Shown piece after piece: positions 1 through 48,910 of a stretch of DNA of 48,910 bases; position 1 is the stretch's first letter, and every line of letters starts with the position of its first letter. The notes under the pieces were generated by a model that searched no databases, had not been told where the DNA came from, and was given only the letters and a program-made list of their open reading frames with translations. Source of the stretch: a virus; the IMG/VR virus record IMGVR_UViG_3300046820_000671, positions 1-48,910 of that record; one strand, 5' to 3'. A program made the translations under genes and the position numbers.

Positions 1-462
1 ATTTATGAAGATCTAGCTAACGTTGGCGTTCACTTAGTTGAAGCTGACTTAGACGAAGATAACTTAGAACAAGCTGAAGTTATAATTGCCGCAAAAGCAA
101 TGAATCATGACTTCCAAGGCTTCATTGAAGATGTAGCTGACATGCTTGGTAGCGATATGATTACCTTAGTAGACCAAATCAAAGAACGTTTTGGTGATGC
201 CGCAGGTGAGCAATATGCACAAACAGTCAAAGGCGCCCTAGAAGGCGCTATCGACACATTAACACAAACTAAAGATTCATTGGACAGCGCCATTAGTGCT
301 TTAACAGGCGGCGGCGATGCAATGATGACTCCACCTGCACCAGGTGCTGAAATGGGTGCAGAGCCAGGCGCAGAAGCAGGTGGCGAAGCTCCTATTTTCC
401 CAAGTAGTGCAGGCCCAGAAGCTGAACCTACTGGCAGGGAGATCAAGAGTGACGTTGCTTGA
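1..462 (+). CDS. Phage virion/prohead-core-like protein (5' partial)
   Basis: The frame is open from the first base, so the gene begins upstream of the window; 153 residues are visible. An acidic helical part (about residues 1-100) is followed by a Gly/Ala/Pro/Glu-rich, low-complexity tail ending in GREIKSDVA. Acidic helical proteins with such tails are common among T4-like prohead core/scaffold proteins, but I see no diagnostic motif, so this is inference. The end overlaps the next gene by 14 nt, which suggests translational coupling. Confidence 0.65.
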   Translation: MYEDLANVGVHLVEADLDEDNLEQAEVIIAAKAMNHDFQGFIEDVADMLGSDMITLVDQIKERFGDAAGEQYAQTVKGALEGAIDTLTQTKDSLDSAISALTGGGDAMMTPPAPGAEMGAEPGAEAGGEAPIFPSSAGPEAEPTGREIKSDVA

Positions 463-790
463 ATTAGATAGTTTCGACAAAAACTTTGCCAACGCCATCA
501 AGATGCTGATCATCAAAGGTCAGAACGATGGCTTAGCAAAAATTCCTATGCACAAGTTAGTAACAGACTTAAGCCGCATGGGTTTTAGCGCGGCTGGTCA
601 AGTTGATGCAATTCGAGGTCTAATCTCTACATTCAAAGCAAAAAATAATGATTTAATCTCTGACGTCAACAACGATGAAGTTTTATTAACAACAGTACCG
701 TCAGCTGATACCGAAGACAAAGCAGAACAAAACAAAATTTCAGTAAGCAAAGATGCCACAGCACAAGCACGTAAGGATTTAGGACTATGA
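449..790 (+). CDS. Conserved phage protein of unknown function (GTG start)
   Basis: 113 aa. An ATG at 344 is in frame, but I choose the GTG at 449: GGGAG lies 7 nt upstream, and reading from 344 would translate the other gene's low-complexity region out of frame. The N-terminal half looks helical (LLELDSFDKNFANAIKML); the C-terminus is polar. It overlaps the genes on both sides (ATGA with the next) and so belongs to a coupled structural-type operon. Function not recognised. Confidence 0.75.
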   Translation: MTLLELDSFDKNFANAIKMLIIKGQNDGLAKIPMHKLVTDLSRMGFSAAGQVDAIRGLISTFKAKNNDLISDVNNDEVLLTTVPSADTEDKAEQNKISVSKDATAQARKDLGL

Positions 791-1134
791 GTAGAGTAAT
801 GTTAACAGCTAGCGAAGCACGAGTTAAATCCTTACAAGATATTTTTGTTCTCAGAGAAATACGCGACCTAGAAGAAGAAATTCTTTTAGCAAGTGCAGAT
901 GGCGCCGTTCAAGTTGTAGTAGTAACATCAAGCACAATGGCAAAGAACTCAGCTGATGTTGGTTATGCACTAGCCGCTGAATATTTTGATACATGGACCG
1001 GTGCTCGCGAAGACCGTCAAAAGATGTTGCAAATGAATAAGGTTGTCCAATACTTCAGTGATCTTGGCTACACAATTGATCGTCAAACAAATCCTAATAC
1101 TCAAACCACTTTTCAGTGGGTTATTGCTTGGTAA
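787..1134 (+). CDS. Small phage protein, unknown
   Basis: 115 aa, beginning in an ATGA overlap with the upstream gene. Long charged helices (about residues 8-35) are followed by a short beta-rich core (VQVVVVTSS) and a C-terminal FQWVIAW. No catalytic motif. Position and coupling suggest a structural or assembly role, but I do not recognise the family. Confidence 0.75.
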   Translation: MSRVMLTASEARVKSLQDIFVLREIRDLEEEILLASADGAVQVVVVTSSTMAKNSADVGYALAAEYFDTWTGAREDRQKMLQMNKVVQYFSDLGYTIDRQTNPNTQTTFQWVIAW

Positions 1135-1141
1135 TCAATCA

Positions 1142-1178
1142 TTGACTTTCTTATCGTTATCGTTTATAATAAACGACA
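1142..1178 (+). promoter_or_regulatory. sigma70 promoter with palindrome over the -10 box
   Basis: TTGACT (1142-1147), 17-nt spacer, TATAAT (1165-1170). The -10 box sits in a palindrome, TCGTTTA-taa-TAAACGA (1160-1176), that looks like an operator. The ATG of the nuclease gene is at 1179, only 8 nt after the -10 box, so the mRNA should be leaderless or nearly so. Confidence 0.8.
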
Positions 1179-1850
1179 ATGATAACACATAATCCCAAAT
1201 ACAAATATGAAAAGCTAACTAGGATTGAAGGTCCTAGTCGGCTCTATGCCACACCAGATGGCTCTCGAGTACCTAGCGTAACTACTATCCTTAGTTCTAC
1301 AGCAGACAAGACATTCTTAAATGAATGGAAGAAGCGTGTAGGCGAAGCAGAAGCTCAACGCATTAGTACCGAAAGCGCAGGTCTGGGTACCTTGGTACAC
1401 AAACACATTGAGAACTTTATCGAAGGTATCGAACGTCCGCCGGGTAATACACCTATACATCAAATGGCAAGAGCAATGAGCGACCGTGTCATTGAAGAAG
1501 GCTTATCAGGTGTTGACGAAGTATGGGGCATGGAAGCCAGCCTATACTATCCTGGCTTGTATGCAGGCACCACAGACTTGTGTGGTGTGTACAAAGGCCA
1601 ACCCAGTATCATGGATCACAAGACGGCAAAGAAAATGAAGAAGCCAGAATGGATGCAGGATTACTTTATTCAAACAACAGCATACGCCCTGGCACATAAT
1701 GAAGTACACGGAACTGATATTCAGCAAGGTGTGCTTTTTATGGTTGATAGAGAAAACCAGTATCAAACATTTATTATTAAAGGCGCAGAGTTCAAACACT
1801 ACAGCGACCTGTGGTTGCAACGAGTAGAACAGTATTACAAACTTAACTAA
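1179..1850 (+). CDS. PD-(D/E)XK family exonuclease (RecB/Cas4-like)
   Basis: 223 aa. Features of the PD-(D/E)XK nuclease fold in order: a helix with GTLVHKHIE (about 66-74, the conserved RecB-type histidine), GTTDLCGVYKGQPSIMDHKT (about 131-150, holding the D and DHK catalytic residues), then a QTTAYALAHN helix equivalent to the QxxxY motif. Such enzymes degrade linear DNA and serve in phage recombination, DNA processing or host DNA breakdown. It has its own palindrome-overlapped promoter and probably a leaderless mRNA. The exact role is not resolved. Confidence 0.85.
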   Translation: MITHNPKYKYEKLTRIEGPSRLYATPDGSRVPSVTTILSSTADKTFLNEWKKRVGEAEAQRISTESAGLGTLVHKHIENFIEGIERPPGNTPIHQMARAMSDRVIEEGLSGVDEVWGMEASLYYPGLYAGTTDLCGVYKGQPSIMDHKTAKKMKKPEWMQDYFIQTTAYALAHNEVHGTDIQQGVLFMVDRENQYQTFIIKGAEFKHYSDLWLQRVEQYYKLN

Positions 1851-1857
1851 GTATCTA

Positions 1858-2304
1858 GTGGAAAATCGCAGTTTAGAACATTGGTTTCTTGACAGGCAAG
1901 GTAAACTACTAGCTTGGAGAGAGTGGAGAAGCACGTTGGCAGATATGGCAAAAGAATCTGCTTTTAACGAAACAGCAATCTGGTGGAAATTTGTCCCACT
2001 GGTAAACAAATCAATTGACCCATGGAGAGAAGATACATGGCCAGACCCTTGGACACTAATCAGCACCGGCCAGTTTTGTCCAAGTGCTCAAGGGTTAGGA
2101 ATGTTCTATAGCCTTGTGTTAGCTGGTTTCGACTGTAAACTTGCAAGAGCCCAAATTGATAAAGAAACACGCCTAGTGGTAGTATTACCCAATGATGCAT
2201 TGTTGAATTATTATGATGGAGAACTGGTTGACGTGAAAAATGTCAATCTTGAAATTTTACAAATTTGGGCGCCTAGCGACCTAGCTAGGCTGGTTAAAGT
2301 ATAA
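1858..2304 (+). CDS. Hypothetical phage protein (GTG start)
   Basis: 148 aa from the GTG at 1858, 7 nt after the nuclease gene stop. Tryptophan-rich N-terminal half (EHWFLDRQ, WREWRS, AIWWKFV, DPWREDTW). No known motif. Probably co-transcribed with the nuclease and read into the nrd operon. Function unknown. Confidence 0.65.
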   Translation: MENRSLEHWFLDRQGKLLAWREWRSTLADMAKESAFNETAIWWKFVPLVNKSIDPWREDTWPDPWTLISTGQFCPSAQGLGMFYSLVLAGFDCKLARAQIDKETRLVVVLPNDALLNYYDGELVDVKNVNLEILQIWAPSDLARLVKV

Positions 2305-2378
2305 AGATTTGGCGCACGTGCCTTCGGTAAGTAAATGTTCTTACAGCAAGGCCGTGACAATTGGAACAAGAAAAATAT

Positions 2379-4706
2379 ATGAGCAAAAGTGTTATTAACG
2401 TAATTAAGAGAAGTGGTAATAGAGAACTACTGGCATTAGAAAAATGGCAAGCCCAGATTACTAAAATTTGTAGTGGTATTGCAGACGTGAGTCAGAGTAT
2501 GGTTGAGATTAAAGCTCAACCTCACTTCTACGATGGTATTACAACTGAAGAAATTGACAGCATTACATTACGTGCTATTGTTGATCTAATTGATGTAGAA
2601 TCAAATCCAGACATTGGGCACACAAATTATCAATACGTAGCAGGCAAACAACGTTTGTCAATGTTACGAAAGGATGTATATGGCCAATACACGCCTCCTC
2701 GCCTATACGAAATCGTAAAGAAGAATGTGGCTACTGGTTTGTATACAAGCGAACTGCTTGAATGGTATACCGAAGCTGATTGGGACAAGATGGAAGACAT
2801 CATTGACCACGAGAAGGACGAGCAGTATGGTTATGCGGCTATTGAACAGTTAATTGAAAAGTACCTTGTTCGCAATCGTGCAACAAAAGAAATTTATGAA
2901 ACACCACAGGTAAGATATATGGTTGCAGCCGCCACGGTCTTTCACAAGGAAGAACCTAACTCAGCACGTATGCGCTATATCAAAGAGTATTACAACGCCG
3001 CAAGCGACGGACTTTTTACTCTTGCTACTCCTGTATTGGCTGGCCTTGGTACTCCTACTAAACAGTTTAGCTCTTGCGTACTCATTCGTAGCGATGATGA
3101 TCTAGATAGTATCTTTGCTTCGGGCGAGATGATGGCCAAGTATGCTAGTAAACGTGCTGGCATTGGCTTAGAGATTGGACGACTACGTCCATTAGGTAGT
3201 CCCATCCGTGGTGGTGAGATTATGCACACAGGTATGATACCATTCTTGAAGAAGTGGTTCGGTGACCTGCGTAGTTGCAGTCAAGGAGGTATTCGTAATG
3301 CAAGTGCTACTGTTTTTTATCCTATTTGGCATCATCAGTTTGATGATCTTATTGTCCTTAAGAACAACCAAGGAACAGACGAAACCAGAGTCCGTTTTAT
3401 GGATTATGGGGTTGTGCTTAGTGCTTTCTTCTGGAGACGATTTAAAAACAAAGAAAACATAACGTTCTTTGATCCCAATGAAGTACCTGACTTGTACCAG
3501 GCATTTTATTCTAACACTGAGTTATTCGAAGAGCTTTATGTAAAGTATGAAAACACTCTTGGCTTACGTAAAAAGATCATGAGTGCTGAAGAGGTCTTTA
3601 AGAGTGGCATCTTAAAAGAGCGCACAGATACAGGTCGTATCTATCTTGTATTCATTGACAACGTAATGAAGCAAGGCCCGTTTGATCCAGAGTATCACAC
3701 AATTTTCCAAAGTAACCTTTGCCTTGAAATTCTTTTACCTACAAAGCCTTTTAAGCGTCTTGATGATCCTGACGGTCGCATTGCTTTATGTACGCTCGGT
3801 TCTATCAACTACGGAGCTTTCCGTAACCCAGAAGATATGCGTAGGGCTTGCCGTATACTTCACCGCAGTCTTAACAATATCCTTGATTACCAAGACTTCC
3901 TAAGCATCCAAAGTAAATTATCCAATGATGAAATTCGTCCATTGGGTATTGGTATCACTAACCTAGCATATTGGCATGCCAAGCGTGGCCTAAAGTATGG
4001 CGAACGTGATGCACTACATGAAGTCAAGACTTGGATGGAACATATGGCTTACTATCTAACTGAAGCCAGTGTTGAGCTTGCTAAAGAACGTGGCAAATGC
4101 TTGGGTAGTGATCAAACACGTTACGGACAAGGCATATTCCCATGGGAATTACGTGCCAATGGCGTCAACGAACTAGCAGACTTTACACCTGAACTTGACT
4201 GGGAAACACTACGTGCCAGCATGAAAGAACATGGCGTTCGTAATGCTACACAAATGGCAGTTGCACCTGTTGAAAGTAGTAGTGTAGTCATTAATAGTAC
4301 AAATGGTATTGAAATGCCAATGAGCTTGATTAGCACTAAAGAAAGTAAAGCAGGCTCATTTACACAAGTTGTGCCTGAATATCACAAGTTGAAAAACAAA
4401 TATCAACTAATGTGGGAACAAAAGGACTGTGATGGTTACTTAAAGACAGCGGCAGTTATTGCTGCCTATGTTGATCAGTCAATCAGTACCAACACCTTCT
4501 ACAATCCTGCACACTGGGCAGATCGTAAAGTGCCAACTACATTGATTGCCAAAAACTTGATGCAAGCTCACGTGTGGGGCATTAAGACATTCTATTACAG
4601 CTTGATTAACAAAGCTGGTAGCAAGGCCATTGCAGAAGAAGCACCAACAATGTTGGAACCTATTAATTTTGACCTTGAAGAAGACTGCGAAGCGTGTAAA
4701 CTATAA
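2379..4706 (+). CDS. nrdA: Ribonucleoside-diphosphate reductase, large (alpha) subunit, class Ia
   Basis: 775 aa from the ATG at 2379; an in-frame TTG at 2361 would add six residues but is a poorer start. Reduces ribonucleoside diphosphates to dNDPs for phage DNA synthesis, with the NrdB radical subunit. Active-site elements: Cys233 (FSSCVLI) and Cys471 (LCTLGS) form the redox pair; Asn446, Cys448 and Glu450 (SNLCLEI) are the substrate-site triad; Tyr739-Tyr740 relay the radical; the C-terminal CEAC (770-773) shuttles electrons from glutaredoxin. Residues 10-100 look like an ATP-cone. It heads an operon reaching nrdB and a glutaredoxin, with metabolic genes between. Length is normal for class Ia. 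Confidence 0.97.
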   Translation: MSKSVINVIKRSGNRELLALEKWQAQITKICSGIADVSQSMVEIKAQPHFYDGITTEEIDSITLRAIVDLIDVESNPDIGHTNYQYVAGKQRLSMLRKDVYGQYTPPRLYEIVKKNVATGLYTSELLEWYTEADWDKMEDIIDHEKDEQYGYAAIEQLIEKYLVRNRATKEIYETPQVRYMVAAATVFHKEEPNSARMRYIKEYYNAASDGLFTLATPVLAGLGTPTKQFSSCVLIRSDDDLDSIFASGEMMAKYASKRAGIGLEIGRLRPLGSPIRGGEIMHTGMIPFLKKWFGDLRSCSQGGIRNASATVFYPIWHHQFDDLIVLKNNQGTDETRVRFMDYGVVLSAFFWRRFKNKENITFFDPNEVPDLYQAFYSNTELFEELYVKYENTLGLRKKIMSAEEVFKSGILKERTDTGRIYLVFIDNVMKQGPFDPEYHTIFQSNLCLEILLPTKPFKRLDDPDGRIALCTLGSINYGAFRNPEDMRRACRILHRSLNNILDYQDFLSIQSKLSNDEIRPLGIGITNLAYWHAKRGLKYGERDALHEVKTWMEHMAYYLTEASVELAKERGKCLGSDQTRYGQGIFPWELRANGVNELADFTPELDWETLRASMKEHGVRNATQMAVAPVESSSVVINSTNGIEMPMSLISTKESKAGSFTQVVPEYHKLKNKYQLMWEQKDCDGYLKTAAVIAAYVDQSISTNTFYNPAHWADRKVPTTLIAKNLMQAHVWGIKTFYYSLINKAGSKAIAEEAPTMLEPINFDLEEDCEACKL

Positions 4707-5356
4707 TGTTAGAAACAATTTGTGAAGTATTAGAAGACGCTTACAAGCGCAACTGGATTACTAGTCGTGATGGTAATGTAAGTATTCGTCACCACGACCG
4801 TGATCACTTTTATATCACACCCAGTGGTGTGCGGAAACAAACTCTACAACCAGATCAGTTTAAGAAGATTGGCATTGAGAAAGGTTACTGGAACCAACCT
4901 CCTCAAATTTACTATGCCAGCAATGAATTAGAGTACACTGATATTAGTGAAAAGTTAAAGCCCAGTGGGGAACTTCCCTTGCACTTTGGCCTACAAAAAG
5001 AAATGGGACAACACAGCAACGATGTGCGAGTAGTTGTGCATGTTCATCCTACATACTGTATTGCGGCAATGCATGCCGGTATTGATTTGAGCACTATTAG
5101 CGATGCATTTCCAGAACTCAATAGATATACTAGGGTTGCACCCAATGTAGGCGATGTTCCTCCTATCAGTCAAGAGCTTGCTGACCAGTGTCATAAGATG
5201 TTACAATTAGACGAGCTTGGCAATGTTGCTTACGACATTGTAGGCATTAAAGGTCATGGGGTAGTTGCCATAGATACAAGCCCATGGCGGGCATATGAGC
5301 ATATCGAACGATTAGAACACATCTGCAAGATAGTACTTGCTTCAGGAAAATATTAA
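4706..5356 (+). CDS. Class II aldolase/adducin-family protein
   Basis: 216 aa, start overlapping the nrdA stop (TAATG). The fold is recognised from SRDGNVSIRH (nucleotide/phosphate loop region), TPSGVRKQ, then VVVHVHPTYC with the paired zinc histidines (about 110-120) and a third histidine in IKGHGVVA. Family members are zinc sugar-phosphate aldolases, epimerases or methylthioribulose-phosphate dehydratases. The substrate cannot be told from sequence. Placement between nrdA and nrdB suggests a role in carbon or salvage metabolism during infection (inference). Confidence 0.85.
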   Translation: MLETICEVLEDAYKRNWITSRDGNVSIRHHDRDHFYITPSGVRKQTLQPDQFKKIGIEKGYWNQPPQIYYASNELEYTDISEKLKPSGELPLHFGLQKEMGQHSNDVRVVVHVHPTYCIAAMHAGIDLSTISDAFPELNRYTRVAPNVGDVPPISQELADQCHKMLQLDELGNVAYDIVGIKGHGVVAIDTSPWRAYEHIERLEHICKIVLASGKY

Positions 5357-5357
5357 C

Positions 5358-5990
5358 ATGAGTTATATTGTAGGATCGTTACCTCCAATCAAATGTTTTG
5401 TTAAACGAGAGTTTCTCTATAACTTTGAAAAAGGTCACGGAGAATTAGAACCAGCTATATGGGTCAGTATCAAAGCCTTACGGGGACAGGTGTTTCGCAT
5501 CGAGTCATTGCTGCCTAACTACGGAGCACTCTACGACAAGTTACCCATTCATGCTTATGTATGGAGAGAAGATGTAGCAGGCGATTTGCCCATAGACACT
5601 TTACAGCTTTGGGATTGTATGGGGTATCGTTTTACTATTATTGAAAAAATAGGATTACGAAATTTAGGTGTAAAATTTTTAGGTAAAGACAAAGAGTGGC
5701 ATCACGGTACCTATTTGTTCACTGTGGACTTTTGTGCTGACGGCATGGATGTAGACACAGGGTTTACTGAAGTTGCTGAAGAACATAAGAGCTTTAACTT
5801 TATACGTTTAGAAAATGGCCAGTTTGCCTGTCAGCCCAACAACCGTTGCCTGTGGTACGATCAAAGTTTAATTTCAGGCAAGACTAAATTCCCGGACTTC
5901 ATTGCCGCACAAACCATATTCACAGTGGATGGCACACGCAAGTGGGCCGCAGGTGATGATTGGTTTTACGATATCACTGAACGAAAATGA
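5358..5990 (+). CDS. Conserved phage hypothetical in the nrd operon
   Basis: 210 aa from the ATG at 5358, chosen over an upstream TTG (5337) because GGAAAA precedes it at good spacing. The protein is beta-rich with many aromatics (IHAYVWRED, TYLFTVDFCADG, NNRCLWYDQS, DDWFYDITERK). No signal peptide or membrane segment. It ends in an ATGA overlap with the next gene, so the pair is probably made together. Function unknown. Confidence 0.75.
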   Translation: MSYIVGSLPPIKCFVKREFLYNFEKGHGELEPAIWVSIKALRGQVFRIESLLPNYGALYDKLPIHAYVWREDVAGDLPIDTLQLWDCMGYRFTIIEKIGLRNLGVKFLGKDKEWHHGTYLFTVDFCADGMDVDTGFTEVAEEHKSFNFIRLENGQFACQPNNRCLWYDQSLISGKTKFPDFIAAQTIFTVDGTRKWAAGDDWFYDITERK

Positions 5991-6571
5991 ATCACGTAGT
6001 ACCTCAGCTTGGTGATACCGATATATTTGACAGTATAGGTACAGATGACCTTTGGTGTGTGGATAAACTGATTTTGTCAAAAAAACTAGGGTACACATGT
6101 GGTCCTGCCGGAATACCCCCTGTACCAGGCAAGTATATAGTGCGCCCTATTGTAAATCTAAAAATGATGAGTGTAGGGGCCACAATACAATATCTAGATT
6201 CTGACTCAATCCCAGATGGTTATTTTTGGTGCGAAATATTTACTGGCAGACATTTGAGTTTTGATTACCACTGGGGCAAGCAAACACTAGCAGTTGAGGG
6301 ATTTAGAACAGATCCTACTCGTTTGGATAGATTCAGTCATTGGACACGAATCAACGATATATTTACATTGCCAGAAGTATTGCAAACTGTTGCAGATCGA
6401 TATGAGTGGTTTAATGTTGAAGTAATAGGTAATCGAGTAATCGAAGTACATTTTAGATACAATGACGACTTTGCTAATCATACAGCTACTACTATTGTGC
6501 CTGTTTGGCAAGATGAGTTTTATCCTAGTTTAGCAGGAGATAGATTAGGATTTGTACTCAAAAACAGTTGA
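5987..6571 (+). CDS. Hypothetical protein, possible ATP-grasp-like
   Basis: 194 aa. Begins with NHVVPQLGDTDIFDSIG; CGPAGIPPVPGKYIVRPI followed by a beta strand hints at an ATP-grasp-like nucleotide-binding segment, but catalytic residues are not clear and I would not assign an activity. Overlaps its upstream partner by 4 nt. The stop codon lies inside the -35 box of the next promoter, so this gene closes the first part of the operon. Confidence 0.65.
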   Translation: MNHVVPQLGDTDIFDSIGTDDLWCVDKLILSKKLGYTCGPAGIPPVPGKYIVRPIVNLKMMSVGATIQYLDSDSIPDGYFWCEIFTGRHLSFDYHWGKQTLAVEGFRTDPTRLDRFSHWTRINDIFTLPEVLQTVADRYEWFNVEVIGNRVIEVHFRYNDDFANHTATTIVPVWQDEFYPSLAGDRLGFVLKNS

Positions 6572-6596
6572 CAACAATGATTGAAGATACTATAAT
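6568..6596 (+). promoter_or_regulatory. sigma70 promoter (consensus)
   Basis: TTGACA (6568-6573), 17-nt spacer, TATAAT (6591-6596): a perfect consensus promoter inside the nrd operon. It should drive the membrane protein, alternative oxidase, nrdB and glutaredoxin genes independently of nrdA. Confidence 0.9.
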
Positions 6597-6621
6597 TATG
6601 TTTTAACATTTAAGGACTGTT

Positions 6622-7053
6622 ATGTTTAGCGTACTCAAATTCTTTTGGTTAGTGAGCCGTTCATCTTGGGATATATTGAATCCAAATCTAAACCCTCTGC
6701 GTCATGCACCGTTTTACATCAAATACTTTCTAAGTATCTTGTTAGGCTGTTTTTGGAGTCTAGCATTTGGGCTTTACATTGGTGAACTATTGACCATTGG
6801 TTACAACATGTTGGGACATATTGCCATCATCAGCATGGTGTTTGCTACCTGGGCTGTATTTCGCTCAGTAGAAAAAACATATGGCCCAAGACAAGGCACA
6901 GTAGATTGGCTACGTATGCCAGATTATAGTAGCCGTTGTGATGAACTCACTGAACAACAACGCCTAGAAAAAATTCAAGAATGGAACCGTCGTAATGTTT
7001 GGAACGATCCTAAATTGTCTGAAAAAGATAAAGAAACCTATTACGGAGCATAA
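6622..7053 (+). CDS. Two-TM membrane protein
   Basis: 143 aa, with AAGGA 9 nt before the ATG. Two hydrophobic helices (about 31-53 and 56-75) are followed by a charged cytoplasmic tail (EQQRLEKIQEWNRRN). It is the first gene after the internal promoter and heads a run of small membrane proteins around the alternative oxidase. Function unknown; a role at the inner membrane with the oxidase is plausible inference. Confidence 0.75.
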   Translation: MFSVLKFFWLVSRSSWDILNPNLNPLRHAPFYIKYFLSILLGCFWSLAFGLYIGELLTIGYNMLGHIAIISMVFATWAVFRSVEKTYGPRQGTVDWLRMPDYSSRCDELTEQQRLEKIQEWNRRNVWNDPKLSEKDKETYYGA

Positions 7054-7055
7054 AT

Positions 7056-7166
7056 ATGACCGTCAATGACATTATTGCCATTGTACTAATGGTAGCCGTA
7101 GTAGGCATAGTGTTATGGGATATGCACAAGAACCGAGAACATGAAGAAAATGAACCAAGAGAATAA
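7056..7166 (+). CDS. 36-aa single-TM microprotein
   Basis: ATG at 7056, 3 nt after the previous stop. One hydrophobic helix (about residues 5-22) and a polar tail HKNREHEENEPRE. It overlaps the next small gene by 26 nt in another frame. Part of the oxidase-linked membrane cluster; function unknown. Confidence 0.55.
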   Translation: MTVNDIIAIVLMVAVVGIVLWDMHKNREHEENEPRE

Positions 7167-7284
7167 AGAACCTGAAATAGAACAATGGTTAGAAGATGTG
7201 ACCAAACATGCACACATTGTAATTCCTATCGCAGGCGCTGTATTAATTTTTATGTTGGCTTGCATTGCCATCACTGTGGCCTGA
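7141..7284 (+). CDS. 47-aa single-TM microprotein
   Basis: Starts at the ATG at 7141 (or 7150). Charged N-terminus, then one strongly hydrophobic helix at the C-terminus (HIVIPIAGAVLIFMLACIAITVA). Its stop is 1 nt before the alternative oxidase start, so translation is probably coupled. Function unknown. Confidence 0.55.
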   Translation: MKKMNQENKEPEIEQWLEDVTKHAHIVIPIAGAVLIFMLACIAITVA

Positions 7285-7285
7285 C

Positions 7286-7897
7286 ATGAAGTTTGAACAC
7301 ATCCATCATATACCAAAAACTGTTAGTGATCGTGTTGCCAAACGAGTAACTATGCTGTTACGTTGGATAGCCGATACGTTCTTTCTTAAACAGTATGGGC
7401 ACAGAGCAGTAGTATTAGAAACTATTGCGGCTGTACCAGGTATGGTTGCTGGCATGTGGTTACATTTGAAAAGTCTTCGTAGTATGCGACATGGTTATGG
7501 TCCTATGATTAGAACATTGATAGCAGAAGCCGAGAACGAGCGTATGCACTTGATGACGTTCATTGATATAGTGCAACCCAACTGGTTTGAAAGAATTTTG
7601 GTCATTGTGGCTCAGGCAATATTTTGGCATGTGTATTTTATTGCTTATGTGTTTTTTCCTAAATGGGCACACAGAATGGTTGGTTACTTTGAAGAAGAAG
7701 CAGTGATTAGTTATACTGATTATTTGGCACAAGTAGATGCTAATCCTGAACTCAATGTGCCTGCTCCTAAGTTGGCAATAGAATACTGGAAACTACCAGC
7801 AGATGCTAGACTACGCGATGTTATCATTGCTGTGAGAGCAGATGAACAAGGACATAGTCAAGTCAATCATGAATATGCAGACAAGGATATACACTGA
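7286..7897 (+). CDS. Alternative oxidase (AOX/PTOX-type di-iron ubiquinol oxidase)
   Basis: 203 aa from the ATG at 7286. All di-iron motifs of the AOX family are present in order: RAVVLETIAAVPGMV (Glu45), ENERMHL (Glu85, His88), FEEEA (136-139) and RADEQGH (Glu187, His190; usual form RADEAHH). Membrane-bound quinol oxidases of this family reduce O2 to water without pumping protons. Cyanophages are known to carry the related plastoquinol oxidase; here the gene sits in the nucleotide-reduction operon of a phage that probably infects a heterotroph. It may keep electron flow going or limit reactive oxygen during infection (inference). Slightly short for a bacterial AOX. Confidence 0.92.
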   Translation: MKFEHIHHIPKTVSDRVAKRVTMLLRWIADTFFLKQYGHRAVVLETIAAVPGMVAGMWLHLKSLRSMRHGYGPMIRTLIAEAENERMHLMTFIDIVQPNWFERILVIVAQAIFWHVYFIAYVFFPKWAHRMVGYFEEEAVISYTDYLAQVDANPELNVPAPKLAIEYWKLPADARLRDVIIAVRADEQGHSQVNHEYADKDIH

Positions 7898-7900
7898 GGT

Positions 7901-8119
7901 ATGGCACTGATCAAATGGATTTGTTTTACGATCATGTTGGCAGGAGCCATTGTGGTCAGTTTCAATCTGGATCCTATCGCAGGTATCATATTGTTATTTG
8001 CGGGTAATGCCGCTTGGTTGGCCACTGCCGTACGCAGTCGAGATTGGCCCAGTGCCGCAAACTTTGGCATGTTGGCCTCAGTGTGGTTTTTAGGTATCGT
8101 ACAATATTATAAAGGATAA
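7901..8119 (+). CDS. Small multi-TM protein
   Basis: 72 aa, starting 3 nt after the oxidase stop. Three hydrophobic stretches (about 5-22, 26-43, 52-68) with SRDWPS between the last two. Co-transcribed with the oxidase and 3 nt from nrdB. Could be an oxidase partner or unrelated; not recognised. Confidence 0.65.
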   Translation: MALIKWICFTIMLAGAIVVSFNLDPIAGIILLFAGNAAWLATAVRSRDWPSAANFGMLASVWFLGIVQYYKG

Positions 8120-8122
8120 CAA

Positions 8123-9223
8123 ATGTCAAAACAACAATACAACTTAACAACAAAATCAGATTACCTTAGTCGTAAAATGTTTTTGGACCCAGCAGGTCCT
8201 GTAACTATTCAACGATTCGAAGAAGTCAAGTATCCTAAGATTGCAGACTTTGAAACTACAGCACGTGGCTTCTTTTGGGTACCAGAAGAGATTAGTCTAA
8301 CCAAAGACGCACAAGACTTTAAAGATGCAAGCGATGCTATTAAACATATTTTTACGTCAAACTTGTTACGTCAAACAGCATTAGACAGTTTACAAGGTCG
8401 AGGTCCAGCACAGGTGTTTACTCCCTGTGTGAGTTTGCCAGAACTGGAAGCTTTAATGTACAACTGGAGTTTCTTTGAAACTAACATTCACAGTCGTAGT
8501 TACAGTCACATCATTCGTAACATCTACAATGTGCCTAAGGAAGTGTTTAACACAATCCATGACACTAAAGAAATTGTAGACATGGCAAGCTCTGTTGGCA
8601 AGTACTATGATGACCTGCATGTTATTAACTCTAGAAAAGAAGTTGGCCACACCATCCCAGAAGAAGAACATATCAAGTCTATCTGGCTAGCACTTAATGC
8701 CAGTTACGCATTAGAAGCATTCCGCTTTATGGTATCATTTGCTACAAGTTTAGCAATGGTGGAGAACAAAATCTTTATTGGCAATGGTAACATCATCAGC
8801 TTGATTCTACAAGATGAATTGCTACACAAGGGCTGGACTGCTTATATGATCAATCAGGTTGTAAAAGAAGATCCGCGCTTTGCTCGAGCCAAAGTTGAGT
8901 GCGAAGCTGAAGTATATCAACTTTACTTAGATGTTATCCGTGAAGAAAAAGAATGGGCTGATTATCTATTCAAGAAAGGTCCAGTTATTGGATTAAATGC
9001 AGCCATCTTAAAAGACTTTGTCGATTACACAGCCGCTGATGCATTAAAGCAAGTTGGCATTAAGTATCAAAGTCCTGCGCCAAAGTCAACCCCTATTCCT
9101 TGGTTCAACAAGCATAGCGATACAAGTAAAAAACAAACAGCATTACAAGAATCTGAATCAACAAACTATGTTATTGGTGTAATGGGTGATGCAGTTGATT
9201 ACGATGCACTACCAAGTCTATGA
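8123..9223 (+). CDS. nrdB: Ribonucleoside-diphosphate reductase, small (beta) subunit
   Basis: 366 aa. Di-iron/tyrosyl radical subunit of class Ia RNR. Visible ligands: Asp88 (TALDSLQ), Glu119 and His123 with the radical tyrosine Tyr127 (FFETNIHSRSY), Glu198 (ALEAFRF), Glu232 and His235 (QDELLHK). The first Glu/His pair is spaced ExxxH, one residue longer than the E. coli ExxH, although the flanking HSRSYSHIIRN matches closely. The C-terminal tail (ESTNYVIGVMGDAVDYDALPSL) carries the NrdA-docking end. It overlaps the glutaredoxin gene by 4 nt. Confidence 0.96.
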   Translation: MSKQQYNLTTKSDYLSRKMFLDPAGPVTIQRFEEVKYPKIADFETTARGFFWVPEEISLTKDAQDFKDASDAIKHIFTSNLLRQTALDSLQGRGPAQVFTPCVSLPELEALMYNWSFFETNIHSRSYSHIIRNIYNVPKEVFNTIHDTKEIVDMASSVGKYYDDLHVINSRKEVGHTIPEEEHIKSIWLALNASYALEAFRFMVSFATSLAMVENKIFIGNGNIISLILQDELLHKGWTAYMINQVVKEDPRFARAKVECEAEVYQLYLDVIREEKEWADYLFKKGPVIGLNAAILKDFVDYTAADALKQVGIKYQSPAPKSTPIPWFNKHSDTSKKQTALQESESTNYVIGVMGDAVDYDALPSL

Positions 9224-9474
9224 GTTTTAGCGAGCTTTACATTACAGACTGGTGTAATGCTTGCCATGTTGCACTAGACAAGTTAACAAAAGCAGGCATT
9301 GAATTTGAAGTGGTAAAAGTAGATGCTGAGGAAGAACTATATAAAGCATTCAAAGTGTGGGAAAGTAGGCTAGGATACAATCCAAATCTAATACCACAGT
9401 TTTGGTACCGTGGTGAATACATTGGCGGCACAATAGGAATAAACAATTTTTTAAAGGATAGAAATGTTACTTGA
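9220..9474 (+). CDS. Glutaredoxin
   Basis: 84 aa thioredoxin-fold protein: beta strand LYIT, then the redox motif CNAC (residues 13-16), cis-proline in LIPQFW and a GGTIGINNFL glutathione-site loop. It is the likely electron donor to NrdA through the C-terminal CEAC, as T4 NrdC does. Start overlaps nrdB (ATGA); the end overlaps the next gene by 11 nt. Confidence 0.9.
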   Translation: MSFSELYITDWCNACHVALDKLTKAGIEFEVVKVDAEEELYKAFKVWESRLGYNPNLIPQFWYRGEYIGGTIGINNFLKDRNVT

Positions 9475-9778
9475 TATCAAAAAGAACGGCGACGTCATTA
9501 CACTTAAAATGGGTTCTGGCGAAGAACTAATCGGACAATTCATTGACGAAGATGCTAATAGCTACACAATTGATCGTCCAGTGTGTATTGGCCAAAGTCC
9601 TAAAGGTGGACCAGCATTGGTTCCTTATTTGATGACTGTTAGCCCGGAACGTGCTCGCAATCTTAAAATTAACAAGAACTTGGTTGTTACTACTGGCACC
9701 ACCGACAAAGAACTTGCCGACCAGTATACATCAGCCCTAAGTGGTATTCAGCTAGCACCAGCAGGAATGAAGCTGTAA
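9464..9778 (+). CDS. Small beta-rich phage protein (Sm-like fold possible)
   Basis: 104 aa, overlapping the glutaredoxin gene. The first 55 residues read as short beta strands (DVITLKMGSGEELIGQFIDED, then SYTIDRPV) in a way that recalls Lsm/Sm-like small beta barrels; this is a fold guess only. The C-terminal part is polar. Last gene before the virion proteins. Function unknown. Confidence 0.65.
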   Translation: MLLDIKKNGDVITLKMGSGEELIGQFIDEDANSYTIDRPVCIGQSPKGGPALVPYLMTVSPERARNLKINKNLVVTTGTTDKELADQYTSALSGIQLAPAGMKL

Positions 9779-9779
9779 A

Positions 9780-10037
9780 ATGAGTAAACCTGTTCATCGA
9801 CTAGGTGACATTAACGAGCAAGACGGCGAAATAACAGAAATTCCGCAAAACAGCGTTTATGCCAACAATCTTCTTATTAGCATAGATGGTAGCGAAGTAG
9901 AAGGCGGCCCTGAAACAACTGATAATGGAAGTCCGACTGTTTTTATAGGAGGAATTCCAATAAACAGGCAAGGTGACGAAGACGAGTCAGGGACACCACG
10001 AGCAGAAGGTAGCCCGGACGTTTTTGTAGGTCCATAA
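9780..10037 (+). CDS. PAAR-domain tail spike tip protein
   Basis: 85 aa, ATG 2 nt after the previous stop. PAAR pattern: HRLGDINEQDG at the start, alternating short strands with SPTVFIGGIPINRQGD and a C-terminal SPDVFVGP. PAAR proteins cap the central baseplate spike of contractile tails (T4 gp5.4) and sharpen it for membrane piercing, often binding a metal ion. Followed at once by the hairpin in front of the M15 peptidase gene. Confidence 0.88.
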   Translation: MSKPVHRLGDINEQDGEITEIPQNSVYANNLLISIDGSEVEGGPETTDNGSPTVFIGGIPINRQGDEDESGTPRAEGSPDVFVGP

Positions 10038-10039
10038 TT

Positions 10040-10072
10040 AAAATCTCCCATAAATACATGGGAGATTTTTTT
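10040..10072 (+). promoter_or_regulatory. Hairpin that hides the M15 ribosome binding site / terminator
   Basis: Perfect 12-bp stem (10040-10051 with 10058-10069) and 6-nt loop, followed by a T run. The 3' arm contains GGGAG (10060-10064), 8 nt before the ATG at 10073, so the folded RNA hides the ribosome binding site. It may also terminate the upstream transcript. Confidence 0.8.
10049..10056 (+). promoter_or_regulatory. T4-type late promoter in the hairpin loop
   Basis: CATAAATA lies in the top and loop of the hairpin before the M15 gene. Initiation about 6 nt downstream (near 10062) would remove the 5' arm, leaving GGAG free for ribosomes. Confidence 0.6.
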
Positions 10073-10801
10073 ATGTGTAAAATGAAGCCTACGGCAATTG
10101 CCGCCCGAAAAGTAACGCCATCTGGCGAAGTGTATTATGATGATACGCCAGAAGGTCATGCGGCCGCAACCGAGGACATGCAAAAAACAATGGGCTCCGG
10201 CGCAAGTGAATCAGGGCAAGGTGGCGCCCAACCCGGCGGCGATGCTGGTGCTACCCCAGCCCCGCAACCAGATCCAAAAGACTGCTCAACATACACTGAT
10301 GCATTATGGGACACAGCATGTAGTAAATATTTTAAATTTTCGCAGATGAAATACAAGCCAGTTGAAAATCCTGAAGCTAAATTAACTGCACAACAGATAG
10401 CATGTAATTGGCAAAAAGTTTGTCAAAATGTACTTGATCCTTTAGTTGATGCAGGATTTAAAATAACAATCAGTTCTGGATATCGTACTCCAGCATTTGA
10501 TAAATCTTTAGGTGCTAAGAATAGTATTGGCGACCATCCATGCGGTCGTGCTGTTGATATTCAAATACTAGGCCAAGGTGATCCTTCTGAAAAAGCCAAA
10601 GGGTTATTCAAGCATATTGGCAAAAATATGAACGGGTCGTTCAGTCAACTAATTTACGAAGGTCGTTGGGTTCATGTAGCACATGGCGGAAATAGTCCTG
10701 AAATTGTATCAGTGCTGGTTGCTAGAAATGGAACTGCACCTTATCAGCAAGTAGGTGGACGAAGCGGAAGTAGATTAGATCCAGATTTGAAGTGGGCATA
10801 A
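10073..10801 (+). CDS. M15 family peptidase (peptidoglycan D-Ala-carboxypeptidase/endolysin type)
   Basis: 242 aa from the ATG at 10073 (GGGAG 8 nt upstream); an in-frame ATG at 10058 lies in the hairpin. A Gly/Ser/Pro-rich linker (about 40-75) precedes a peptidase M15A domain: SSGYRTPAFDKSLG, DHPCGRAVDI (first zinc His and Asp) and WVHVAHG (last zinc His). Such zinc peptidases cleave peptidoglycan cross-links. Next to the PAAR gene it may be a virion-associated lysin or the lysis enzyme; the late-promoter/hairpin control resembles that of T4 lysozyme. No signal peptide. Confidence 0.88.
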   Translation: MCKMKPTAIAARKVTPSGEVYYDDTPEGHAAATEDMQKTMGSGASESGQGGAQPGGDAGATPAPQPDPKDCSTYTDALWDTACSKYFKFSQMKYKPVENPEAKLTAQQIACNWQKVCQNVLDPLVDAGFKITISSGYRTPAFDKSLGAKNSIGDHPCGRAVDIQILGQGDPSEKAKGLFKHIGKNMNGSFSQLIYEGRWVHVAHGGNSPEIVSVLVARNGTAPYQQVGGRSGSRLDPDLKWA

Positions 10802-10804
10802 GTA
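10797..10804 (+). promoter_or_regulatory. Possible late promoter CATAAGTA
   Basis: CATAAGTA overlaps the end of the M15 gene, 7 nt before the ATG at 10812. Slightly longer spacing than the other late sites, but still a nearly leaderless arrangement. Confidence 0.45.
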
Positions 10805-10811
10805 TTCTACT

Positions 10812-12545
10812 ATGGCAGACATTCCAATCATCCCGGGCGTTAAAGTTGCAACCAAAGGCATTTTAAACAAACCACTCAAAGACGTTATTTGTGCTATCCT
10901 ATTTGGTGGCCTTAATAATATGCTAAAGGGTAATCTTCTTTGTGTTCAAGCAGACCTTAACGCATTAATAGAAGAATACACAGACTTACCATCTATTAAA
11001 GATCTGCAGGACGAGCTTAAAAATCTTAGAGATGAACTTAAGGCCATGGAAGATTTATCTGACCTTAAAGATGGTCTTGCTAGAGTAAATGCGGCCATTG
11101 CCGAAGTTCAAAATTTGTTAGCTCTTGATGGTATGTGCAAAATACCACTCAAGGCTCCTAAAATTCCAGATGTAATCAAAGAAGTTATTGATGCAGAATT
11201 TGCAGAAGCAAATGCCATCCTTAAAGACATTGGTAGATTGAGTAAGCCAGAATTATGCCTGTCCGGCAGCGGCGGCATTAACACTGGAAAATACAATCCA
11301 GAAAGTATACTTGGCAGTATACAAAAACATGGCGGCAAGATGGCAAATATCCCAAGCCAAAAATTTGCCAACTTAAAGAAAAAGATACAAGGCGTAACTA
11401 AGGCATTGTCAAAGTCTGTTAATAGACAGTTGTTTCCAGACTTTAGACATAAACACAACTTGATAACAGGTAAAACTTATAAAGCAGGTGAGCCAGTTAT
11501 TACACTTGCACCTCCTCCTCCACTTGCCAATCAATGGAACGGATCTTATCCGCCGGCAAATGTTTCTAATTTAAAGACGGCATCTGCAAATGCATCTTCG
11601 TTAGTCGCAAGTTTAGCTAAGACTGCAAGCTATCCTTCGGATGTAAACGGTATCAGATATCAAAATATCTGGCCAGGCCTTGTTGGACCAGAATTATACG
11701 GTCTTGCTGTAACAGCTCTAACACCACAGGACCCATTGTTTACTCAACAAGATCCTATATATGATTATTGCGGAAAGATTGTAGGCTATAGCTCAACAGT
11801 TATTACTGGCGATGCTAAGTCTGGAGGTGGCGATCCAAGTGTAGATTCAGAACCCAATCCACCAATTACTGACTTTAATTTTTTGTGGATTGAAGATCGA
11901 CAATGTTGGGCAGTTGATGGGATAACAAGTGACCAAATTATTAACGGACGTAGGGGTATTCAACTAAATTCTAACCCAGAGATTACATTACACCGCGGCC
12001 GTAATCATTTATTTGTTGTACCATCGTATGAAATGACATTTCAACCACCGCCAGATCGAGACTGGCGACAAGCACCAGAATTTTTTATATGCTATGTTGA
12101 TTACATCGACAACAAACTAGTACCTAGGATGAAAAACGGCCAAGTCGAAAAGTTTAATCTAGGTTTAAGCAGATTAGAAACATACGAACTTCTAGAAGAT
12201 GCCAACGGAGCAGACAATCCTGCAGAAGCACAAGCAAGAAAAGAACGTCATCCACTTGGTACACACTTGTACTTTACTGCTGAGAATAAAGTATACTCGG
12301 GCACACTAGCACCGCGGAATCCAGACTCTGATGTCTGGTGGTATAACACAGACACATGTGTTGCCAAACGTTGGGTACCAGATAATCTAGACACAGGTGC
12401 TGTGGGCTACTGGATTGAAGTAAGTGATGCTGAACGTGCCAAGCACTGGTTTGGTTCAAGCATTATATATGATAATCCTACTGTAAACTATCTAGCATAC
12501 AGCACACAAGATGGTTCAGTTTTTGGCCTATTAAAATTAATTTGA
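10812..12545 (+). CDS. Large putative virion/tail protein
   Basis: 577 aa. An N-terminal part with coiled-coil character (about 55-105, DELKNLRDELKAMEDLSDLKD) is followed by a Pro/Gly-rich linker (about 225-240) and a beta-rich C-terminal half with many aromatics (WIEDRQCWAVDG, GRNHLFVVPSYEMTFQP). No enzymatic motif. It follows the spike tip and M15 genes and may have its own late promoter, so a tail or baseplate-associated protein is likely (inference from position). Confidence 0.65.
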   Translation: MADIPIIPGVKVATKGILNKPLKDVICAILFGGLNNMLKGNLLCVQADLNALIEEYTDLPSIKDLQDELKNLRDELKAMEDLSDLKDGLARVNAAIAEVQNLLALDGMCKIPLKAPKIPDVIKEVIDAEFAEANAILKDIGRLSKPELCLSGSGGINTGKYNPESILGSIQKHGGKMANIPSQKFANLKKKIQGVTKALSKSVNRQLFPDFRHKHNLITGKTYKAGEPVITLAPPPPLANQWNGSYPPANVSNLKTASANASSLVASLAKTASYPSDVNGIRYQNIWPGLVGPELYGLAVTALTPQDPLFTQQDPIYDYCGKIVGYSSTVITGDAKSGGGDPSVDSEPNPPITDFNFLWIEDRQCWAVDGITSDQIINGRRGIQLNSNPEITLHRGRNHLFVVPSYEMTFQPPPDRDWRQAPEFFICYVDYIDNKLVPRMKNGQVEKFNLGLSRLETYELLEDANGADNPAEAQARKERHPLGTHLYFTAENKVYSGTLAPRNPDSDVWWYNTDTCVAKRWVPDNLDTGAVGYWIEVSDAERAKHWFGSSIIYDNPTVNYLAYSTQDGSVFGLLKLI

Positions 12546-12570
12546 CAAACAAGTCAAATAAGTATATACT
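12542..12570 (+). promoter_or_regulatory. sigma70 promoter of the tmRNA locus
   Basis: TTGACA (12542-12547), 17-nt spacer, TATACT (12565-12570). Its predicted start (about 12577) lies just ahead of the acceptor piece of the permuted tmRNA. Confidence 0.88.
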
Positions 12571-12576
12571 GTAAGT

Positions 12577-12641
12577 TATTGCTGTATGAAGTAGACAGAA
12601 AAGGATTCAAGACGCGGGGGCAGTGCCCGCCAGGTCCACCA
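12577..12641 (+). ncRNA. ssrA: tmRNA acceptor piece (permuted two-piece ssrA)
   Basis: Ends in CAGGTCC-A-CCA (12631-12641). T arm: GCGGG (12614-12618), loop GGCAGTG, CCCGC (12626-12630); the loop is not the usual TTC type, which I recall as typical of two-piece tmRNAs. The 3' strand CAGGTCC pairs over 7 bp with GGGCCTG at 12981-12987 of the coding piece, including G3-U70, the identity signal for alanyl-tRNA synthetase. Acceptor before coding is the order expected of a circularly permuted ssrA gene. The 5' end is estimated from the promoter. Confidence 0.85.
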
Positions 12642-12652
12642 TAAGGAAGTTA

Positions 12653-12967
12653 ATGAAGATAAGTGAACTAACATCGGGATACTTGGGACAGATTGCTAAG
12701 TTAAATTGGCAACCGGTCGACAAGAGTGTATGGAATTCTATTCGGGACGAAGGTCTAGATGAAGAACAAAACGCACCCAATTCTGCTGATTGGATCATGG
12801 CTTCATTAAATATTACACCAGAAGATGCTCAAGCATTGATGGCATATGAAGATGATGCAATCGAAGAATTTAATCGTTTTGATATTGCATTGAAGCAACG
12901 CTATCCTGGTATGGTAGATTTAATTGATTACGACAATGGTACTGTTACTATTGTCAAAGTCAAGTGA
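12653..12967 (+). CDS. Small protein encoded in the tmRNA spacer
   Basis: 104 aa from the ATG at 12653, with AAGGAAG upstream; the start is 12 nt after the CCA of the tmRNA acceptor piece. Acidic and mostly helical (MKISELTSGYLGQIAKLNW, EEQNAPNSADWIMASLNI), with a short C-terminal strand TVTIVKVK. No known domain. Lying in the spacer removed during tmRNA maturation, its mRNA would be released when the two RNA pieces are cut out. Function unknown; a link to ribosome rescue is only positional. Confidence 0.75.
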   Translation: MKISELTSGYLGQIAKLNWQPVDKSVWNSIRDEGLDEEQNAPNSADWIMASLNITPEDAQALMAYEDDAIEEFNRFDIALKQRYPGMVDLIDYDNGTVTIVKVK

Positions 12968-12980
12968 GTTTCTTTATAAT
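12951..12980 (+). promoter_or_regulatory. Possible sigma70 promoter inside the tmRNA locus
   Basis: TTGTCA (12951-12956), 18-nt spacer, TATAAT (12975-12980), directly before G1 of the coding piece. A start here would begin about 6 nt inside the mature RNA, so it may be chance. Confidence 0.35.
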
Positions 12981-13160
12981 GGGCCTGACACAGGATCGAT
13001 TGGGTCAAGAGTACGAAAATGGACAGCTCGGCAATGCAGAAGCCGTAGGATTGGGATCTCCCGGTCGTAGAAGCACAACAAAGTAAACGCAAACGACTCA
13101 CAGTTCGCATTAGCGGCCTAAACTCCGCTTAGGGTAAGAAATACCTCGTAACAGAAACTC
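12981..13160 (+). ncRNA. ssrA: tmRNA coding piece, tag ANDSQFALAA
   Basis: Begins GGGCCTGACACAGGATCGAT, matching the 5' tRNA-like domain of tmRNA (E. coli GGGGCTGATTCTGGATTCGA). The tag reading frame starts at GCA 13089 and reads A-N-D-S-Q-F-A-L-A-A, stop TAA at 13119-13121. The tag has the conserved AND start and ALAA end recognised by ClpXP, and resembles betaproteobacterial tags. Together with the acceptor piece it rescues stalled ribosomes by trans-translation. The 3' end is estimated, just before the terminator. Confidence 0.88.
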
Positions 13161-13162
13161 AG

Positions 13163-13186
13163 AACCCGCTTCGGCGGGTTTCTTCT
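13163..13186 (+). terminator. Intrinsic terminator of the tmRNA locus
   Basis: AACCCGC-TTCG-GCGGGTT, a 7-bp stem with a stable UUCG tetraloop (13163-13180), followed by TCTTCTT. Confidence 0.9.
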
Positions 13187-13289
13187 TATAACAACCAAAG
13201 TCCTACTCATTGGTAAACAATAACCAATTTAGTACCGTAAGTATATTGACTGGGATTTTTCGTTCTAGTCATTTTTAAAAGGAAATTAA

Positions 13290-13850
13290 ATGAAGAAAAT
13301 TATTTTAGCATCTATCTTGGCAACCATGGCCGGATTAGCATCTGCACAAACATCAGTTACACTTGGAGCATCTGCCGTTGAGTCTGACGTAAACGGACAA
13401 AACACAAATCGCACAAGTATCACTGTTCGTACAGGTGTTGGATACGGATTGGTTGGTGACGTGGGCGTTATCAATAGTCAAAACAGTACCACCAATGCAA
13501 CATCAGTTCGTCAAGAACTTGGTGTATCTAAAACTGTATTCACAGCAGGAGCAGTCAGTGCAACAGTACGTGGCGGCCTTGGTCTAAAAACAGTATCAGG
13601 TTCAAAGGCAACTGAGTATTACTCAATTGAACCAGGTGTTAACTTTAAAGTAACTGAAGCATTGACAGCACGAGTAGCTTATCGTTACCGTGATGCATTT
13701 TCTTCTAGCGTAGCAGATCGTAGCGACACAACTCGCTTGGGGTTATCATATGCGTTGACAAAGAAAGACACCGTTGGATTAGGTTATGATATTGTCAAGA
13801 AAGATGGCGCAGAAACAGCCACCACTTTCAGCTACACACGCAGTTTCTAA
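13290..13850 (+). CDS. Outer-membrane beta-barrel protein candidate
   Basis: 186 aa with AAAAGGA upstream. Signal peptide MKKIILASILATMAGLASA-Q, then alternating strands (SVTLGASAV, RTSITVRTGVGYGLVGDVG, ALTARVAYRYRD, DTVGLGYDIV) ending in TFSYTRSF: a C-terminal aromatic as required for BAM-mediated insertion. Small 8-strand barrels of this sort sit in the Gram-negative outer membrane. In a phage it may alter the infected cell's surface, for example to block superinfection (inference). It looks host-derived. A terminator follows. Confidence 0.78.
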   Translation: MKKIILASILATMAGLASAQTSVTLGASAVESDVNGQNTNRTSITVRTGVGYGLVGDVGVINSQNSTTNATSVRQELGVSKTVFTAGAVSATVRGGLGLKTVSGSKATEYYSIEPGVNFKVTEALTARVAYRYRDAFSSSVADRSDTTRLGLSYALTKKDTVGLGYDIVKKDGAETATTFSYTRSF

Positions 13851-13871
13851 TTTAGAGTAAACTGCTCTACC

Positions 13872-13895
13872 AAAGCCACCAATTACGGTGGCTTT
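13872..13895 (+). terminator. Terminator hairpin after the barrel gene
   Basis: AAAGCCACC (13872-13880), loop AATTAC, GGTGGCTTT (13887-13895). Strong 9-bp stem; the T run is short. Confidence 0.7.
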
Positions 13896-13908
13896 CCTAT
13901 GACGCTTG

Positions 13909-13917
13909 TGTTATAAT
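13909..13917 (+). promoter_or_regulatory. Extended -10 promoter
   Basis: TGTTATAAT, an extended -10 element with no good -35 box, ahead of the small gene at 13969. Confidence 0.6.
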
Positions 13918-13968
13918 TACTTTGTAAGACAACAGTTTTACTACACACTCAAACACAGGAGAACTACA

Positions 13969-14235
13969 ATGAGTACAACCGCTACAAATGGCTACACGAT
14001 CCGTCTTGAACTACTCAAGATGGCAAAAGAAATGCTAGAGCAAGACTGGCATGCACAGCGTGATGCTGTAATGACCGACTACAGTACCAAAGTTGGATTT
14101 GCAACTGCACAAGCAGAAAGTCTGGGATTCCAAAACACCACACCACCTGCCGCACCAACCTTCAAACCTTTCCCCACCGAGGAAGAGATCATCAAGAAGG
14201 CCAAGGTCCTAAACGAGTTTATCAATACCAAATAA
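13969..14235 (+). CDS. Small phage protein, unknown
   Basis: 88 aa from the ATG at 13969, chosen because AGGAG lies 7 nt upstream. Helical N-terminal half (IRLELLKMAKEMLEQDWHAQRDAVM), Pro-rich middle (TTPPAAPTFKPFPTEEE) and a helical end. Single-gene unit between a promoter and a strong terminator. Function unknown. Confidence 0.78.
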   Translation: MSTTATNGYTIRLELLKMAKEMLEQDWHAQRDAVMTDYSTKVGFATAQAESLGFQNTTPPAAPTFKPFPTEEEIIKKAKVLNEFINTK

Positions 14236-14257
14236 CTTAAACTAGTTTAACCAAAAG

Positions 14258-14292
14258 AAGTCTATATGGACAAGAACCATATAGACTTTCTT
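14258..14292 (+). terminator. Intrinsic terminator
   Basis: 12-bp perfect stem AAGTCTATATGG (14258-14269) / CCATATAGACTT (14277-14288) with a 7-nt loop, followed by TCTTG. Confidence 0.85.
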
Positions 14293-14310
14293 GTAAAAAT
14301 TTGCTATAAT
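14282..14310 (+). promoter_or_regulatory. sigma70 promoter with extended -10
   Basis: TAGACT (14282-14287), 17-nt spacer, TGC-TATAAT (14302-14310). It partly overlaps the previous terminator, and drives the gene at 14358. Confidence 0.7.
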
Positions 14311-14357
14311 TGTAATACCATCCGCAAAGTGATGTATCAAAAACAAGGAAACTTAAA

Positions 14358-14636
14358 ATGTTAAAGAAATTCGACGAAACAACTAAACAATACAAATTGT
14401 TCAAAGCTTTGGTTATCAATGGTGAGTCATTGACAGAAGCCGCTATCCAAAAGCGTTTTGGTATCAAGAACCCAACTGCTACTATCAGCGTTATCCGTCA
14501 ACGTGGTTACGCAGTTTATGCCAACCCACGCAAAGCAGGCAATGGCGTACAAGTTACTGAGTACCGTCATGGTGAAGCTAGCCGCAAGATGGTTGCTTTG
14601 GCATACAAAGCACAAGCCATGGGCATCACAGTTTAA
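14358..14636 (+). CDS. Helix-turn-helix/winged-helix-like DNA-binding protein
   Basis: 92 aa; AAGGAAA precedes the ATG. KLFKALVINGESLTEAAIQKRFGIKNPTATISVIRQRG reads as a helix-turn-helix with a recognition helix, followed by a wing-like hairpin (YAVYANPRK). Such small wHTH proteins are common in T4-like phages of aquatic bacteria; targets are unknown. Own promoter and terminator, so probably regulated on its own. Confidence 0.75.
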   Translation: MLKKFDETTKQYKLFKALVINGESLTEAAIQKRFGIKNPTATISVIRQRGYAVYANPRKAGNGVQVTEYRHGEASRKMVALAYKAQAMGITV

Positions 14637-14658
14637 TTTGCTTAAAAATTAGACAGAT

Positions 14659-14683
14659 TAGCCCCTTAATTGGGGCTTTTTTG
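14659..14683 (+). terminator. Intrinsic terminator
   Basis: AGCCCC (14660-14665), loop TTAATT, GGGGCT (14672-14677), then TTTTTT. Confidence 0.92.
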
Positions 14684-14714
14684 TGACTGTAGCATAAAAA
14701 CAACAAAAAAACGG

Positions 14715-14743
14715 TTGACTTTAGGCTCAAAAGCTTGTATAAT
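14715..14743 (+). promoter_or_regulatory. sigma70 promoter
   Basis: TTGACT (14715-14720), 17-nt spacer, TATAAT (14738-14743). Confidence 0.88.
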
Positions 14744-14774
14744 ACATACATGTCAACACAAAAGGGAGTTTAAA

Positions 14775-15161
14775 ATGCGTACATTTACTAAACAAGAGCA
14801 CCTCAACAGCATTGATACAAATGATATCGGTGAGGGCATCGATGACTTTATGGATCCTGACCTTAATAAGGCTTTTGGCAAGTTCTGTATCATGGACGAC
14901 CAGTGTGCCTATAACAACCTATTGGAAGACATGGGTTACGACAATGACGAAATTGAAAACGAGCATTGCACTATTGTTCACGACACAGTGGTTGAGACTC
15001 TCAAGCAAGTGAACCTGGTGTTTAAGAACTTGGGCATCGACCTGGAGTTCAAAAGTGCAGACATGGTAGAGCACGTGGCCTTCATGCTGACAGGCAAAGG
15101 TGACACACCCGAGGACATGGCCCACCGCATTCGCAGATTGGTCGACAACAAGCCTGTTTAA
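14775..15161 (+). CDS. Acidic phage protein, unknown
   Basis: 128 aa from the ATG at 14775, chosen because GGGAG lies 8 nt upstream. Acidic, rich in Asp/Glu (NDIGEGIDDFMDPDLNKAF, YDNDEIENEH) with an amphipathic helical C-terminus. No known domain. Own promoter. Function unknown. Confidence 0.75.
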   Translation: MRTFTKQEHLNSIDTNDIGEGIDDFMDPDLNKAFGKFCIMDDQCAYNNLLEDMGYDNDEIENEHCTIVHDTVVETLKQVNLVFKNLGIDLEFKSADMVEHVAFMLTGKGDTPEDMAHRIRRLVDNKPV

Positions 15162-15170
15162 TAGTATAAT
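15142..15170 (+). promoter_or_regulatory. sigma70 promoter
   Basis: TCGACA (15142-15147), 17-nt spacer, TATAAT (15165-15170), overlapping the end of the upstream gene and driving 15196. Confidence 0.75.
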
Positions 15171-15195
15171 ATACTAACGCACACAAGGAACCAAA

Positions 15196-15522
15196 ATGGC
15201 TACAACAGATACAGTCCGTAAGTTAGGCAAATTTGAGGAATATTGGAGTGCCAAATATCCTCCTAGTAAAAGCACTAAAGCACAACTGCCCATGGGTCAA
15301 GCCAGCGCAGAATTTTGCATGTATGGTTACACACAAAGAACTTTTACCGACGCCACCACACATTACTTTGGAGTCCATACAGCTACTGGCACAGAGGTCC
15401 ATGCCAGGACTAGAGAAGGTGCAGTCAAGGCCTTGGCCACAGTAGAGCGCAAACAGACAAAGATTAAAGAAGCTATTGCGTTTTTAAAGTCTGAGGGTTT
15501 TAACATTTCTAAATCTGTTTAA
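15196..15522 (+). CDS. Small basic phage protein, unknown
   Basis: 108 aa; AAGGAACC precedes the ATG. Polar, basic protein with a beta-like middle (THYFGVHTATGTEVHARTREG) and a helical C-terminus (ALATVERKQTKIKEAIAFLK). It sits 8 nt before the secreted protease gene and is probably co-transcribed with it. Function unknown. Confidence 0.72.
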   Translation: MATTDTVRKLGKFEEYWSAKYPPSKSTKAQLPMGQASAEFCMYGYTQRTFTDATTHYFGVHTATGTEVHARTREGAVKALATVERKQTKIKEAIAFLKSEGFNISKSV

Positions 15523-15530
15523 GGATAAAC

Positions 15531-17648
15531 ATGAAACTCAAAGCACTTACATTAGCCATTGCCCTGGCACTAGGCAGTACAGCATACGCCCAAACACAAG
15601 CTCTCAACTATGAGGCCAAAGAAATCAGTACTGTCCTTACAGTTGGTGGAGTTACCAATGCTTGGGCACGTGGCATCACAGGCAAAGGAGTTACCATTGC
15701 TATCCTTGACAATGGCTTTGACCTAATGCATAGTGACTTGGCAGGCAAGGTAGTTGCCAGCAAAAACTTCAACAGCACTATTGCCTATAACAATCCCAAA
15801 GATCCCACAGCAGTTACCTGGGGCTGGCATGGTACACTTATGACTGGCATTGCGGCTGGTGCCAACAACGGCGCAGGCACAGTTGGTGTTGCCCCCGATG
15901 CTCGACTCTTGCTTGGCCAAGTAGGCCAAGGTGGCACAATGACAAGCATTGAGATGGCCGCAGTATACAAAGGCATCGATTGGGCCAGTGCTCTTGGCGC
16001 CACAGTTATCAACCTAAGCCTTGGTTCTAACTTTGATACAAACTTCCAAAAGCAGATAGCATTGCTTAATCCGGGCGTAACTGGAATTTGGCAAGCACCT
16101 ACAGCATACGGATCAATGTATGGCTACAGCATGAAAGAGGTTAATGCATTTGCAGTAGGTACCAACCGAGGAAGCATTATTGTAGCATCAGCAGGTAATC
16201 AAGCGTTGCCTTATGCCCAGTTCCCTGGTGCGTTTGCTACTCAAGTTGACAGCACTGGTAAGTTGGTGCTTGGCGGCCGCATGTTAATTGTCGGCGCCAC
16301 CGATGCTACGGGTACTCGTATTGCACCTTTTTCAAATCAAGCAGGTCATATTTGTACAAACATTTCTGGTACAACTTGTAATGATCCATACCAGGTCAAA
16401 GACTTTTATGTTGTAGCACCTGGCATGCAAGTGTACGGTAGTCATGCAAACCAATTGAATATGGGCACTAATGGCGCCACCGCAGTACAAGGTACTAGCC
16501 CAGCGGCTGCCTACGTGTCAGGTGGTATTGCATTGATGAAGCAAGCGTGGCCACAGTTGCGTCCTGAGCAGTTGGTTGCTATTACACTTAAAACAGCCAA
16601 GGACTTGACATACAATCCTGTTACTAAAAAGAATGACTTAATTGGAGTCGATAGTGTGTACGGCCATGGTCTTGTAGATTTTGACGCGGCAACTCGACCC
16701 ATGGGTGCTCTTGTGTTGGCAAATAATACAAAGCTAACAGGATCTGGACCACAAGGCAAAGTGTTGCAATTACAAGGTACAGGTGTAGTTACTACTGGTG
16801 CAACAAGCCTAAGCACTAGTTCAGTGCTACAAAATTCACAAGCAGTTGACACCATTGGTCGTAATTATACAGTTGACCTTACCAAGGCAGTTGGATATAA
16901 CAATGCACTAAGTTATCAATATGGTACACCGTGGATGGCCTTGGCAGGACACAACTATAAACACTTTGTTACCCCAGTTGGTAAAGATGGTGTGTTGACT
17001 TTGATGTCAAGCGATGGTGGATCGTCTAGTCAGTATGAATGGCAACATAGTGCAGACACACGATTGAACTTTGAAGTAGGTGCATTGTCAGAACGCAATG
17101 GCTTCTTGGGAACACAAGGTGGCGGCGCAATGGCATTTGGTGGATCGAATACTGTTTGGGCAGGCGCAGGCTTTAGTCAGACTATTGTTGGCAACACGGC
17201 ACTGATTGGAAACTATACAATGGGTATCACACGCACAGGCAATGTACAAGATAGCATGGTTCAACTTGGCTCTACTGTAGTTGCTGATAGCTGGAAGCTT
17301 GGTGTGGCGCAAAGTAATTTACTGTTTGAAGGCAAGTCTAAAGATACATTAAGTCTTTCGGTTGCATCACCGGTTGCAGTTCGCAAAGGTTATGCTACAA
17401 TTACAGGCGTGACAGGTTACACTTACACTGATAACGCAGATGGTACTACAGATGCTAATCCAGTTATTCAATTAGAACGTGTTAGCTTGGCACCCAAGGC
17501 TCGAGAAATGAACTTGGTACTTGGTTATACAGTTGCAGTTAAGAATACAACCAGCGTTGGTGTAAACTTGGTTCGACAGTTTAACGCAGGTGGTCAAGCA
17601 GGAGTACAAGCTACTGGCGTATCAATTATGGCACGTAGCGTATTTTAA
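15531..17648 (+). CDS. Secreted subtilisin-like (S8) serine protease with C-terminal barrel-like domain
   Basis: 705 aa; AAGGATAA precedes the ATG. Signal peptide MKLKALTLAIALALGSTAYA (1-20). S8 domain about 35-385 with catalytic Asp60 (AILDNGFD), His100 (GWHGTLMTG) and Ser323 (QGTSPAAAYVSGG). The remaining ~300 residues are repetitive beta strands ending in SIMARSVF, with the C-terminal Phe of outer-membrane barrels, so the whole resembles a subtilase autotransporter. Secreted proteases are unusual in phages; it may act on host surface proteins or competitors, or be acquired host cargo (inference). The active site is intact. Confidence 0.9.
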   Translation: MKLKALTLAIALALGSTAYAQTQALNYEAKEISTVLTVGGVTNAWARGITGKGVTIAILDNGFDLMHSDLAGKVVASKNFNSTIAYNNPKDPTAVTWGWHGTLMTGIAAGANNGAGTVGVAPDARLLLGQVGQGGTMTSIEMAAVYKGIDWASALGATVINLSLGSNFDTNFQKQIALLNPGVTGIWQAPTAYGSMYGYSMKEVNAFAVGTNRGSIIVASAGNQALPYAQFPGAFATQVDSTGKLVLGGRMLIVGATDATGTRIAPFSNQAGHICTNISGTTCNDPYQVKDFYVVAPGMQVYGSHANQLNMGTNGATAVQGTSPAAAYVSGGIALMKQAWPQLRPEQLVAITLKTAKDLTYNPVTKKNDLIGVDSVYGHGLVDFDAATRPMGALVLANNTKLTGSGPQGKVLQLQGTGVVTTGATSLSTSSVLQNSQAVDTIGRNYTVDLTKAVGYNNALSYQYGTPWMALAGHNYKHFVTPVGKDGVLTLMSSDGGSSSQYEWQHSADTRLNFEVGALSERNGFLGTQGGGAMAFGGSNTVWAGAGFSQTIVGNTALIGNYTMGITRTGNVQDSMVQLGSTVVADSWKLGVAQSNLLFEGKSKDTLSLSVASPVAVRKGYATITGVTGYTYTDNADGTTDANPVIQLERVSLAPKAREMNLVLGYTVAVKNTTSVGVNLVRQFNAGGQAGVQATGVSIMARSVF

Positions 17649-17661
17649 GGAAGTTACCGAG

Positions 17662-17886
17662 ATGGCAAAGAAAATTGAATTAGACGGTGAAGCCGCAGAT
17701 CGTATTACGGTTTTAAATCTCAAACAGTATCGTGCATACCTTAAGAAAGAACTTAAGGAATGGAAGAAGAATCCAAGATCCGACGATAACCCCAATGGAT
17801 ATTGGCTACACCCAGAAGATGTATCAGGTAACATTAGAGTCATTGAGGCTCTCAATTTGGTTATCAAACAATTTGGAGAACAGTAA
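17662..17886 (+). CDS. Small conserved phage protein
   Basis: 74 aa from the ATG at 17662, chosen because AAGGAAG lies upstream. Charged coiled-coil-like helix (LKQYRAYLKKELKEWKKNP) followed by GYWLHPEDVSGN, a pattern I associate with small proteins of T4-like cyanophages and pelagiphages. Overlaps the next gene by 1 nt (TAATG). Function unknown. Confidence 0.75.
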   Translation: MAKKIELDGEAADRITVLNLKQYRAYLKKELKEWKKNPRSDDNPNGYWLHPEDVSGNIRVIEALNLVIKQFGEQ

Positions 17887-18455
17887 TGAATGAAAAGCTA
17901 GACGCAGAACTTTGTAGCACGTATCCTAAGATGTTTGCTAATCGTTATGCTGACATGAAGACCACAGCCATGTGCTGGGGATTTGAATGTGGTGATGGTT
18001 GGTACAATATACTTAGGGCATTGTGCTCTAATATTCAGCATCACATTGACTACAGCATTAAACGCAATACCGCTGACAACAACTACAACATGATGTTGAT
18101 TGAAATGCATCGAGGTAAATTTGATCGGTTTGATGAATACTGCAAAGGTTATCTTGAACACTACAAAGAAGAAAAACGTGAAGAACTCCTTAAGGAAGAC
18201 TTCCGCGAAGTGCATCCTATTGTAGAACAGGTCACAGTAGACCAAGTTAAAGAAAAGTTTGGTGCCTTGCGTTTTTATTACACAGGTGGCAACGATGAAA
18301 TTAGTGGAATGGTTCGTATGGCAGAGTCAATGAGTGTACTAACTTGTGAAACTTGTGGCAAGCCAGGCGAGCAACGACACGGTGGTTGGATTAGAACCTT
18401 GTGTGACGAGCATGAGGCAAAACGTAATGCTAAAGAAGATGATTATCTTATCTAA
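17886..18455 (+). CDS. Conserved phage protein with C-terminal zinc-finger-like motif
   Basis: 189 aa. Long charged helical N-terminal part, then VKEKFGALRFYYTGGNDEISGMVRMAE and a probable zinc site CETCGKPGEQRHGGWIRTLCDEH (two Cys, then Cys/His). This C-terminal block is widespread in phage and prophage hypotheticals. Overlaps both neighbours slightly. Function unknown. Confidence 0.82.
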   Translation: MNEKLDAELCSTYPKMFANRYADMKTTAMCWGFECGDGWYNILRALCSNIQHHIDYSIKRNTADNNYNMMLIEMHRGKFDRFDEYCKGYLEHYKEEKREELLKEDFREVHPIVEQVTVDQVKEKFGALRFYYTGGNDEISGMVRMAESMSVLTCETCGKPGEQRHGGWIRTLCDEHEAKRNAKEDDYLI

Positions 18456-18633
18456 GATTAATTGGGAATTGATTGGAGCATTGACAGCGGCTTTCATCTG
18501 TGCTACAATGTTGTTTGCTATGCCAAAGCAAGAAGGAAAATTGTATGATTGTAGTCTTGCTGAAATTTCACCCGACTATCCAGTTAAGGTGAAAGAGGAA
18601 TGTCGTAAAATTAAATCAGAAAAGATTAAATGA
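18439..18633 (+). CDS. Small single-TM protein
   Basis: 64 aa from the ATG at 18439, 17 nt inside the end of the upstream gene; an earlier in-frame ATG at 18427 is possible. One membrane helix (WELIGALTAAFICATMLFA), then a short polar domain with two cysteines (YDCSLAE, KEECRK). Overlaps the kinase start by 4 nt. Function unknown. Confidence 0.68.
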   Translation: MIILSKINWELIGALTAAFICATMLFAMPKQEGKLYDCSLAEISPDYPVKVKEECRKIKSEKIK

Positions 18634-19115
18634 CAACATTGTATGTTTTAGTTGGTGTGCCTGGTTCTGGTAAAACTACTTGGATCGGGCATCAGCGTTA
18701 TGATTGGGACAATACTGTTATTGTTAGCACAGACCGATTCGTTGACCAGTATGCGGCATTGAATAGAAAGACATACACAGAAGTTTTTCAAGAGTATATG
18801 CCAACCGCAGTTGAAAAGATGGCCCAAGCGGCAATAGAAGCATTTCGAGATAACAAGGTTGTAGTTTGGGACCAGACAAGTACATCAGTTAGCACTCGTG
18901 CTAAGAAGTTGCGTATAGCACCGTCACATTACAAAAAGATAGCAGTTGTATTTCAGACTCCGCGTAAAGATATTCATGACAAGTTTTTGAATCGACCTGG
19001 TAAAGAAATTCCTAAAGAAGTTATCAATGACATGATTGCTAAGTTTGAGTATCCAACGTTAGAAGAAGGCTTTGATAAAATTATTGACGCTAAGTTAAAA
19101 GGCATTGACCTATGA
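18630..19115 (+). CDS. Polynucleotide-kinase-like P-loop kinase
   Basis: 161 aa. Walker A GVPGSGKTTW (8-17), the TDRF substrate loop, VVWDQTSTS (Walker B region) and RPGKEIPKEVINDMIAKFEYP near the C-terminus match the 5'-kinase domain of T4 Pnk; the phosphatase domain is absent. It likely phosphorylates 5'-OH ends of RNA or DNA. In T4, Pnk repairs tRNAs cut by host anticodon nucleases, so a role in protecting the large tRNA set here is reasonable (inference). No RNA ligase is seen in the window. Confidence 0.88.
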   Translation: MTTLYVLVGVPGSGKTTWIGHQRYDWDNTVIVSTDRFVDQYAALNRKTYTEVFQEYMPTAVEKMAQAAIEAFRDNKVVVWDQTSTSVSTRAKKLRIAPSHYKKIAVVFQTPRKDIHDKFLNRPGKEIPKEVINDMIAKFEYPTLEEGFDKIIDAKLKGIDL

Positions 19116-19570
19116 AAAAGATTTATTACGAAAAAGTTGGTCGACGCTATAAGCCAGTTGCTGAGTATGACAGCACTTATATGGATAGTTTCCCTAAGGG
19201 TAATCATCTTGTAATGTGTTACCCTGGTGGTAGCTCTCGTAGGTTTAACATTGAACCAGCACTGGCTCCTATGATTGCCGCAGGACGCTACGCTGAAGAT
19301 GCAATGAGTTCGGCTGTGGTCAAGGCAAGCGAAATGCGCCCACATAATAAGCCTATCACTGAAAAGCAAAAGAAAGCATGGGAAGCTCTTGCTAAATCAT
19401 TTGGAGATGACCTTTACTATGTTGAAATTCCTAGCGCCAGAGAAATTGCAGAAGCTGGGTTAAAGGCAATGGAACAAGAAGCTTCTAAGTTAATGGAACA
19501 TCCAATGGTGCAAGCGGCTTATGATGAGTTTATGGCTACATGCAAACTTATATGCGACCAACATAAGTAA
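19112..19570 (+). CDS. Phage protein of unknown function
   Basis: 152 aa with an ATGA overlap with the kinase gene. N-terminal beta region (YYEKVGRRYKPVAEYDS, NHLVMCYPGGSSRRFNI) and a long helical C-terminal part. No catalytic motif recognised. Same transcription unit as the kinase. Confidence 0.75.
   Translation: MKKIYYEKVGRRYKPVAEYDSTYMDSFPKGNHLVMCYPGGSSRRFNIEPALAPMIAAGRYAEDAMSSAVVKASEMRPHNKPITEKQKKAWEALAKSFGDDLYYVEIPSAREIAEAGLKAMEQEASKLMEHPMVQAAYDEFMATCKLICDQHK
19562..19569 (+). promoter_or_regulatory. Late promoter CATAAGTA
   Basis: CATAAGTA overlaps the upstream stop codon, 4 nt before the ATG at 19574. Confidence 0.6.
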
Positions 19571-19573
19571 TGG

Positions 19574-20224
19574 ATGCAAAATGATTTCTTTGTTCCGTTA
19601 ACTTTAACCTTGCCGGAAGAAACCAAAGTGCTACTTCGTGAGCACTTTATTTCTGAGTTGCATACAAAACAAAGCACAAGAAAACAACTTGGCCTTTATC
19701 CTACTCCTCAATCTTACGAACTTGAAAGTATGGTAGATGACTTTCTTGGACCTATGGGATTAAAGGCTGGTGCGTTTGGAACGTTTGCAATATTACCAAA
19801 TACAAGAGATGTTAATATTCATGTTGATGCAATGAAGCTTAATACACGATTAAGCTTTTATGAACTAGCAGATGCTCCTGGGGAGATACATTGGTACTCA
19901 AATTTAGAGGATGGATACGAAACTTGGAAACCAAGTTATCTGGGTGGGAATCCAATTTTAGACTATAGATATAAATGGATCGATGAACTACAAGAAGGTA
20001 AACGCACTTGGGATGAATGTCCAACACCAATTTACAAGGTATTAACTAATGTACCTAGCGCACTTGTAATGACGTCTCTGCCACACAATGTTGTGCAAGG
20101 TAACGGATTTCGTATTACAGTAAGTTGTCAGGTTGTTGATAGGGAAACTTTATCTGTAGAAAGCACTTGGTATAAAGTTAAAGAATATTTTAACTCCATT
20201 GCATTGCCTGCCAGTGCATCCTAA
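19574..20224 (+). CDS. 2OG-Fe(II) oxygenase-like protein (1)
   Basis: 216 aa. The core is a cupin-type iron site of the 2-oxoglutarate oxygenase kind: NIHVDA (HxD), distal histidine in SLPHNV and a 2OG-binding arginine in FRITVSCQ about 10 residues on. No extra domains. Shortest spacing of the late element (4 nt). It converges on the methyltransferase gene, overlapping it by 35 nt. Substrate unknown; the family hydroxylates amino-acid side chains, nucleobases or small molecules. Confidence 0.8.
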   Translation: MQNDFFVPLTLTLPEETKVLLREHFISELHTKQSTRKQLGLYPTPQSYELESMVDDFLGPMGLKAGAFGTFAILPNTRDVNIHVDAMKLNTRLSFYELADAPGEIHWYSNLEDGYETWKPSYLGGNPILDYRYKWIDELQEGKRTWDECPTPIYKVLTNVPSALVMTSLPHNVVQGNGFRITVSCQVVDRETLSVESTWYKVKEYFNSIALPASAS

Positions 20225-20996
20225 TAGTAGTGTATCCGGATCCAAAGTAATCCGATCCGGGCATAAACTTAAACAGCTTTCCGTTATACTCTGGGTTGGC
20301 ACAAATGCTTTTTACAGTTGCCTGGGCTGACTCACGTGACTTGGCAAAGAACACCTTGTTCTTGCCCCACATGATTGGGAACAGTAGGCCTTGATGTTGT
20401 GCAATAACAGTGGCCCAGGTGCGTAGAGGAGCACCTGTACACCAGTCATCAACAATGTACACACCATCGTCTTTTAGCATAGGTATGCATCTACGCATTG
20501 TGTCTAAGTTTTCATCTACCCCATCACCATAGTCGTGATGTATGATATCGTATTGTTGAATGCCAACAAGTTTTTCAGTCAACACAGAAGTTACCGACAA
20601 GGGGGTTTCTGTCAAGCGCTCGCATCGTTCTTTGATCCATGCAGACATATCTTCGGGTGTGGACAGCATGGCAAGAGCTTTGATTTCTTCTGTAGACAAG
20701 CAACGGTTGAAGTGATCTGTATACCATGCTCCACTGCCGTTTGCGGCTTTGGCACCAATAAAGCTAAGATGGTCAACACCTGTAAACTGTACATTGTTAT
20801 GTCCTGTTTCAGCCAGGGCCTGGTTAAAGATGCCTATGCCACCGCCCAGGTAAGATCCTAACTCTAAAAAGTTTTCGATGCGTGGTTTGCTACCAAACAG
20901 CAACCAGCTAGCAATCACATCTTCGGGTGGGCTTAACATACCTAGTTTTAGGACATGTTGATATATGTTGTTTAAGTTGCGCCAGGAATAGTCCAT
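20190..20996 (-). CDS. Class I SAM-dependent methyltransferase
   Basis: 268 aa; GGAG lies 5 nt before the ATG. Motif I is FLELGSYLGGG (about 43-53), an acidic motif II in TGVDHLS, and IIHHDYGDG with GVYIVDDW in the later strands, as in small-molecule methyltransferases near the MTase_24/TylF group. The oxygenase and radical SAM genes on either side suggest one modification pathway (inference). The start is divergent from, and overlaps the leader of, the next oxygenase gene. Confidence 0.82.
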   Translation of the reverse strand: MDYSWRNLNNIYQHVLKLGMLSPPEDVIASWLLFGSKPRIENFLELGSYLGGGIGIFNQALAETGHNNVQFTGVDHLSFIGAKAANGSGAWYTDHFNRCLSTEEIKALAMLSTPEDMSAWIKERCERLTETPLSVTSVLTEKLVGIQQYDIIHHDYGDGVDENLDTMRRCIPMLKDDGVYIVDDWCTGAPLRTWATVIAQHQGLLFPIMWGKNKVFFAKSRESAQATVKSICANPEYNGKLFKFMPGSDYFGSGYTTIRMHWQAMQWS

Positions 20997-21005
20997 GTTT
21001 TCTCC

Positions 21006-21013
21006 GATAAGTA
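21006..21013 (+). promoter_or_regulatory. Late promoter GATAAGTA
   Basis: GATAAGTA ends 5 nt before the ATG at 21019, the standard spacing here. This supports choosing 21019 over ATGs at 20995 and 21013. Confidence 0.65.
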
Positions 21014-21018
21014 TGCGT

Positions 21019-21561
21019 ATGCTTGATAACTTTTATGTTTACGAAACACCAGACTTCTTAGATGTTCCTTACATTGTCAATTTAGTTATGCAAAAGTTGG
21101 AGACTGATTTTGTCCTTCAGGGCTATGTTAGAATCAATGCCAACGAAGATCCTTACCTTAAGACTGTACTAGAACAGTTTCCTTTTATAGGCGGATGGCT
21201 TAACATTTACCATACCAAACCGGGCGGCTACATTCCCTTGCACGTTGATGGGCATAGACTTGCGGCTTTTAACATTCCCATTAGCGGATGCGATGAAACA
21301 AGTCAAACCATTTATTATGAACCAATGGGAGAGATTGAAAAGGTCTACAAAGAAGATGAACGCCATTATCGTATTCATGGTGAGATGCAGGAAGTCTACA
21401 GATTTGCACTTACTAGGCCTGCATTGATTCGAAACGATGTGGCCCATGATGTAAAGCGTTTCAATGCTACTAGTACCAGGATTATTGCTAGTTGGGGAGT
21501 AGGTGGCTCATATGAGGAATGTAAACTAAAGTTTAAAGAATACTTCCAAAATAACGGTTGA
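21019..21561 (+). CDS. 2OG-Fe(II) oxygenase-like protein (2)
   Basis: 180 aa. GGYIPLHVDGHR (HxD), AHDV distal histidine and STRIIASWG with the 2OG arginine. The IPLHVDG...FNIPISG pattern is close to aspartyl/asparaginyl beta-hydroxylase-like proteins. Start at 21019 fits the late element. The stop is inside the -35 box of the tRNA-array promoter at 21558, so the oxygenase gene and stable RNA transcription are directly joined. Confidence 0.82.
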   Translation: MLDNFYVYETPDFLDVPYIVNLVMQKLETDFVLQGYVRINANEDPYLKTVLEQFPFIGGWLNIYHTKPGGYIPLHVDGHRLAAFNIPISGCDETSQTIYYEPMGEIEKVYKEDERHYRIHGEMQEVYRFALTRPALIRNDVAHDVKRFNATSTRIIASWGVGGSYEECKLKFKEYFQNNG

Positions 21562-21586
21562 CAAGCCAATACAAGTCATATATACT
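21558..21586 (+). promoter_or_regulatory. sigma70 promoter heading the tRNA array
   Basis: TTGACA (21558-21563), 17-nt spacer, TATACT (21581-21586). An ATG lies exactly 6 nt after the -10 box (21593). Confidence 0.9.
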
Positions 21587-21592
21587 AGCAAC

Positions 21593-21637
21593 ATGATGAA
21601 ACATTTTTCTATAGCAGGTTCGATAAGCATACGTTGA
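21593..21637 (+). CDS. 14-codon leaderless micro-ORF
   Basis: MMKHFSIAGSISIR, beginning at the predicted transcription start. Could be a leader peptide or chance. A 7-bp hairpin (ATACGTT/AACGTAT, 21629-21647) follows and ends just before the first tRNA. Confidence 0.35.
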   Translation: MMKHFSIAGSISIR

Positions 21638-21651
21638 TCCAACGTATTCGT

Positions 21652-21743
21652 GCCCCTATAGTTTAATGGTAAAACGGCGGATTTATATCCCGTAAGCAAC
21701 AGATAATTGGTTCATCTCGGTTCGACTCCGGGTGGGGGTACCA
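21652..21743 (+). tRNA. tRNA with anticodon TAT (Ile, AUA), long variable region
   Basis: Acceptor GCCCCTA/TGGGGGT, discriminator A, encoded CCA. D arm GTTT/AAAC, T arm CTCGG-TTCGACT-CCGGG. Anticodon loop TTTATAT reads TAT, with an A-C mismatch closing the anticodon stem. The variable region is 22 nt, which is odd for tRNA-Ile. Its body resembles the Gly(TCC) tRNA at 26055. Identity uncertain. Confidence 0.75.
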
Positions 21744-21776
21744 AAAAAATAATTTAAGATTTTTAGTACATAACCG

Positions 21777-21805
21777 TTGACAAAGAGACAGATTGGATAT
21801 ATAAT
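21777..21805 (+). promoter_or_regulatory. sigma70 promoter (consensus)
   Basis: TTGACA (21777-21782), 17-nt spacer, TATAAT (21800-21805), driving the small transcript at 21812-21931. Confidence 0.9.
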
Positions 21806-21811
21806 TACACT

Positions 21812-21877
21812 ATGTTAAATGCAAATTTATTACCAGGAACAAATACGCCAGCCGTGGAGGGTACTCCGCAGGCTTGA
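21812..21877 (+). CDS. 21-codon leaderless micro-ORF
   Basis: MLNANLLPGTNTPAVEGTPQA; the ATG lies exactly 6 nt after a consensus -10 box, at the predicted +1. The stop is inside the first of two tandem hairpins, as in attenuator leaders. No homology claimed. Confidence 0.4.
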   Translation: MLNANLLPGTNTPAVEGTPQA

Positions 21878-21931
21878 TCCTACACATCTGTAATGATCAA
21901 GCCTTGGAACTAAACACTCCAAGGTTTTTGT
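21871..21931 (+). terminator. Tandem hairpins ending in an intrinsic terminator
   Basis: First hairpin GGCTTGATC (21871-21879)/GATCAAGCC (21895-21903). Second CCTTGGA (21902-21908)/TCCAAGG (21918-21924), then TTTTTG. The stems share two bases, so they compete slightly. Confidence 0.85.
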
Positions 21932-21958
21932 TTTTAGTGATAGTAGAATTTTTTTGAT

Positions 21959-22034
<76 letters not shown>

Positions 22035-22064
22035 AAAAAGTTTTAAAATAGTTTCAAATAAGTG

Positions 22065-22093
22065 TTGACAACATGACGTAACTGTCATATAAT
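22065..22093 (+). promoter_or_regulatory. sigma70 promoter of the second tRNA block
   Basis: TTGACA (22065-22070), 17-nt spacer, TATAAT (22088-22093). Confidence 0.92.
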
Positions 22094-22158
22094 TGATACT
22101 TACACAGCAACAAACGATAGAGTAGTTGCTTAGTTCTTTAAAAATTTAGTGGCAATTT

Positions 22159-22233
22159 GCTCGGCTCGTCTATCGGTTAGGACGCTGGCCTTTCACGCCG
22201 GAAAGAGGGGTTCGATTCCCCTGCCGAGTACCA
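22159..22233 (+). tRNA. tRNA-Glu(TTC)
   Basis: Acceptor GCTCGGC/GCCGAGT, anticodon loop CTTTCAC, CCA encoded. The next structured RNA begins at the base after the CCA. Confidence 0.95.
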
Positions 22234-22376
22234 TTTGTTTAGTGTTATCAAGGAATCGTGTATGGACGCATACACTATGCGGGCCTAATCCGCCGGAAAC
22301 AGGTCCTAATATAACTGCATCGGCTTTGACCGGGAAGCACCCGACGTCTAAATTTGCGTGATAACACTAAACAAAT
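22234..22376 (+). ncRNA. Paired structured RNA, copy 1 (new class candidate)
   Basis: Closed by a perfect 17-bp stem (22234-22250 with 22359-22375), exactly between two tRNAs. Inside: hairpin GTGTATG-GACG-CATACAC (22258-22275); GGGCCT/AGGTCC (22281-22286/22301-22306); ATATAACTGCATCGGCTTTG; hairpin CGGG-AAGCA-CCCG (22331-22343) with outer GAC/GTC; then CTAAATTT. The same core recurs at 23787 with compensating base changes. T4 has stable RNAs C and D in its tRNA cluster, a precedent for position only. Confidence 0.82.
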
Positions 22377-22380
22377 GTAT

Positions 22381-22464
22381 GCGAGAGTGGAGAAATGGTA
22401 TACTCAGGAGACTTAAAATCTCCCGTCGAAAGGCATGCGGGTTCGAGTCCCGCCTCTCGCACCA
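22381..22464 (+). tRNA. tRNA-Leu(TAA)
   Basis: Acceptor GCGAGAG/CTCTCGC, anticodon stem GGAGA/TCTCC with loop CTTAAAA, long variable arm, CCA encoded. Confidence 0.95.
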
Positions 22465-22473
22465 ATAAGTTTT

Positions 22474-22550
22474 GCACCGTTAGCTCAGTTGGTTAGATCG
22501 CTTGCCTGTCACGCAAGAGGCCAGGGGTTCGAGTCCCCTACGGTGCGCCA
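22474..22550 (+). tRNA. tRNA-Asp(GTC) (1)
   Basis: GCACCGT/ACGGTGC acceptor, anticodon stem CTTGC/GCAAG with loop CTGTCAC, CCA encoded. Parent-like to the degenerate copy at 28053. Confidence 0.95.
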
Positions 22551-22559
22551 TAAATTTGA

Positions 22560-22673
22560 TGAGGGGGAGTGTGCATAGCGGCGCAATGCCTACGGTGCCT
22601 ACTCTTAAACAACAGCAGAGCAGTCACGCAAACTTCGTGATGTAAGACTTGGAGCCACTCCTGTGCCCCTTAG
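22560..22673 (+). ncRNA. Structured RNA between tRNA-Asp and the radical SAM gene
   Basis: Closing stem AGGGG-GAGTG (22562-22571) pairs with CACTC...CCCCT (22656-22670) around a bulge. Inner hairpins: GGCGC/GTGCC (22580-22598) and TCACG/CGTGA (22623-22639). No ORF of note. Confidence 0.55.
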
Positions 22674-22692
22674 CTAGTAAAATTGGGCGTTC

Positions 22693-22700
22693 TATAAATA
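22693..22700 (+). promoter_or_regulatory. Late promoter TATAAATA (T4 consensus)
   Basis: Exact T4 late consensus, 5 nt before the ATG at 22706. Confidence 0.75.
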
Positions 22701-22705
22701 AACGC

Positions 22706-23602
22706 ATGATAGAACTAGAATATGCAGAAGTATCTTGGGCATTGAACGCATACTGTAAATTTCAGTGTACGTACTGCCAGCCGCACTTTAAAAACGGTGA
22801 GCTAGATAAAACTGTTGACCAGTATTTGTCTGTTATTGACAAGTTACAACATACAAGGTATAAACATCACAACAAAATCTATTGGAAGATAAGTGGTGGT
22901 GAACCTTTACACTTTCCTCATCTTAGCACATTGTTAAAGAAGATGAAAGAGAAGCCTAGTATTGTTAGACTAGACACCAGTGGTGATGATACATGGTTTT
23001 CGGTGTATGGTGTGATAAATCTCATTGACAAAGTAAAACTAACATATCATTCGTGGCAAAATGATGATGTGTTTGATTTTATACTTGAACAATGTAAAGA
23101 AAAAAACATTGATGTTTCTATCATAGTACCATTGGTTCCAGGCCGCATTTTTGAATCAAGAGACAAAGTAAAACGCTTTAAAGATCTTGGTTATGTGTGT
23201 AGTGAGCAAATGTTACGAGATATAGATGGAAAGACACATCGAGGATATAGTGCAGTTGATATTAATAGAATATATGGTAGGCCAGATGATTGGGAACCAA
23301 AGCCAGTCATACCTATTGTTCGAGATCCAAATGCACCAGATCCTAATTACATAGATCTTAGGATTGTTAATAACACAGACCCAGTATATACTGGACAACC
23401 GTGTTATGCAGGAGTTGATTGGTTGTATATAAATCCAAAAGGATTTGCATCATACAGCCAATGTGGTGGCAGGAACGAACACTACAATGCGTTTGATCCA
23501 GATTGGCAACCACCAAGCAATCATTTTCCATGCACAGTTAATCAGTGCAGGAACAATAAAGATCGTAGAAAAATAAGAATAATGACCGAACGTTCTGCCT
23601 AA
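22706..23602 (+). CDS. Radical SAM protein with C-terminal cysteine-rich (SPASM/twitch-like) region
   Basis: 298 aa. The ATG at 22706 fits the late promoter and is preferred to an in-frame ATG at 22649 inside the upstream RNA. Cluster motif CKFQCTYC (Cys17, 21, 24), then ISGGEPL (SAM-binding GGE). C-terminal cysteines (QPCYAGVDWLYINPKG, YSQCGGR, CTVNQCRNN) could bind an auxiliary Fe-S cluster, as in peptide-modifying radical SAM enzymes. Substrate unknown; oxygenases and a methyltransferase nearby suggest a shared modification pathway. It may benefit from the phage IscU/IscA. Confidence 0.9.
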   Translation: MIELEYAEVSWALNAYCKFQCTYCQPHFKNGELDKTVDQYLSVIDKLQHTRYKHHNKIYWKISGGEPLHFPHLSTLLKKMKEKPSIVRLDTSGDDTWFSVYGVINLIDKVKLTYHSWQNDDVFDFILEQCKEKNIDVSIIVPLVPGRIFESRDKVKRFKDLGYVCSEQMLRDIDGKTHRGYSAVDINRIYGRPDDWEPKPVIPIVRDPNAPDPNYIDLRIVNNTDPVYTGQPCYAGVDWLYINPKGFASYSQCGGRNEHYNAFDPDWQPPSNHFPCTVNQCRNNKDRRKIRIMTERSA

Positions 23603-23604
23603 TC

Positions 23605-23780
23605 AGCAGATACTGTGACCCGCAGGATGAGAAGTAGTGTGATAGCTACGGGTGGTAGTCTTTAAACCTAAAGGCCGCTAGCAATGCGAGAACGGTCCCT
23701 GTCGGGAAGCGGGTGGAAGGTACATGTGATGACTCCAAAGGTTTGATGTACTACAATTACCGCCGGGGGATGCAGAGCAT
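23605..23780 (+). ncRNA. Structured RNA after the radical SAM gene
   Basis: About 175 nt without a plausible gene and with many stems: ACCCG/CGGGT (about 23618/23649) enclosing GTAG/CTAC; CTTTA/TAAAG (23669-23682); CCC-TGTC-GGG (23697-23706); GTACAT/ATGTAC (23720-23751). Directly before the second copy of the paired RNA. Identity unknown; it does not show RNase P or 6S hallmarks. Confidence 0.5.
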
Positions 23781-23786
23781 TTTTTG

Positions 23787-23939
23787 TTTTTATAGTCAAG
23801 CATCGATAAGGTATTGTGTATGGACGCATACACTATTCGGGTCACAGCGGCCGGCGACTGATCCTGATATAACTGCATCGGCTTTGGAACGGAAGCACCG
23901 GACTCCTAAATTGGCATTCTCGGTGCTTGACTATAAAAA
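23787..23939 (+). ncRNA. Paired structured RNA, copy 2 (new class candidate)
   Basis: Closed by a perfect 16-bp stem (23787-23802 with 23924-23939) unrelated in sequence to that of copy 1. Same core: GTGTATG-GACG-CATACAC (23816-23833), then GGGTCA/TGATCC (23839-23844/23859-23864) where copy 1 has GGGCCT/AGGTCC, then ATATAACTGCATCGGCTTTG and CGG-AAGCA-CCG with outer GGA/TCC where copy 1 has GAC/GTC. These paired changes support a conserved fold. Confidence 0.82.
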
Positions 23940-23942
23940 TTA

Positions 23943-24018
23943 GGTCTTAAAGTGTTCATGGACGCACGACGGCTTGTCACGCCGTAAGAGTGAGGATTGT
24001 TACTCCCTAAGACCGCCA
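23943..24018 (+). tRNA. tRNA-Asp(GTC) (2), unusual T arm
   Basis: Acceptor GGTCTTA/TAAGACC, anticodon stem ACGGC/GCCGT with loop TTGTCAC, CCA encoded. T loop ATTGTTA on a weak stem TGAGG/CTCCC with two mismatches. Confidence 0.8.
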
Positions 24019-24024
24019 AGTTTT

Positions 24025-24099
24025 GTCGCATTAGACTTCTGGTGAGGTCATCACCCTTTCAAGGTGACTAGACGGGATCGTAACCCGTATGCGACTCCA
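24025..24099 (+). tRNA. tRNA-Glu(TTC) (2), A54-T58 T loop
   Basis: Acceptor GTCGCAT/ATGCGAC, anticodon stem TCACC/GGTGA with loop CTTTCAA, CCA encoded. T stem ACGGG/CCCGT is perfect but the loop is ATCGTAA instead of TTCRANY. Confidence 0.9.
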
Positions 24100-24102
24100 T
24101 TG

Positions 24103-24182
24103 ATAAACACACTTACAGATCCGCCCGAGTAGTAAGGGAGATAGCGACTAACCGTTGAAGGACTGTTTAAAAGTGTGTTTCT
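24103..24182 (+). ncRNA. Small structured RNA between tRNA-Glu and tRNA-Ala
   Basis: Perfect 10-bp stem AAACACACTT (24105-24114)/AAGTGTGTTT (24171-24180), continued inside by ACAG-TCC/GGA-CTGT. About 76 nt. Confidence 0.6.
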
Positions 24183-24191
24183 ATATGATAT

Positions 24192-24267
24192 GGGGGTGTA
24201 GCTCAGTTGGGAGAGCGTCTGCTTTGCAAGCAGAATGTCGCAGGTTCAATCCCTGTCACCTCCACCA
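24192..24267 (+). tRNA. tRNA-Ala(TGC)
   Basis: GGGGGTG/CACCTCC acceptor, CTGCT/AGCAG stem with loop TTGCA region (anticodon TGC), TTCAATC T loop, CCA encoded. Confidence 0.96.
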
Positions 24268-24271
24268 ATTT

Positions 24272-24883
24272 TTAGTCTTTGATGATGAGCGAATCGAAGA
24301 CTTCTAATGCATGTTCCCAAGATTTGACATCGTTGAGATTGAATCGGATGCTAATACAGACCCGATTGTGACTAGAAGTTTTATATGTTACACGATGCGG
24401 AATATCAGTTCTAAACAAGTAAGGTTGGTTTTCTTTAACATTTAAAGATCCAATGTTAGTAAACGCTGATATATCCATGTTAGCCCGATGTCCATAGTGT
24501 GCTCCATTTAGTTCTAATGGTAATGCATGTTCTGGATCAGGCAAGTGTTCATTTTCTTTACTAGTGTCATACCATTCAAATAACGTATCACCTGGAGTTA
24601 ATTCCCAATTGATACCGCATGGTATCGATTTCCATTGGTTATCAAGATATGTTATATCGCGATGTACTTGGATTTCGTTTTGTTTTGCATACAGCCGTCC
24701 AAAGTACACAACAAATCTTGGACGTAAGTTTATAGACTTGAATATATCAAGTATCTCAGAAGTAAGATAAGTTTCTAAATCTTCTTCAACGGTACTATAC
24801 TTCTTTTTCTTGGCAATTAACGAACCCAAGTTTTCACGTTTAAGCGGATCTTGCGGAAGGTTTAGTTTGTAAAATAGACTCAT
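24272..24883 (-). CDS. 2OG-Fe(II) oxygenase-like protein (3)
   Basis: 203 aa from the ATG at 24883, set by a late element 5 nt upstream; the frame runs further upstream but without support. NEIQVHRDITY (HxD), TDIPHRVTY (distal His), NRVCISIRFN (2OG arginine). A downstream-facing gene ending 4 nt from tRNA-Ala on the other strand. Substrate unknown. Confidence 0.82.
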   Translation of the reverse strand: MSLFYKLNLPQDPLKRENLGSLIAKKKKYSTVEEDLETYLTSEILDIFKSINLRPRFVVYFGRLYAKQNEIQVHRDITYLDNQWKSIPCGINWELTPGDTLFEWYDTSKENEHLPDPEHALPLELNGAHYGHRANMDISAFTNIGSLNVKENQPYLFRTDIPHRVTYKTSSHNRVCISIRFNLNDVKSWEHALEVFDSLIIKD

Positions 24884-24888
24884 TGCAA

Positions 24889-24896
24889 TATTTAGT
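24889..24896 (-). promoter_or_regulatory. Late promoter ACTAAATA
   Basis: TAAATA ends 5 nt before the ATG at 24883 (minus strand). Confidence 0.65.
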
Positions 24897-24917
24897 GAGT
24901 AAAAGAAAGGAAATAAT

Positions 24918-25109
24918 ATGTCAGATGGTGGTAAAGGAGATTCTCCTCGCCCAATTAGTGTAGACCAGAAAACTTTTGCAAGTAACTGGGAAGCAACATT
25001 TGGAAAGAAGAAATCCGAAGGAGAGAAACAAGCAGATGCTTTTCTCAAAAATGAATATTATGACTTAGATGACCAAAATGGTCCAAAAGATTCGGTGCAG
25101 GCCGACTAA
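24918..25109 (+). CDS. Small conserved phage protein (SDGGKGD...RP type)
   Basis: 63 aa with AAAGGA upstream. Begins MSDGGKGDSPRPISVDQKTFASNWEATFGKK, a pattern seen in many phage hypotheticals; hydrophilic, acidic tail. Starts divergently from the oxygenase gene, their control regions overlapping. Function unknown. Confidence 0.78.
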   Translation: MSDGGKGDSPRPISVDQKTFASNWEATFGKKKSEGEKQADAFLKNEYYDLDDQNGPKDSVQAD

Positions 25110-25125
25110 GTAGGCTAACAAAATC

Positions 25126-25575
25126 ATGCTACACTTAATACAAAGCCTAACCGACAAGTTTTTTGAATTCCTAAGTCACGATCCTGTGAGGCCACACATA
25201 CCTCACGTGGATAGAGTTGGCAATAACAAAGATATCTTTGTTCTTCGAGACACAGATGAAAGCGCAAAGGCAATCACTTGTGTAAGTTATCAGAATTCTA
25301 TACCAACTTCAGAAGGCGAGCTTTTTGAAAATGGCACAGATGAACCTAGTGTAGCAGTATTTTATACAATATGGAGTTATGCTCCAGGTGCAGGACGCAA
25401 GTTAATCTTTGATGCAGTAACTCATATCAAAGAAACTAGACCAAACATTAATACGTTTGTAACACTAAGTCCAAAGACAGATATGGCACGTAAGTTTCAT
25501 ATCAACAATGGTGCTATAGTTTATAGAGAAAATACTGAAACAACAAATTATAGATATATGAATGAGGGTCTTTAG
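25126..25575 (+). CDS. GNAT-like acetyltransferase fold protein
   Basis: 149 aa. VAVFYTIWSYAPGAGRKLIFDAVTHIKE resembles GNAT strand 4, acetyl-CoA loop and helix 3; TFVTLSPKTDMARKFHINNGAIV gives strand 5 and helix 4. The loop is a degenerate Q/RxxGxG/A. CATAAGTA-like TAAGTA lies 13 nt upstream, overlapping the previous stop. The last 10 nt are also the first 10 nt of tRNA-Val. Substrate unknown. Confidence 0.7.
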   Translation: MLHLIQSLTDKFFEFLSHDPVRPHIPHVDRVGNNKDIFVLRDTDESAKAITCVSYQNSIPTSEGELFENGTDEPSVAVFYTIWSYAPGAGRKLIFDAVTHIKETRPNINTFVTLSPKTDMARKFHINNGAIVYRENTETTNYRYMNEGL

Positions 25576-25641
25576 CTCAGTTGGTAGAGCGTCTGCCTTA
25601 CACGCAGAATGTCATCAGTTCGAACCTGGTAGGACCCACCA
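25566..25641 (+). tRNA. tRNA-Val(TAC), overlapping a CDS end
   Basis: Acceptor GGGTCTT/AGGACCC, stem CTGCC/..GCAG with anticodon TAC, CCA encoded. Begins inside the acetyltransferase gene. Confidence 0.94.
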
Positions 25642-25663
25642 ATATAAGTAAGTAGAACAGATT

Positions 25664-25737
25664 GCCCCTGTAGTTAAATGGTAGAACATCGGTTTTGTAA
25701 TCCGAGGACGGGAGTTCGATTCTCTCTGGGGGCACCA
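25664..25737 (+). tRNA. tRNA-Thr(TGT) (1)
   Basis: GCCCCTG/..GGGGGC acceptor, loop TTTGTAA, CCA encoded; one mismatch next to the anticodon loop. Confidence 0.92.
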
Positions 25738-25748
25738 TAGTTAGTTTA

Positions 25749-25823
25749 GCCCGATTAGCTCAGGGGTAGAGCAACCGCCTTGTAAGCGGTAGGTCGTCTG
25801 TTCGAATCAGACATTGGGCACCA
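25749..25823 (+). tRNA. tRNA-Thr(TGT) (2)
   Basis: GCCCGAT/ATTGGGC acceptor, stem ACCGC/GCGGT with loop CTTGTAA, CCA encoded. Same anticodon as the tRNA at 25664 but a different body. Confidence 0.95.
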
Positions 25824-25830
25824 GTTTATT

Positions 25831-25907
25831 CGGAGTGTAGCGCAGTCTGGTAGCGCACCTGGTTTGGGACCAGGGGGTCCAAGGTTCGAATCCTTGTACT
25901 CCGACCA
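25831..25907 (+). tRNA. tRNA-Pro(TGG)
   Basis: CGGAGTG/TACTCCG acceptor, stem CCTGG/CCAGG with loop TTTGGGA, CCA encoded. Confidence 0.95.
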
Positions 25908-26046
25908 AGAGCAGAGGATAGGTTACATTATCCAGTATGAGTCACAAGGTACCGCGGTAAATCCTTGGGCAAGCAATAGTACAATAATGCAATGTAACAG
26001 GTGGTAGTGATCTACTAACGGGCCAGCCTCAAAACTTGTGTCCACC
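25908..26046 (+). ncRNA. Structured RNA between tRNA-Pro and tRNA-Gly
   Basis: GTTACATT (25922-25929)/AATGTAAC (25991-25998) closes a first domain holding CAAGG/CCTTG around TACC-GC-GGTA. A second domain, GGTGG/CCACC (about 26000/26042), contains GTAG/CTAC and ends CCACCA, like a tRNA acceptor end. Confidence 0.55.
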
Positions 26047-26054
26047 AATTTTAT

Positions 26055-26128
26055 GCGGGATTAGTTTAATGGCAAAACAGCAGATTTCCAATCTTCGGTC
26101 ATCAGTTCGATTCTGATATTCCGCTCCA
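26055..26128 (+). tRNA. tRNA-Gly(TCC)
   Basis: GCGGGAT/ATTCCGC acceptor, loop TTTCCAA on a stem with one mismatch, CCA encoded. Confidence 0.93.
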
Positions 26129-26338
26129 AACCCCGTGTTAACTCAACGTAACAGAGTTAGGTAATTAGCAAACCTTAAACGCTACGGTGCATTGGATCTA
26201 CCGCAAGGCTCTGTTTGGAGCGACTTGAGAAATCACAAAGGCGGGGACGTTGCCCGTCTAAATGGAAAAGTACGTGGACAGAGTAACCGCTCAGTTTAGG
26301 GCTCTTGTGGTGAGAGTAGCTAGACACTAATACTTTTC
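26129..26338 (+). ncRNA. Large structured RNA upstream of an oxygenase gene
   Basis: About 210 nt without a gene. Stems: AACTC/GAGTT (26140-26158), AGGT/ACCT (26159-26174), CGCT/AGCG, CGGG/CCCG (26242-26256), and an 8-bp GAAAAGTA/TACTTTTC (26265-26272/26330-26337). Contains GTCTAAAT before a stem, as in the paired class, but otherwise differs. Confidence 0.5.
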
Positions 26339-26341
26339 TTT

Positions 26342-26349
26342 GATAAATA
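26342..26349 (+). promoter_or_regulatory. Late promoter GATAAATA
   Basis: Ends 5 nt before the ATG at 26355. Confidence 0.7.
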
Positions 26350-26354
26350 TCTTT

Positions 26355-27272
26355 ATGAATATTTTTAAACAAATTTCACAAAGCATGAATAAGCCCACAG
26401 TAAAAGAGGCTCAAAAACATGACTATTCTACATTGGCATACGCCAAGGTTAATTTAAAGTTTAACCAAAAGCAGTTTATCAACGAATACGACAAACACAT
26501 ATTACCAGCTGGCATACCTATTTCAAATAGCCAAGGCATTGTTTACATGACATCTAAGCTAAACGAAATTTGGGGCATGGTGCCACCTGAAATTTACGAC
26601 ACAGGTGATGTATGGGTACAGCCTGGAAGTGCCGCAACGTTGAAATATATTACACGACAGCGTCCTTGCTGGATAATGACACAGCTAATGGAATTAGATA
26701 CTTCTAACGTAGAAGATCCGTTAATGAAACGTTGGGCAAGTGTAGGCGGTCCAAGCATTCGTAACGAAACATTAGCCCCACAGTATAAATGGGTAATAAA
26801 AGATCAGTTTAAAGATCTTAAAATATGGAAATGGATACAAACACTTCCGTTCAGTAAAATCAATAGTTTACATTGTGTTAGCATTGAACCTGGTGGATTT
26901 GCTGTAATACATAGAGATATGAAAGGGTTTTACGATTCCAATTCAAGTGCTGGTGTTAGTAGAGTGTTCAACCAAGGTTATGTTATCATGACCATTAACA
27001 TCAGCGACGGTGGCGGTCCATTATGGTGGGCTCTGGACGGAGATGATTGTACCAAACCTTATCAGGCAAACGATCCTGTTTATCTGACAAATGACTACTT
27101 TATGCATGCCGTTCCTATCATGACAAGTCGTCGAAGACAATTAAGAATCACAGGTATACCAACCCCAGAGCTATGGGATATGGTTGACCATAAGACTAAG
27201 ATAGACATTGGTCCTGATTACAAGTTTGATTCAACATACCTAAGTCGTGAAGGCTTTGGTAAAATAGAATAA
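26355..27272 (+). CDS. 2OG-Fe(II) oxygenase-like protein (4)
   Basis: 305 aa, the largest of the group; start set by the late element. GGFAVIHRDMKG (HxD), YFMHAVPIM (distal His), RRRQLRITG (2OG arginine) on a double-stranded beta-helix pattern (VIMTINISDGGGPLWW). The N-terminal ~150 residues are extra to the core and may bind the substrate. Flanked by a structured RNA and by tRNA-Asn. Confidence 0.82.
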   Translation: MNIFKQISQSMNKPTVKEAQKHDYSTLAYAKVNLKFNQKQFINEYDKHILPAGIPISNSQGIVYMTSKLNEIWGMVPPEIYDTGDVWVQPGSAATLKYITRQRPCWIMTQLMELDTSNVEDPLMKRWASVGGPSIRNETLAPQYKWVIKDQFKDLKIWKWIQTLPFSKINSLHCVSIEPGGFAVIHRDMKGFYDSNSSAGVSRVFNQGYVIMTINISDGGGPLWWALDGDDCTKPYQANDPVYLTNDYFMHAVPIMTSRRRQLRITGIPTPELWDMVDHKTKIDIGPDYKFDSTYLSREGFGKIE

Positions 27273-27278
27273 GTTTAT

Positions 27279-27354
27279 TCCTCAATAGCTCAGTCGGTAG
27301 AGTAGCGGACTGTTAATCCGTTGGTCAGTGGTTCGAGCCCACTTTGAGGAGCCA
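27279..27354 (+). tRNA. tRNA-Asn(GTT) (1)
   Basis: TCCTCAA/TTGAGGA acceptor, loop TGTTAAT, discriminator G, CCA encoded. Confidence 0.95.
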
Positions 27355-27360
27355 TTATAT

Positions 27361-27436
27361 CGCGGGTTACGTCAGAGGTCAGACTGTCAGGCTCATAACC
27401 TGGAGGCCGGAGGTTCGAATCCTTCACCCGCAACCA
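27361..27436 (+). tRNA. tRNA-fMet-like initiator tRNA (CAT)
   Basis: CGCGGGT/ACCCGCA acceptor with a C1-A72 mismatch, the hallmark of bacterial initiator tRNA. Loop CTCATAA, stem ending AGG/CCT, so the usual three G-C pairs are only partly kept. CCA encoded. Confidence 0.88.
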
Positions 27437-27437
27437 A

Positions 27438-28040
27438 TTAATATCTAGTTTGACCATTGGTAAGGCCAATGGAAATAGAAATCCTAGATCTTGTTAAATT
27501 TTCTACAGTATGTAGAGCTTTGGTGTTTAAAATAAACCAAGCGCCTGCATCAAACTTTTCAGCGTGTACTTCAAATAGATTCTCAAATGAGTCTAATCGT
27601 AAGCTGGGTAATCTTGGAAATGGTTGGCCTTTTTCTTGATACCATTTGGTAATAACATTATCACCGCCTGCGTCGATGAGATAGTTTAATACATCATCGC
27701 CACGCGGTCCATCTGTGTGCGGAGCATAAGAACAAGGTTCCCCATTGTAAATGTATTCAAAAACTTGAATGCCAATGCGAAAGTTACCAGATGGTGTAAA
27801 ATTTAAAGTGGGGTCTACAACATCTATGGCCCAGCTAAGTATTTTATTGTTAACATTAAATCTTTTGTAAGTTGATCCGTAAATTGTTTCACCTTTTGAA
27901 TTAGTCAAATAAGGAAAACTTTTTAACATTGGTTGCTTGACAGACCACTGAAGGTTATCATCAGACTCTATCATTTTCAATGACTCGTCAATAATTTCTT
28001 GGGGAGGCATTGCAATGTTGGGTCGTCTACATAGTATCAT
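27438..28040 (-). CDS. 2OG-Fe(II) oxygenase-like protein (5)
   Basis: 200 aa, start fitting the late element. SYAPHTDGPRG (HxD), KALHTVENL (distal His), RISISIGL (2OG arginine). Short compact protein, mostly core domain. It ends 2 nt from the initiator tRNA on the opposite strand and starts beside the degenerate tRNA-Asp. Substrate unknown. Confidence 0.82.
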   Translation of the reverse strand: MILCRRPNIAMPPQEIIDESLKMIESDDNLQWSVKQPMLKSFPYLTNSKGETIYGSTYKRFNVNNKILSWAIDVVDPTLNFTPSGNFRIGIQVFEYIYNGEPCSYAPHTDGPRGDDVLNYLIDAGGDNVITKWYQEKGQPFPRLPSLRLDSFENLFEVHAEKFDAGAWFILNTKALHTVENLTRSRISISIGLTNGQTRY

Positions 28041-28045
28041 AATTC

Positions 28046-28053
28046 TACTTATG
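28046..28053 (-). promoter_or_regulatory. Late promoter CATAAGTA
   Basis: Minus strand, 5 nt before the ATG at 28040; it abuts the first base of the plus-strand tRNA copy. Confidence 0.65.
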
Positions 28054-28129
28054 CACCGTTAGATCAGTTGGTTAGATCGCATGTCTGTCACGGCGGAGGC
28101 CAGGGGTTCGAGTCCCCTACGGTGCGCCA
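28053..28129 (+). pseudogene. Degenerate tRNA-Asp copy
   Basis: Nearly identical to tRNA-Asp at 22474 over acceptor, T arm and most of the D arm, but the anticodon stem is destroyed (CATGT/GGCGG against CTTGC/GCAAG) and the D stem has C to A. The GTC loop and CCA remain. Likely a recent duplicate that lost tRNA function, or an RNA with another use. Confidence 0.75.
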
Positions 28130-28152
28130 TTTTTTGCCACTAAATTTATCTA

Positions 28153-28181
28153 TTGACAACAGGTCAATTCTGCTGTATAAT
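28153..28181 (+). promoter_or_regulatory. sigma70 promoter (consensus), leaderless gene
   Basis: TTGACA (28153-28158), 17-nt spacer, TATAAT (28176-28181); the ATG follows after 5 nt. Confidence 0.9.
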
Positions 28182-28186
28182 TACGC

Positions 28187-28420
28187 ATGTTCAAAGTAAT
28201 AAGCAAAAATAAACTCATATTAAATGTATATCCAACACTAAGCGAAGCAATGTCTTTTGCTAAAACTGTTGGTATGTTTGTGACCATTAAAGGTACAGAA
28301 TTTGAAGTCTGCGGCATCTTTGGTGTAGATTCTATTAAGAATGGCCTATGCCCAGATGGTGTTGCGTATGACTGGAACAAAGCAAGCCGCATCGGTCGTG
28401 TTAAGAAAGAGAGGGTATAA
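28187..28420 (+). CDS. Small conserved phage protein
   Basis: 77 aa, predicted leaderless. Beta-rich: FKVISKNKLILNVYPTLSEAMSFAKT, FVTIKGTEFEVCGIFGVDSI, ending DGVAYDWNKASRIGRVKKERV. I associate this type with small early proteins of T4-like aquatic phages. Its stop overlaps the next start (TAATG). Function unknown. Confidence 0.75.
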   Translation: MFKVISKNKLILNVYPTLSEAMSFAKTVGMFVTIKGTEFEVCGIFGVDSIKNGLCPDGVAYDWNKASRIGRVKKERV

Positions 28421-28911
28421 TGCCTTGGATTGAAAACGTAAGCTTGGGTGACATTTCCAAAGGTCGCCATCACAATGCTGGTGAGAATTCCATGCTGATT
28501 CAAATTGTTGATCCGGGCATGGAGTTTCCTACTCCTATGCACCAGTTCAAAGAAACACATCAGTTTCATTTTTTAGATCTTGAGGTAGGTGATGCTTTTG
28601 GCGAAGAGTTTAAAGTCACTGATACACAAGCAGATGAGCTGGTCAGGCTATTGCAACATGCCATGGGCAAACGAATGAATGTGGTTGTTCATTGTGTTGC
28701 AGGTGTGTGCCGTAGTGGTGCAGTCTGCGAAGTTGGTGTAATGATGGGCTTTGATGACTGTGAAGTATTCCGTAGCCCTAACTTAATGGTCAAACATAAG
28801 ATGATGAAAGTCTTGGGTTGGACATACGACGAGAACGAGCCCCATACAATCAATGGTGTTACTACTGATTGGGGCTTTGTTCTTCCCAAAGAGCGTGACG
28901 GCGATATATGA
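28420..28911 (+). CDS. Protein tyrosine/dual-specificity phosphatase-like protein
   Basis: 163 aa. VVVHCVAGVCRSGAV is the HCx5RS phosphate-binding loop of Cys-based phosphatases, with the nucleophilic Cys and the Arg. An Asp in FLDLEVGD or nearby may be the general acid. It could remove phosphate from host or phage proteins or nucleotides; target unknown. Second gene of a sigma70-driven (early-type) operon with 28187 and 28908. Confidence 0.85.
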   Translation: MPWIENVSLGDISKGRHHNAGENSMLIQIVDPGMEFPTPMHQFKETHQFHFLDLEVGDAFGEEFKVTDTQADELVRLLQHAMGKRMNVVVHCVAGVCRSGAVCEVGVMMGFDDCEVFRSPNLMVKHKMMKVLGWTYDENEPHTINGVTTDWGFVLPKERDGDI

Positions 28912-29081
28912 ACTGGTTACGCTATAGTGGAATATGGGTTACATTAGTCGGTAACCCATATCATTGGCGCATTGGATTAGTAAAAGAATCTAATGTATGG
29001 GATGAACCCAATAGAAAAGAATTTGCTGGCCAGCTTGCATTCTTAACCATTAGAATAGTATTAGACAACGGTAAGTGGTAA
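28908..29081 (+). CDS. 57-aa phage protein
   Basis: ATG overlaps the phosphatase stop (ATGA). Sequence begins MNWLRYSGIWVTLVGNPYHW and ends RIVLDNGKW; beta-rich, Trp-rich. A perfect 11-bp inverted repeat (28932-28942/28951-28961) lies in its coding region. Function unknown. Confidence 0.65.
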   Translation: MNWLRYSGIWVTLVGNPYHWRIGLVKESNVWDEPNRKEFAGQLAFLTIRIVLDNGKW

Positions 29082-29082
29082 C

Positions 29083-29090
29083 AATAAATA
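29083..29090 (+). promoter_or_regulatory. Late promoter AATAAATA
   Basis: Ends 5 nt before the ATG at 29096. Confidence 0.68.
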
Positions 29091-29095
29091 GGGAT

Positions 29096-29752
29096 ATGAA
29101 CTTAAACTATCATATTCCTGTTCCTTTTTTATGGCCTACAGAAGAAGAAGCAAAATACGCTACTGATAATATTATTCCTGTTGCAGAAGATTCGGCTAAA
29201 AAATTATTTGAGCGTCTTGGTCCTAAATTTGATAAGACCTATATAGATCAAGAATTAGTAGGTAATTGGGGTACTGGCAAAAGGATAAAAGCACACATTG
29301 CCGAGCTTGGGCTAGTCTTTAAAGGATTTTCTGTATTTGTTGGAGCCCCTGGAGCCATTTCAGCTAAACCACATGTTGATGGTGTAGGCCTTGGACATGC
29401 AATGGTTGCCAGGTTAAATGTTCCCTTACGTGGTATTAAAGGTAGTAAACTTAGCTGGTGGAAAACAGGCACTGAAGATCCTCGCATATTAGAACGCCAC
29501 TTTGAAGAATGGAACGCTCAGAAGAAACAGTGGCAAAAAGGATTTAGTTACCTAGCAGACCCGGAAGTTGATTGGGAAGAGCCTGATTGGTCAGTTGACG
29601 AGCCAGGCCCGTGCTGGAACAGAACTGAAAAGTCTCATCGCTTAGACCTAGATAACACCACAGAAATTCGTATTAACATTACAGCAGAATTATTGCAACC
29701 AGTGTCTTGGGAAACCTTGATCAAACGGCTTCAGGTACTTGGTTATTGTTAA
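29096..29752 (+). CDS. 2OG-Fe(II) oxygenase-like protein (6)
   Basis: 218 aa, start set by the late element over an upstream in-frame GTG. SAKPHVDGVG (HxD), KSHRLDLDN (distal His) and EIRINITAE (2OG arginine), with LNVPLRGIKGSKLSWW as the intervening strands. Converges with the next oxygenase gene, overlapping by 4 nt. Confidence 0.82.
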   Translation: MNLNYHIPVPFLWPTEEEAKYATDNIIPVAEDSAKKLFERLGPKFDKTYIDQELVGNWGTGKRIKAHIAELGLVFKGFSVFVGAPGAISAKPHVDGVGLGHAMVARLNVPLRGIKGSKLSWWKTGTEDPRILERHFEEWNAQKKQWQKGFSYLADPEVDWEEPDWSVDEPGPCWNRTEKSHRLDLDNTTEIRINITAELLQPVSWETLIKRLQVLGYC

Positions 29753-30522
29753 GGTAAGTTGTTGCCGTATTTGGCAATACTTCTTGCAATAAGATTATCG
29801 TACTTGGACCAATCGTAATCTATAGCCATAGTACATAAAATTTTAGAATGCCCTTCTAGTTTTAATGCACCGTGTGCCCAATCTTTGTTATTATAGGCAA
29901 AGGTATTTGACTCCGTTTTACTTACATCAACAAATTTTGGATTAACAGCGTCCTGGGGCCTTTTACTGATAAAGGTGTCCTTTTTTTCTTCTGGAATAGC
30001 TTCTAGCATAAAAGTAGGCTTGGGATTATTATCTTCGATTACTATACGCATGGATGTTGGTATAGGTAATTGCTCGTTCAAGTCTCGATGAAACCCAATG
30101 GGTATAAGGTTAGACCAAAACTGAACCTGATTTAAATGTCTAATAGGCAAGTAATCATGTAGCTGTTGGAAGAACTTTGGAAATAAAGTTTTGCCATCAA
30201 CTAATGGATTAGTCCAACGGTCATCTGCACAGTCTTTGTTAAAAGCAACAATACCATCCCAGTTTGCTTCTACCCATTGATTTTGCCACCAAGGATCTTT
30301 TGCTGCCTTTATTGCAGACTCTTCAAAGCTCAATGGGTTGCGCTGATCGGCTTTAATTCTTAATATAGGTTTCTTGTTTGCTTCCCATACTTCATGAAAG
30401 TTATCATCCATTACTATCTTTGGAATATCAAGTATTACAAAAGGAATGCCTCCATACTTTGTAGTCAAAGTATGCGGGAATGTTTGCACATTCCACAAAT
30501 GCTGTTGATTATTTGCGACCAT
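29749..30522 (-). CDS. 2OG-Fe(II) oxygenase-like protein (7)
   Basis: 257 aa. IPIGFHRDLNEQ (HxD), KDWAHGALKL (distal His), SKILCTMAIDYD following. Closely similar in layout and sequence to the upstream gene 30509-31264 (IPFVILDIP.I, SLRI/SMRI-DNNPKPTF, ETESN.F), so the pair is a tandem duplication. Its ATG lies 14 nt inside the end of that gene, so it is translated from the same transcript. A TATAGA sequence sits at the late-element spacing but may be chance. Confidence 0.82.
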   Translation of the reverse strand: MVANNQQHLWNVQTFPHTLTTKYGGIPFVILDIPKIVMDDNFHEVWEANKKPILRIKADQRNPLSFEESAIKAAKDPWWQNQWVEANWDGIVAFNKDCADDRWTNPLVDGKTLFPKFFQQLHDYLPIRHLNQVQFWSNLIPIGFHRDLNEQLPIPTSMRIVIEDNNPKPTFMLEAIPEEKKDTFISKRPQDAVNPKFVDVSKTESNTFAYNNKDWAHGALKLEGHSKILCTMAIDYDWSKYDNLIARSIAKYGNNLP

Positions 30523-31264
30523 AACGCTCTATACTCTTATCCATTAGTTTTTCGTAACCAACCCAATCCCATTCGGCTAGTATGAACATTAGAATCTTAG
30601 AATGATTAGGATCCTTCTTTGCCGCATGACAAAATTCTGAGTTATTAAATACAAATGAGTTAGTTTCAGTTTCCCTATAAGCATCAACAAAAATAGCATC
30701 TTCTGTTACACCTTTGTTAAGTCTTTCGTATCCCCAGCCCTTCTTGTCTTCAGGTTTTGGCGCCAACCAGAATGTTGGTTTAGGATTATTGTCATCTAAA
30801 ATAATTCGCAATGATGTGGGTACACCAGGATATTGTTCGTCTAGGTCTCTGTGTAGTCCAATTGGAAATTGATTATCCCAGCAACGAATCGTATGTATTT
30901 TTTTCAACGGCAAGTATGTTTCCAATTGTTCAAATAATTTTGGAAACTGAGTTTTGCCATCAAGTATAACATGCTTCATTGTTTTATCAGGAGTTGGTGT
31001 TAAGTATAAACCTTTCCAATTACAACCTTCTTCGATGTATTCGTTTTTAAACCAAGATTCATTTTTTGCTTTTTCTTCAGCTTCTTCTTTTGTAAATGGA
31101 TACCCGTTTGTCTTGGATAGTCGCAAAACATTGCGAGCTTCTTTGTTAAATGTTTTAATGAAATATTCATCTGGGATGATGCGAGGTATATCTAGCAATA
31201 CATAAGGTATGCCTTTGTATTTTTCACCTAAATGTTTTGGGTAGTCGTCGTTGAAGTGTGCCAT
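30509..31264 (-). CDS. 2OG-Fe(II) oxygenase-like protein (8)
   Basis: 251 aa from the ATG at 31264, fixed by the late element. FPIGLHRDLDEQ (HxD), EFCHAAKKD (distal His), NHSKILMFILAEWD. First gene of a two-gene duplicate operon with 29749. The N-terminal region (YVLLDIPRIIPDEYF) is shared with its paralog and absent from most others in the window. Confidence 0.82.
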   Translation of the reverse strand: MAHFNDDYPKHLGEKYKGIPYVLLDIPRIIPDEYFIKTFNKEARNVLRLSKTNGYPFTKEEAEEKAKNESWFKNEYIEEGCNWKGLYLTPTPDKTMKHVILDGKTQFPKLFEQLETYLPLKKIHTIRCWDNQFPIGLHRDLDEQYPGVPTSLRIILDDNNPKPTFWLAPKPEDKKGWGYERLNKGVTEDAIFVDAYRETETNSFVFNNSEFCHAAKKDPNHSKILMFILAEWDWVGYEKLMDKSIERYGRK

Positions 31265-31269
31265 GCATC

Positions 31270-31277
31270 TATTTACC
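31270..31277 (-). promoter_or_regulatory. Late promoter GGTAAATA
   Basis: Minus strand; TAAATA ends 5 nt before the ATG at 31264. Confidence 0.65.
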
Positions 31278-31328
31278 AATGGCCTTTACCTATTATCAAC
31301 ATAAGAAAATACAATGGGTTTTTACCAT

Positions 31329-31356
31329 TTTATAGTTGAATTGTATGATATATAAT
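31329..31356 (+). promoter_or_regulatory. Possible promoter of ahpC
   Basis: TATAAT (31351-31356) with a weak -35 box TTTATA (31329-31334), 16-nt spacer. Confidence 0.4.
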
Positions 31357-31386
31357 GTTATACTTGAACTATCAGTATAAACACTG

Positions 31387-31417
31387 AGTTCCGAAGCCGA
31401 CGAAGGATCGGAACTTA
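31387..31417 (+). promoter_or_regulatory. Inverted repeat in the ahpC leader
   Basis: AGTTCCGA...TCGGAACT, a perfect 8-bp inverted repeat with a 13-nt loop, 25 nt before the ahpC start. No T run, so it is more likely an operator or a leader hairpin than a terminator. Confidence 0.6.
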
Positions 31418-31442
31418 CTTGCTTAACAAAGGAGATATAAGC

Positions 31443-31982
31443 ATGAAAACAGTTGGTGATAGACTAACCCCATTCGCAGTCACAGGAGTGAAGCCAGGAC
31501 AACCAGAAGACGCTTTCTATACCATTACAGAAGGTAGTTTTGAAGGCAAGTGGAAAGTAATCGTTTACTATCCAAAAGACTTCACATTCGTTTGCCCAAC
31601 AGAGATTGTAGCCTACGACAAATTAGCCAGTGACTTTGCTGACCGTGATGCAGTATTATTAACAGGTTCTACAGATAATGAATTTTGTAAAGTAGCATGG
31701 CAAAATGCTCACGCTGATTTGAAGAAGATCACACATCACCAATTCGCTGACACACGTCGCGATGAGTTATCATTGATCGAACAGTTGGGCGTATTCTATG
31801 CTCCAGCAGGTGCGGCATTACGTGCTACATTCATTGTTGACCCAAGCAACGAAATCCAACACGTCACAGTCAACAACTTGAACGTGGGTCGTAGTCCAGA
31901 AGAAACACTTCGTGTATTGGATGCACTACAAACTGGTGAACTATGTGCTTGTAACCGCACAGTTGGCGGAGAGACACTCTAA
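31443..31982 (+). CDS. ahpC: Alkyl hydroperoxide reductase AhpC (2-Cys peroxiredoxin)
   Basis: 179 aa from the ATG at 31443, GGAG 8 nt upstream. Thioredoxin fold with peroxidatic Cys51 in YPKDFTFVCPTEI and resolving cysteines Cys168/Cys170 in ELCACN. Reduces H2O2 and organic peroxides in the cytoplasm. The CAC end is the type that pairs with AhpD, encoded 1 nt downstream. Likely protects phage replication from oxidative stress, in line with the alternative oxidase (inference). Confidence 0.96.
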   Translation: MKTVGDRLTPFAVTGVKPGQPEDAFYTITEGSFEGKWKVIVYYPKDFTFVCPTEIVAYDKLASDFADRDAVLLTGSTDNEFCKVAWQNAHADLKKITHHQFADTRRDELSLIEQLGVFYAPAGAALRATFIVDPSNEIQHVTVNNLNVGRSPEETLRVLDALQTGELCACNRTVGGETL

Positions 31983-31983
31983 T

Positions 31984-32490
31984 ATGGCATTCAACGACAC
32001 TATCAAAGGTGCGTTGCCAGACTACGCAAAGGACACCAAGTTAAATCTTGATGCAGTTCTTTTGCGTAGTACATTAGACGCTGATGTAGCTATTGGTTGT
32101 GCCGTGGCCGCATTAGCCGCAACTGGTAACGGTAAGGTTTTAAGTATCCTATTAGCAGATGGCCCAGTACATGCCGAATCAGCAATGACTGCGGCAAGTA
32201 TCATGGCGCAAAACAACGTTTGGTACCCATTCGTTGAAATGGCTGATGATCCTGCTCTAAAAGGTTTGCCAGCACAGTTACGCATGAATGCTATTGCAAA
32301 TCATGGCGGAACCACAAAGGCAAACTTTGAAGCATTTAGTTTGGCCGCAAGTATTGTTGGCAAGTGTCATTTCTGTGTCAAAGCACACTATGACACCTTG
32401 AAACAAGAAGGCTATACTGTAGAACAACTTCGTGACATTGGTCGCATTGCCTCAGTAATGAACAGCGTGGCAAAAGTATTAAATAGTTAA
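31984..32490 (+). CDS. ahpD: AhpD-family alkylhydroperoxidase/AhpC reductase
   Basis: 168 aa. Catalytic motif KCHFCVKAHYD (Cys128, Cys131, His135) with Glu116, matching the Mycobacterium AhpD proton relay. It recycles AhpC using lipoamide-type electron donors. ATG is 1 nt after the ahpC stop, so the pair is coupled. Complete two-component peroxidase in one operon. Confidence 0.94.
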   Translation: MAFNDTIKGALPDYAKDTKLNLDAVLLRSTLDADVAIGCAVAALAATGNGKVLSILLADGPVHAESAMTAASIMAQNNVWYPFVEMADDPALKGLPAQLRMNAIANHGGTTKANFEAFSLAASIVGKCHFCVKAHYDTLKQEGYTVEQLRDIGRIASVMNSVAKVLNS

Positions 32491-32495
32491 ATTGG

Positions 32496-32524
32496 TTGAC
32501 AATGCGAAGCGATTGCTGTATAAT
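32496..32524 (+). promoter_or_regulatory. sigma70 promoter (consensus)
   Basis: TTGACA (32496-32501), 17-nt spacer, TATAAT (32519-32524), ahead of the SGNH gene. Confidence 0.92.
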
Positions 32525-32554
32525 AGCAGTAATTGCTTTTCTTTTTGAGTTTTT

Positions 32555-32950
32555 ATGTTAGATTGTTTGATTGTAGGTGACAGTATTGCAGTTGGTACGC
32601 AACAGTTTCGACAGGAATGTGTCCTAGTAGGAAAGGGCGGGATTAACACTTGGCAGTTCAATAAGGACTATGCTCGCAAGATTGAACCCGCTAATACAGT
32701 TATTATCAGTCTTGGCTCTAACGACCATGATGGCGTAAACAGTTTTAAAGAACTGTTGGCAATGCGAGAGCGAGTTGAAGGCAAACGTGTGTTTTGGATC
32801 TTGCCAGCAATCAAGCCGCACATTCAAGACATGGTGCAAATCATTGCCAAGAACTATGGCGATACAGTACTGCCTATTACACGACTACAGCCCGACAAGG
32901 TACACCCAAGTTGGGCAGGTTACAAGGACATTGCCGCTAAAACAAAATAA
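32555..32950 (+). CDS. SGNH/GDSL-like hydrolase
   Basis: 131 aa, a minimal SGNH domain: block I VGDSIAVG with the nucleophile Ser, ISLGSND (block III, Asn) and DKVHPSWAGY (block V Asp and His). The family cleaves esters of lipids, sugars or peptidoglycan O-acetyl groups. No signal peptide, so it acts in the cytoplasm or virion. Weak ribosome binding site. Substrate unknown. Confidence 0.82.
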   Translation: MLDCLIVGDSIAVGTQQFRQECVLVGKGGINTWQFNKDYARKIEPANTVIISLGSNDHDGVNSFKELLAMRERVEGKRVFWILPAIKPHIQDMVQIIAKNYGDTVLPITRLQPDKVHPSWAGYKDIAAKTK

Positions 32951-32976
32951 CTACCGTTGTATTTTTACAACAAGGC

Positions 32977-33004
32977 TTGACAAAGCTCTTTTTTGTGTTA
33001 TACT
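32977..33004 (+). promoter_or_regulatory. sigma70 promoter
   Basis: TTGACA (32977-32982), 16-nt spacer, TATACT (32999-33004). Confidence 0.88.
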
Positions 33005-33034
33005 ATGTATACAGTAGTTAGAAAGGAGCCCAAA

Positions 33035-33226
33035 ATGTCCGAAGTTAAACTAAACGGTCTCTACAAAGTTACAATGACTGAGTATGAAAGAGGTTATGGT
33101 CAGCGGGATATGGGTACTAAGTTCTTTGACAATGAAGCAGAAGCCAAGGCTTTTGTAGCAGAGTACAACAAAGATCCTGGTGATCCTGATTGCTTCTACA
33201 GAGCAGACTACAGAAAAATAAATTAA
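33035..33226 (+). CDS. Small phage protein, unknown
   Basis: 63 aa from the ATG at 33035; AAGGAG lies 8 nt upstream. Polar, acidic (YKVTMTEYERGYGQRD, NEAEAKAFVAEYNKDPGDPD). Single-gene unit with a strong early-type promoter. Function unknown. Confidence 0.75.
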   Translation: MSEVKLNGLYKVTMTEYERGYGQRDMGTKFFDNEAEAKAFVAEYNKDPGDPDCFYRADYRKIN

Positions 33227-33234
33227 GAAAAAGG

Positions 33235-33262
33235 TTGACAAACAAACTTTTTATGTTATAAT
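33235..33262 (+). promoter_or_regulatory. sigma70 promoter (consensus)
   Basis: TTGACA (33235-33240), 16-nt spacer, TATAAT (33257-33262). Confidence 0.9.
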
Positions 33263-33284
33263 TAGTCTTTAGAAGGATTGTATA

Positions 33285-33494
33285 ATGACACTTAAACAAC
33301 GAGCCGCACTTGAAGTGGCAAAGGTTTTCGCCCTTGCTTCTGTTATGGGAGTTGGTACTGGTATTTTGTTAAACACCGTACCGATCCATATCATTGGTAT
33401 TGGTGCATGTCTTATCATGATTGCTTATGGAGGCATGATGGTATACAAAATTAAACTTTCGCAACTTGAAACAGAAGAGAAACTAAAAAACTAA
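33285..33494 (+). CDS. Small two-TM membrane protein
   Basis: 69 aa; AAGGA upstream. Two hydrophobic helices (about 11-31 and 34-54) with a short turn, then a charged tail. The size and topology allow a holin-like or other inner-membrane role, but its early-type promoter argues against a lysis gene. Function unknown. Confidence 0.72.
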   Translation: MTLKQRAALEVAKVFALASVMGVGTGILLNTVPIHIIGIGACLIMIAYGGMMVYKIKLSQLETEEKLKN

Positions 33495-33522
33495 TTTTTT
33501 TCGCCATAAGTCAAACAGAGGT

Positions 33523-33550
33523 TGACTTCCAGACTAAGTAAGTGTATAAT
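33523..33550 (+). promoter_or_regulatory. sigma70 promoter
   Basis: TTGACT (33523-33528), 16-nt spacer, TATAAT (33545-33550); ATG 7 nt later. Confidence 0.88.
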
Positions 33551-33557
33551 GATTACT

Positions 33558-33674
33558 ATGATGAACAAATTCATATCCTTGTCAAAACAAAGTTGGTGCT
33601 CAAAGCAGAGCATTTGCTTCTCTGACTCTTTTGATATGAGCTATCGTCATATTCTAGGAGCACATCCAGGATAA
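33558..33674 (+). CDS. 38-aa leaderless microprotein
   Basis: Starts MMNKFISLSKQSWCSKQSIC and ends HILGAHPG. The first ATG is at the predicted +1. Closed by its own terminator at 33698, so it is a complete monocistronic unit. The start resembles the MMKHFS micro-ORF at 21593. Function unknown; may be a leader peptide. Confidence 0.5.
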   Translation: MMNKFISLSKQSWCSKQSICFSDSFDMSYRHILGAHPG

Positions 33675-33697
33675 AGTAATCTAACCGTTTACTTAAC

Positions 33698-33726
33698 CCC
33701 TGGACTCGAAAGGCTCCAGGGTTTTT
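33698..33726 (+). terminator. Intrinsic terminator
   Basis: CCCTGGA (33698-33704)/TCCAGGG (33715-33721) with a 10-nt loop, then TTTTTC. Confidence 0.92.
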
Positions 33727-33729
33727 CTT

Positions 33730-33930
33730 TTAGTGCAATGGCAACGTGAGCCTGCAACACTCTAAACTGCAAATGGGCGGCCTGTAGGATAGAGTCTCTT
33801 TTGTGAGATGAAAAATTACAGCGTATTAAAGCATATACTTGCCTGACCGTAAAAGTCGTGGTAAACTACTAGAGAAAGGGGTTCGAATCCCCGGGACTGG
33901 TGTGTGCTTTAATACACACATTCTAAAGAG
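33730..33930 (+). ncRNA. Structured RNA with a tRNA-like T arm
   Basis: The 3' part is closed by a 14-bp stem with G-U pairs, ATTAAAGCATATAC (33825-33838)/GTGTGTGCTTTAAT (33900-33913), enclosing a T-arm-like hairpin GGGG-TTCGAAT-CCCC (33878-33892). There is no acceptor stem of tRNA length and no CCA. The 5' part (33731-33820) is less ordered. Confidence 0.55.
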
Positions 33931-33938
33931 TGTGTTAT

Positions 33939-34025
33939 GGAGGTGTAGGAAAATTGGTAACCCCAGTGGACTGTAAATCCGCCGCCCTTCGGGCACTACT
34001 TGTTCGACTCAAGTCACCTCCACCA
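33939..34025 (+). tRNA. tRNA-Tyr(GTA) (1)
   Basis: GGAGGTG/CACCTCC acceptor, loop CTGTAAA, long variable arm GCCC-TTCG-GGGC type, CCA encoded. Confidence 0.94.
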
Positions 34026-34030
34026 ATTTT

Positions 34031-34105
34031 GGCTCGTTGATATAGTGGTAATTATACTTGGCTGTCTACCAGGTCACAGGAGTTCGATTCTCCTACGAGT
34101 CGCCA
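34031..34105 (+). tRNA. tRNA-Asp(GTC) (3)
   Basis: GGCTCGT/ACGAGTC acceptor, loop CTGTCTA, CCA encoded. Close relative of the tRNA at 34995. Confidence 0.94.
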
Positions 34106-34111
34106 AACAAT

Positions 34112-34203
34112 CGAAGCGTGGCAGAGTCCGGTTTATTGCAACAGTCTTGAAAACTGTCGGCTCAGAAATGGGTCCGTGAGTTCGAATCTCACCGCTTCGG
34201 CCA
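34112..34203 (+). tRNA. tRNA-Ser(TGA)
   Basis: CGAAGCG/CGCTTCG acceptor, stem ACAGT/ACTGT with loop CTTGAAA, long variable arm, CCA encoded. Confidence 0.95.
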
Positions 34204-34208
34204 ATTAT

Positions 34209-34302
34209 AGTGAGTTGACAGAGTCCGGCTAATCGTGCCTCCCTGCTAAGGAGTGCGTCCCGTAACAGGGGCACTAGGGTTCAAATCCCTAACTCACTGC
34301 CA
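34209..34302 (+). tRNA. tRNA-Ser(GCT) (1)
   Basis: AGTGAGT/ACTCACT acceptor, loop CTGCTAA on CTCC/GGAG, long variable arm, CCA encoded. Confidence 0.94.
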
Positions 34303-34319
34303 ATTAAAAGGATAAGATT

Positions 34320-34412
34320 ATGAATTGGAAAAATTCCGTAGAACTAAACAAAACTCAGATAGAAGCATGGACAGCCTTGTGCAACATATACAAGGAGAGT
34401 CTTTACTTCTAG
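34320..34412 (+). CDS. 30-aa microprotein between tRNAs
   Basis: Starts MNWKNSVELNKTQIEAWTAL, ends CNIYKESLYF. AAGGAT lies 8 nt before the ATG, so it is a credible small gene in a tRNA gap. Its stop is 5 nt before tRNA-Arg. Function unknown. Confidence 0.5.
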   Translation: MNWKNSVELNKTQIEAWTALCNIYKESLYF

Positions 34413-34417
34413 TCAAT

Positions 34418-34492
34418 ACCCCTGTCGTATAGTGGATCATACACCGTGCTACGAACGCGGGAACGGAGGTTCGATTCCTTCCGGGGGTGCCA
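34418..34492 (+). tRNA. tRNA-Arg(ACG)
   Basis: ACCCCTG/CGGGGGT acceptor, loop CTACGAA, CCA encoded. The A34 would need conversion to inosine by host TadA. Confidence 0.93.
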
Positions 34493-34497
34493 GTTAT

Positions 34498-34575
34498 AGT
34501 GCGGTGGCCGAGCGGCCCAAGGCAACTGATTGCAAACCAGTACAATCGTGAGTTCAAATCTCACCCGCACTTCCA
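34498..34575 (+). tRNA. tRNA-Cys(GCA)
   Basis: AGTGCGG/CCGCACT acceptor, loop TTGCAAA, discriminator T (as usual for Cys), CCA encoded. Confidence 0.94.
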
Positions 34576-34579
34576 ATAT

Positions 34580-34653
34580 AGCCCGTTAGCTCAATGGTAG
34601 AGCACTCGACTGATAATCGAGCGACCTAGGATCGTTACCTGGACAGGCTACCA
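34580..34653 (+). tRNA. tRNA-Ile(GAT) (1), A54-T58 T loop
   Basis: AGCCCGT/ACAGGCT acceptor with one mismatch, stem CTCGA/TCGAG with loop CTGATAA, CCA encoded. T stem CTAGG/CCTGG with loop ATCGTTA in place of TTCRANY. Confidence 0.88.
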
Positions 34654-34659
34654 ATTTAT

Positions 34660-34738
34660 TCCGTGAAATCCAAGCATGGTGCAAGGACCTGACTGTTAAT
34701 CAGTGATTAGGTGAGTTCGATCCTCACACACGGAGCCA
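34660..34738 (+). tRNA. tRNA-Asn(GTT) (2)
   Basis: TCCGTGA/ACACGGA acceptor (one mismatch), loop CTGTTAA, CCA encoded. D arm is atypical (ATCCAAGCATGGTGCAAGG). Confidence 0.88.
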
Positions 34739-34739
34739 T

Positions 34740-34820
34740 TATAGAAACATACTTTGAGCGGTATCGCTTTTTAGCAAAGCCCGTCCCAAAGTAGTCAGTC
34801 TAGGATAGTATGTTTCTATA
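34740..34820 (+). ncRNA. Small RNA closed by a 14-bp stem
   Basis: TATAGAAACATACT (34740-34753) pairs perfectly with AGTATGTTTCTATA (34807-34820). It starts one base after the CCA of tRNA-Asn and ends 2 nt before tRNA-Lys. Inside: GCG-GTAT-CGC. Confidence 0.65.
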
Positions 34821-34822
34821 AT

Positions 34823-34897
34823 GGGGGATAAACTTTGATGGTGAAGTCCTGCCTCTTAAGCAGAGAGAACTAGGTTCGACTCCTAGATACCCCACCA
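34823..34897 (+). tRNA. tRNA-Lys(CTT)
   Basis: GGGGGAT/ATACCCC acceptor (one mismatch), loop CTCTTAA, CCA encoded. Confidence 0.85.
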
Positions 34898-34903
34898 ATT
34901 TTT

Positions 34904-34988
34904 GGAGATGAAGCATCAATGGTGATGCAGTGGACTGTAAATCCGCCGCCTTCGGGTACGACTGGTTCGATCCCAGTAATCTCCACCA
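34904..34988 (+). tRNA. tRNA-Tyr(GTA) (2)
   Basis: GGAGATG/TAATCTCC acceptor, loop CTGTAAA, long variable arm, CCA encoded. Confidence 0.93.
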
Positions 34989-34994
34989 AGTTTA

Positions 34995-35069
34995 GGCTCG
35001 TTCGTATAATGGTCATTACTTCGGATTGTCTATCCGATTACGGGAGTTCGATTCTCCCACGAGTCGCCA
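34995..35069 (+). tRNA. tRNA-Asp(GTC) (4)
   Basis: GGCTCGT/ACGAGTC acceptor, stem CGGA/TCCG with loop TTGTCTA, CCA encoded. Confidence 0.95.
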
Positions 35070-35071
35070 AG

Positions 35072-35294
35072 TTTTGTAAGTGTCAGCAAGTGAAGTCACG
35101 CTGCCTAGGTTTCTTCGAAGGACCAAAGCAGTAAAAGGTTAATGGGTTCAACTCCCACCTGCGGGGAACTGCGGAGGTCCGTAACGGGGACTATACTGGA
35201 CGAATCCCAAGTGATATCCATCGTGCTCGAGGTCAGGCTAGGCGGCCGGTAAGTCCTGAATAAATCTACGATAAACGCGACGTAGACTTACAAA
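35072..35294 (+). ncRNA. Large structured RNA with a T-arm-like hairpin
   Basis: About 220 nt closed by TTTGTAAGT (35073-35081)/ACTTACAAA (35286-35294). Contains a T-arm-like TGGG-TTCAACT-CCCA (35143-35157) and several GC-rich stems. Exactly between two tRNAs. Not recognised. Confidence 0.55.
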
Positions 35295-35302
35295 TTCAAC
35301 AT

Positions 35303-35378
35303 AGAAGTGTAGCATAGCGGCTAATGCACCAGCTTCATACGCTGTTTATCGTGGGTTCGAGTCCCACCACTTCTACCA
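35303..35378 (+). tRNA. tRNA with anticodon CAT (elongator Met, or Ile after lysidine)
   Basis: AGAAGTG/CACTTCT acceptor fully paired, stem CAGC/GCTG with loop TTCATAC, CCA encoded. Not initiator-like. CAT may also be an AUA-reading Ile tRNA if C34 is modified. Confidence 0.9.
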
Positions 35379-35382
35379 TTTT

Positions 35383-35459
35383 GCGGGCGTAACTCAGCTG
35401 GTCAGAGTAACGGACTTTTAATCCGTGAGTCGTGGGTTCGAATCCCACCGCCCGTACCA
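35383..35459 (+). tRNA. tRNA-Lys(TTT)
   Basis: GCGGGCG/CGCCCGT acceptor, stem CGGA/TCCG with loop CTTTTAA, CCA encoded. Confidence 0.95.
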
Positions 35460-35608
35460 ATTTGCTTTATTTCAGACGGTATAAATTTGCTTTTAGAGTT
35501 TAAAAACGTATCTGGAATAAACTCTTTGGATGACACCCAGCTAGAAGTTGCTTTGTAGGGCGTAGTAGTGCCATTATACAATAGCTTGTATTTTTCTAGG
35601 TCGTCCAT
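35402..35608 (-). CDS. Small late protein running antisense into tRNA-Lys
   Basis: 68 aa. A late element 5 nt before the ATG supports it as a real gene. Residues 1-48 (MDDLEKYKLLYNGTTTPYKA..., ending FIPSEIK) are phage-like; the last ~20 residues are the translated complement of tRNA-Lys (GIRTHDSRI), so the reading frame extends antisense through 58 nt of that gene. Possibly a late structural protein. Function unknown. Confidence 0.65.
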   Translation of the reverse strand: MDDLEKYKLLYNGTTTPYKATSSWVSSKEFIPDTFLNSKSKFIPSEIKQIGTGGGIRTHDSRIKSPLL

Positions 35609-35613
35609 ACGTA

Positions 35614-35621
35614 TATTTACG
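35614..35621 (-). promoter_or_regulatory. Late promoter CGTAAATA
   Basis: Minus strand; TAAATA ends 5 nt before the ATG at 35608. Confidence 0.65.
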
Positions 35622-35641
35622 TAAAACTAGACTTTTTAGGT

Positions 35642-35715
35642 GTGGCCATGTTGTAATGGTAGCAACCTAGACTGTGACTCTGGTAGTTCGGGTTCGAGTC
35701 CCGATGGTCACCCCT
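35642..35715 (+). tRNA. tRNA-His(GTG), 3' end CCT
   Basis: GTGGCCA/TGGTCAC acceptor, loop CTGTGAC, discriminator C73. The 3' end reads C-CCT, not CCA, and position -1 is T rather than the usual G. Confidence 0.9.
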
Positions 35716-35727
35716 AAGAAGTTTTAT

Positions 35728-35803
35728 GCCAAGATAGCTCAGTAGGTAGAGCACCGGATTGAAAATCCGGGTGTGGGCGGTTCGATCCCGCCTCTTGGTA
35801 CCA
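35728..35803 (+). tRNA. tRNA-Phe(GAA)
   Basis: GCCAAGA/TCTTGGT acceptor, stem CCGGA/TCCGG with loop TTGAAAA, CCA encoded. Confidence 0.96.
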
Positions 35804-35810
35804 ATTTTGT

Positions 35811-35884
35811 TCCCGGGTGGTGTAATGGTAACACAACTGACTTTGACTCAGTCGTTCAAGGTTCGAGCCCTTGCCCGGGTGCCA
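35811..35884 (+). tRNA. tRNA-Gln(TTG)
   Basis: TCCCGGG/CCCGGGT acceptor with a T1-T72 mismatch, stem ACTGA/TCAGT with loop CTTTGAC, CCA encoded. Confidence 0.93.
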
Positions 35885-36607
35885 TTAATATTTAATTGCG
35901 TAGTCGCTGTATTTTTCCAATGAGCGTTCAACCAATGCGTTAATTTTGTCTAGCACTGCCTGAGACTTGTTGTGGTAGATGATAACTGCAATTTGTTTCT
36001 TTCCAGGTTCGACAACATCAATGGTGTGAGCCGCTCTGATATTGTTTATATAAAAACATCCTGTTGGGGTATGTTCGCACGTATAGATTTCATCATGTAA
36101 AAATTGATTAATGTCAGGTACAACTGAGCCAGGTGAAAAATATCTAGGTGATATTGCCGCTTGTTCAGTGTAAGCTTCTTTAGTCTTTTTCAAGATTAAC
36201 TTGTTTGGAGTTTCTTCATATTCTAAGTACAATCTTAAACCAAACTCGTCTGGGTCTTGATGCCAAAACCTTCCGACATATTGATCTTTAACTGGGAGAA
36301 CTAGTAAATTGTTTATGTCATCATGCGTTAAGCCAAATGCACTTGCAAAGTAATTAGAAAGCTCGGGAAACTTTTCATCAAACTTTCCTTGCCACCCTTC
36401 AAACATTCTGTTGAATGGATTCACTGGAGCCCATGGATAATTTGTAGCAACTGCTTCGCCAAGTTTAGAACCTTGATTCATAAAAGTTCTAATTTCTTTT
36501 AGCTTTATGTTATACTCAGTTATCCAATTTTTTAATTCCTCAATGTCAACATTAGGTAGAGGCGGACAGTCTAATGGAGTGTATAATGTGTTTAATAATG
36601 TGTTCAT
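35885..36607 (-). CDS. 2OG-Fe(II) oxygenase-like protein (9)
   Basis: 240 aa. GRFWHQDPDEFG (HxD), IRAAHTIDVV (distal His) and KKQIAVIIYH as the last strand, with Lys/Arg at the 2OG position less certain. Overlaps the upstream oxygenase by 4 nt (ATGA), so both come from one late transcript. The gene ends at the base next to tRNA-Gln on the other strand. Confidence 0.75.
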   Translation of the reverse strand: MNTLLNTLYTPLDCPPLPNVDIEELKNWITEYNIKLKEIRTFMNQGSKLGEAVATNYPWAPVNPFNRMFEGWQGKFDEKFPELSNYFASAFGLTHDDINNLLVLPVKDQYVGRFWHQDPDEFGLRLYLEYEETPNKLILKKTKEAYTEQAAISPRYFSPGSVVPDINQFLHDEIYTCEHTPTGCFYINNIRAAHTIDVVEPGKKQIAVIIYHNKSQAVLDKINALVERSLEKYSDYAIKY

Positions 36608-37224
36608 GTTTTTTCTATTAGACCTTTTTTATCTAGTTGTTCTACAACCCAGCTATACTCGGGGTTACCTAACAATCTAAATGCAAGTGTAACCCGAGGC
36701 AATGAATTTTTTCTGTTGTCAATTGTATGCCAGACGTCAGTTTTAATTAGTGTTGTGCGACCAAAGTTAGTGCTTTCTACAATATCCCAATCAGTTGGAT
36801 CAGTAATGTCAGCACCCACTGGGAATCCAGCCCTGGCACCGTTGCGTTGATCAACTAGACCGACTTCGTATTGATCTGGGCGAACCCACATAATCTCGCT
36901 ATCTTCGCAACCACTTAGTGGAAGATTTAAACTACAATGTCTAGGCCAACTTGCGCTATCAATATGCAAGCCGCCAACAACTAGCTCTTTACATATAAAG
37001 AGATTTACGTGGTGAATTATAAGATTGCAGTCGGCCATATCATTGAACAATTCAAGTTGGCTGTTTAATGTATTTGCCACTTCGTTAGTAACCGGATCCC
37101 AATAGTGCCAGCGAATACTGGTATGGCGACGGTTAGTCATTTCGGTAATTTTGTCTTTAAAAAATTCGTTACATAGTGCAATATCATTTGCATATGACTT
37201 TTTTAGATGATAGTAGTTTTTCAT
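36604..37224 (-). CDS. 2OG-Fe(II) oxygenase-like protein (10)
   Basis: 206 aa from the ATG at 37224, fixed by the consensus late promoter; the frame extends 16 codons further without support. GGLHIDSASWPRHCSLNLPLSGCED (HxD and strand), DVWHTIDN (distal His), LPRVTLAFRLL (2OG arginine). LNLPLSGC resembles protein 2 (FNIPISGC), so the two may be related more closely. Confidence 0.83.
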   Translation of the reverse strand: MKNYYHLKKSYANDIALCNEFFKDKITEMTNRRHTSIRWHYWDPVTNEVANTLNSQLELFNDMADCNLIIHHVNLFICKELVVGGLHIDSASWPRHCSLNLPLSGCEDSEIMWVRPDQYEVGLVDQRNGARAGFPVGADITDPTDWDIVESTNFGRTTLIKTDVWHTIDNRKNSLPRVTLAFRLLGNPEYSWVVEQLDKKGLIEKT

Positions 37225-37229
37225 GCTGA

Positions 37230-37237
37230 TATTTATA
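37230..37237 (-). promoter_or_regulatory. Late promoter TATAAATA (T4 consensus)
   Basis: Minus strand; exact consensus ending 5 nt before the ATG at 37224. Confidence 0.78.
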
Positions 37238-37265
37238 GGACAAGACCATATAAGTATTAGCCTAA

Positions 37266-37342
37266 GCCTCAATAGCTCATTTGGTTAGAGCACCGTCTTG
37301 ATAAGGCGGGGGTGCCTGGTTCGAATCCAGGTTGAGGCACCA
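37266..37342 (+). tRNA. tRNA-Ile(GAT) (2)
   Basis: GCCTCAA/TTGAGGC acceptor, stem CCGTC/GGCGG with loop TTGATAA, CCA encoded. Confidence 0.94.
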
Positions 37343-37348
37343 ATTTGT

Positions 37349-37422
37349 GCATCGCTGGTGTAATGGCAGCATGTCGGTCTCCAAAACCGTTGGTCGGGGT
37401 TCGAGTCCCTGGCGGTGTGCCA
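37349..37422 (+). tRNA. tRNA-Trp(CCA)
   Basis: GCATCGC/GCGGTGT acceptor with G-U pairs, stem CGGT/ACCG with loop CTCCAAA, CCA encoded. Confidence 0.94.
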
Positions 37423-37424
37423 AG

Positions 37425-37453
37425 TTGACTTAGTCAGCAGTTTGTAGTAAAAT
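37425..37453 (+). promoter_or_regulatory. sigma70 promoter
   Basis: TTGACT (37425-37430), 17-nt spacer, TAAAAT (37448-37453). Confidence 0.8.
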
Positions 37454-37472
37454 AACCTAATAGGAGAATAAT

Positions 37473-38048
37473 ATGCCAAGTGTATTTTTGGTAAGTGATA
37501 CCCATTTTGGTCATATGGGTGTATGCAAGTTTCTCCGTGCAGACGGGGTTACTAAACTGCGACCGTTTGACAATCCAGATGAAATGGATGAACACATGGT
37601 CAAAGTCTGGAACGAACGTGTCAAGCCCACTGATAAGGTCTATCACTTGGGTGATGTTGTTATCAACCGCAAGTCGTTAAGTATCATGCGTAGATTAAAC
37701 GGTGATAAGGTGTTGATCAAAGGCAACCATGATATCTTCAAGTTAGAAGATTATACAGCACACTTTCGTGATGTTCGTGCTTATCATGTGATGAATGGGC
37801 TGATCTTAAGCCACATTCCTGTACACCCAAGCAACTTATATCGCTTTGGATGCAACATTCATGGACATTTGCATGCCAACCACATTATGCGTAGCAATGG
37901 CTATGGTGGTGAAGTTGTTGACGAACGCTACTTTAATGCTTGTGTTGAAAACCACGATTTTGGCCCTGTGTTGTTTGAAGATGCATTAAAGAAAATTAAA
38001 GAACGCGGTGGTGTTGTTGGATTTAGGGACGATCCTATCTCGTCGTAG
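37473..38048 (+). CDS. Metallophosphoesterase (calcineurin-like)
   Basis: 191 aa; AGGAG 9 nt upstream. All five motifs present: VSDTHFGH (Asp, His), LGDVV, IKGNHD, LSHIP and IHGHLH. Two-metal phosphoesterase of the small YfcE-like type; substrate may be cyclic nucleotides, RNA ends or nucleotides. The last 10 nt overlap tRNA-Arg(CCT). Own sigma70 promoter. Confidence 0.9.
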   Translation: MPSVFLVSDTHFGHMGVCKFLRADGVTKLRPFDNPDEMDEHMVKVWNERVKPTDKVYHLGDVVINRKSLSIMRRLNGDKVLIKGNHDIFKLEDYTAHFRDVRAYHVMNGLILSHIPVHPSNLYRFGCNIHGHLHANHIMRSNGYGGEVVDERYFNACVENHDFGPVLFEDALKKIKERGGVVGFRDDPISS

Positions 38049-38113
38049 TTCAATGGATAGAACGGAAACCTCCTAAGTTTCAAATATAGGTTCGATTCCT
38101 ATCGGCGAGACCA
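38039..38113 (+). tRNA. tRNA-Arg(CCT), overlapping a CDS end
   Basis: CTCGTCG/CGGCGAG acceptor, stem GAAAC/GTTTC with loop CTCCTAA, CCA encoded. Its 5' end lies in the phosphoesterase gene. Confidence 0.94.
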
Positions 38114-38121
38114 TCCATTTT

Positions 38122-38129
38122 AGTAAATA
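38122..38129 (+). promoter_or_regulatory. Late promoter AGTAAATA
   Basis: Ends 4 nt before the ATG at 38134. Confidence 0.6.
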
Positions 38130-38133
38130 GTGG

Positions 38134-38334
38134 ATGCGTATCGAAAGCTCTTATTCTATTAGCAATATTATTGGCGCAGGGCCTTACGGTAAGACCGAAG
38201 TACATCGTAAAGAAGTAGATCAACAGGGCAGGACTTACCATACTGTAGAAACACATCCATTCTTTTCTTACTCAGCTTACGGAACGATAGAAGCTGTTAA
38301 AGAGATTGGCAAGAACGTAGATAAACTAGCTTAA
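38134..38334 (+). CDS. Small late protein, unknown
   Basis: 66 aa. RIESSYSISNIIGAGPYGKTEVHRKEVDQQGRTYHTVE suggests a small beta-hairpin protein; C-terminal helix TIEAVKEIGKNVDKL. The stop touches the first base of tRNA-Arg(TCG). Predicted leaderless late gene. Function unknown. Confidence 0.65.
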   Translation: MRIESSYSISNIIGAGPYGKTEVHRKEVDQQGRTYHTVETHPFFSYSAYGTIEAVKEIGKNVDKLA

Positions 38335-38409
38335 CGGTCCTTAGTTCAACGGATAGAATGCTTGGCTTCGAACCAAGTGGTGTGGGTTCGATTCCTGCAG
38401 GACCGGCCA
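38335..38409 (+). tRNA. tRNA-Arg(TCG)
   Basis: CGGTCCT/AGGACCG acceptor, stem CTTGG/CCAAG with loop CTTCGAA, CCA encoded. Confidence 0.95.
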
Positions 38410-38413
38410 CTAA

Positions 38414-38635
38414 TCAAGGTTTATACGGAGCAACGTTTTGATATACAGGGCGTATTTCAATAGATGTTAATTCGTTTGGATTACGAACAGCAAATATTGT
38501 AAAAGCGCCGCTCTTTTCAGCATCCAACACCGCTGTGTTTACAGGAGTTAAATCGAGGTAGCCAGTTGCGTCTACTGTAGTATCAACTTCTTTCCAGAAG
38601 CGTTGGTTAATAAAGATTTGTAAGGTAGTTTTCAT
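38414..38635 (-). CDS. Small late protein, unknown
   Basis: 73 aa, start supported by a late element. Beta-rich (TLQIFINQRFWKEVDTTVDATG, FTIFAVRNPNELTSIEIRPVY), with no membrane segment or catalytic motif. Might be a decoration or minor virion protein (inference from late control). Function unknown. Confidence 0.68.
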   Translation of the reverse strand: MKTTLQIFINQRFWKEVDTTVDATGYLDLTPVNTAVLDAEKSGAFTIFAVRNPNELTSIEIRPVYQNVAPYKP

Positions 38636-38640
38636 ACTAT

Positions 38641-38648
38641 TACTTAAA
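38641..38648 (-). promoter_or_regulatory. Late promoter TTTAAGTA
   Basis: Minus strand; TAAGTA ends 5 nt before the ATG at 38635. Confidence 0.6.
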
Positions 38649-38737
38649 ATGTTTTTGTCCGTTTTCTATCCTACAATAGTATTGATGCAACGAAGTGCTT
38701 ATTTTGAACATAAGTAAACGCATTAGGAGAACACACA

Positions 38738-39028
38738 ATGTTAACAAAGGTTACTACAATTATTTGGGACGTTACGGCCAAAGAAAATTTAGGTGCAAAA
38801 CTAATTGGTGATATTCAGGAAAAAGTACGTTCATACGTCAAGGCTGGTTTAACTGATGGCAAGCTTCATATAGACTACAACAATCCTGCAGTTATTCAAC
38901 GTTGCTGGACCAGTGAAGAAGTAGCACAAGAATTTAAAGATTGGATGCTTGAGTTGTCTAGTAAACACAACAACCCAGTCAAAGAAGTTAAAATTGAAGA
39001 CATAAGCAATCTTGTTGTCACTAAGTAA
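38738..39028 (+). CDS. Phage protein, unknown
   Basis: 96 aa; AGGAGA upstream. KVTTIIWDVTAKENLGAKLIGDIQEKVRSYVKAG, then CWTSEEVAQEFKDWMLELSSKH. The pattern of a strand, helix and EF/helical tail is found in several T4-like phage hypotheticals. Probably in one unit with the oxygenase gene at 39051. Function unknown. Confidence 0.75.
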   Translation: MLTKVTTIIWDVTAKENLGAKLIGDIQEKVRSYVKAGLTDGKLHIDYNNPAVIQRCWTSEEVAQEFKDWMLELSSKHNNPVKEVKIEDISNLVVTK

Positions 39029-39050
39029 AAATATAATTTAAAGGAACGCT

Positions 39051-39827
39051 ATGTTTGAAGTGTCAGTGTATGATAATTTAGTATCAGCAGAACAGCATAA
39101 AGAAGTTTGGCAGTATATTAACAACCAAGAATGGTATGCTACTTGGAAACAGACACGAGCATCAAGTGGAGTGTATATTCCAGCTCAAACTAGAGAACAC
39201 GTATGGTTTAATTACCAAGTTCGTCCCAATCCAACAATGTGGATGCACCGAGCCGTATTTGGCAGTGACGATGCTAGTTTACAAAACAATCACCCAGTTG
39301 TTTGGAAGCTTTGGGAAACTATTAACGGTGCATTGGGTAATCGATTCTTCATTGGTGGCGATCCAGAGGACATGGCAAGTGACCCTGATGACGCACGTTG
39401 GAATGCTCCTGCCACACAAGATACAACATTAGAACCTGGCTGGCGTGTATATGCAGGCGGACAACCAGACGAAGGTATTAAGCGCAGTCATGGCGTTCAT
39501 CGAGATACTATCCGCATGGATGAAACCAAGAACTATACAATCTTGTTCTATGCAAATCCGGTTTGGTATCCAACTTGGTTTGCTGAAAATATTTTCTACC
39601 CAGATGATCCAGAAGGTAAAGCAAAAGACACACAGCAGTTTCAAAAGGGTCATGGCCAGAGTCGCAACTTTAATGTAGGTTGGGGCGATGAAGGCAAGAC
39701 TGTTAGTCCAAAGCCGGGCCGTGTGGTTGTATATGATGGTAGGACCTTGCACACAACAAGACCTGCGGCACTTTGGGCACATGACATTAGAAAAGTTATT
39801 GCTTTTAGAGTCCGTTTGAAAGATTAA
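39051..39827 (+). CDS. 2OG-Fe(II) oxygenase (11), prolyl-hydroxylase-like
   Basis: 258 aa with AAGGA 7 nt upstream, so unlike most of the group it has a normal leader. HGVHRDTIRM (HxD), GRTLHTTRPA (distal His) and RKVIAFRVRLKD (2OG arginine), with YTILFYANPVWYPTWFAEN between. The most canonical member, resembling phage P4H/PKHD-type oxygenases. Might be expressed earlier than the leaderless paralogs (inference). Confidence 0.87.
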   Translation: MFEVSVYDNLVSAEQHKEVWQYINNQEWYATWKQTRASSGVYIPAQTREHVWFNYQVRPNPTMWMHRAVFGSDDASLQNNHPVVWKLWETINGALGNRFFIGGDPEDMASDPDDARWNAPATQDTTLEPGWRVYAGGQPDEGIKRSHGVHRDTIRMDETKNYTILFYANPVWYPTWFAENIFYPDDPEGKAKDTQQFQKGHGQSRNFNVGWGDEGKTVSPKPGRVVVYDGRTLHTTRPAALWAHDIRKVIAFRVRLKD

Positions 39828-39830
39828 TCG

Positions 39831-39859
39831 TTGACATAGTGTCAACAATACCGTATAAT
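39831..39859 (+). promoter_or_regulatory. sigma70 promoter (consensus) before tRNA-Ser
   Basis: TTGACA (39831-39836), 17-nt spacer, TATAAT (39854-39859). The predicted start lies about 2 nt before the mature tRNA. Confidence 0.92.
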
Positions 39860-39867
39860 TAATATAT

Positions 39868-39957
39868 AGAGCGTGGGCCGGACGGTAAGGCAGCGGATTG
39901 CTAATCCGTAGACTCATGAAAGTGGGTCATAGGGTTCGACTCCCTAACGCTCTGCCA
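39868..39957 (+). tRNA. tRNA-Ser(GCT) (2)
   Basis: AGAGCGT/ACGCTCT acceptor, stem CGGA/TCCG with loop TTGCTAA, long variable arm, CCA encoded. Confidence 0.94.
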
Positions 39958-39979
39958 ATAAACTACATGAAAGAAAATA

Positions 39980-40141
39980 ATGAAGCCAGGAAAAACATTT
40001 AAACTAAGTAAGCAGACAAAACGATTTATGTGTACAATGGTTGATGCAACACAGCGTAACGCATACAAGCGTATGATGATCCAAGCAGAATTAGCCGCTG
40101 GTGTAGTTATTAAACGCGAGCCTAAAGAAGCACGTAAGTAA
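39980..40141 (+). CDS. 53-aa basic phage protein
   Basis: MKPGKTFKLSKQTKRFMCTM...; strongly basic, helical centre (QRNAYKRMMIQAELAAG) and basic tail. I associate this KPGK.FKLSK start with small proteins of T4-like aquatic phages. Lies between two tRNAs and is probably on the same transcript. May bind nucleic acid (inference from charge). Confidence 0.65.
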   Translation: MKPGKTFKLSKQTKRFMCTMVDATQRNAYKRMMIQAELAAGVVIKREPKEARK

Positions 40142-40148
40142 AATCAAA

Positions 40149-40232
40149 GCCCCGGTGGCGGAATGGTAGACGCGGTGGTCTTAGAAGCCACTATCGAGAG
40201 GTGTAGGAGTTCGAGTCTCCTCTGGGGCACCA
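40149..40232 (+). tRNA. tRNA-Leu(TAG)
   Basis: GCCCCGG/CTGGGGC acceptor, stem GTGGT/GCCAC with loop CTTAGAA, variable arm, CCA encoded. Confidence 0.95.
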
Positions 40233-40247
40233 TCCAAAGGTAATACA

Positions 40248-40472
40248 ATGCCAACAGTTTATACTGAAGTTGAAGTAGACGTTTCTTTGAGCGACTTTGA
40301 CACTGAAGATCTTCTTGACGAATTGGATAATCGTGGTTCACTCCCAACTGAGGGTGACGTAGATGTCAAAGAAATTGTACACAACATTTGGCTAAAGCGC
40401 AGGCTAGGCAATCATGACTATCAGCGTGAACTTGACCAGCTAATTTATCAGGTACTTGGTAGAGTAATCTAA
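40248..40472 (+). CDS. Small acidic phage protein
   Basis: 74 aa; AAAGG upstream. VYTEVEVDVSLSDFDTEDLLDELDNRG is an acidic beta-helix start seen in phage hypotheticals; C-terminal helix RELDQLIYQVLGRVI. Stop is 9 nt before tRNA-Arg(TCT). Function unknown. Confidence 0.75.
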   Translation: MPTVYTEVEVDVSLSDFDTEDLLDELDNRGSLPTEGDVDVKEIVHNIWLKRRLGNHDYQRELDQLIYQVLGRVI

Positions 40473-40481
40473 TTGAATCTC

Positions 40482-40556
40482 CTGGCGTTCGTTCAATGGA
40501 TAGGACATCATTCTTCTAAAGTGATTATAGAGGTTCGATTCCTCTACGCCGGACCA
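40482..40556 (+). tRNA. tRNA-Arg(TCT)
   Basis: CTGGCGT/ACGCCGG acceptor, stem TCATT/AGTGA with loop CTTCTAA, CCA encoded. Last tRNA of the array; the next CDS starts 6 nt later. Confidence 0.94.
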
Positions 40557-40562
40557 TTGCTC

Positions 40563-41414
40563 ATGGCATTGTTTCTGTCAATGCCAGCATTTGCAAAGAA
40601 ACCTGTTAAAGTAGTAGAACCTGCTCGTGCAGTTTTAGTCTTTGACAGAGCTTCCAATGCAATCAAAGAAGAAAAAAACATTCACCAAGCAATGCCTATT
40701 GCCAGTGTAACCAAGCTGATGACGGCTTATGTTGTACTGGAAAGCCATGCAAACTTGGATGAGAAAGTTACCATCCGTAGGCAAAAGATTGAAGGTAGTC
40801 GTTTTCTTAATGATGGTATGCAAGTAACTCGCAACGATTTATTATATCTAACACTTATATCCAGTGATAACCTTGCGGCAAAAATGCTTGCCGTTGCTCA
40901 TCCACAAGGTTACAATTCTTTCATAGCAGAAATGAATGCCACGGCGCAACGCCTGGGAATGAAGAATACATCTTTCATTGAACCTTCTGGATTACTTCCA
41001 AATACAAGCACAGCCTGGGATTTACATTTACTGAACATGGCGGTATCTAAGTACAGCATATTCAGGGATACCGCCATGAGCAAAACTTCTTACCAAGAAG
41101 CGCAAAGCAAAAAAGGCTTGTGGCAACGTTTAGTTATTCGTAATACAAATGCCTTTGCAGGCGAGTTTGATATTAAGGTAGGCAAAACAGGTTTTACTAA
41201 TCCTGCAGGTTGGTGCATTAGTATGCTAGTCAAACATCAAGGACAAGAGTTTGACCTTATTGTCCTTGGTAGTCCTAGTAAGAAAGCTCGTAATGATTTG
41301 GTTGCTGTTACATTAAAGAATCATATGAACTGGATTACTGCCAATGCTGTGATTAGGAAGATTGATCTTTTAGAGCCACCAGCTGAGGATACAATTCCTG
41401 GATTCGGTCTCTAA
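40563..41414 (+). CDS. D-alanyl-D-alanine carboxypeptidase (S11, PBP7-like)
   Basis: 283 aa from the ATG at 40563, 6 nt after the CCA of tRNA-Arg; the frame runs open through the tRNA but that part is not protein-like. Short signal peptide MALFLSMPAFA-KK. Penicillin-binding motifs: PIASVTKLM (Ser48, Lys51), SSDN and GKTGFTN. Cuts peptidoglycan stem peptides in the periplasm; in a phage it could weaken the wall or remodel it. The signal peptide is unusually short, as if the tRNA insertion had removed its beginning. Its 3' end overlaps the converging oxygenase by 62 nt. Confidence 0.9.
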   Translation: MALFLSMPAFAKKPVKVVEPARAVLVFDRASNAIKEEKNIHQAMPIASVTKLMTAYVVLESHANLDEKVTIRRQKIEGSRFLNDGMQVTRNDLLYLTLISSDNLAAKMLAVAHPQGYNSFIAEMNATAQRLGMKNTSFIEPSGLLPNTSTAWDLHLLNMAVSKYSIFRDTAMSKTSYQEAQSKKGLWQRLVIRNTNAFAGEFDIKVGKTGFTNPAGWCISMLVKHQGQEFDLIVLGSPSKKARNDLVAVTLKNHMNWITANAVIRKIDLLEPPAEDTIPGFGL

Positions 41415-42078
41415 GATTTTCAAGTTGTTCCCATGGCGTTGAGAATCGTAAACTTAAAATAAATCTCGGATTCTTTCCGTTCCAGTTTATTGCGTGTAGG
41501 TAGTCAGTTCTAACAAAGCTTGCGTAGATATTATACTTTGCTAGATATTTTTTTGACCAAACTGGTTTACCTGCGTTCACCCATCGTTCTTCTTTGGTGT
41601 CACCAATAACTTGGCATCTTACGCTAAGTCTCGACGGGTCAGTTGCTCTAGGAAACTGAATAACATGTAAGCGTGGGTCATTTTTTATATCGTGTATATC
41701 CCACCAAACCATTTCGGTATCATCATCACCGTCTAACAGCAAGTTGAAGCGGAATGTAGCTATATCATCAACACCGTTATAGGTATCAATGTGAGGATTC
41801 CCCAGCCACGGAAATGGGAACATCTTTTCTAGCTTCTTATATACAAAGAATTGGATGATTGGTTCTTCGGTAATGCCCAGGACCTGTAAGTGTGCAAGTA
41901 TTTCTTTGTATGCTGTTGAATCATACCAGTCTTGCATACTTTCTCTGGGAAACTCAACTAGGCCTGCGTCCAATGGAGCATTTTTTTGATAGTTGTCGAC
42001 AATAGGAGCAATCTTATCTTTAGTCCAGTTTAATGATTCTTCGGTAAATGAAAAAGGAATTGTTAAGTATGGCGTCAT
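41353..42078 (-). CDS. 2OG-Fe(II) oxygenase-like protein (12)
   Basis: 241 aa from the ATG at 42078, set by the late element. GNPHIDTYNGVDDIATFRFNLLLDG (HxD and strand), TDYLHAINW (distal His), PRFILSLRFS (2OG arginine). It overlaps the carboxypeptidase gene by 62 nt tail to tail. Its promoter is back to back with the sigma70 promoter of the radical SAM operon. Confidence 0.83.
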   Translation of the reverse strand: MTPYLTIPFSFTEESLNWTKDKIAPIVDNYQKNAPLDAGLVEFPRESMQDWYDSTAYKEILAHLQVLGITEEPIIQFFVYKKLEKMFPFPWLGNPHIDTYNGVDDIATFRFNLLLDGDDDTEMVWWDIHDIKNDPRLHVIQFPRATDPSRLSVRCQVIGDTKEERWVNAGKPVWSKKYLAKYNIYASFVRTDYLHAINWNGKNPRFILSLRFSTPWEQLENLRDRIQELYPQLVALKDQSS

Positions 42079-42083
42079 GCAAT

Positions 42084-42091
42084 TATTTAGC
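42084..42091 (-). promoter_or_regulatory. Late promoter GCTAAATA
   Basis: Minus strand; TAAATA ends 5 nt before the ATG at 42078. Confidence 0.65.
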
Positions 42092-42120
42092 TTGACCTTG
42101 ACAGCTAAATATCGTAAAAT
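42092..42120 (+). promoter_or_regulatory. sigma70 promoter of the radical SAM operon
   Basis: TTGACC (42092-42097), 17-nt spacer, TAAAAT (42115-42120). Confidence 0.75.
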
Positions 42121-42141
42121 AAATGCTACTTGGAGATTATT

Positions 42142-42363
42142 ATGATAGTTCACATTAACGTTGGGGTTTCAAAAGAAAACGGCAAATGGATTGGCCGCTG
42201 GCAAACTCAAGCCTGTGCAAAGACAAGCTTTGTTTGTATGGAATCTACAGACCTTAGCCATGAAGTGTTGGCAAATAGAAGAGAAGAATTAGAACGAAAA
42301 CTTGACAAGGCCTTACGTTTAGCATTTCCTAAAGCAAGTTATATTGTTCAACACAGGGAATGA
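42142..42363 (+). CDS. Small protein heading the radical SAM operon
   Basis: 73 aa from the ATG at 42142 (GGAG 6 nt upstream). Starts MIVHINVGVSKENGKWIGRW; ends with a helix rich in Arg/Glu. Overlaps the radical SAM gene by 4 nt. It may be an accessory or substrate of the enzyme, but only position supports this. Confidence 0.7.
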   Translation: MIVHINVGVSKENGKWIGRWQTQACAKTSFVCMESTDLSHEVLANRREELERKLDKALRLAFPKASYIVQHRE

Positions 42364-43997
42364 TTTATTTGATAAGCGATTTCCCAATGAACGCAGGTTC
42401 ACGTGCATTGGGTGCATATCGCATTGCTACAGCTCTTAGACAAAAAGGGCACCAAGTTGAAGTATTAGATTTTTCCATAGTATGGTCTCCGCAAGAGATA
42501 ATAGAATACATTGACGCTGGCCCAGCACCAACTTGGATTGGCTTTAGTACAACATTTTCTGCACCAAAGACAGGCGGTCGTGCCGCCACTGAAATGAGTG
42601 ATGTCAACGATATGTTAACACGATGGGACAAAGAGTGGGACAGGAAGTTCTTCAACGAAATGAAAAAGCGTTGCCCTGTATTGATCGGTGGCGCACGTAG
42701 CACAAGACTAAAATACTTTTATGATGCTGACTACTTTTTCACTGGATATGCTGACCAAGCAGTACTAGATTTAACAGATTACATTCTTGGTAATACGCAA
42801 GAACTTAAAACAACAACAGAAGTAATTAAACCACTAAGCAACTACTTCACAGATCCATACAACGTTGACATTATCAACTGCCAAGATGATTATCCTGTGC
42901 ATACTGTAGACAACATTACAACAGAATTCGTTGACGAGGACTTTATACAGCCAGGCGAAGTGTTGCCTATTGAAATTAGCAGAGGTTGTATTTTCAAGTG
43001 TGCGTTTTGTGCGTTTCCTTTGAACGGTAAAGCCAAGAACGATTACATTAGACCCGAAGACCAACTCATCGAAGACATCACACGCTATCAAACAAAATAC
43101 CAAAGCTACAACTATCTCCTAATGGATGATACTTTTAACGACACCGTTGAGAAGATGGAGATGATGGTACGAGTACAACAAGCAGTACCAGAGCCTTTTA
43201 ACTTTTGGACATATGGTAGACTAGACTTGCTAGCCAGTAAGCCAGAGATGATTGACTTAATTGGACCCAGCGGCTGGAGATACTTTAGCTTTGGTGTCGA
43301 AACATTTAACAAAGTTGCTGGCGCCAAGGTAGGCAAAGGTGGCAATATTGACAAACAAAAAGCCGCCCTAGCAACAATCAAAGAACGTTATCCTGAAGCT
43401 TGGTTCTTGCTTGAAATGATTATTGGTTTACCAGGCGACACTGACATTACTATTATTGAAAGCCTTAATTGGCTATTACAAAATCCTACGCTATGGGATG
43501 AGTTAAACTTTAAAGGCTTAGGAATCAACAAGCCAGAGTATTATACATGGACTAGCGATATTTCTAAGAATCCTGGCAAGTATAATATCACATTAAAAAA
43601 CGTTATTGAAACTGCCAGCAAGCCGCAGTATGCTTGGAAGCATGAAACAATGGACGGCTGGGAAGTAAATCCTTTGCTTGATTATATCAATGCCAAGCTT
43701 GCTGAAACAGCAAAAAGATATACACCTGTTATACCAGGAAGGCAAAAGTATTTGCACCACCAAGCTGATATGATTGGTCTAACAGATGAAATTGTACGTA
43801 AACATTACAACGGAAAATTCTCAGTGGCTTGGTTCTTAACAACATACAACATGTACCACAATTATAAATTGCAAAAGCTTGCCACTCGTGGTATCAAATG
43901 TCGTGTAAATAGGCTAACAGACAAAGACCACTTGCCAAAGGAATATGCTGGAGAGCAATACTTTCCTTTGCCAATAAAGAAAGCTACACTACTATGA
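42360..43997 (+). CDS. B12-binding-domain-type radical SAM protein
   Basis: 545 aa. The N-terminal ~150 residues have the layout of a cobalamin-binding Rossmann domain (YLISDFPMNAGSRALGAYRIATALRQKGH, WIGFSTTFS, CPVLIGGARS). The radical SAM core follows: RGCIFKCAFC (Cys210, 214, 217), YLLMDDTF, then FSFGVETF and MIIGLPGDT. Such enzymes often methylate or rearrange unactivated carbons. It is coupled by ATGA to an oxygenase, suggesting that both act on one substrate. Confidence 0.9.
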   Translation: MIYLISDFPMNAGSRALGAYRIATALRQKGHQVEVLDFSIVWSPQEIIEYIDAGPAPTWIGFSTTFSAPKTGGRAATEMSDVNDMLTRWDKEWDRKFFNEMKKRCPVLIGGARSTRLKYFYDADYFFTGYADQAVLDLTDYILGNTQELKTTTEVIKPLSNYFTDPYNVDIINCQDDYPVHTVDNITTEFVDEDFIQPGEVLPIEISRGCIFKCAFCAFPLNGKAKNDYIRPEDQLIEDITRYQTKYQSYNYLLMDDTFNDTVEKMEMMVRVQQAVPEPFNFWTYGRLDLLASKPEMIDLIGPSGWRYFSFGVETFNKVAGAKVGKGGNIDKQKAALATIKERYPEAWFLLEMIIGLPGDTDITIIESLNWLLQNPTLWDELNFKGLGINKPEYYTWTSDISKNPGKYNITLKNVIETASKPQYAWKHETMDGWEVNPLLDYINAKLAETAKRYTPVIPGRQKYLHHQADMIGLTDEIVRKHYNGKFSVAWFLTTYNMYHNYKLQKLATRGIKCRVNRLTDKDHLPKEYAGEQYFPLPIKKATLL

Positions 43998-44785
43998 TAT
44001 ACGCACCAATCGTTGGCAAACCATTACTAGAGTTAGATCAGTATTTTGACCTAACCAACTTTGATGAGTTTTCTAAACGTGTTAAGTTTGCAGTTGCCAA
44101 ATCAAGAAACATGTTTGGTATAGCTATCTCTGGACCAAGTACCCCTGGCATGATAACTTGGCTACCCGACGAGGGCTTCTTAGAAGCAGGTGACGGGAAG
44201 GCACAAGTCGAAGAGTATATGCGAGATCCGTCTACTCCCCAATGGGAAAAGGATGCATGGGACGATTTGAACTTTGACGAGAAATTAGTTGTTGCTATGT
44301 TGTCCACTCCATCAAAGTCCTTGTGTACTTCATTAGCATTAAGAAGAATCAAACAAGGTGCAGGCAATTCTGGCAAGTTTCACCTTAAACACTTAGAAGC
44401 AGAAACTGAAGATACACCAAATAGAAAAAACTTTGAGTTTGTTATAGACTGGATTAAACAACAGAATGTATTTGACGAAATTGGTCGTGTGCAGTTTTTT
44501 ATAAACACAGATGGACATGGTACTCCTATTCACAGAGATTATGCCAATAAGAGCCATGGAGATCAATTTATTTGGATACGCTTTTTCGACAATAAGCAAT
44601 TTTTTATATACGACAGTGATGACAAAATCAAGCATTATGTTCAAGGGCATATTGCTACATTTGACAATCATCAATGGCACGGCAGTGAACCAGGCCCAGG
44701 TATAGGTTTGAGTTTGCGAGTAGATGGGAAGTTTAACAGCGAGTTCTTAGACAAAACTGGCCTAGTAGACTATATAAGAAAATGA
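43994..44785 (+). CDS. 2OG-Fe(II) oxygenase-like protein (13)
   Basis: 263 aa, ATGA overlap with the radical SAM gene. GTPIHRDYANK (HxD), NHQWHGSEPG (distal His), GLSLRVDGKF (2OG arginine). The N-terminal 130 residues are not part of the core. Cotranslation with the B12-type radical SAM protein is the strongest hint in the window that the oxygenases serve a modification pathway. Confidence 0.82.
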   Translation: MIYAPIVGKPLLELDQYFDLTNFDEFSKRVKFAVAKSRNMFGIAISGPSTPGMITWLPDEGFLEAGDGKAQVEEYMRDPSTPQWEKDAWDDLNFDEKLVVAMLSTPSKSLCTSLALRRIKQGAGNSGKFHLKHLEAETEDTPNRKNFEFVIDWIKQQNVFDEIGRVQFFINTDGHGTPIHRDYANKSHGDQFIWIRFFDNKQFFIYDSDDKIKHYVQGHIATFDNHQWHGSEPGPGIGLSLRVDGKFNSEFLDKTGLVDYIRK

Positions 44786-45012
44786 GAGATTTAGAATTTG
44801 AACGTAAGTTTTATGGTAAGCTATTTGCCGGTGTAGGCTTGGCATTTATCATAGGCATGTTTAGTCTTTTTGCAGGACTTGAACTGCTATTGATTGATGC
44901 ATTTTGGCCCGACGAAGCAGGAATTTTTTGGACCTTGCAAGGCATTTGGATCATGGCCATAAGCATAGTTATTGCAAGTATCTTTAAATCGGCCCAAAAA
45001 CAACAAGGTTGA
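44782..45012 (+). CDS. Small two-TM membrane protein
   Basis: 76 aa, ATGA overlap with the oxygenase gene. Two hydrophobic helices (about 13-36 and 48-65) joined by DAFWPDEAG. Last gene of the radical SAM operon; could anchor or export a product. Not recognised. Confidence 0.72.
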   Translation: MRDLEFERKFYGKLFAGVGLAFIIGMFSLFAGLELLLIDAFWPDEAGIFWTLQGIWIMAISIVIASIFKSAQKQQG

Positions 45013-45037
45013 CCGTTTATCTTTTTTTTGTTACAAT
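45009..45037 (+). promoter_or_regulatory. sigma70 promoter
   Basis: TTGACC (45009-45014), 17-nt spacer, TACAAT (45032-45037). Confidence 0.8.
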
Positions 45038-45065
45038 ATAGCATTATTGGACAACGGAGATTGTA

Positions 45066-46136
45066 ATGTTAAAGATTCTACTGCTATCATTGGGCCTGTT
45101 ATCAAGCACAGCCAGTAGTGCTTGGTTTTTTAATACAGACTATCCTGAACCACCGCCTATTATTCGAACCAACGGCATGACAGGCGAAGAAATGAAACGC
45201 ATGAATTGGGGACAACGCTCTACAGATGAGCAAATTATGCGTTATGGTTTGCAGTCTTTCCAACCTCTAATCCCAGATTGGTCCGAGAAAAAATCAGGCA
45301 ATCTTTTAGCAAGCTGGAATCCTGTTTTTAACGGACAAAAAAATCCCACAGTAGTTTTACAGCATGGTGGCGTTGGTGGGCCTGGACCAACTGAATGGGG
45401 GCATGGTGCTTGGTTCAAGCGTCAGGGTTATAATGTATTAGTCCTTGATAGTTTCTGGAGCCGTGGCTTTGTTGCAAATTGGCGTAAGATAGATGGATCT
45501 GTTGGCTCACATGGTCGCCATATGTCTGAGTTAGGTGCAAACACTCGAGCAAGAGATGCCTTTGCGGCGGCAAAGTGGCTACAGCAACAACAAGAGGTTG
45601 ACTCAAGCAGGATTTATCTAATTGGAGGCAGTCAAGGCGGCTGGAGTGTGCTTCGTGCATTCACTGATGAAAAATCAATCACCAACAATTACAAAGGACT
45701 TTTCCGAGCTGGAGTAGCAATTTATCCAGTATGTTGGTCTTGGCAACAAACACCTGGCCAGCATGGCAATGGTGTTCCACAAATGTTGAACCCAAGACTT
45801 GGTCCATATCATTCACCATTGCTAATTTTAACAGTTGGCCTTGAGCCGCCTGGTGGTGCTACAGATATAAACGTATGCGATCCAAATATTATCAAATCAG
45901 CAACAAAGCACATTCGTTATCCAGATCAAACACACGCATTCGACTCCGACCCTCCACCAGGTGCACCGCGTGGTCGTTGCTGGCAAAGTTCCAATCCTCA
46001 CTGGTGCGGTGCATCCGGGGGCCGCGATGCAAATGGTAACTGCCGTGGATCACCAAAGCCAGACATGTGCGAAGATCCTGGTGCTACTGATACAGCAAGA
46101 CAAGACATGCTTAATTTTTTAGAACAATTTAAGTAA
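45066..46136 (+). CDS. Secreted dienelactone-hydrolase-like alpha/beta hydrolase
   Basis: 356 aa; CGGAGA upstream. Signal peptide MLKILLLSLGLLSSTASSA. Alpha/beta-hydrolase fold: VVLQHGGVGGPG (oxyanion region), IGGSQGGW (nucleophile Ser189), a later Asp and DQTHAFD (His). C-terminal ~60 residues are Cys/Gly/Pro-rich (RGRCWQSSNPHWCGASGG) and may form disulfides in the periplasm. Looks like acquired bacterial cargo. Substrate unknown. Confidence 0.86.
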   Translation: MLKILLLSLGLLSSTASSAWFFNTDYPEPPPIIRTNGMTGEEMKRMNWGQRSTDEQIMRYGLQSFQPLIPDWSEKKSGNLLASWNPVFNGQKNPTVVLQHGGVGGPGPTEWGHGAWFKRQGYNVLVLDSFWSRGFVANWRKIDGSVGSHGRHMSELGANTRARDAFAAAKWLQQQQEVDSSRIYLIGGSQGGWSVLRAFTDEKSITNNYKGLFRAGVAIYPVCWSWQQTPGQHGNGVPQMLNPRLGPYHSPLLILTVGLEPPGGATDINVCDPNIIKSATKHIRYPDQTHAFDSDPPPGAPRGRCWQSSNPHWCGASGGRDANGNCRGSPKPDMCEDPGATDTARQDMLNFLEQFK

Positions 46137-46453
46137 TGGCAAAAAGTACAATGCCAGAAGGCAAATGGTTTAAAGATAAGAAGACAGAGCATTGGCTTCG
46201 TTATAAAAAGTTTCACATCTTTGATGATGCCACTGGCGGTGAACATATTGCCTTGCAAGCTGACCTTCGTAAAGCAATGAGCGAAGCCGCAGAAATTTTA
46301 GAACAGCATAAGATTCCTATTGCTAACATTTACTCAGAGAACTATCTTGACCACCGAGTATATGGTAATGTTTACTGTGTTGCAATAGGATTTGAGTGTA
46401 GAGAAGATTTGGTTATGGCAAAGTTGGTGTTGAAGGCTGATGATTTTCAATAA
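46136..46453 (+). CDS. Phage protein, unknown
   Basis: 105 aa; ATG overlaps the hydrolase stop (TAATG). EGKWFKDKKTEHWLRYKKFHIFDD, then helix ALQADLRKAMSEAAEILEQHKIP and strands VYCVAIGFECRED. No domain recognised. Its 3' end overlaps the minus-strand zinc-motif gene by 41 nt. Confidence 0.7.
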   Translation: MAKSTMPEGKWFKDKKTEHWLRYKKFHIFDDATGGEHIALQADLRKAMSEAAEILEQHKIPIANIYSENYLDHRVYGNVYCVAIGFECREDLVMAKLVLKADDFQ

Positions 46454-46616
46454 CCGACCACTTCTTCATTGGACACCTAGATTTTACAAAGGTAGTCTTT
46501 GCAGGAAGAAAGCACCAGCACTTACTACAGGAAACAACAGATTGAACATAAAATTCACACCGAGTACAAATATCAAGCCTACGTTGTTTTTCGGTGTTGG
46601 GTACTCTTTCTAACAT
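46413..46616 (-). CDS. Small Cys-rich zinc-ribbon-like phage protein
   Basis: 67 aa from the ATG at 46616, fixed by a late element 4 nt upstream. RRLDICTRCEFYVQSVVSC-SKCWCFLPAKTTFVKSRCP fits a common phage family with a CxxC...CxxC zinc site. Late expression suggests an assembly or regulatory role; function unknown. It starts divergently 12 nt from the TTG gene at 46629. Confidence 0.78.
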   Translation of the reverse strand: MLERVPNTEKQRRLDICTRCEFYVQSVVSCSKCWCFLPAKTTFVKSRCPMKKWSVIENHQPSTPTLP

Positions 46617-46620
46617 AGGA

Positions 46621-46628
46621 TATTTATT
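46621..46628 (-). promoter_or_regulatory. Late promoter AATAAATA
   Basis: Minus strand; TAAATA ends 4 nt before the ATG at 46616. Confidence 0.6.
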
Positions 46629-46886
46629 TTGAAACGAGTATTGCTTAAAAATCTTCCATTGGGTGACCCAAGTGACGTAGAAATTTATGCGGCTGCGGCA
46701 GTATGGGATTGGACTCAGAAACCAGATGGAAAACAAGTAGTCGAGCAGTTTGGGATTACAACAGATAAAATGTATTGGACCAATGGCCCTATGTTGTCCT
46801 ATAGTATTACTGTAGACATCTGGGTAGATGTAGAAGAAGAAACTGAAATTTTATTGAAGTTGTCCGGATTGTGTCAACAAAGATAA
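46629..46886 (+). CDS. Conserved phage protein (TTG start)
   Basis: 85 aa from the TTG at 46629, AGGA 10 nt upstream. KRVLLKNLPLGDPSDVEIYAAAAVWDW, then SYSITVDIWVDVEEE. The LPLGDPSDVE block is familiar to me from T4-like aquatic phages. Function unknown. Confidence 0.72.
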   Translation: MKRVLLKNLPLGDPSDVEIYAAAAVWDWTQKPDGKQVVEQFGITTDKMYWTNGPMLSYSITVDIWVDVEEETEILLKLSGLCQQR

Positions 46887-46898
46887 AAGCTACCGCGT

Positions 46899-46904
46899 TA
46901 TAAT
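46899..46904 (+). promoter_or_regulatory. Possible -10 box for 46951
   Basis: TATAAT with no convincing -35 box; 47 nt before the start of the secreted Ala/Lys-rich protein. Confidence 0.4.
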
Positions 46905-46950
46905 AGTATACAGACAATAATGTGTGTATAACAAACTTAAAGGAAATTTT

Positions 46951-47184
46951 ATGAAATTAGTATCCGCACTTATCGCAACCATGTTTGCCGCTTCTGCATT
47001 TGCCGCTGAGCCAGCCAAGGCCCCAGCAACACCTGCCCCTGCCGCAACAGCTTCGGCCCCTGCAAAAGCAGAAGTTAAGAAAGAAGCAGAAGCCAAAAAG
47101 GACGAAAAAAAGCCTGTCAAAAGTGAGCCTGCAAAGAAAGACGCACCTAAAGCAGACGCAAAAGCCGCTACTCCAGCAAAGTAA
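46951..47184 (+). CDS. Secreted Ala/Lys/Pro-rich low-complexity protein
   Basis: 77 aa from the ATG at 46951 (AAAGGAAA upstream). Signal peptide MKLVSALIATMFAASAFA-AEP, then Ala/Pro/Lys repeats with alternating charge (KKEAEAKKDEKKP). Small proteins of this type are frequent in Betaproteobacteria, so a host origin is plausible. Probably periplasmic. Function unknown. Confidence 0.75.
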   Translation: MKLVSALIATMFAASAFAAEPAKAPATPAPAATASAPAKAEVKKEAEAKKDEKKPVKSEPAKKDAPKADAKAATPAK

Positions 47185-47185
47185 G

Positions 47186-47368
47186 TTTGATCTAGAAGAC
47201 AGTGACCTTGTTGTTGATGACGAGGTCACTTTTGGTCGTAATCGACAAAGTGCAAAGTTTGGCCAGTTGGTTGATGAAGAAGACACTGAGTTATCAGACT
47301 ATGTAAAATTTAGATTACGGCTCGCACGTCAATTGGCCATGGCCAGGTATAGAGAAACAAGGGGCTAA
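47186..47368 (+). CDS. Conserved-looking phage ORF without a clear start
   Basis: The frame encodes FDLEDSDLVVDDEVTFG... and a helical end DYVKFRLRLARQLAMARYRE that looks like real protein, but no ATG, GTG or TTG with a ribosome binding site lies at its beginning. An upstream in-frame ATG (46985) would translate the secreted protein out of frame. Either translation is reached by a +1 shift near the stop at 47182, or a rare start is used, or the gene is broken. Confidence 0.45.
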   Translation, partial: FDLEDSDLVVDDEVTFGRNRQSAKFGQLVDEEDTELSDYVKFRLRLARQLAMARYRETRG

Positions 47369-47411
47369 TGCCTCTTGTTCCTTTGATAAGTACACTAAAG
47401 GAGAGCATATT

Positions 47412-47786
47412 ATGGCTTATAGCGATAAAGTAGTTGATCATTATGAAAACCCACGTAATGTGGGGAGTTTTAGCAAAGACGATACAGACGTTGGCACAGG
47501 TATGGTTGGTGCTCCTGCTTGTGGTGACGTAATGAAATTACAAATTAAAGTTGAAGATGGTATCATTACAGATGCTAAATTTAAAACTTACGGATGTGGT
47601 TCAGCTATTGCATCAAGTAGTCTTATAACCGAAATGGTCAAGGGCATGACACTAGATCAAGCAGGTGCAATTAAAAATTCTGAAATCGCAGAAGAACTGG
47701 CTTTACCTCCGGTAAAGATCCACTGTAGCATTCTAGCCGAAGATGCTATCAAGGCCGCAGTAGAAGATTACAGGAAAAAACACTAA
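47412..47786 (+). CDS. iscU: Iron-sulfur cluster scaffold IscU
   Basis: 124 aa; AAAGGAG upstream. Scaffold residues all present: Cys37 and Asp39 (PACGDV), Cys62 (YGCGSA), His104-Cys105 (KIHCS), plus LPPVK, the HscA chaperone-binding motif. Builds 2Fe-2S clusters with host IscS. Coupled to iscA (TAATG). In a phage with two radical SAM proteins it could support Fe-S supply (inference). Confidence 0.96.
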   Translation: MAYSDKVVDHYENPRNVGSFSKDDTDVGTGMVGAPACGDVMKLQIKVEDGIITDAKFKTYGCGSAIASSSLITEMVKGMTLDQAGAIKNSEIAEELALPPVKIHCSILAEDAIKAAVEDYRKKH

Positions 47787-48106
47787 TGGTCCGGCTAACA
47801 GAGCCAGCCGCTAAAAAGATACAAAACATGTTGAGCCGACGTGGTTCAGGCGTTGGCATCAGACTTGGTGTTAAAACAACAGGTTGCTCTGGACTTGCTT
47901 ATGTGTTAGAATATGTTGACGCACCGCAAACAGGCGATGAACATTTTGAGGCGTCAGGTTGCCAAATATTTGTTGATCCTAAAAGTTGTGTGTACTTGCA
48001 AGGACTCACTGTAGACTATATCCGCAAAGGTTTACAGGAGGGGTTTGAGTTTTTAAACCCAAACGAGAGAGATCGTTGTGGTTGCGGTGAAAGTTTTAGA
48101 GTCTAA
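47786..48106 (+). CDS. iscA: Iron-sulfur carrier IscA (A-type)
   Basis: 106 aa, overlapping iscU by 1 nt. The three conserved cysteines are present: Cys34 (TTGCSGLAY) and Cys98/Cys100 (DRCGCGESF). Passes Fe-S clusters, notably 4Fe-4S, to target enzymes. With iscU it forms a minimal isc pair lacking iscS, hscA, hscB and fdx, which must come from the host. Confidence 0.95.
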   Translation: MVRLTEPAAKKIQNMLSRRGSGVGIRLGVKTTGCSGLAYVLEYVDAPQTGDEHFEASGCQIFVDPKSCVYLQGLTVDYIRKGLQEGFEFLNPNERDRCGCGESFRV

Positions 48107-48116
48107 GGAGACTGAT

Positions 48117-48422
48117 ATGAAAAAGTTAGTTGCAGTTTTATTATTAGCAGTTGCATCAACGTCAGTAATGGCACAACATTACGGACATGGTATTCGACAC
48201 AATCACCATCGCGGCCATTACTATGGTGGTAACTGGGCCGCACCTTTGATCATTGGCGGGGTAGTTGGTTATGCACTTACTCGTCCAGCACCAGTTGTAA
48301 TTGAGCAACCTCCTGTGTATGTACAACCACAATATCCAACTGTAGTGCAACCACAATGTATACGCTACATCTTTCAAGACCAATACGGACAGACAATTAG
48401 GGAAGAAGTTCGTTGCAATTAA
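48117..48422 (+). CDS. Secreted His/Tyr-rich small protein
   Basis: 101 aa from the ATG at 48117 (AAGGAG 8 nt upstream). Signal peptide MKKLVAVLLLAVASTSVMA-Q, His/Gly-rich stretch HYGHGIRHNHHRGHYYGG, a glycine-rich hydrophobic segment (LIIGGVVGYAL) and a Pro/Gln-rich middle. Two Cys near the end. Similar small proteins are common in Betaproteobacteria; the His-rich part may bind metal. Possibly host-derived. Confidence 0.78.
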   Translation: MKKLVAVLLLAVASTSVMAQHYGHGIRHNHHRGHYYGGNWAAPLIIGGVVGYALTRPAPVVIEQPPVYVQPQYPTVVQPQCIRYIFQDQYGQTIREEVRCN

Positions 48423-48449
48423 AAAATAGTTCTGTTACAATAGAACTAT
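48413..48449 (+). promoter_or_regulatory. sigma70 promoter with inverted repeat over -10 and start
   Basis: TTGCAA (48413-48418), 17-nt spacer, TACAAT (48436-48441). ATAGTTCT/AGAACTAT (48426-48433/48442-48449) encloses the -10 box and the ATG, which lies 6 nt after the -10 box. Confidence 0.7.
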
Positions 48450-48696
48450 GCAAATAAACGAACTTCACGAAATTGATCAACTACTGGCGTATGTTGATCC
48501 TAAATATTGGGATACATTTTGCGATGTCTGGTATCAAGATCTTGATGCTTACAAGGAACACCCCTACAGTTTAGTCTTAATGGCTAATGCAGTTTTAAAC
48601 CATTGGGACATTCCTTTATATGTTGAAGATGTATCTTGGGCAGACAAAGACAAATGTTTTATTTGGCATTTCATTAAACAAAAAGGAACAGAATGA
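48448..48696 (+). CDS. Phage protein, unknown, predicted leaderless
   Basis: 82 aa; the ATG sits at the predicted +1. Acidic, Trp/Tyr-rich ([26 protein letters not shown]), helical. Overlaps clpP by 4 nt (ATGA), so it is coupled to the protease subunit. It could be an adaptor or anti-ClpP factor, but only position suggests this. Confidence 0.7.
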
Positions 48697-48910
48697 GTTT
48701 AGTACCAATGGTCGTTGAAAAGACCGGAACAGGTGAGCGAGCATATGACATTTACAGTCGCTTGCTTAAAGAGCGTATCATCATGCTCGAAGGAGAAGTA
48801 AATGATCAGATGGCAAATTTGATTGTTGCTCAGTTGCTTTATCTTGAAGCAGAAAATCCAGAGAAAGATATCAGCTTGTTTATCAACAGCCCAGGTGGTA
48901 GTGTCACAGC
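48693..48910 (+). CDS. clpP: ATP-dependent Clp protease proteolytic subunit ClpP (3' partial)
   Basis: The first 72 residues are visible and the gene runs off the window. [62 protein letters not shown] are canonical ClpP and closely resemble Burkholderiales ClpP. The catalytic Ser, His and Asp lie beyond the end, so activity cannot be judged. It could form or alter host Clp complexes that degrade tmRNA-tagged and other proteins. Confidence 0.95.

Follow-up and report, generated by a model that had tools for sequence, protein, structure and literature searches.

A Pseudoknotted Structured RNA Family in the tRNA Arrays of Uncultivated Large Phages

Uncultivated large phages carry, within their tRNA arrays and on the tRNA strand, a family of small structured RNAs. 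Sequence comparison shows that its members are homologous and supports, with covariation that extends to a pseudoknot, a predicted fold of about 145 to 170 nt comprising a long closing stem (P1), three hairpins (P2, P3, and P4), and the pseudoknot. A first-pass annotation of one phage sequence had proposed a new class of structured RNA with covarying stems, and the strong covariation of a larger, independent set of homologs, together with the absence of any match in Rfam 15, bears that proposal out. What is new is the family; the general notion that phage tRNA arrays can hold orphan structured RNAs is not.

Two Copies in One tRNA Array

The window, meaning the whole 48,910-bp stretch of a virus record analyzed here, encodes 36 tRNAs according to ARAGORN and, in a whole-window scan with Rfam 15, a permuted tmRNA. 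Two copies of the RNA with a common core, located where the initial reading had placed them, were confirmed. The relevant features, all on the plus strand, are as follows.

22065..22093, +: TTGACA-17-TATAAT promoter-like site directly upstream of tRNA-Glu and copy 1; consensus match only
22232..22377, +: RNA copy 1, between tRNA-Glu(ttc) (22159-22233) and tRNA-Leu(taa) (22381-22464)
22232..22249, +: copy 1 P1, 5' strand, pairing with 22360-22377; begins with the last two bases of the upstream tRNA CCA
22258..22275, +: copy 1 P2 hairpin, 7 bp, GACG loop
22281..22306, +: copy 1 P3 hairpin, with GCCG in the loop (22292-22295)
22321..22324, +: copy 1 pseudoknot 3' strand, CGGC; partner GCCG at 22292-22295
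22328..22348, +: copy 1 P4 hairpin, AAGCA loop, AC bulge
22360..22377, +: copy 1 P1, 3' strand
23606..23784, +: another undescribed covarying RNA (about 180 nt), unrelated to the family and directly preceding copy 2
23786..23940, +: RNA copy 2, closely followed by a tRNA-Asp-like gene (about 23943-24018)
23786..23806, +: copy 2 P1, 5' strand, pairing with 23920-23940
23816..23833, +: copy 2 P2 hairpin, GACG loop
23839..23864, +: copy 2 P3 hairpin, with GCCG in the loop (23850-23853)
23879..23882, +: copy 2 pseudoknot 3' strand, CGGC; partner GCCG at 23850-23853
23886..23906, +: copy 2 P4 hairpin
23920..23940, +: copy 2 P1, 3' strand

The covariance model of the family (R1) matched copy 1, a member of its training set, at 22236-22373 (cmsearch, 153 bits, E = 4e-34) and copy 2 at 23794-23932 (155.6 bits, E = 9e-35). 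The two align with a mean column identity of 84%, and neither a core match search nor cmsearch with R1 found a third copy anywhere in the window. Two core matches arose in none of 100 shuffles, and both copies folded better than shuffled sequences (z = -3.4 and -3.1).

Closing stems of 17 and 16 bp had originally been proposed; the pairing holds, but the stems are longer, at 18 to 19 bp in copy 1, where the helix reaches into the 3' CCA of tRNA-Glu, and 21 bp, including two G-U pairs, in copy 2. Likewise, both RNAs had been described as filling exactly the gaps beside tRNAs. This is true of copy 1, which occupies the entire gap between tRNA-Glu(ttc) and tRNA-Leu(taa), but not of copy 2, whose upstream neighbor is the conserved RNA at 23606-23784 and whose downstream neighbor is the tRNA-Asp-like gene. 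ARAGORN and Rfam miss that gene (23943-24018) here, and ARAGORN calls a tRNA-Asp at the same place in relatives; its T-arm is irregular, and it may be degenerate. Three promoter-like sites, all consensus matches only, precede local tRNA units.

Elsewhere in the window, some array tRNAs are unusual or low scoring (34823-34985 and 28053-28129; 36 to 46 bits, with one two-base anticodon call). The phage-borne permuted tmRNA (12580-13121; RF04321, 92 bits) has its halves separated by a stretch with a 114-amino-acid open reading frame (12623-12967).

Covariation of the Nested Helices

The paired differences between the two window copies noted at the outset, GGGCCT/AGGTCC against GGGTCA/TGATCC and GAC/GTC against GGA/TCC, are real, and they go far beyond chance once homologs are added. 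Among 72 distinct copies, the proposed structure (P1, P2, P3 with an inner P3b, P4, and the pseudoknot) was 96.9% paired, versus 28 to 45% with slid partners, and its covariation score was 0.533, versus at most 0.100. Among 91 diverse copies, in an alignment made against the model and leaning towards the structure, both partners changed in 28 of 32 nested pairs, four helices were supported, and the score was 0.763, versus at most 0.123 for slid pairings. Parsimony on a FastTree tree counted about 309 double changes, a rough figure given that the tree was built from the same columns and that copies of the RNA have probably recombined. Covariation is thus present in the further homologs, where its absence would have spoken against a selected structure.

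Sequence and structure are conserved in different parts of the predicted RNA. P1 is 17 to 30 bp long in all 117 non-redundant copies, and its sequence changes freely. Nearly invariant segments include GGTAtCGT leading into P2, GACG in the P2 loop, CTATnCGGG, aCnGnTCCTnAnAtAAC, and AAAT, and the conserved unpaired core has TCCTnAnAtAAC among its segments. Conservation reaches at least 97% at 25 of 75 unpaired positions, compared to 11 of 64 paired positions; the closing stem is thus free to vary as long as pairing is kept, while the core is constrained in sequence. Some copies have an alternative P2 loop, CTGATCA, and some an optional extra hairpin, ATGGAAACAT, in the joint between P1 and P2. 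An extension of P2 in which GGUAUC would pair with CUAUNC was rejected, since it would set the variable base of GGTANC opposite an A that does not vary.

A Pseudoknot between the P3 Loop and the P3-P4 Linker

The pseudoknot, which was absent from the first-pass annotation, pairs a 4-mer in the P3 loop with a 4-mer in the linker between P3 and P4. Although it was not part of the model used to align the 91 copies, the two 4-mers are complementary in all 91, versus 39 on average and at most 53 after shuffling. The combinations are GCCG/CGGC (44 copies), GCGA/TCGC (40), GCGT/ACGC (6), and GCTT/AAGC (1); for each of the two pairs that vary, three independent events are inferred. As a test of prediction, copies were sought with a pattern that constrained the 3' side alone (A.GC); in all 27 returned, the unconstrained 5' side proved complementary. 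One loop nucleotide precedes the pairing, and an A-rich linker of 13 to 14 nt follows P3, lengths that would fit the geometry of an H-type pseudoknot.

Distribution

An 18-base core pattern matched 48 IMG/VR stretches, only one of which was spurious; broader patterns returned at least 174 IMG/VR sites with at least 135 distinct cores, and a further pattern added 19 loci. The family is larger than the sites counted. So far it is restricted to contigs of uncultivated large phages, and records carrying it reach 345 to 364 kb. When about 50,700 cultured phages (INPHARED) were searched by blastn at E ≤ 10 with three copies as queries (one from the window and two diverged), only short chance pieces or nothing was returned. 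Neither the T4 region nor any of six named phages, PA5oct, Paride, and Atu_ph07 among them, gave a match; the best score was an insignificant 15.6 bits in Atu_ph07. One core pattern run against 84,980 bacterial and archaeal species gave 46 matches, which on inspection were chance occurrences lacking the rest of the motif.

The terminase of one carrier (L275) shares 53% identity with its counterpart in Pseudomonas PA5oct-like jumbo phages (Arenbergviridae), and PA5oct lacks the RNA despite having a tRNA cluster of its own. The NrdA reductase encoded in the window is at most 59% identical to NrdA of cultured phages.

Each of 49 records searched whole holds one copy, compared to two in this window; a second, cut-off match at the opposite contig end of one of the 49 is probably the same copy. 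Because the RNA is single in these records and lies beside many different tRNAs, it resembles one product per genome rather than one element per tRNA.

Context was tabulated for the 117 non-redundant copies, considering tRNAs within 5 kb, and all 1,374 such tRNAs share the strand of the RNA. A tRNA lies within a few nucleotides of 88 copies (upstream of 47 and only downstream of 41), and the remaining 29 abut no tRNA on either side. The usual upstream neighbors are tRNA-Glu or tRNA-Tyr, and the downstream ones are tRNA-Asp, -Cys, -Lys, or -Met. In about 37 of the 117, P1 takes in the CCA of the upstream tRNA, and its downstream strand then reads TGG. Five copies have no called tRNA in the available DNA, and some of these loci end within 0.3 to 3 kb. 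No protein family is consistently linked to the RNA, recurrent neighbors appearing in at most 27 of 117 loci and at varying distances.

Comparison with Known RNAs

Rfam 15 matched only tRNA and the permuted tmRNA over the whole window; at E ≤ 10 on 21560-24300, it returned only tRNAs and subthreshold noise, with nothing at the two elements, and at five loci with diverged copies it matched only tRNA. An existing Rfam family, which would have undercut the claim of a new class, was therefore not found. The elements have no tRNA fold and no ARAGORN or RF00005 match. A search of the largely open-access literature found no description of this RNA family.

The closest comparison by position is with RNA C and RNA D (species 1 and 2 RNA) of T4, small stable phage RNAs of 139 and 119 nt that are likewise encoded in a tRNA cluster on the tRNA strand. 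They had been invoked as a positional precedent only, and this assessment stands: with filters off, R1 scored at best 8.8 bits (E = 0.3) in the T4 RNA C/RNA D region, and RNA C, unlike the new RNA, has a hairpin resembling a tRNA T-arm and folds differently. ROOL and GOLLD are structured RNAs of phages and prophages that contain pseudoknots, often lie near tRNA islands, and are of unknown function, with GOLLD often exceeding 800 nt (PMC12286853). The new RNA also lies near phage tRNA islands, and it shares with them only this address and the unknown function; they are very large compared to its roughly 150 nt, and it does not match their Rfam models.

Two other phage-related RNAs offer structural parallels. 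ToxI, of type III toxin-antitoxin systems, is a small H-type pseudoknot RNA that takes part in phage-bacteria conflict and is arranged as a tandem repeat beside the ToxN gene. The new RNA is also small, with a predicted H-type pseudoknot, but each locus holds a single unit of it, enclosed by a long closing stem, and no protein gene is consistently linked to it; judged by unit count and recurrent neighbor families, the tandem repeats next to toxN that define a type III system were not found. The pRNA of phi29 is a phage-encoded structural RNA with closed ends and loop pairing. These features recur in the new RNA, which differs in lying within tRNA arrays and has no Rfam match at E ≤ 10.

Other Conserved Stretches in the Array

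The RNA at 23606-23784 has homologs in 63 loci, with changes on both sides in 23 of 41 predicted pairs, and no Rfam match. Several other stretches of the window are also conserved or show terminal complementarity. The non-coding stretch at 35070-35302, between tRNA genes, has homologs in 26 loci, a T-arm-like GGGTTCAACTCCC, and a closing TTGAGAG/CTCTCAA; the unannotated stretch at 26129-26340, after tRNA-Gly, has homologs in 24 loci. The conserved unannotated stretch at 22551-22700 has complementary ends (GAGGGGGAGTG / CACTCCTGTGCCCCTT), is more than 90% identical to one other locus (L205), and may be a fourth structured RNA. The gap between two tRNAs at 24100-24191 has a perfect closing inverted repeat (AAACACACTT/AAGTGTGTTT), and a similar repeat (AAACACATT..AGTGTGTTT) lies downstream of a tRNA in L203. 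A gene for a radical SAM protein, with weak PHROG matches that include QueE-like proteins, lies midway through the tRNA array, between copy 1 and copy 2 (22649-23602).

Possible Roles of the RNA

We lean, by a modest measure, towards the view that this new phage RNA family is transcribed as part of the tRNA operon, released by tRNA processing, and active in trans. The RNA would be transcribed together with the tRNAs, and the enzymes responsible for maturing the neighboring tRNAs would define its ends; P1 would clamp those ends, shielding the molecule against exonucleases, and the freed RNA would act in trans through its conserved core. Its partner would probably belong to translation or tRNA metabolism or be a host defense that targets tRNAs. 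A discrete trans-acting RNA cut out with the tRNAs is suggested by the single copy amid dozens of tRNAs, the conserved pseudoknotted core, and the ends at tRNA borders. Release by tRNA processing, which the earlier annotation had raised, is consistent with an anatomy in which 88 of 117 copies abut a same-strand tRNA. Weighing against a trans-acting RNA are the lack of a consistently linked protein gene, the five copies without a called tRNA, and the presence of two copies in the window; a P1 that takes in the tRNA CCA would be compatible with a role in cis as well.

Such a cis role is the main rival. The RNA could be a processing or stability element of the tRNA precursor that spaces and marks the junction, hides the CCA of the upstream tRNA within P1, and guides cleavage by RNase P, RNase III, or RNase E, the excised RNA being waste. 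The coincidence of RNA ends with tRNA ends and the inclusion of the CCA in P1 in about 37 copies speak for it, but an element serving tRNA junctions is hard to reconcile with one copy per record, beside many different tRNAs and despite dozens of them, with conservation in the core and not in P1, and with the 41 copies that abut a downstream tRNA only and the 29 that abut none. We consider it improbable.

Next is a self-cleaving or otherwise catalytic RNA that excises itself from the tRNA precursor, which we regard as unlikely. A compact fold that includes a pseudoknot and in which about 25 unpaired positions hardly vary is the profile expected of ribozymes. Nevertheless, the RNA matches no Rfam model of the small self-cleaving ribozymes in the forms known to Rfam, has no hammerhead core of the CUGANGA type, exceeds most small ribozymes in size, and shows no evident conserved cleavage position beside P1, the sequence of which varies.

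Two copies with unrelated closing stems in one genome, in differing insertion contexts, might instead point to a mobile or selfish intron-like element with terminal inverted repeats that inserts at tRNA ends. This seems very doubtful, considering that other records hold a single copy, that the P1 arms change compensatorily rather than forming a fixed repeat, that the orientation is always the same, and that no enzyme gene is associated. Chance repeats, a degenerate tRNA, or coding sequence, for which no supporting evidence emerged, can be dismissed with near certainty in view of the covariation, the lack of an Rfam tRNA match at the element, the outcome of the shuffles, and the changing loop lengths.

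A broader and decidedly speculative extension, to which we give little credence at present, is that the family is an RNA class with an activity of its own (catalysis, or an RNA-only assembly if the pairing of loop and linker is also intermolecular) and one of at least four undescribed structured RNAs that neighbor each other in the arrays of an uncultivated jumbo-phage lineage and together make up a phage toolkit for the takeover of translation.

Implications for Phage tRNA Arrays

The RNA family described here is well supported, has no entry in Rfam, and comprises over 130 distinct sequences from uncultivated large phages. The role of stable RNAs in phage tRNA clusters has been a question since T4 RNAs C and D and is raised again by ROOL and GOLLD. 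An RNA that is compact and strongly conserved, usually present as a single copy, and has a pseudoknot that can be tested offers a tractable handle on that role. With further undescribed RNAs present in the arrays, much of the RNA repertoire of these phages goes unnoticed in current annotation.
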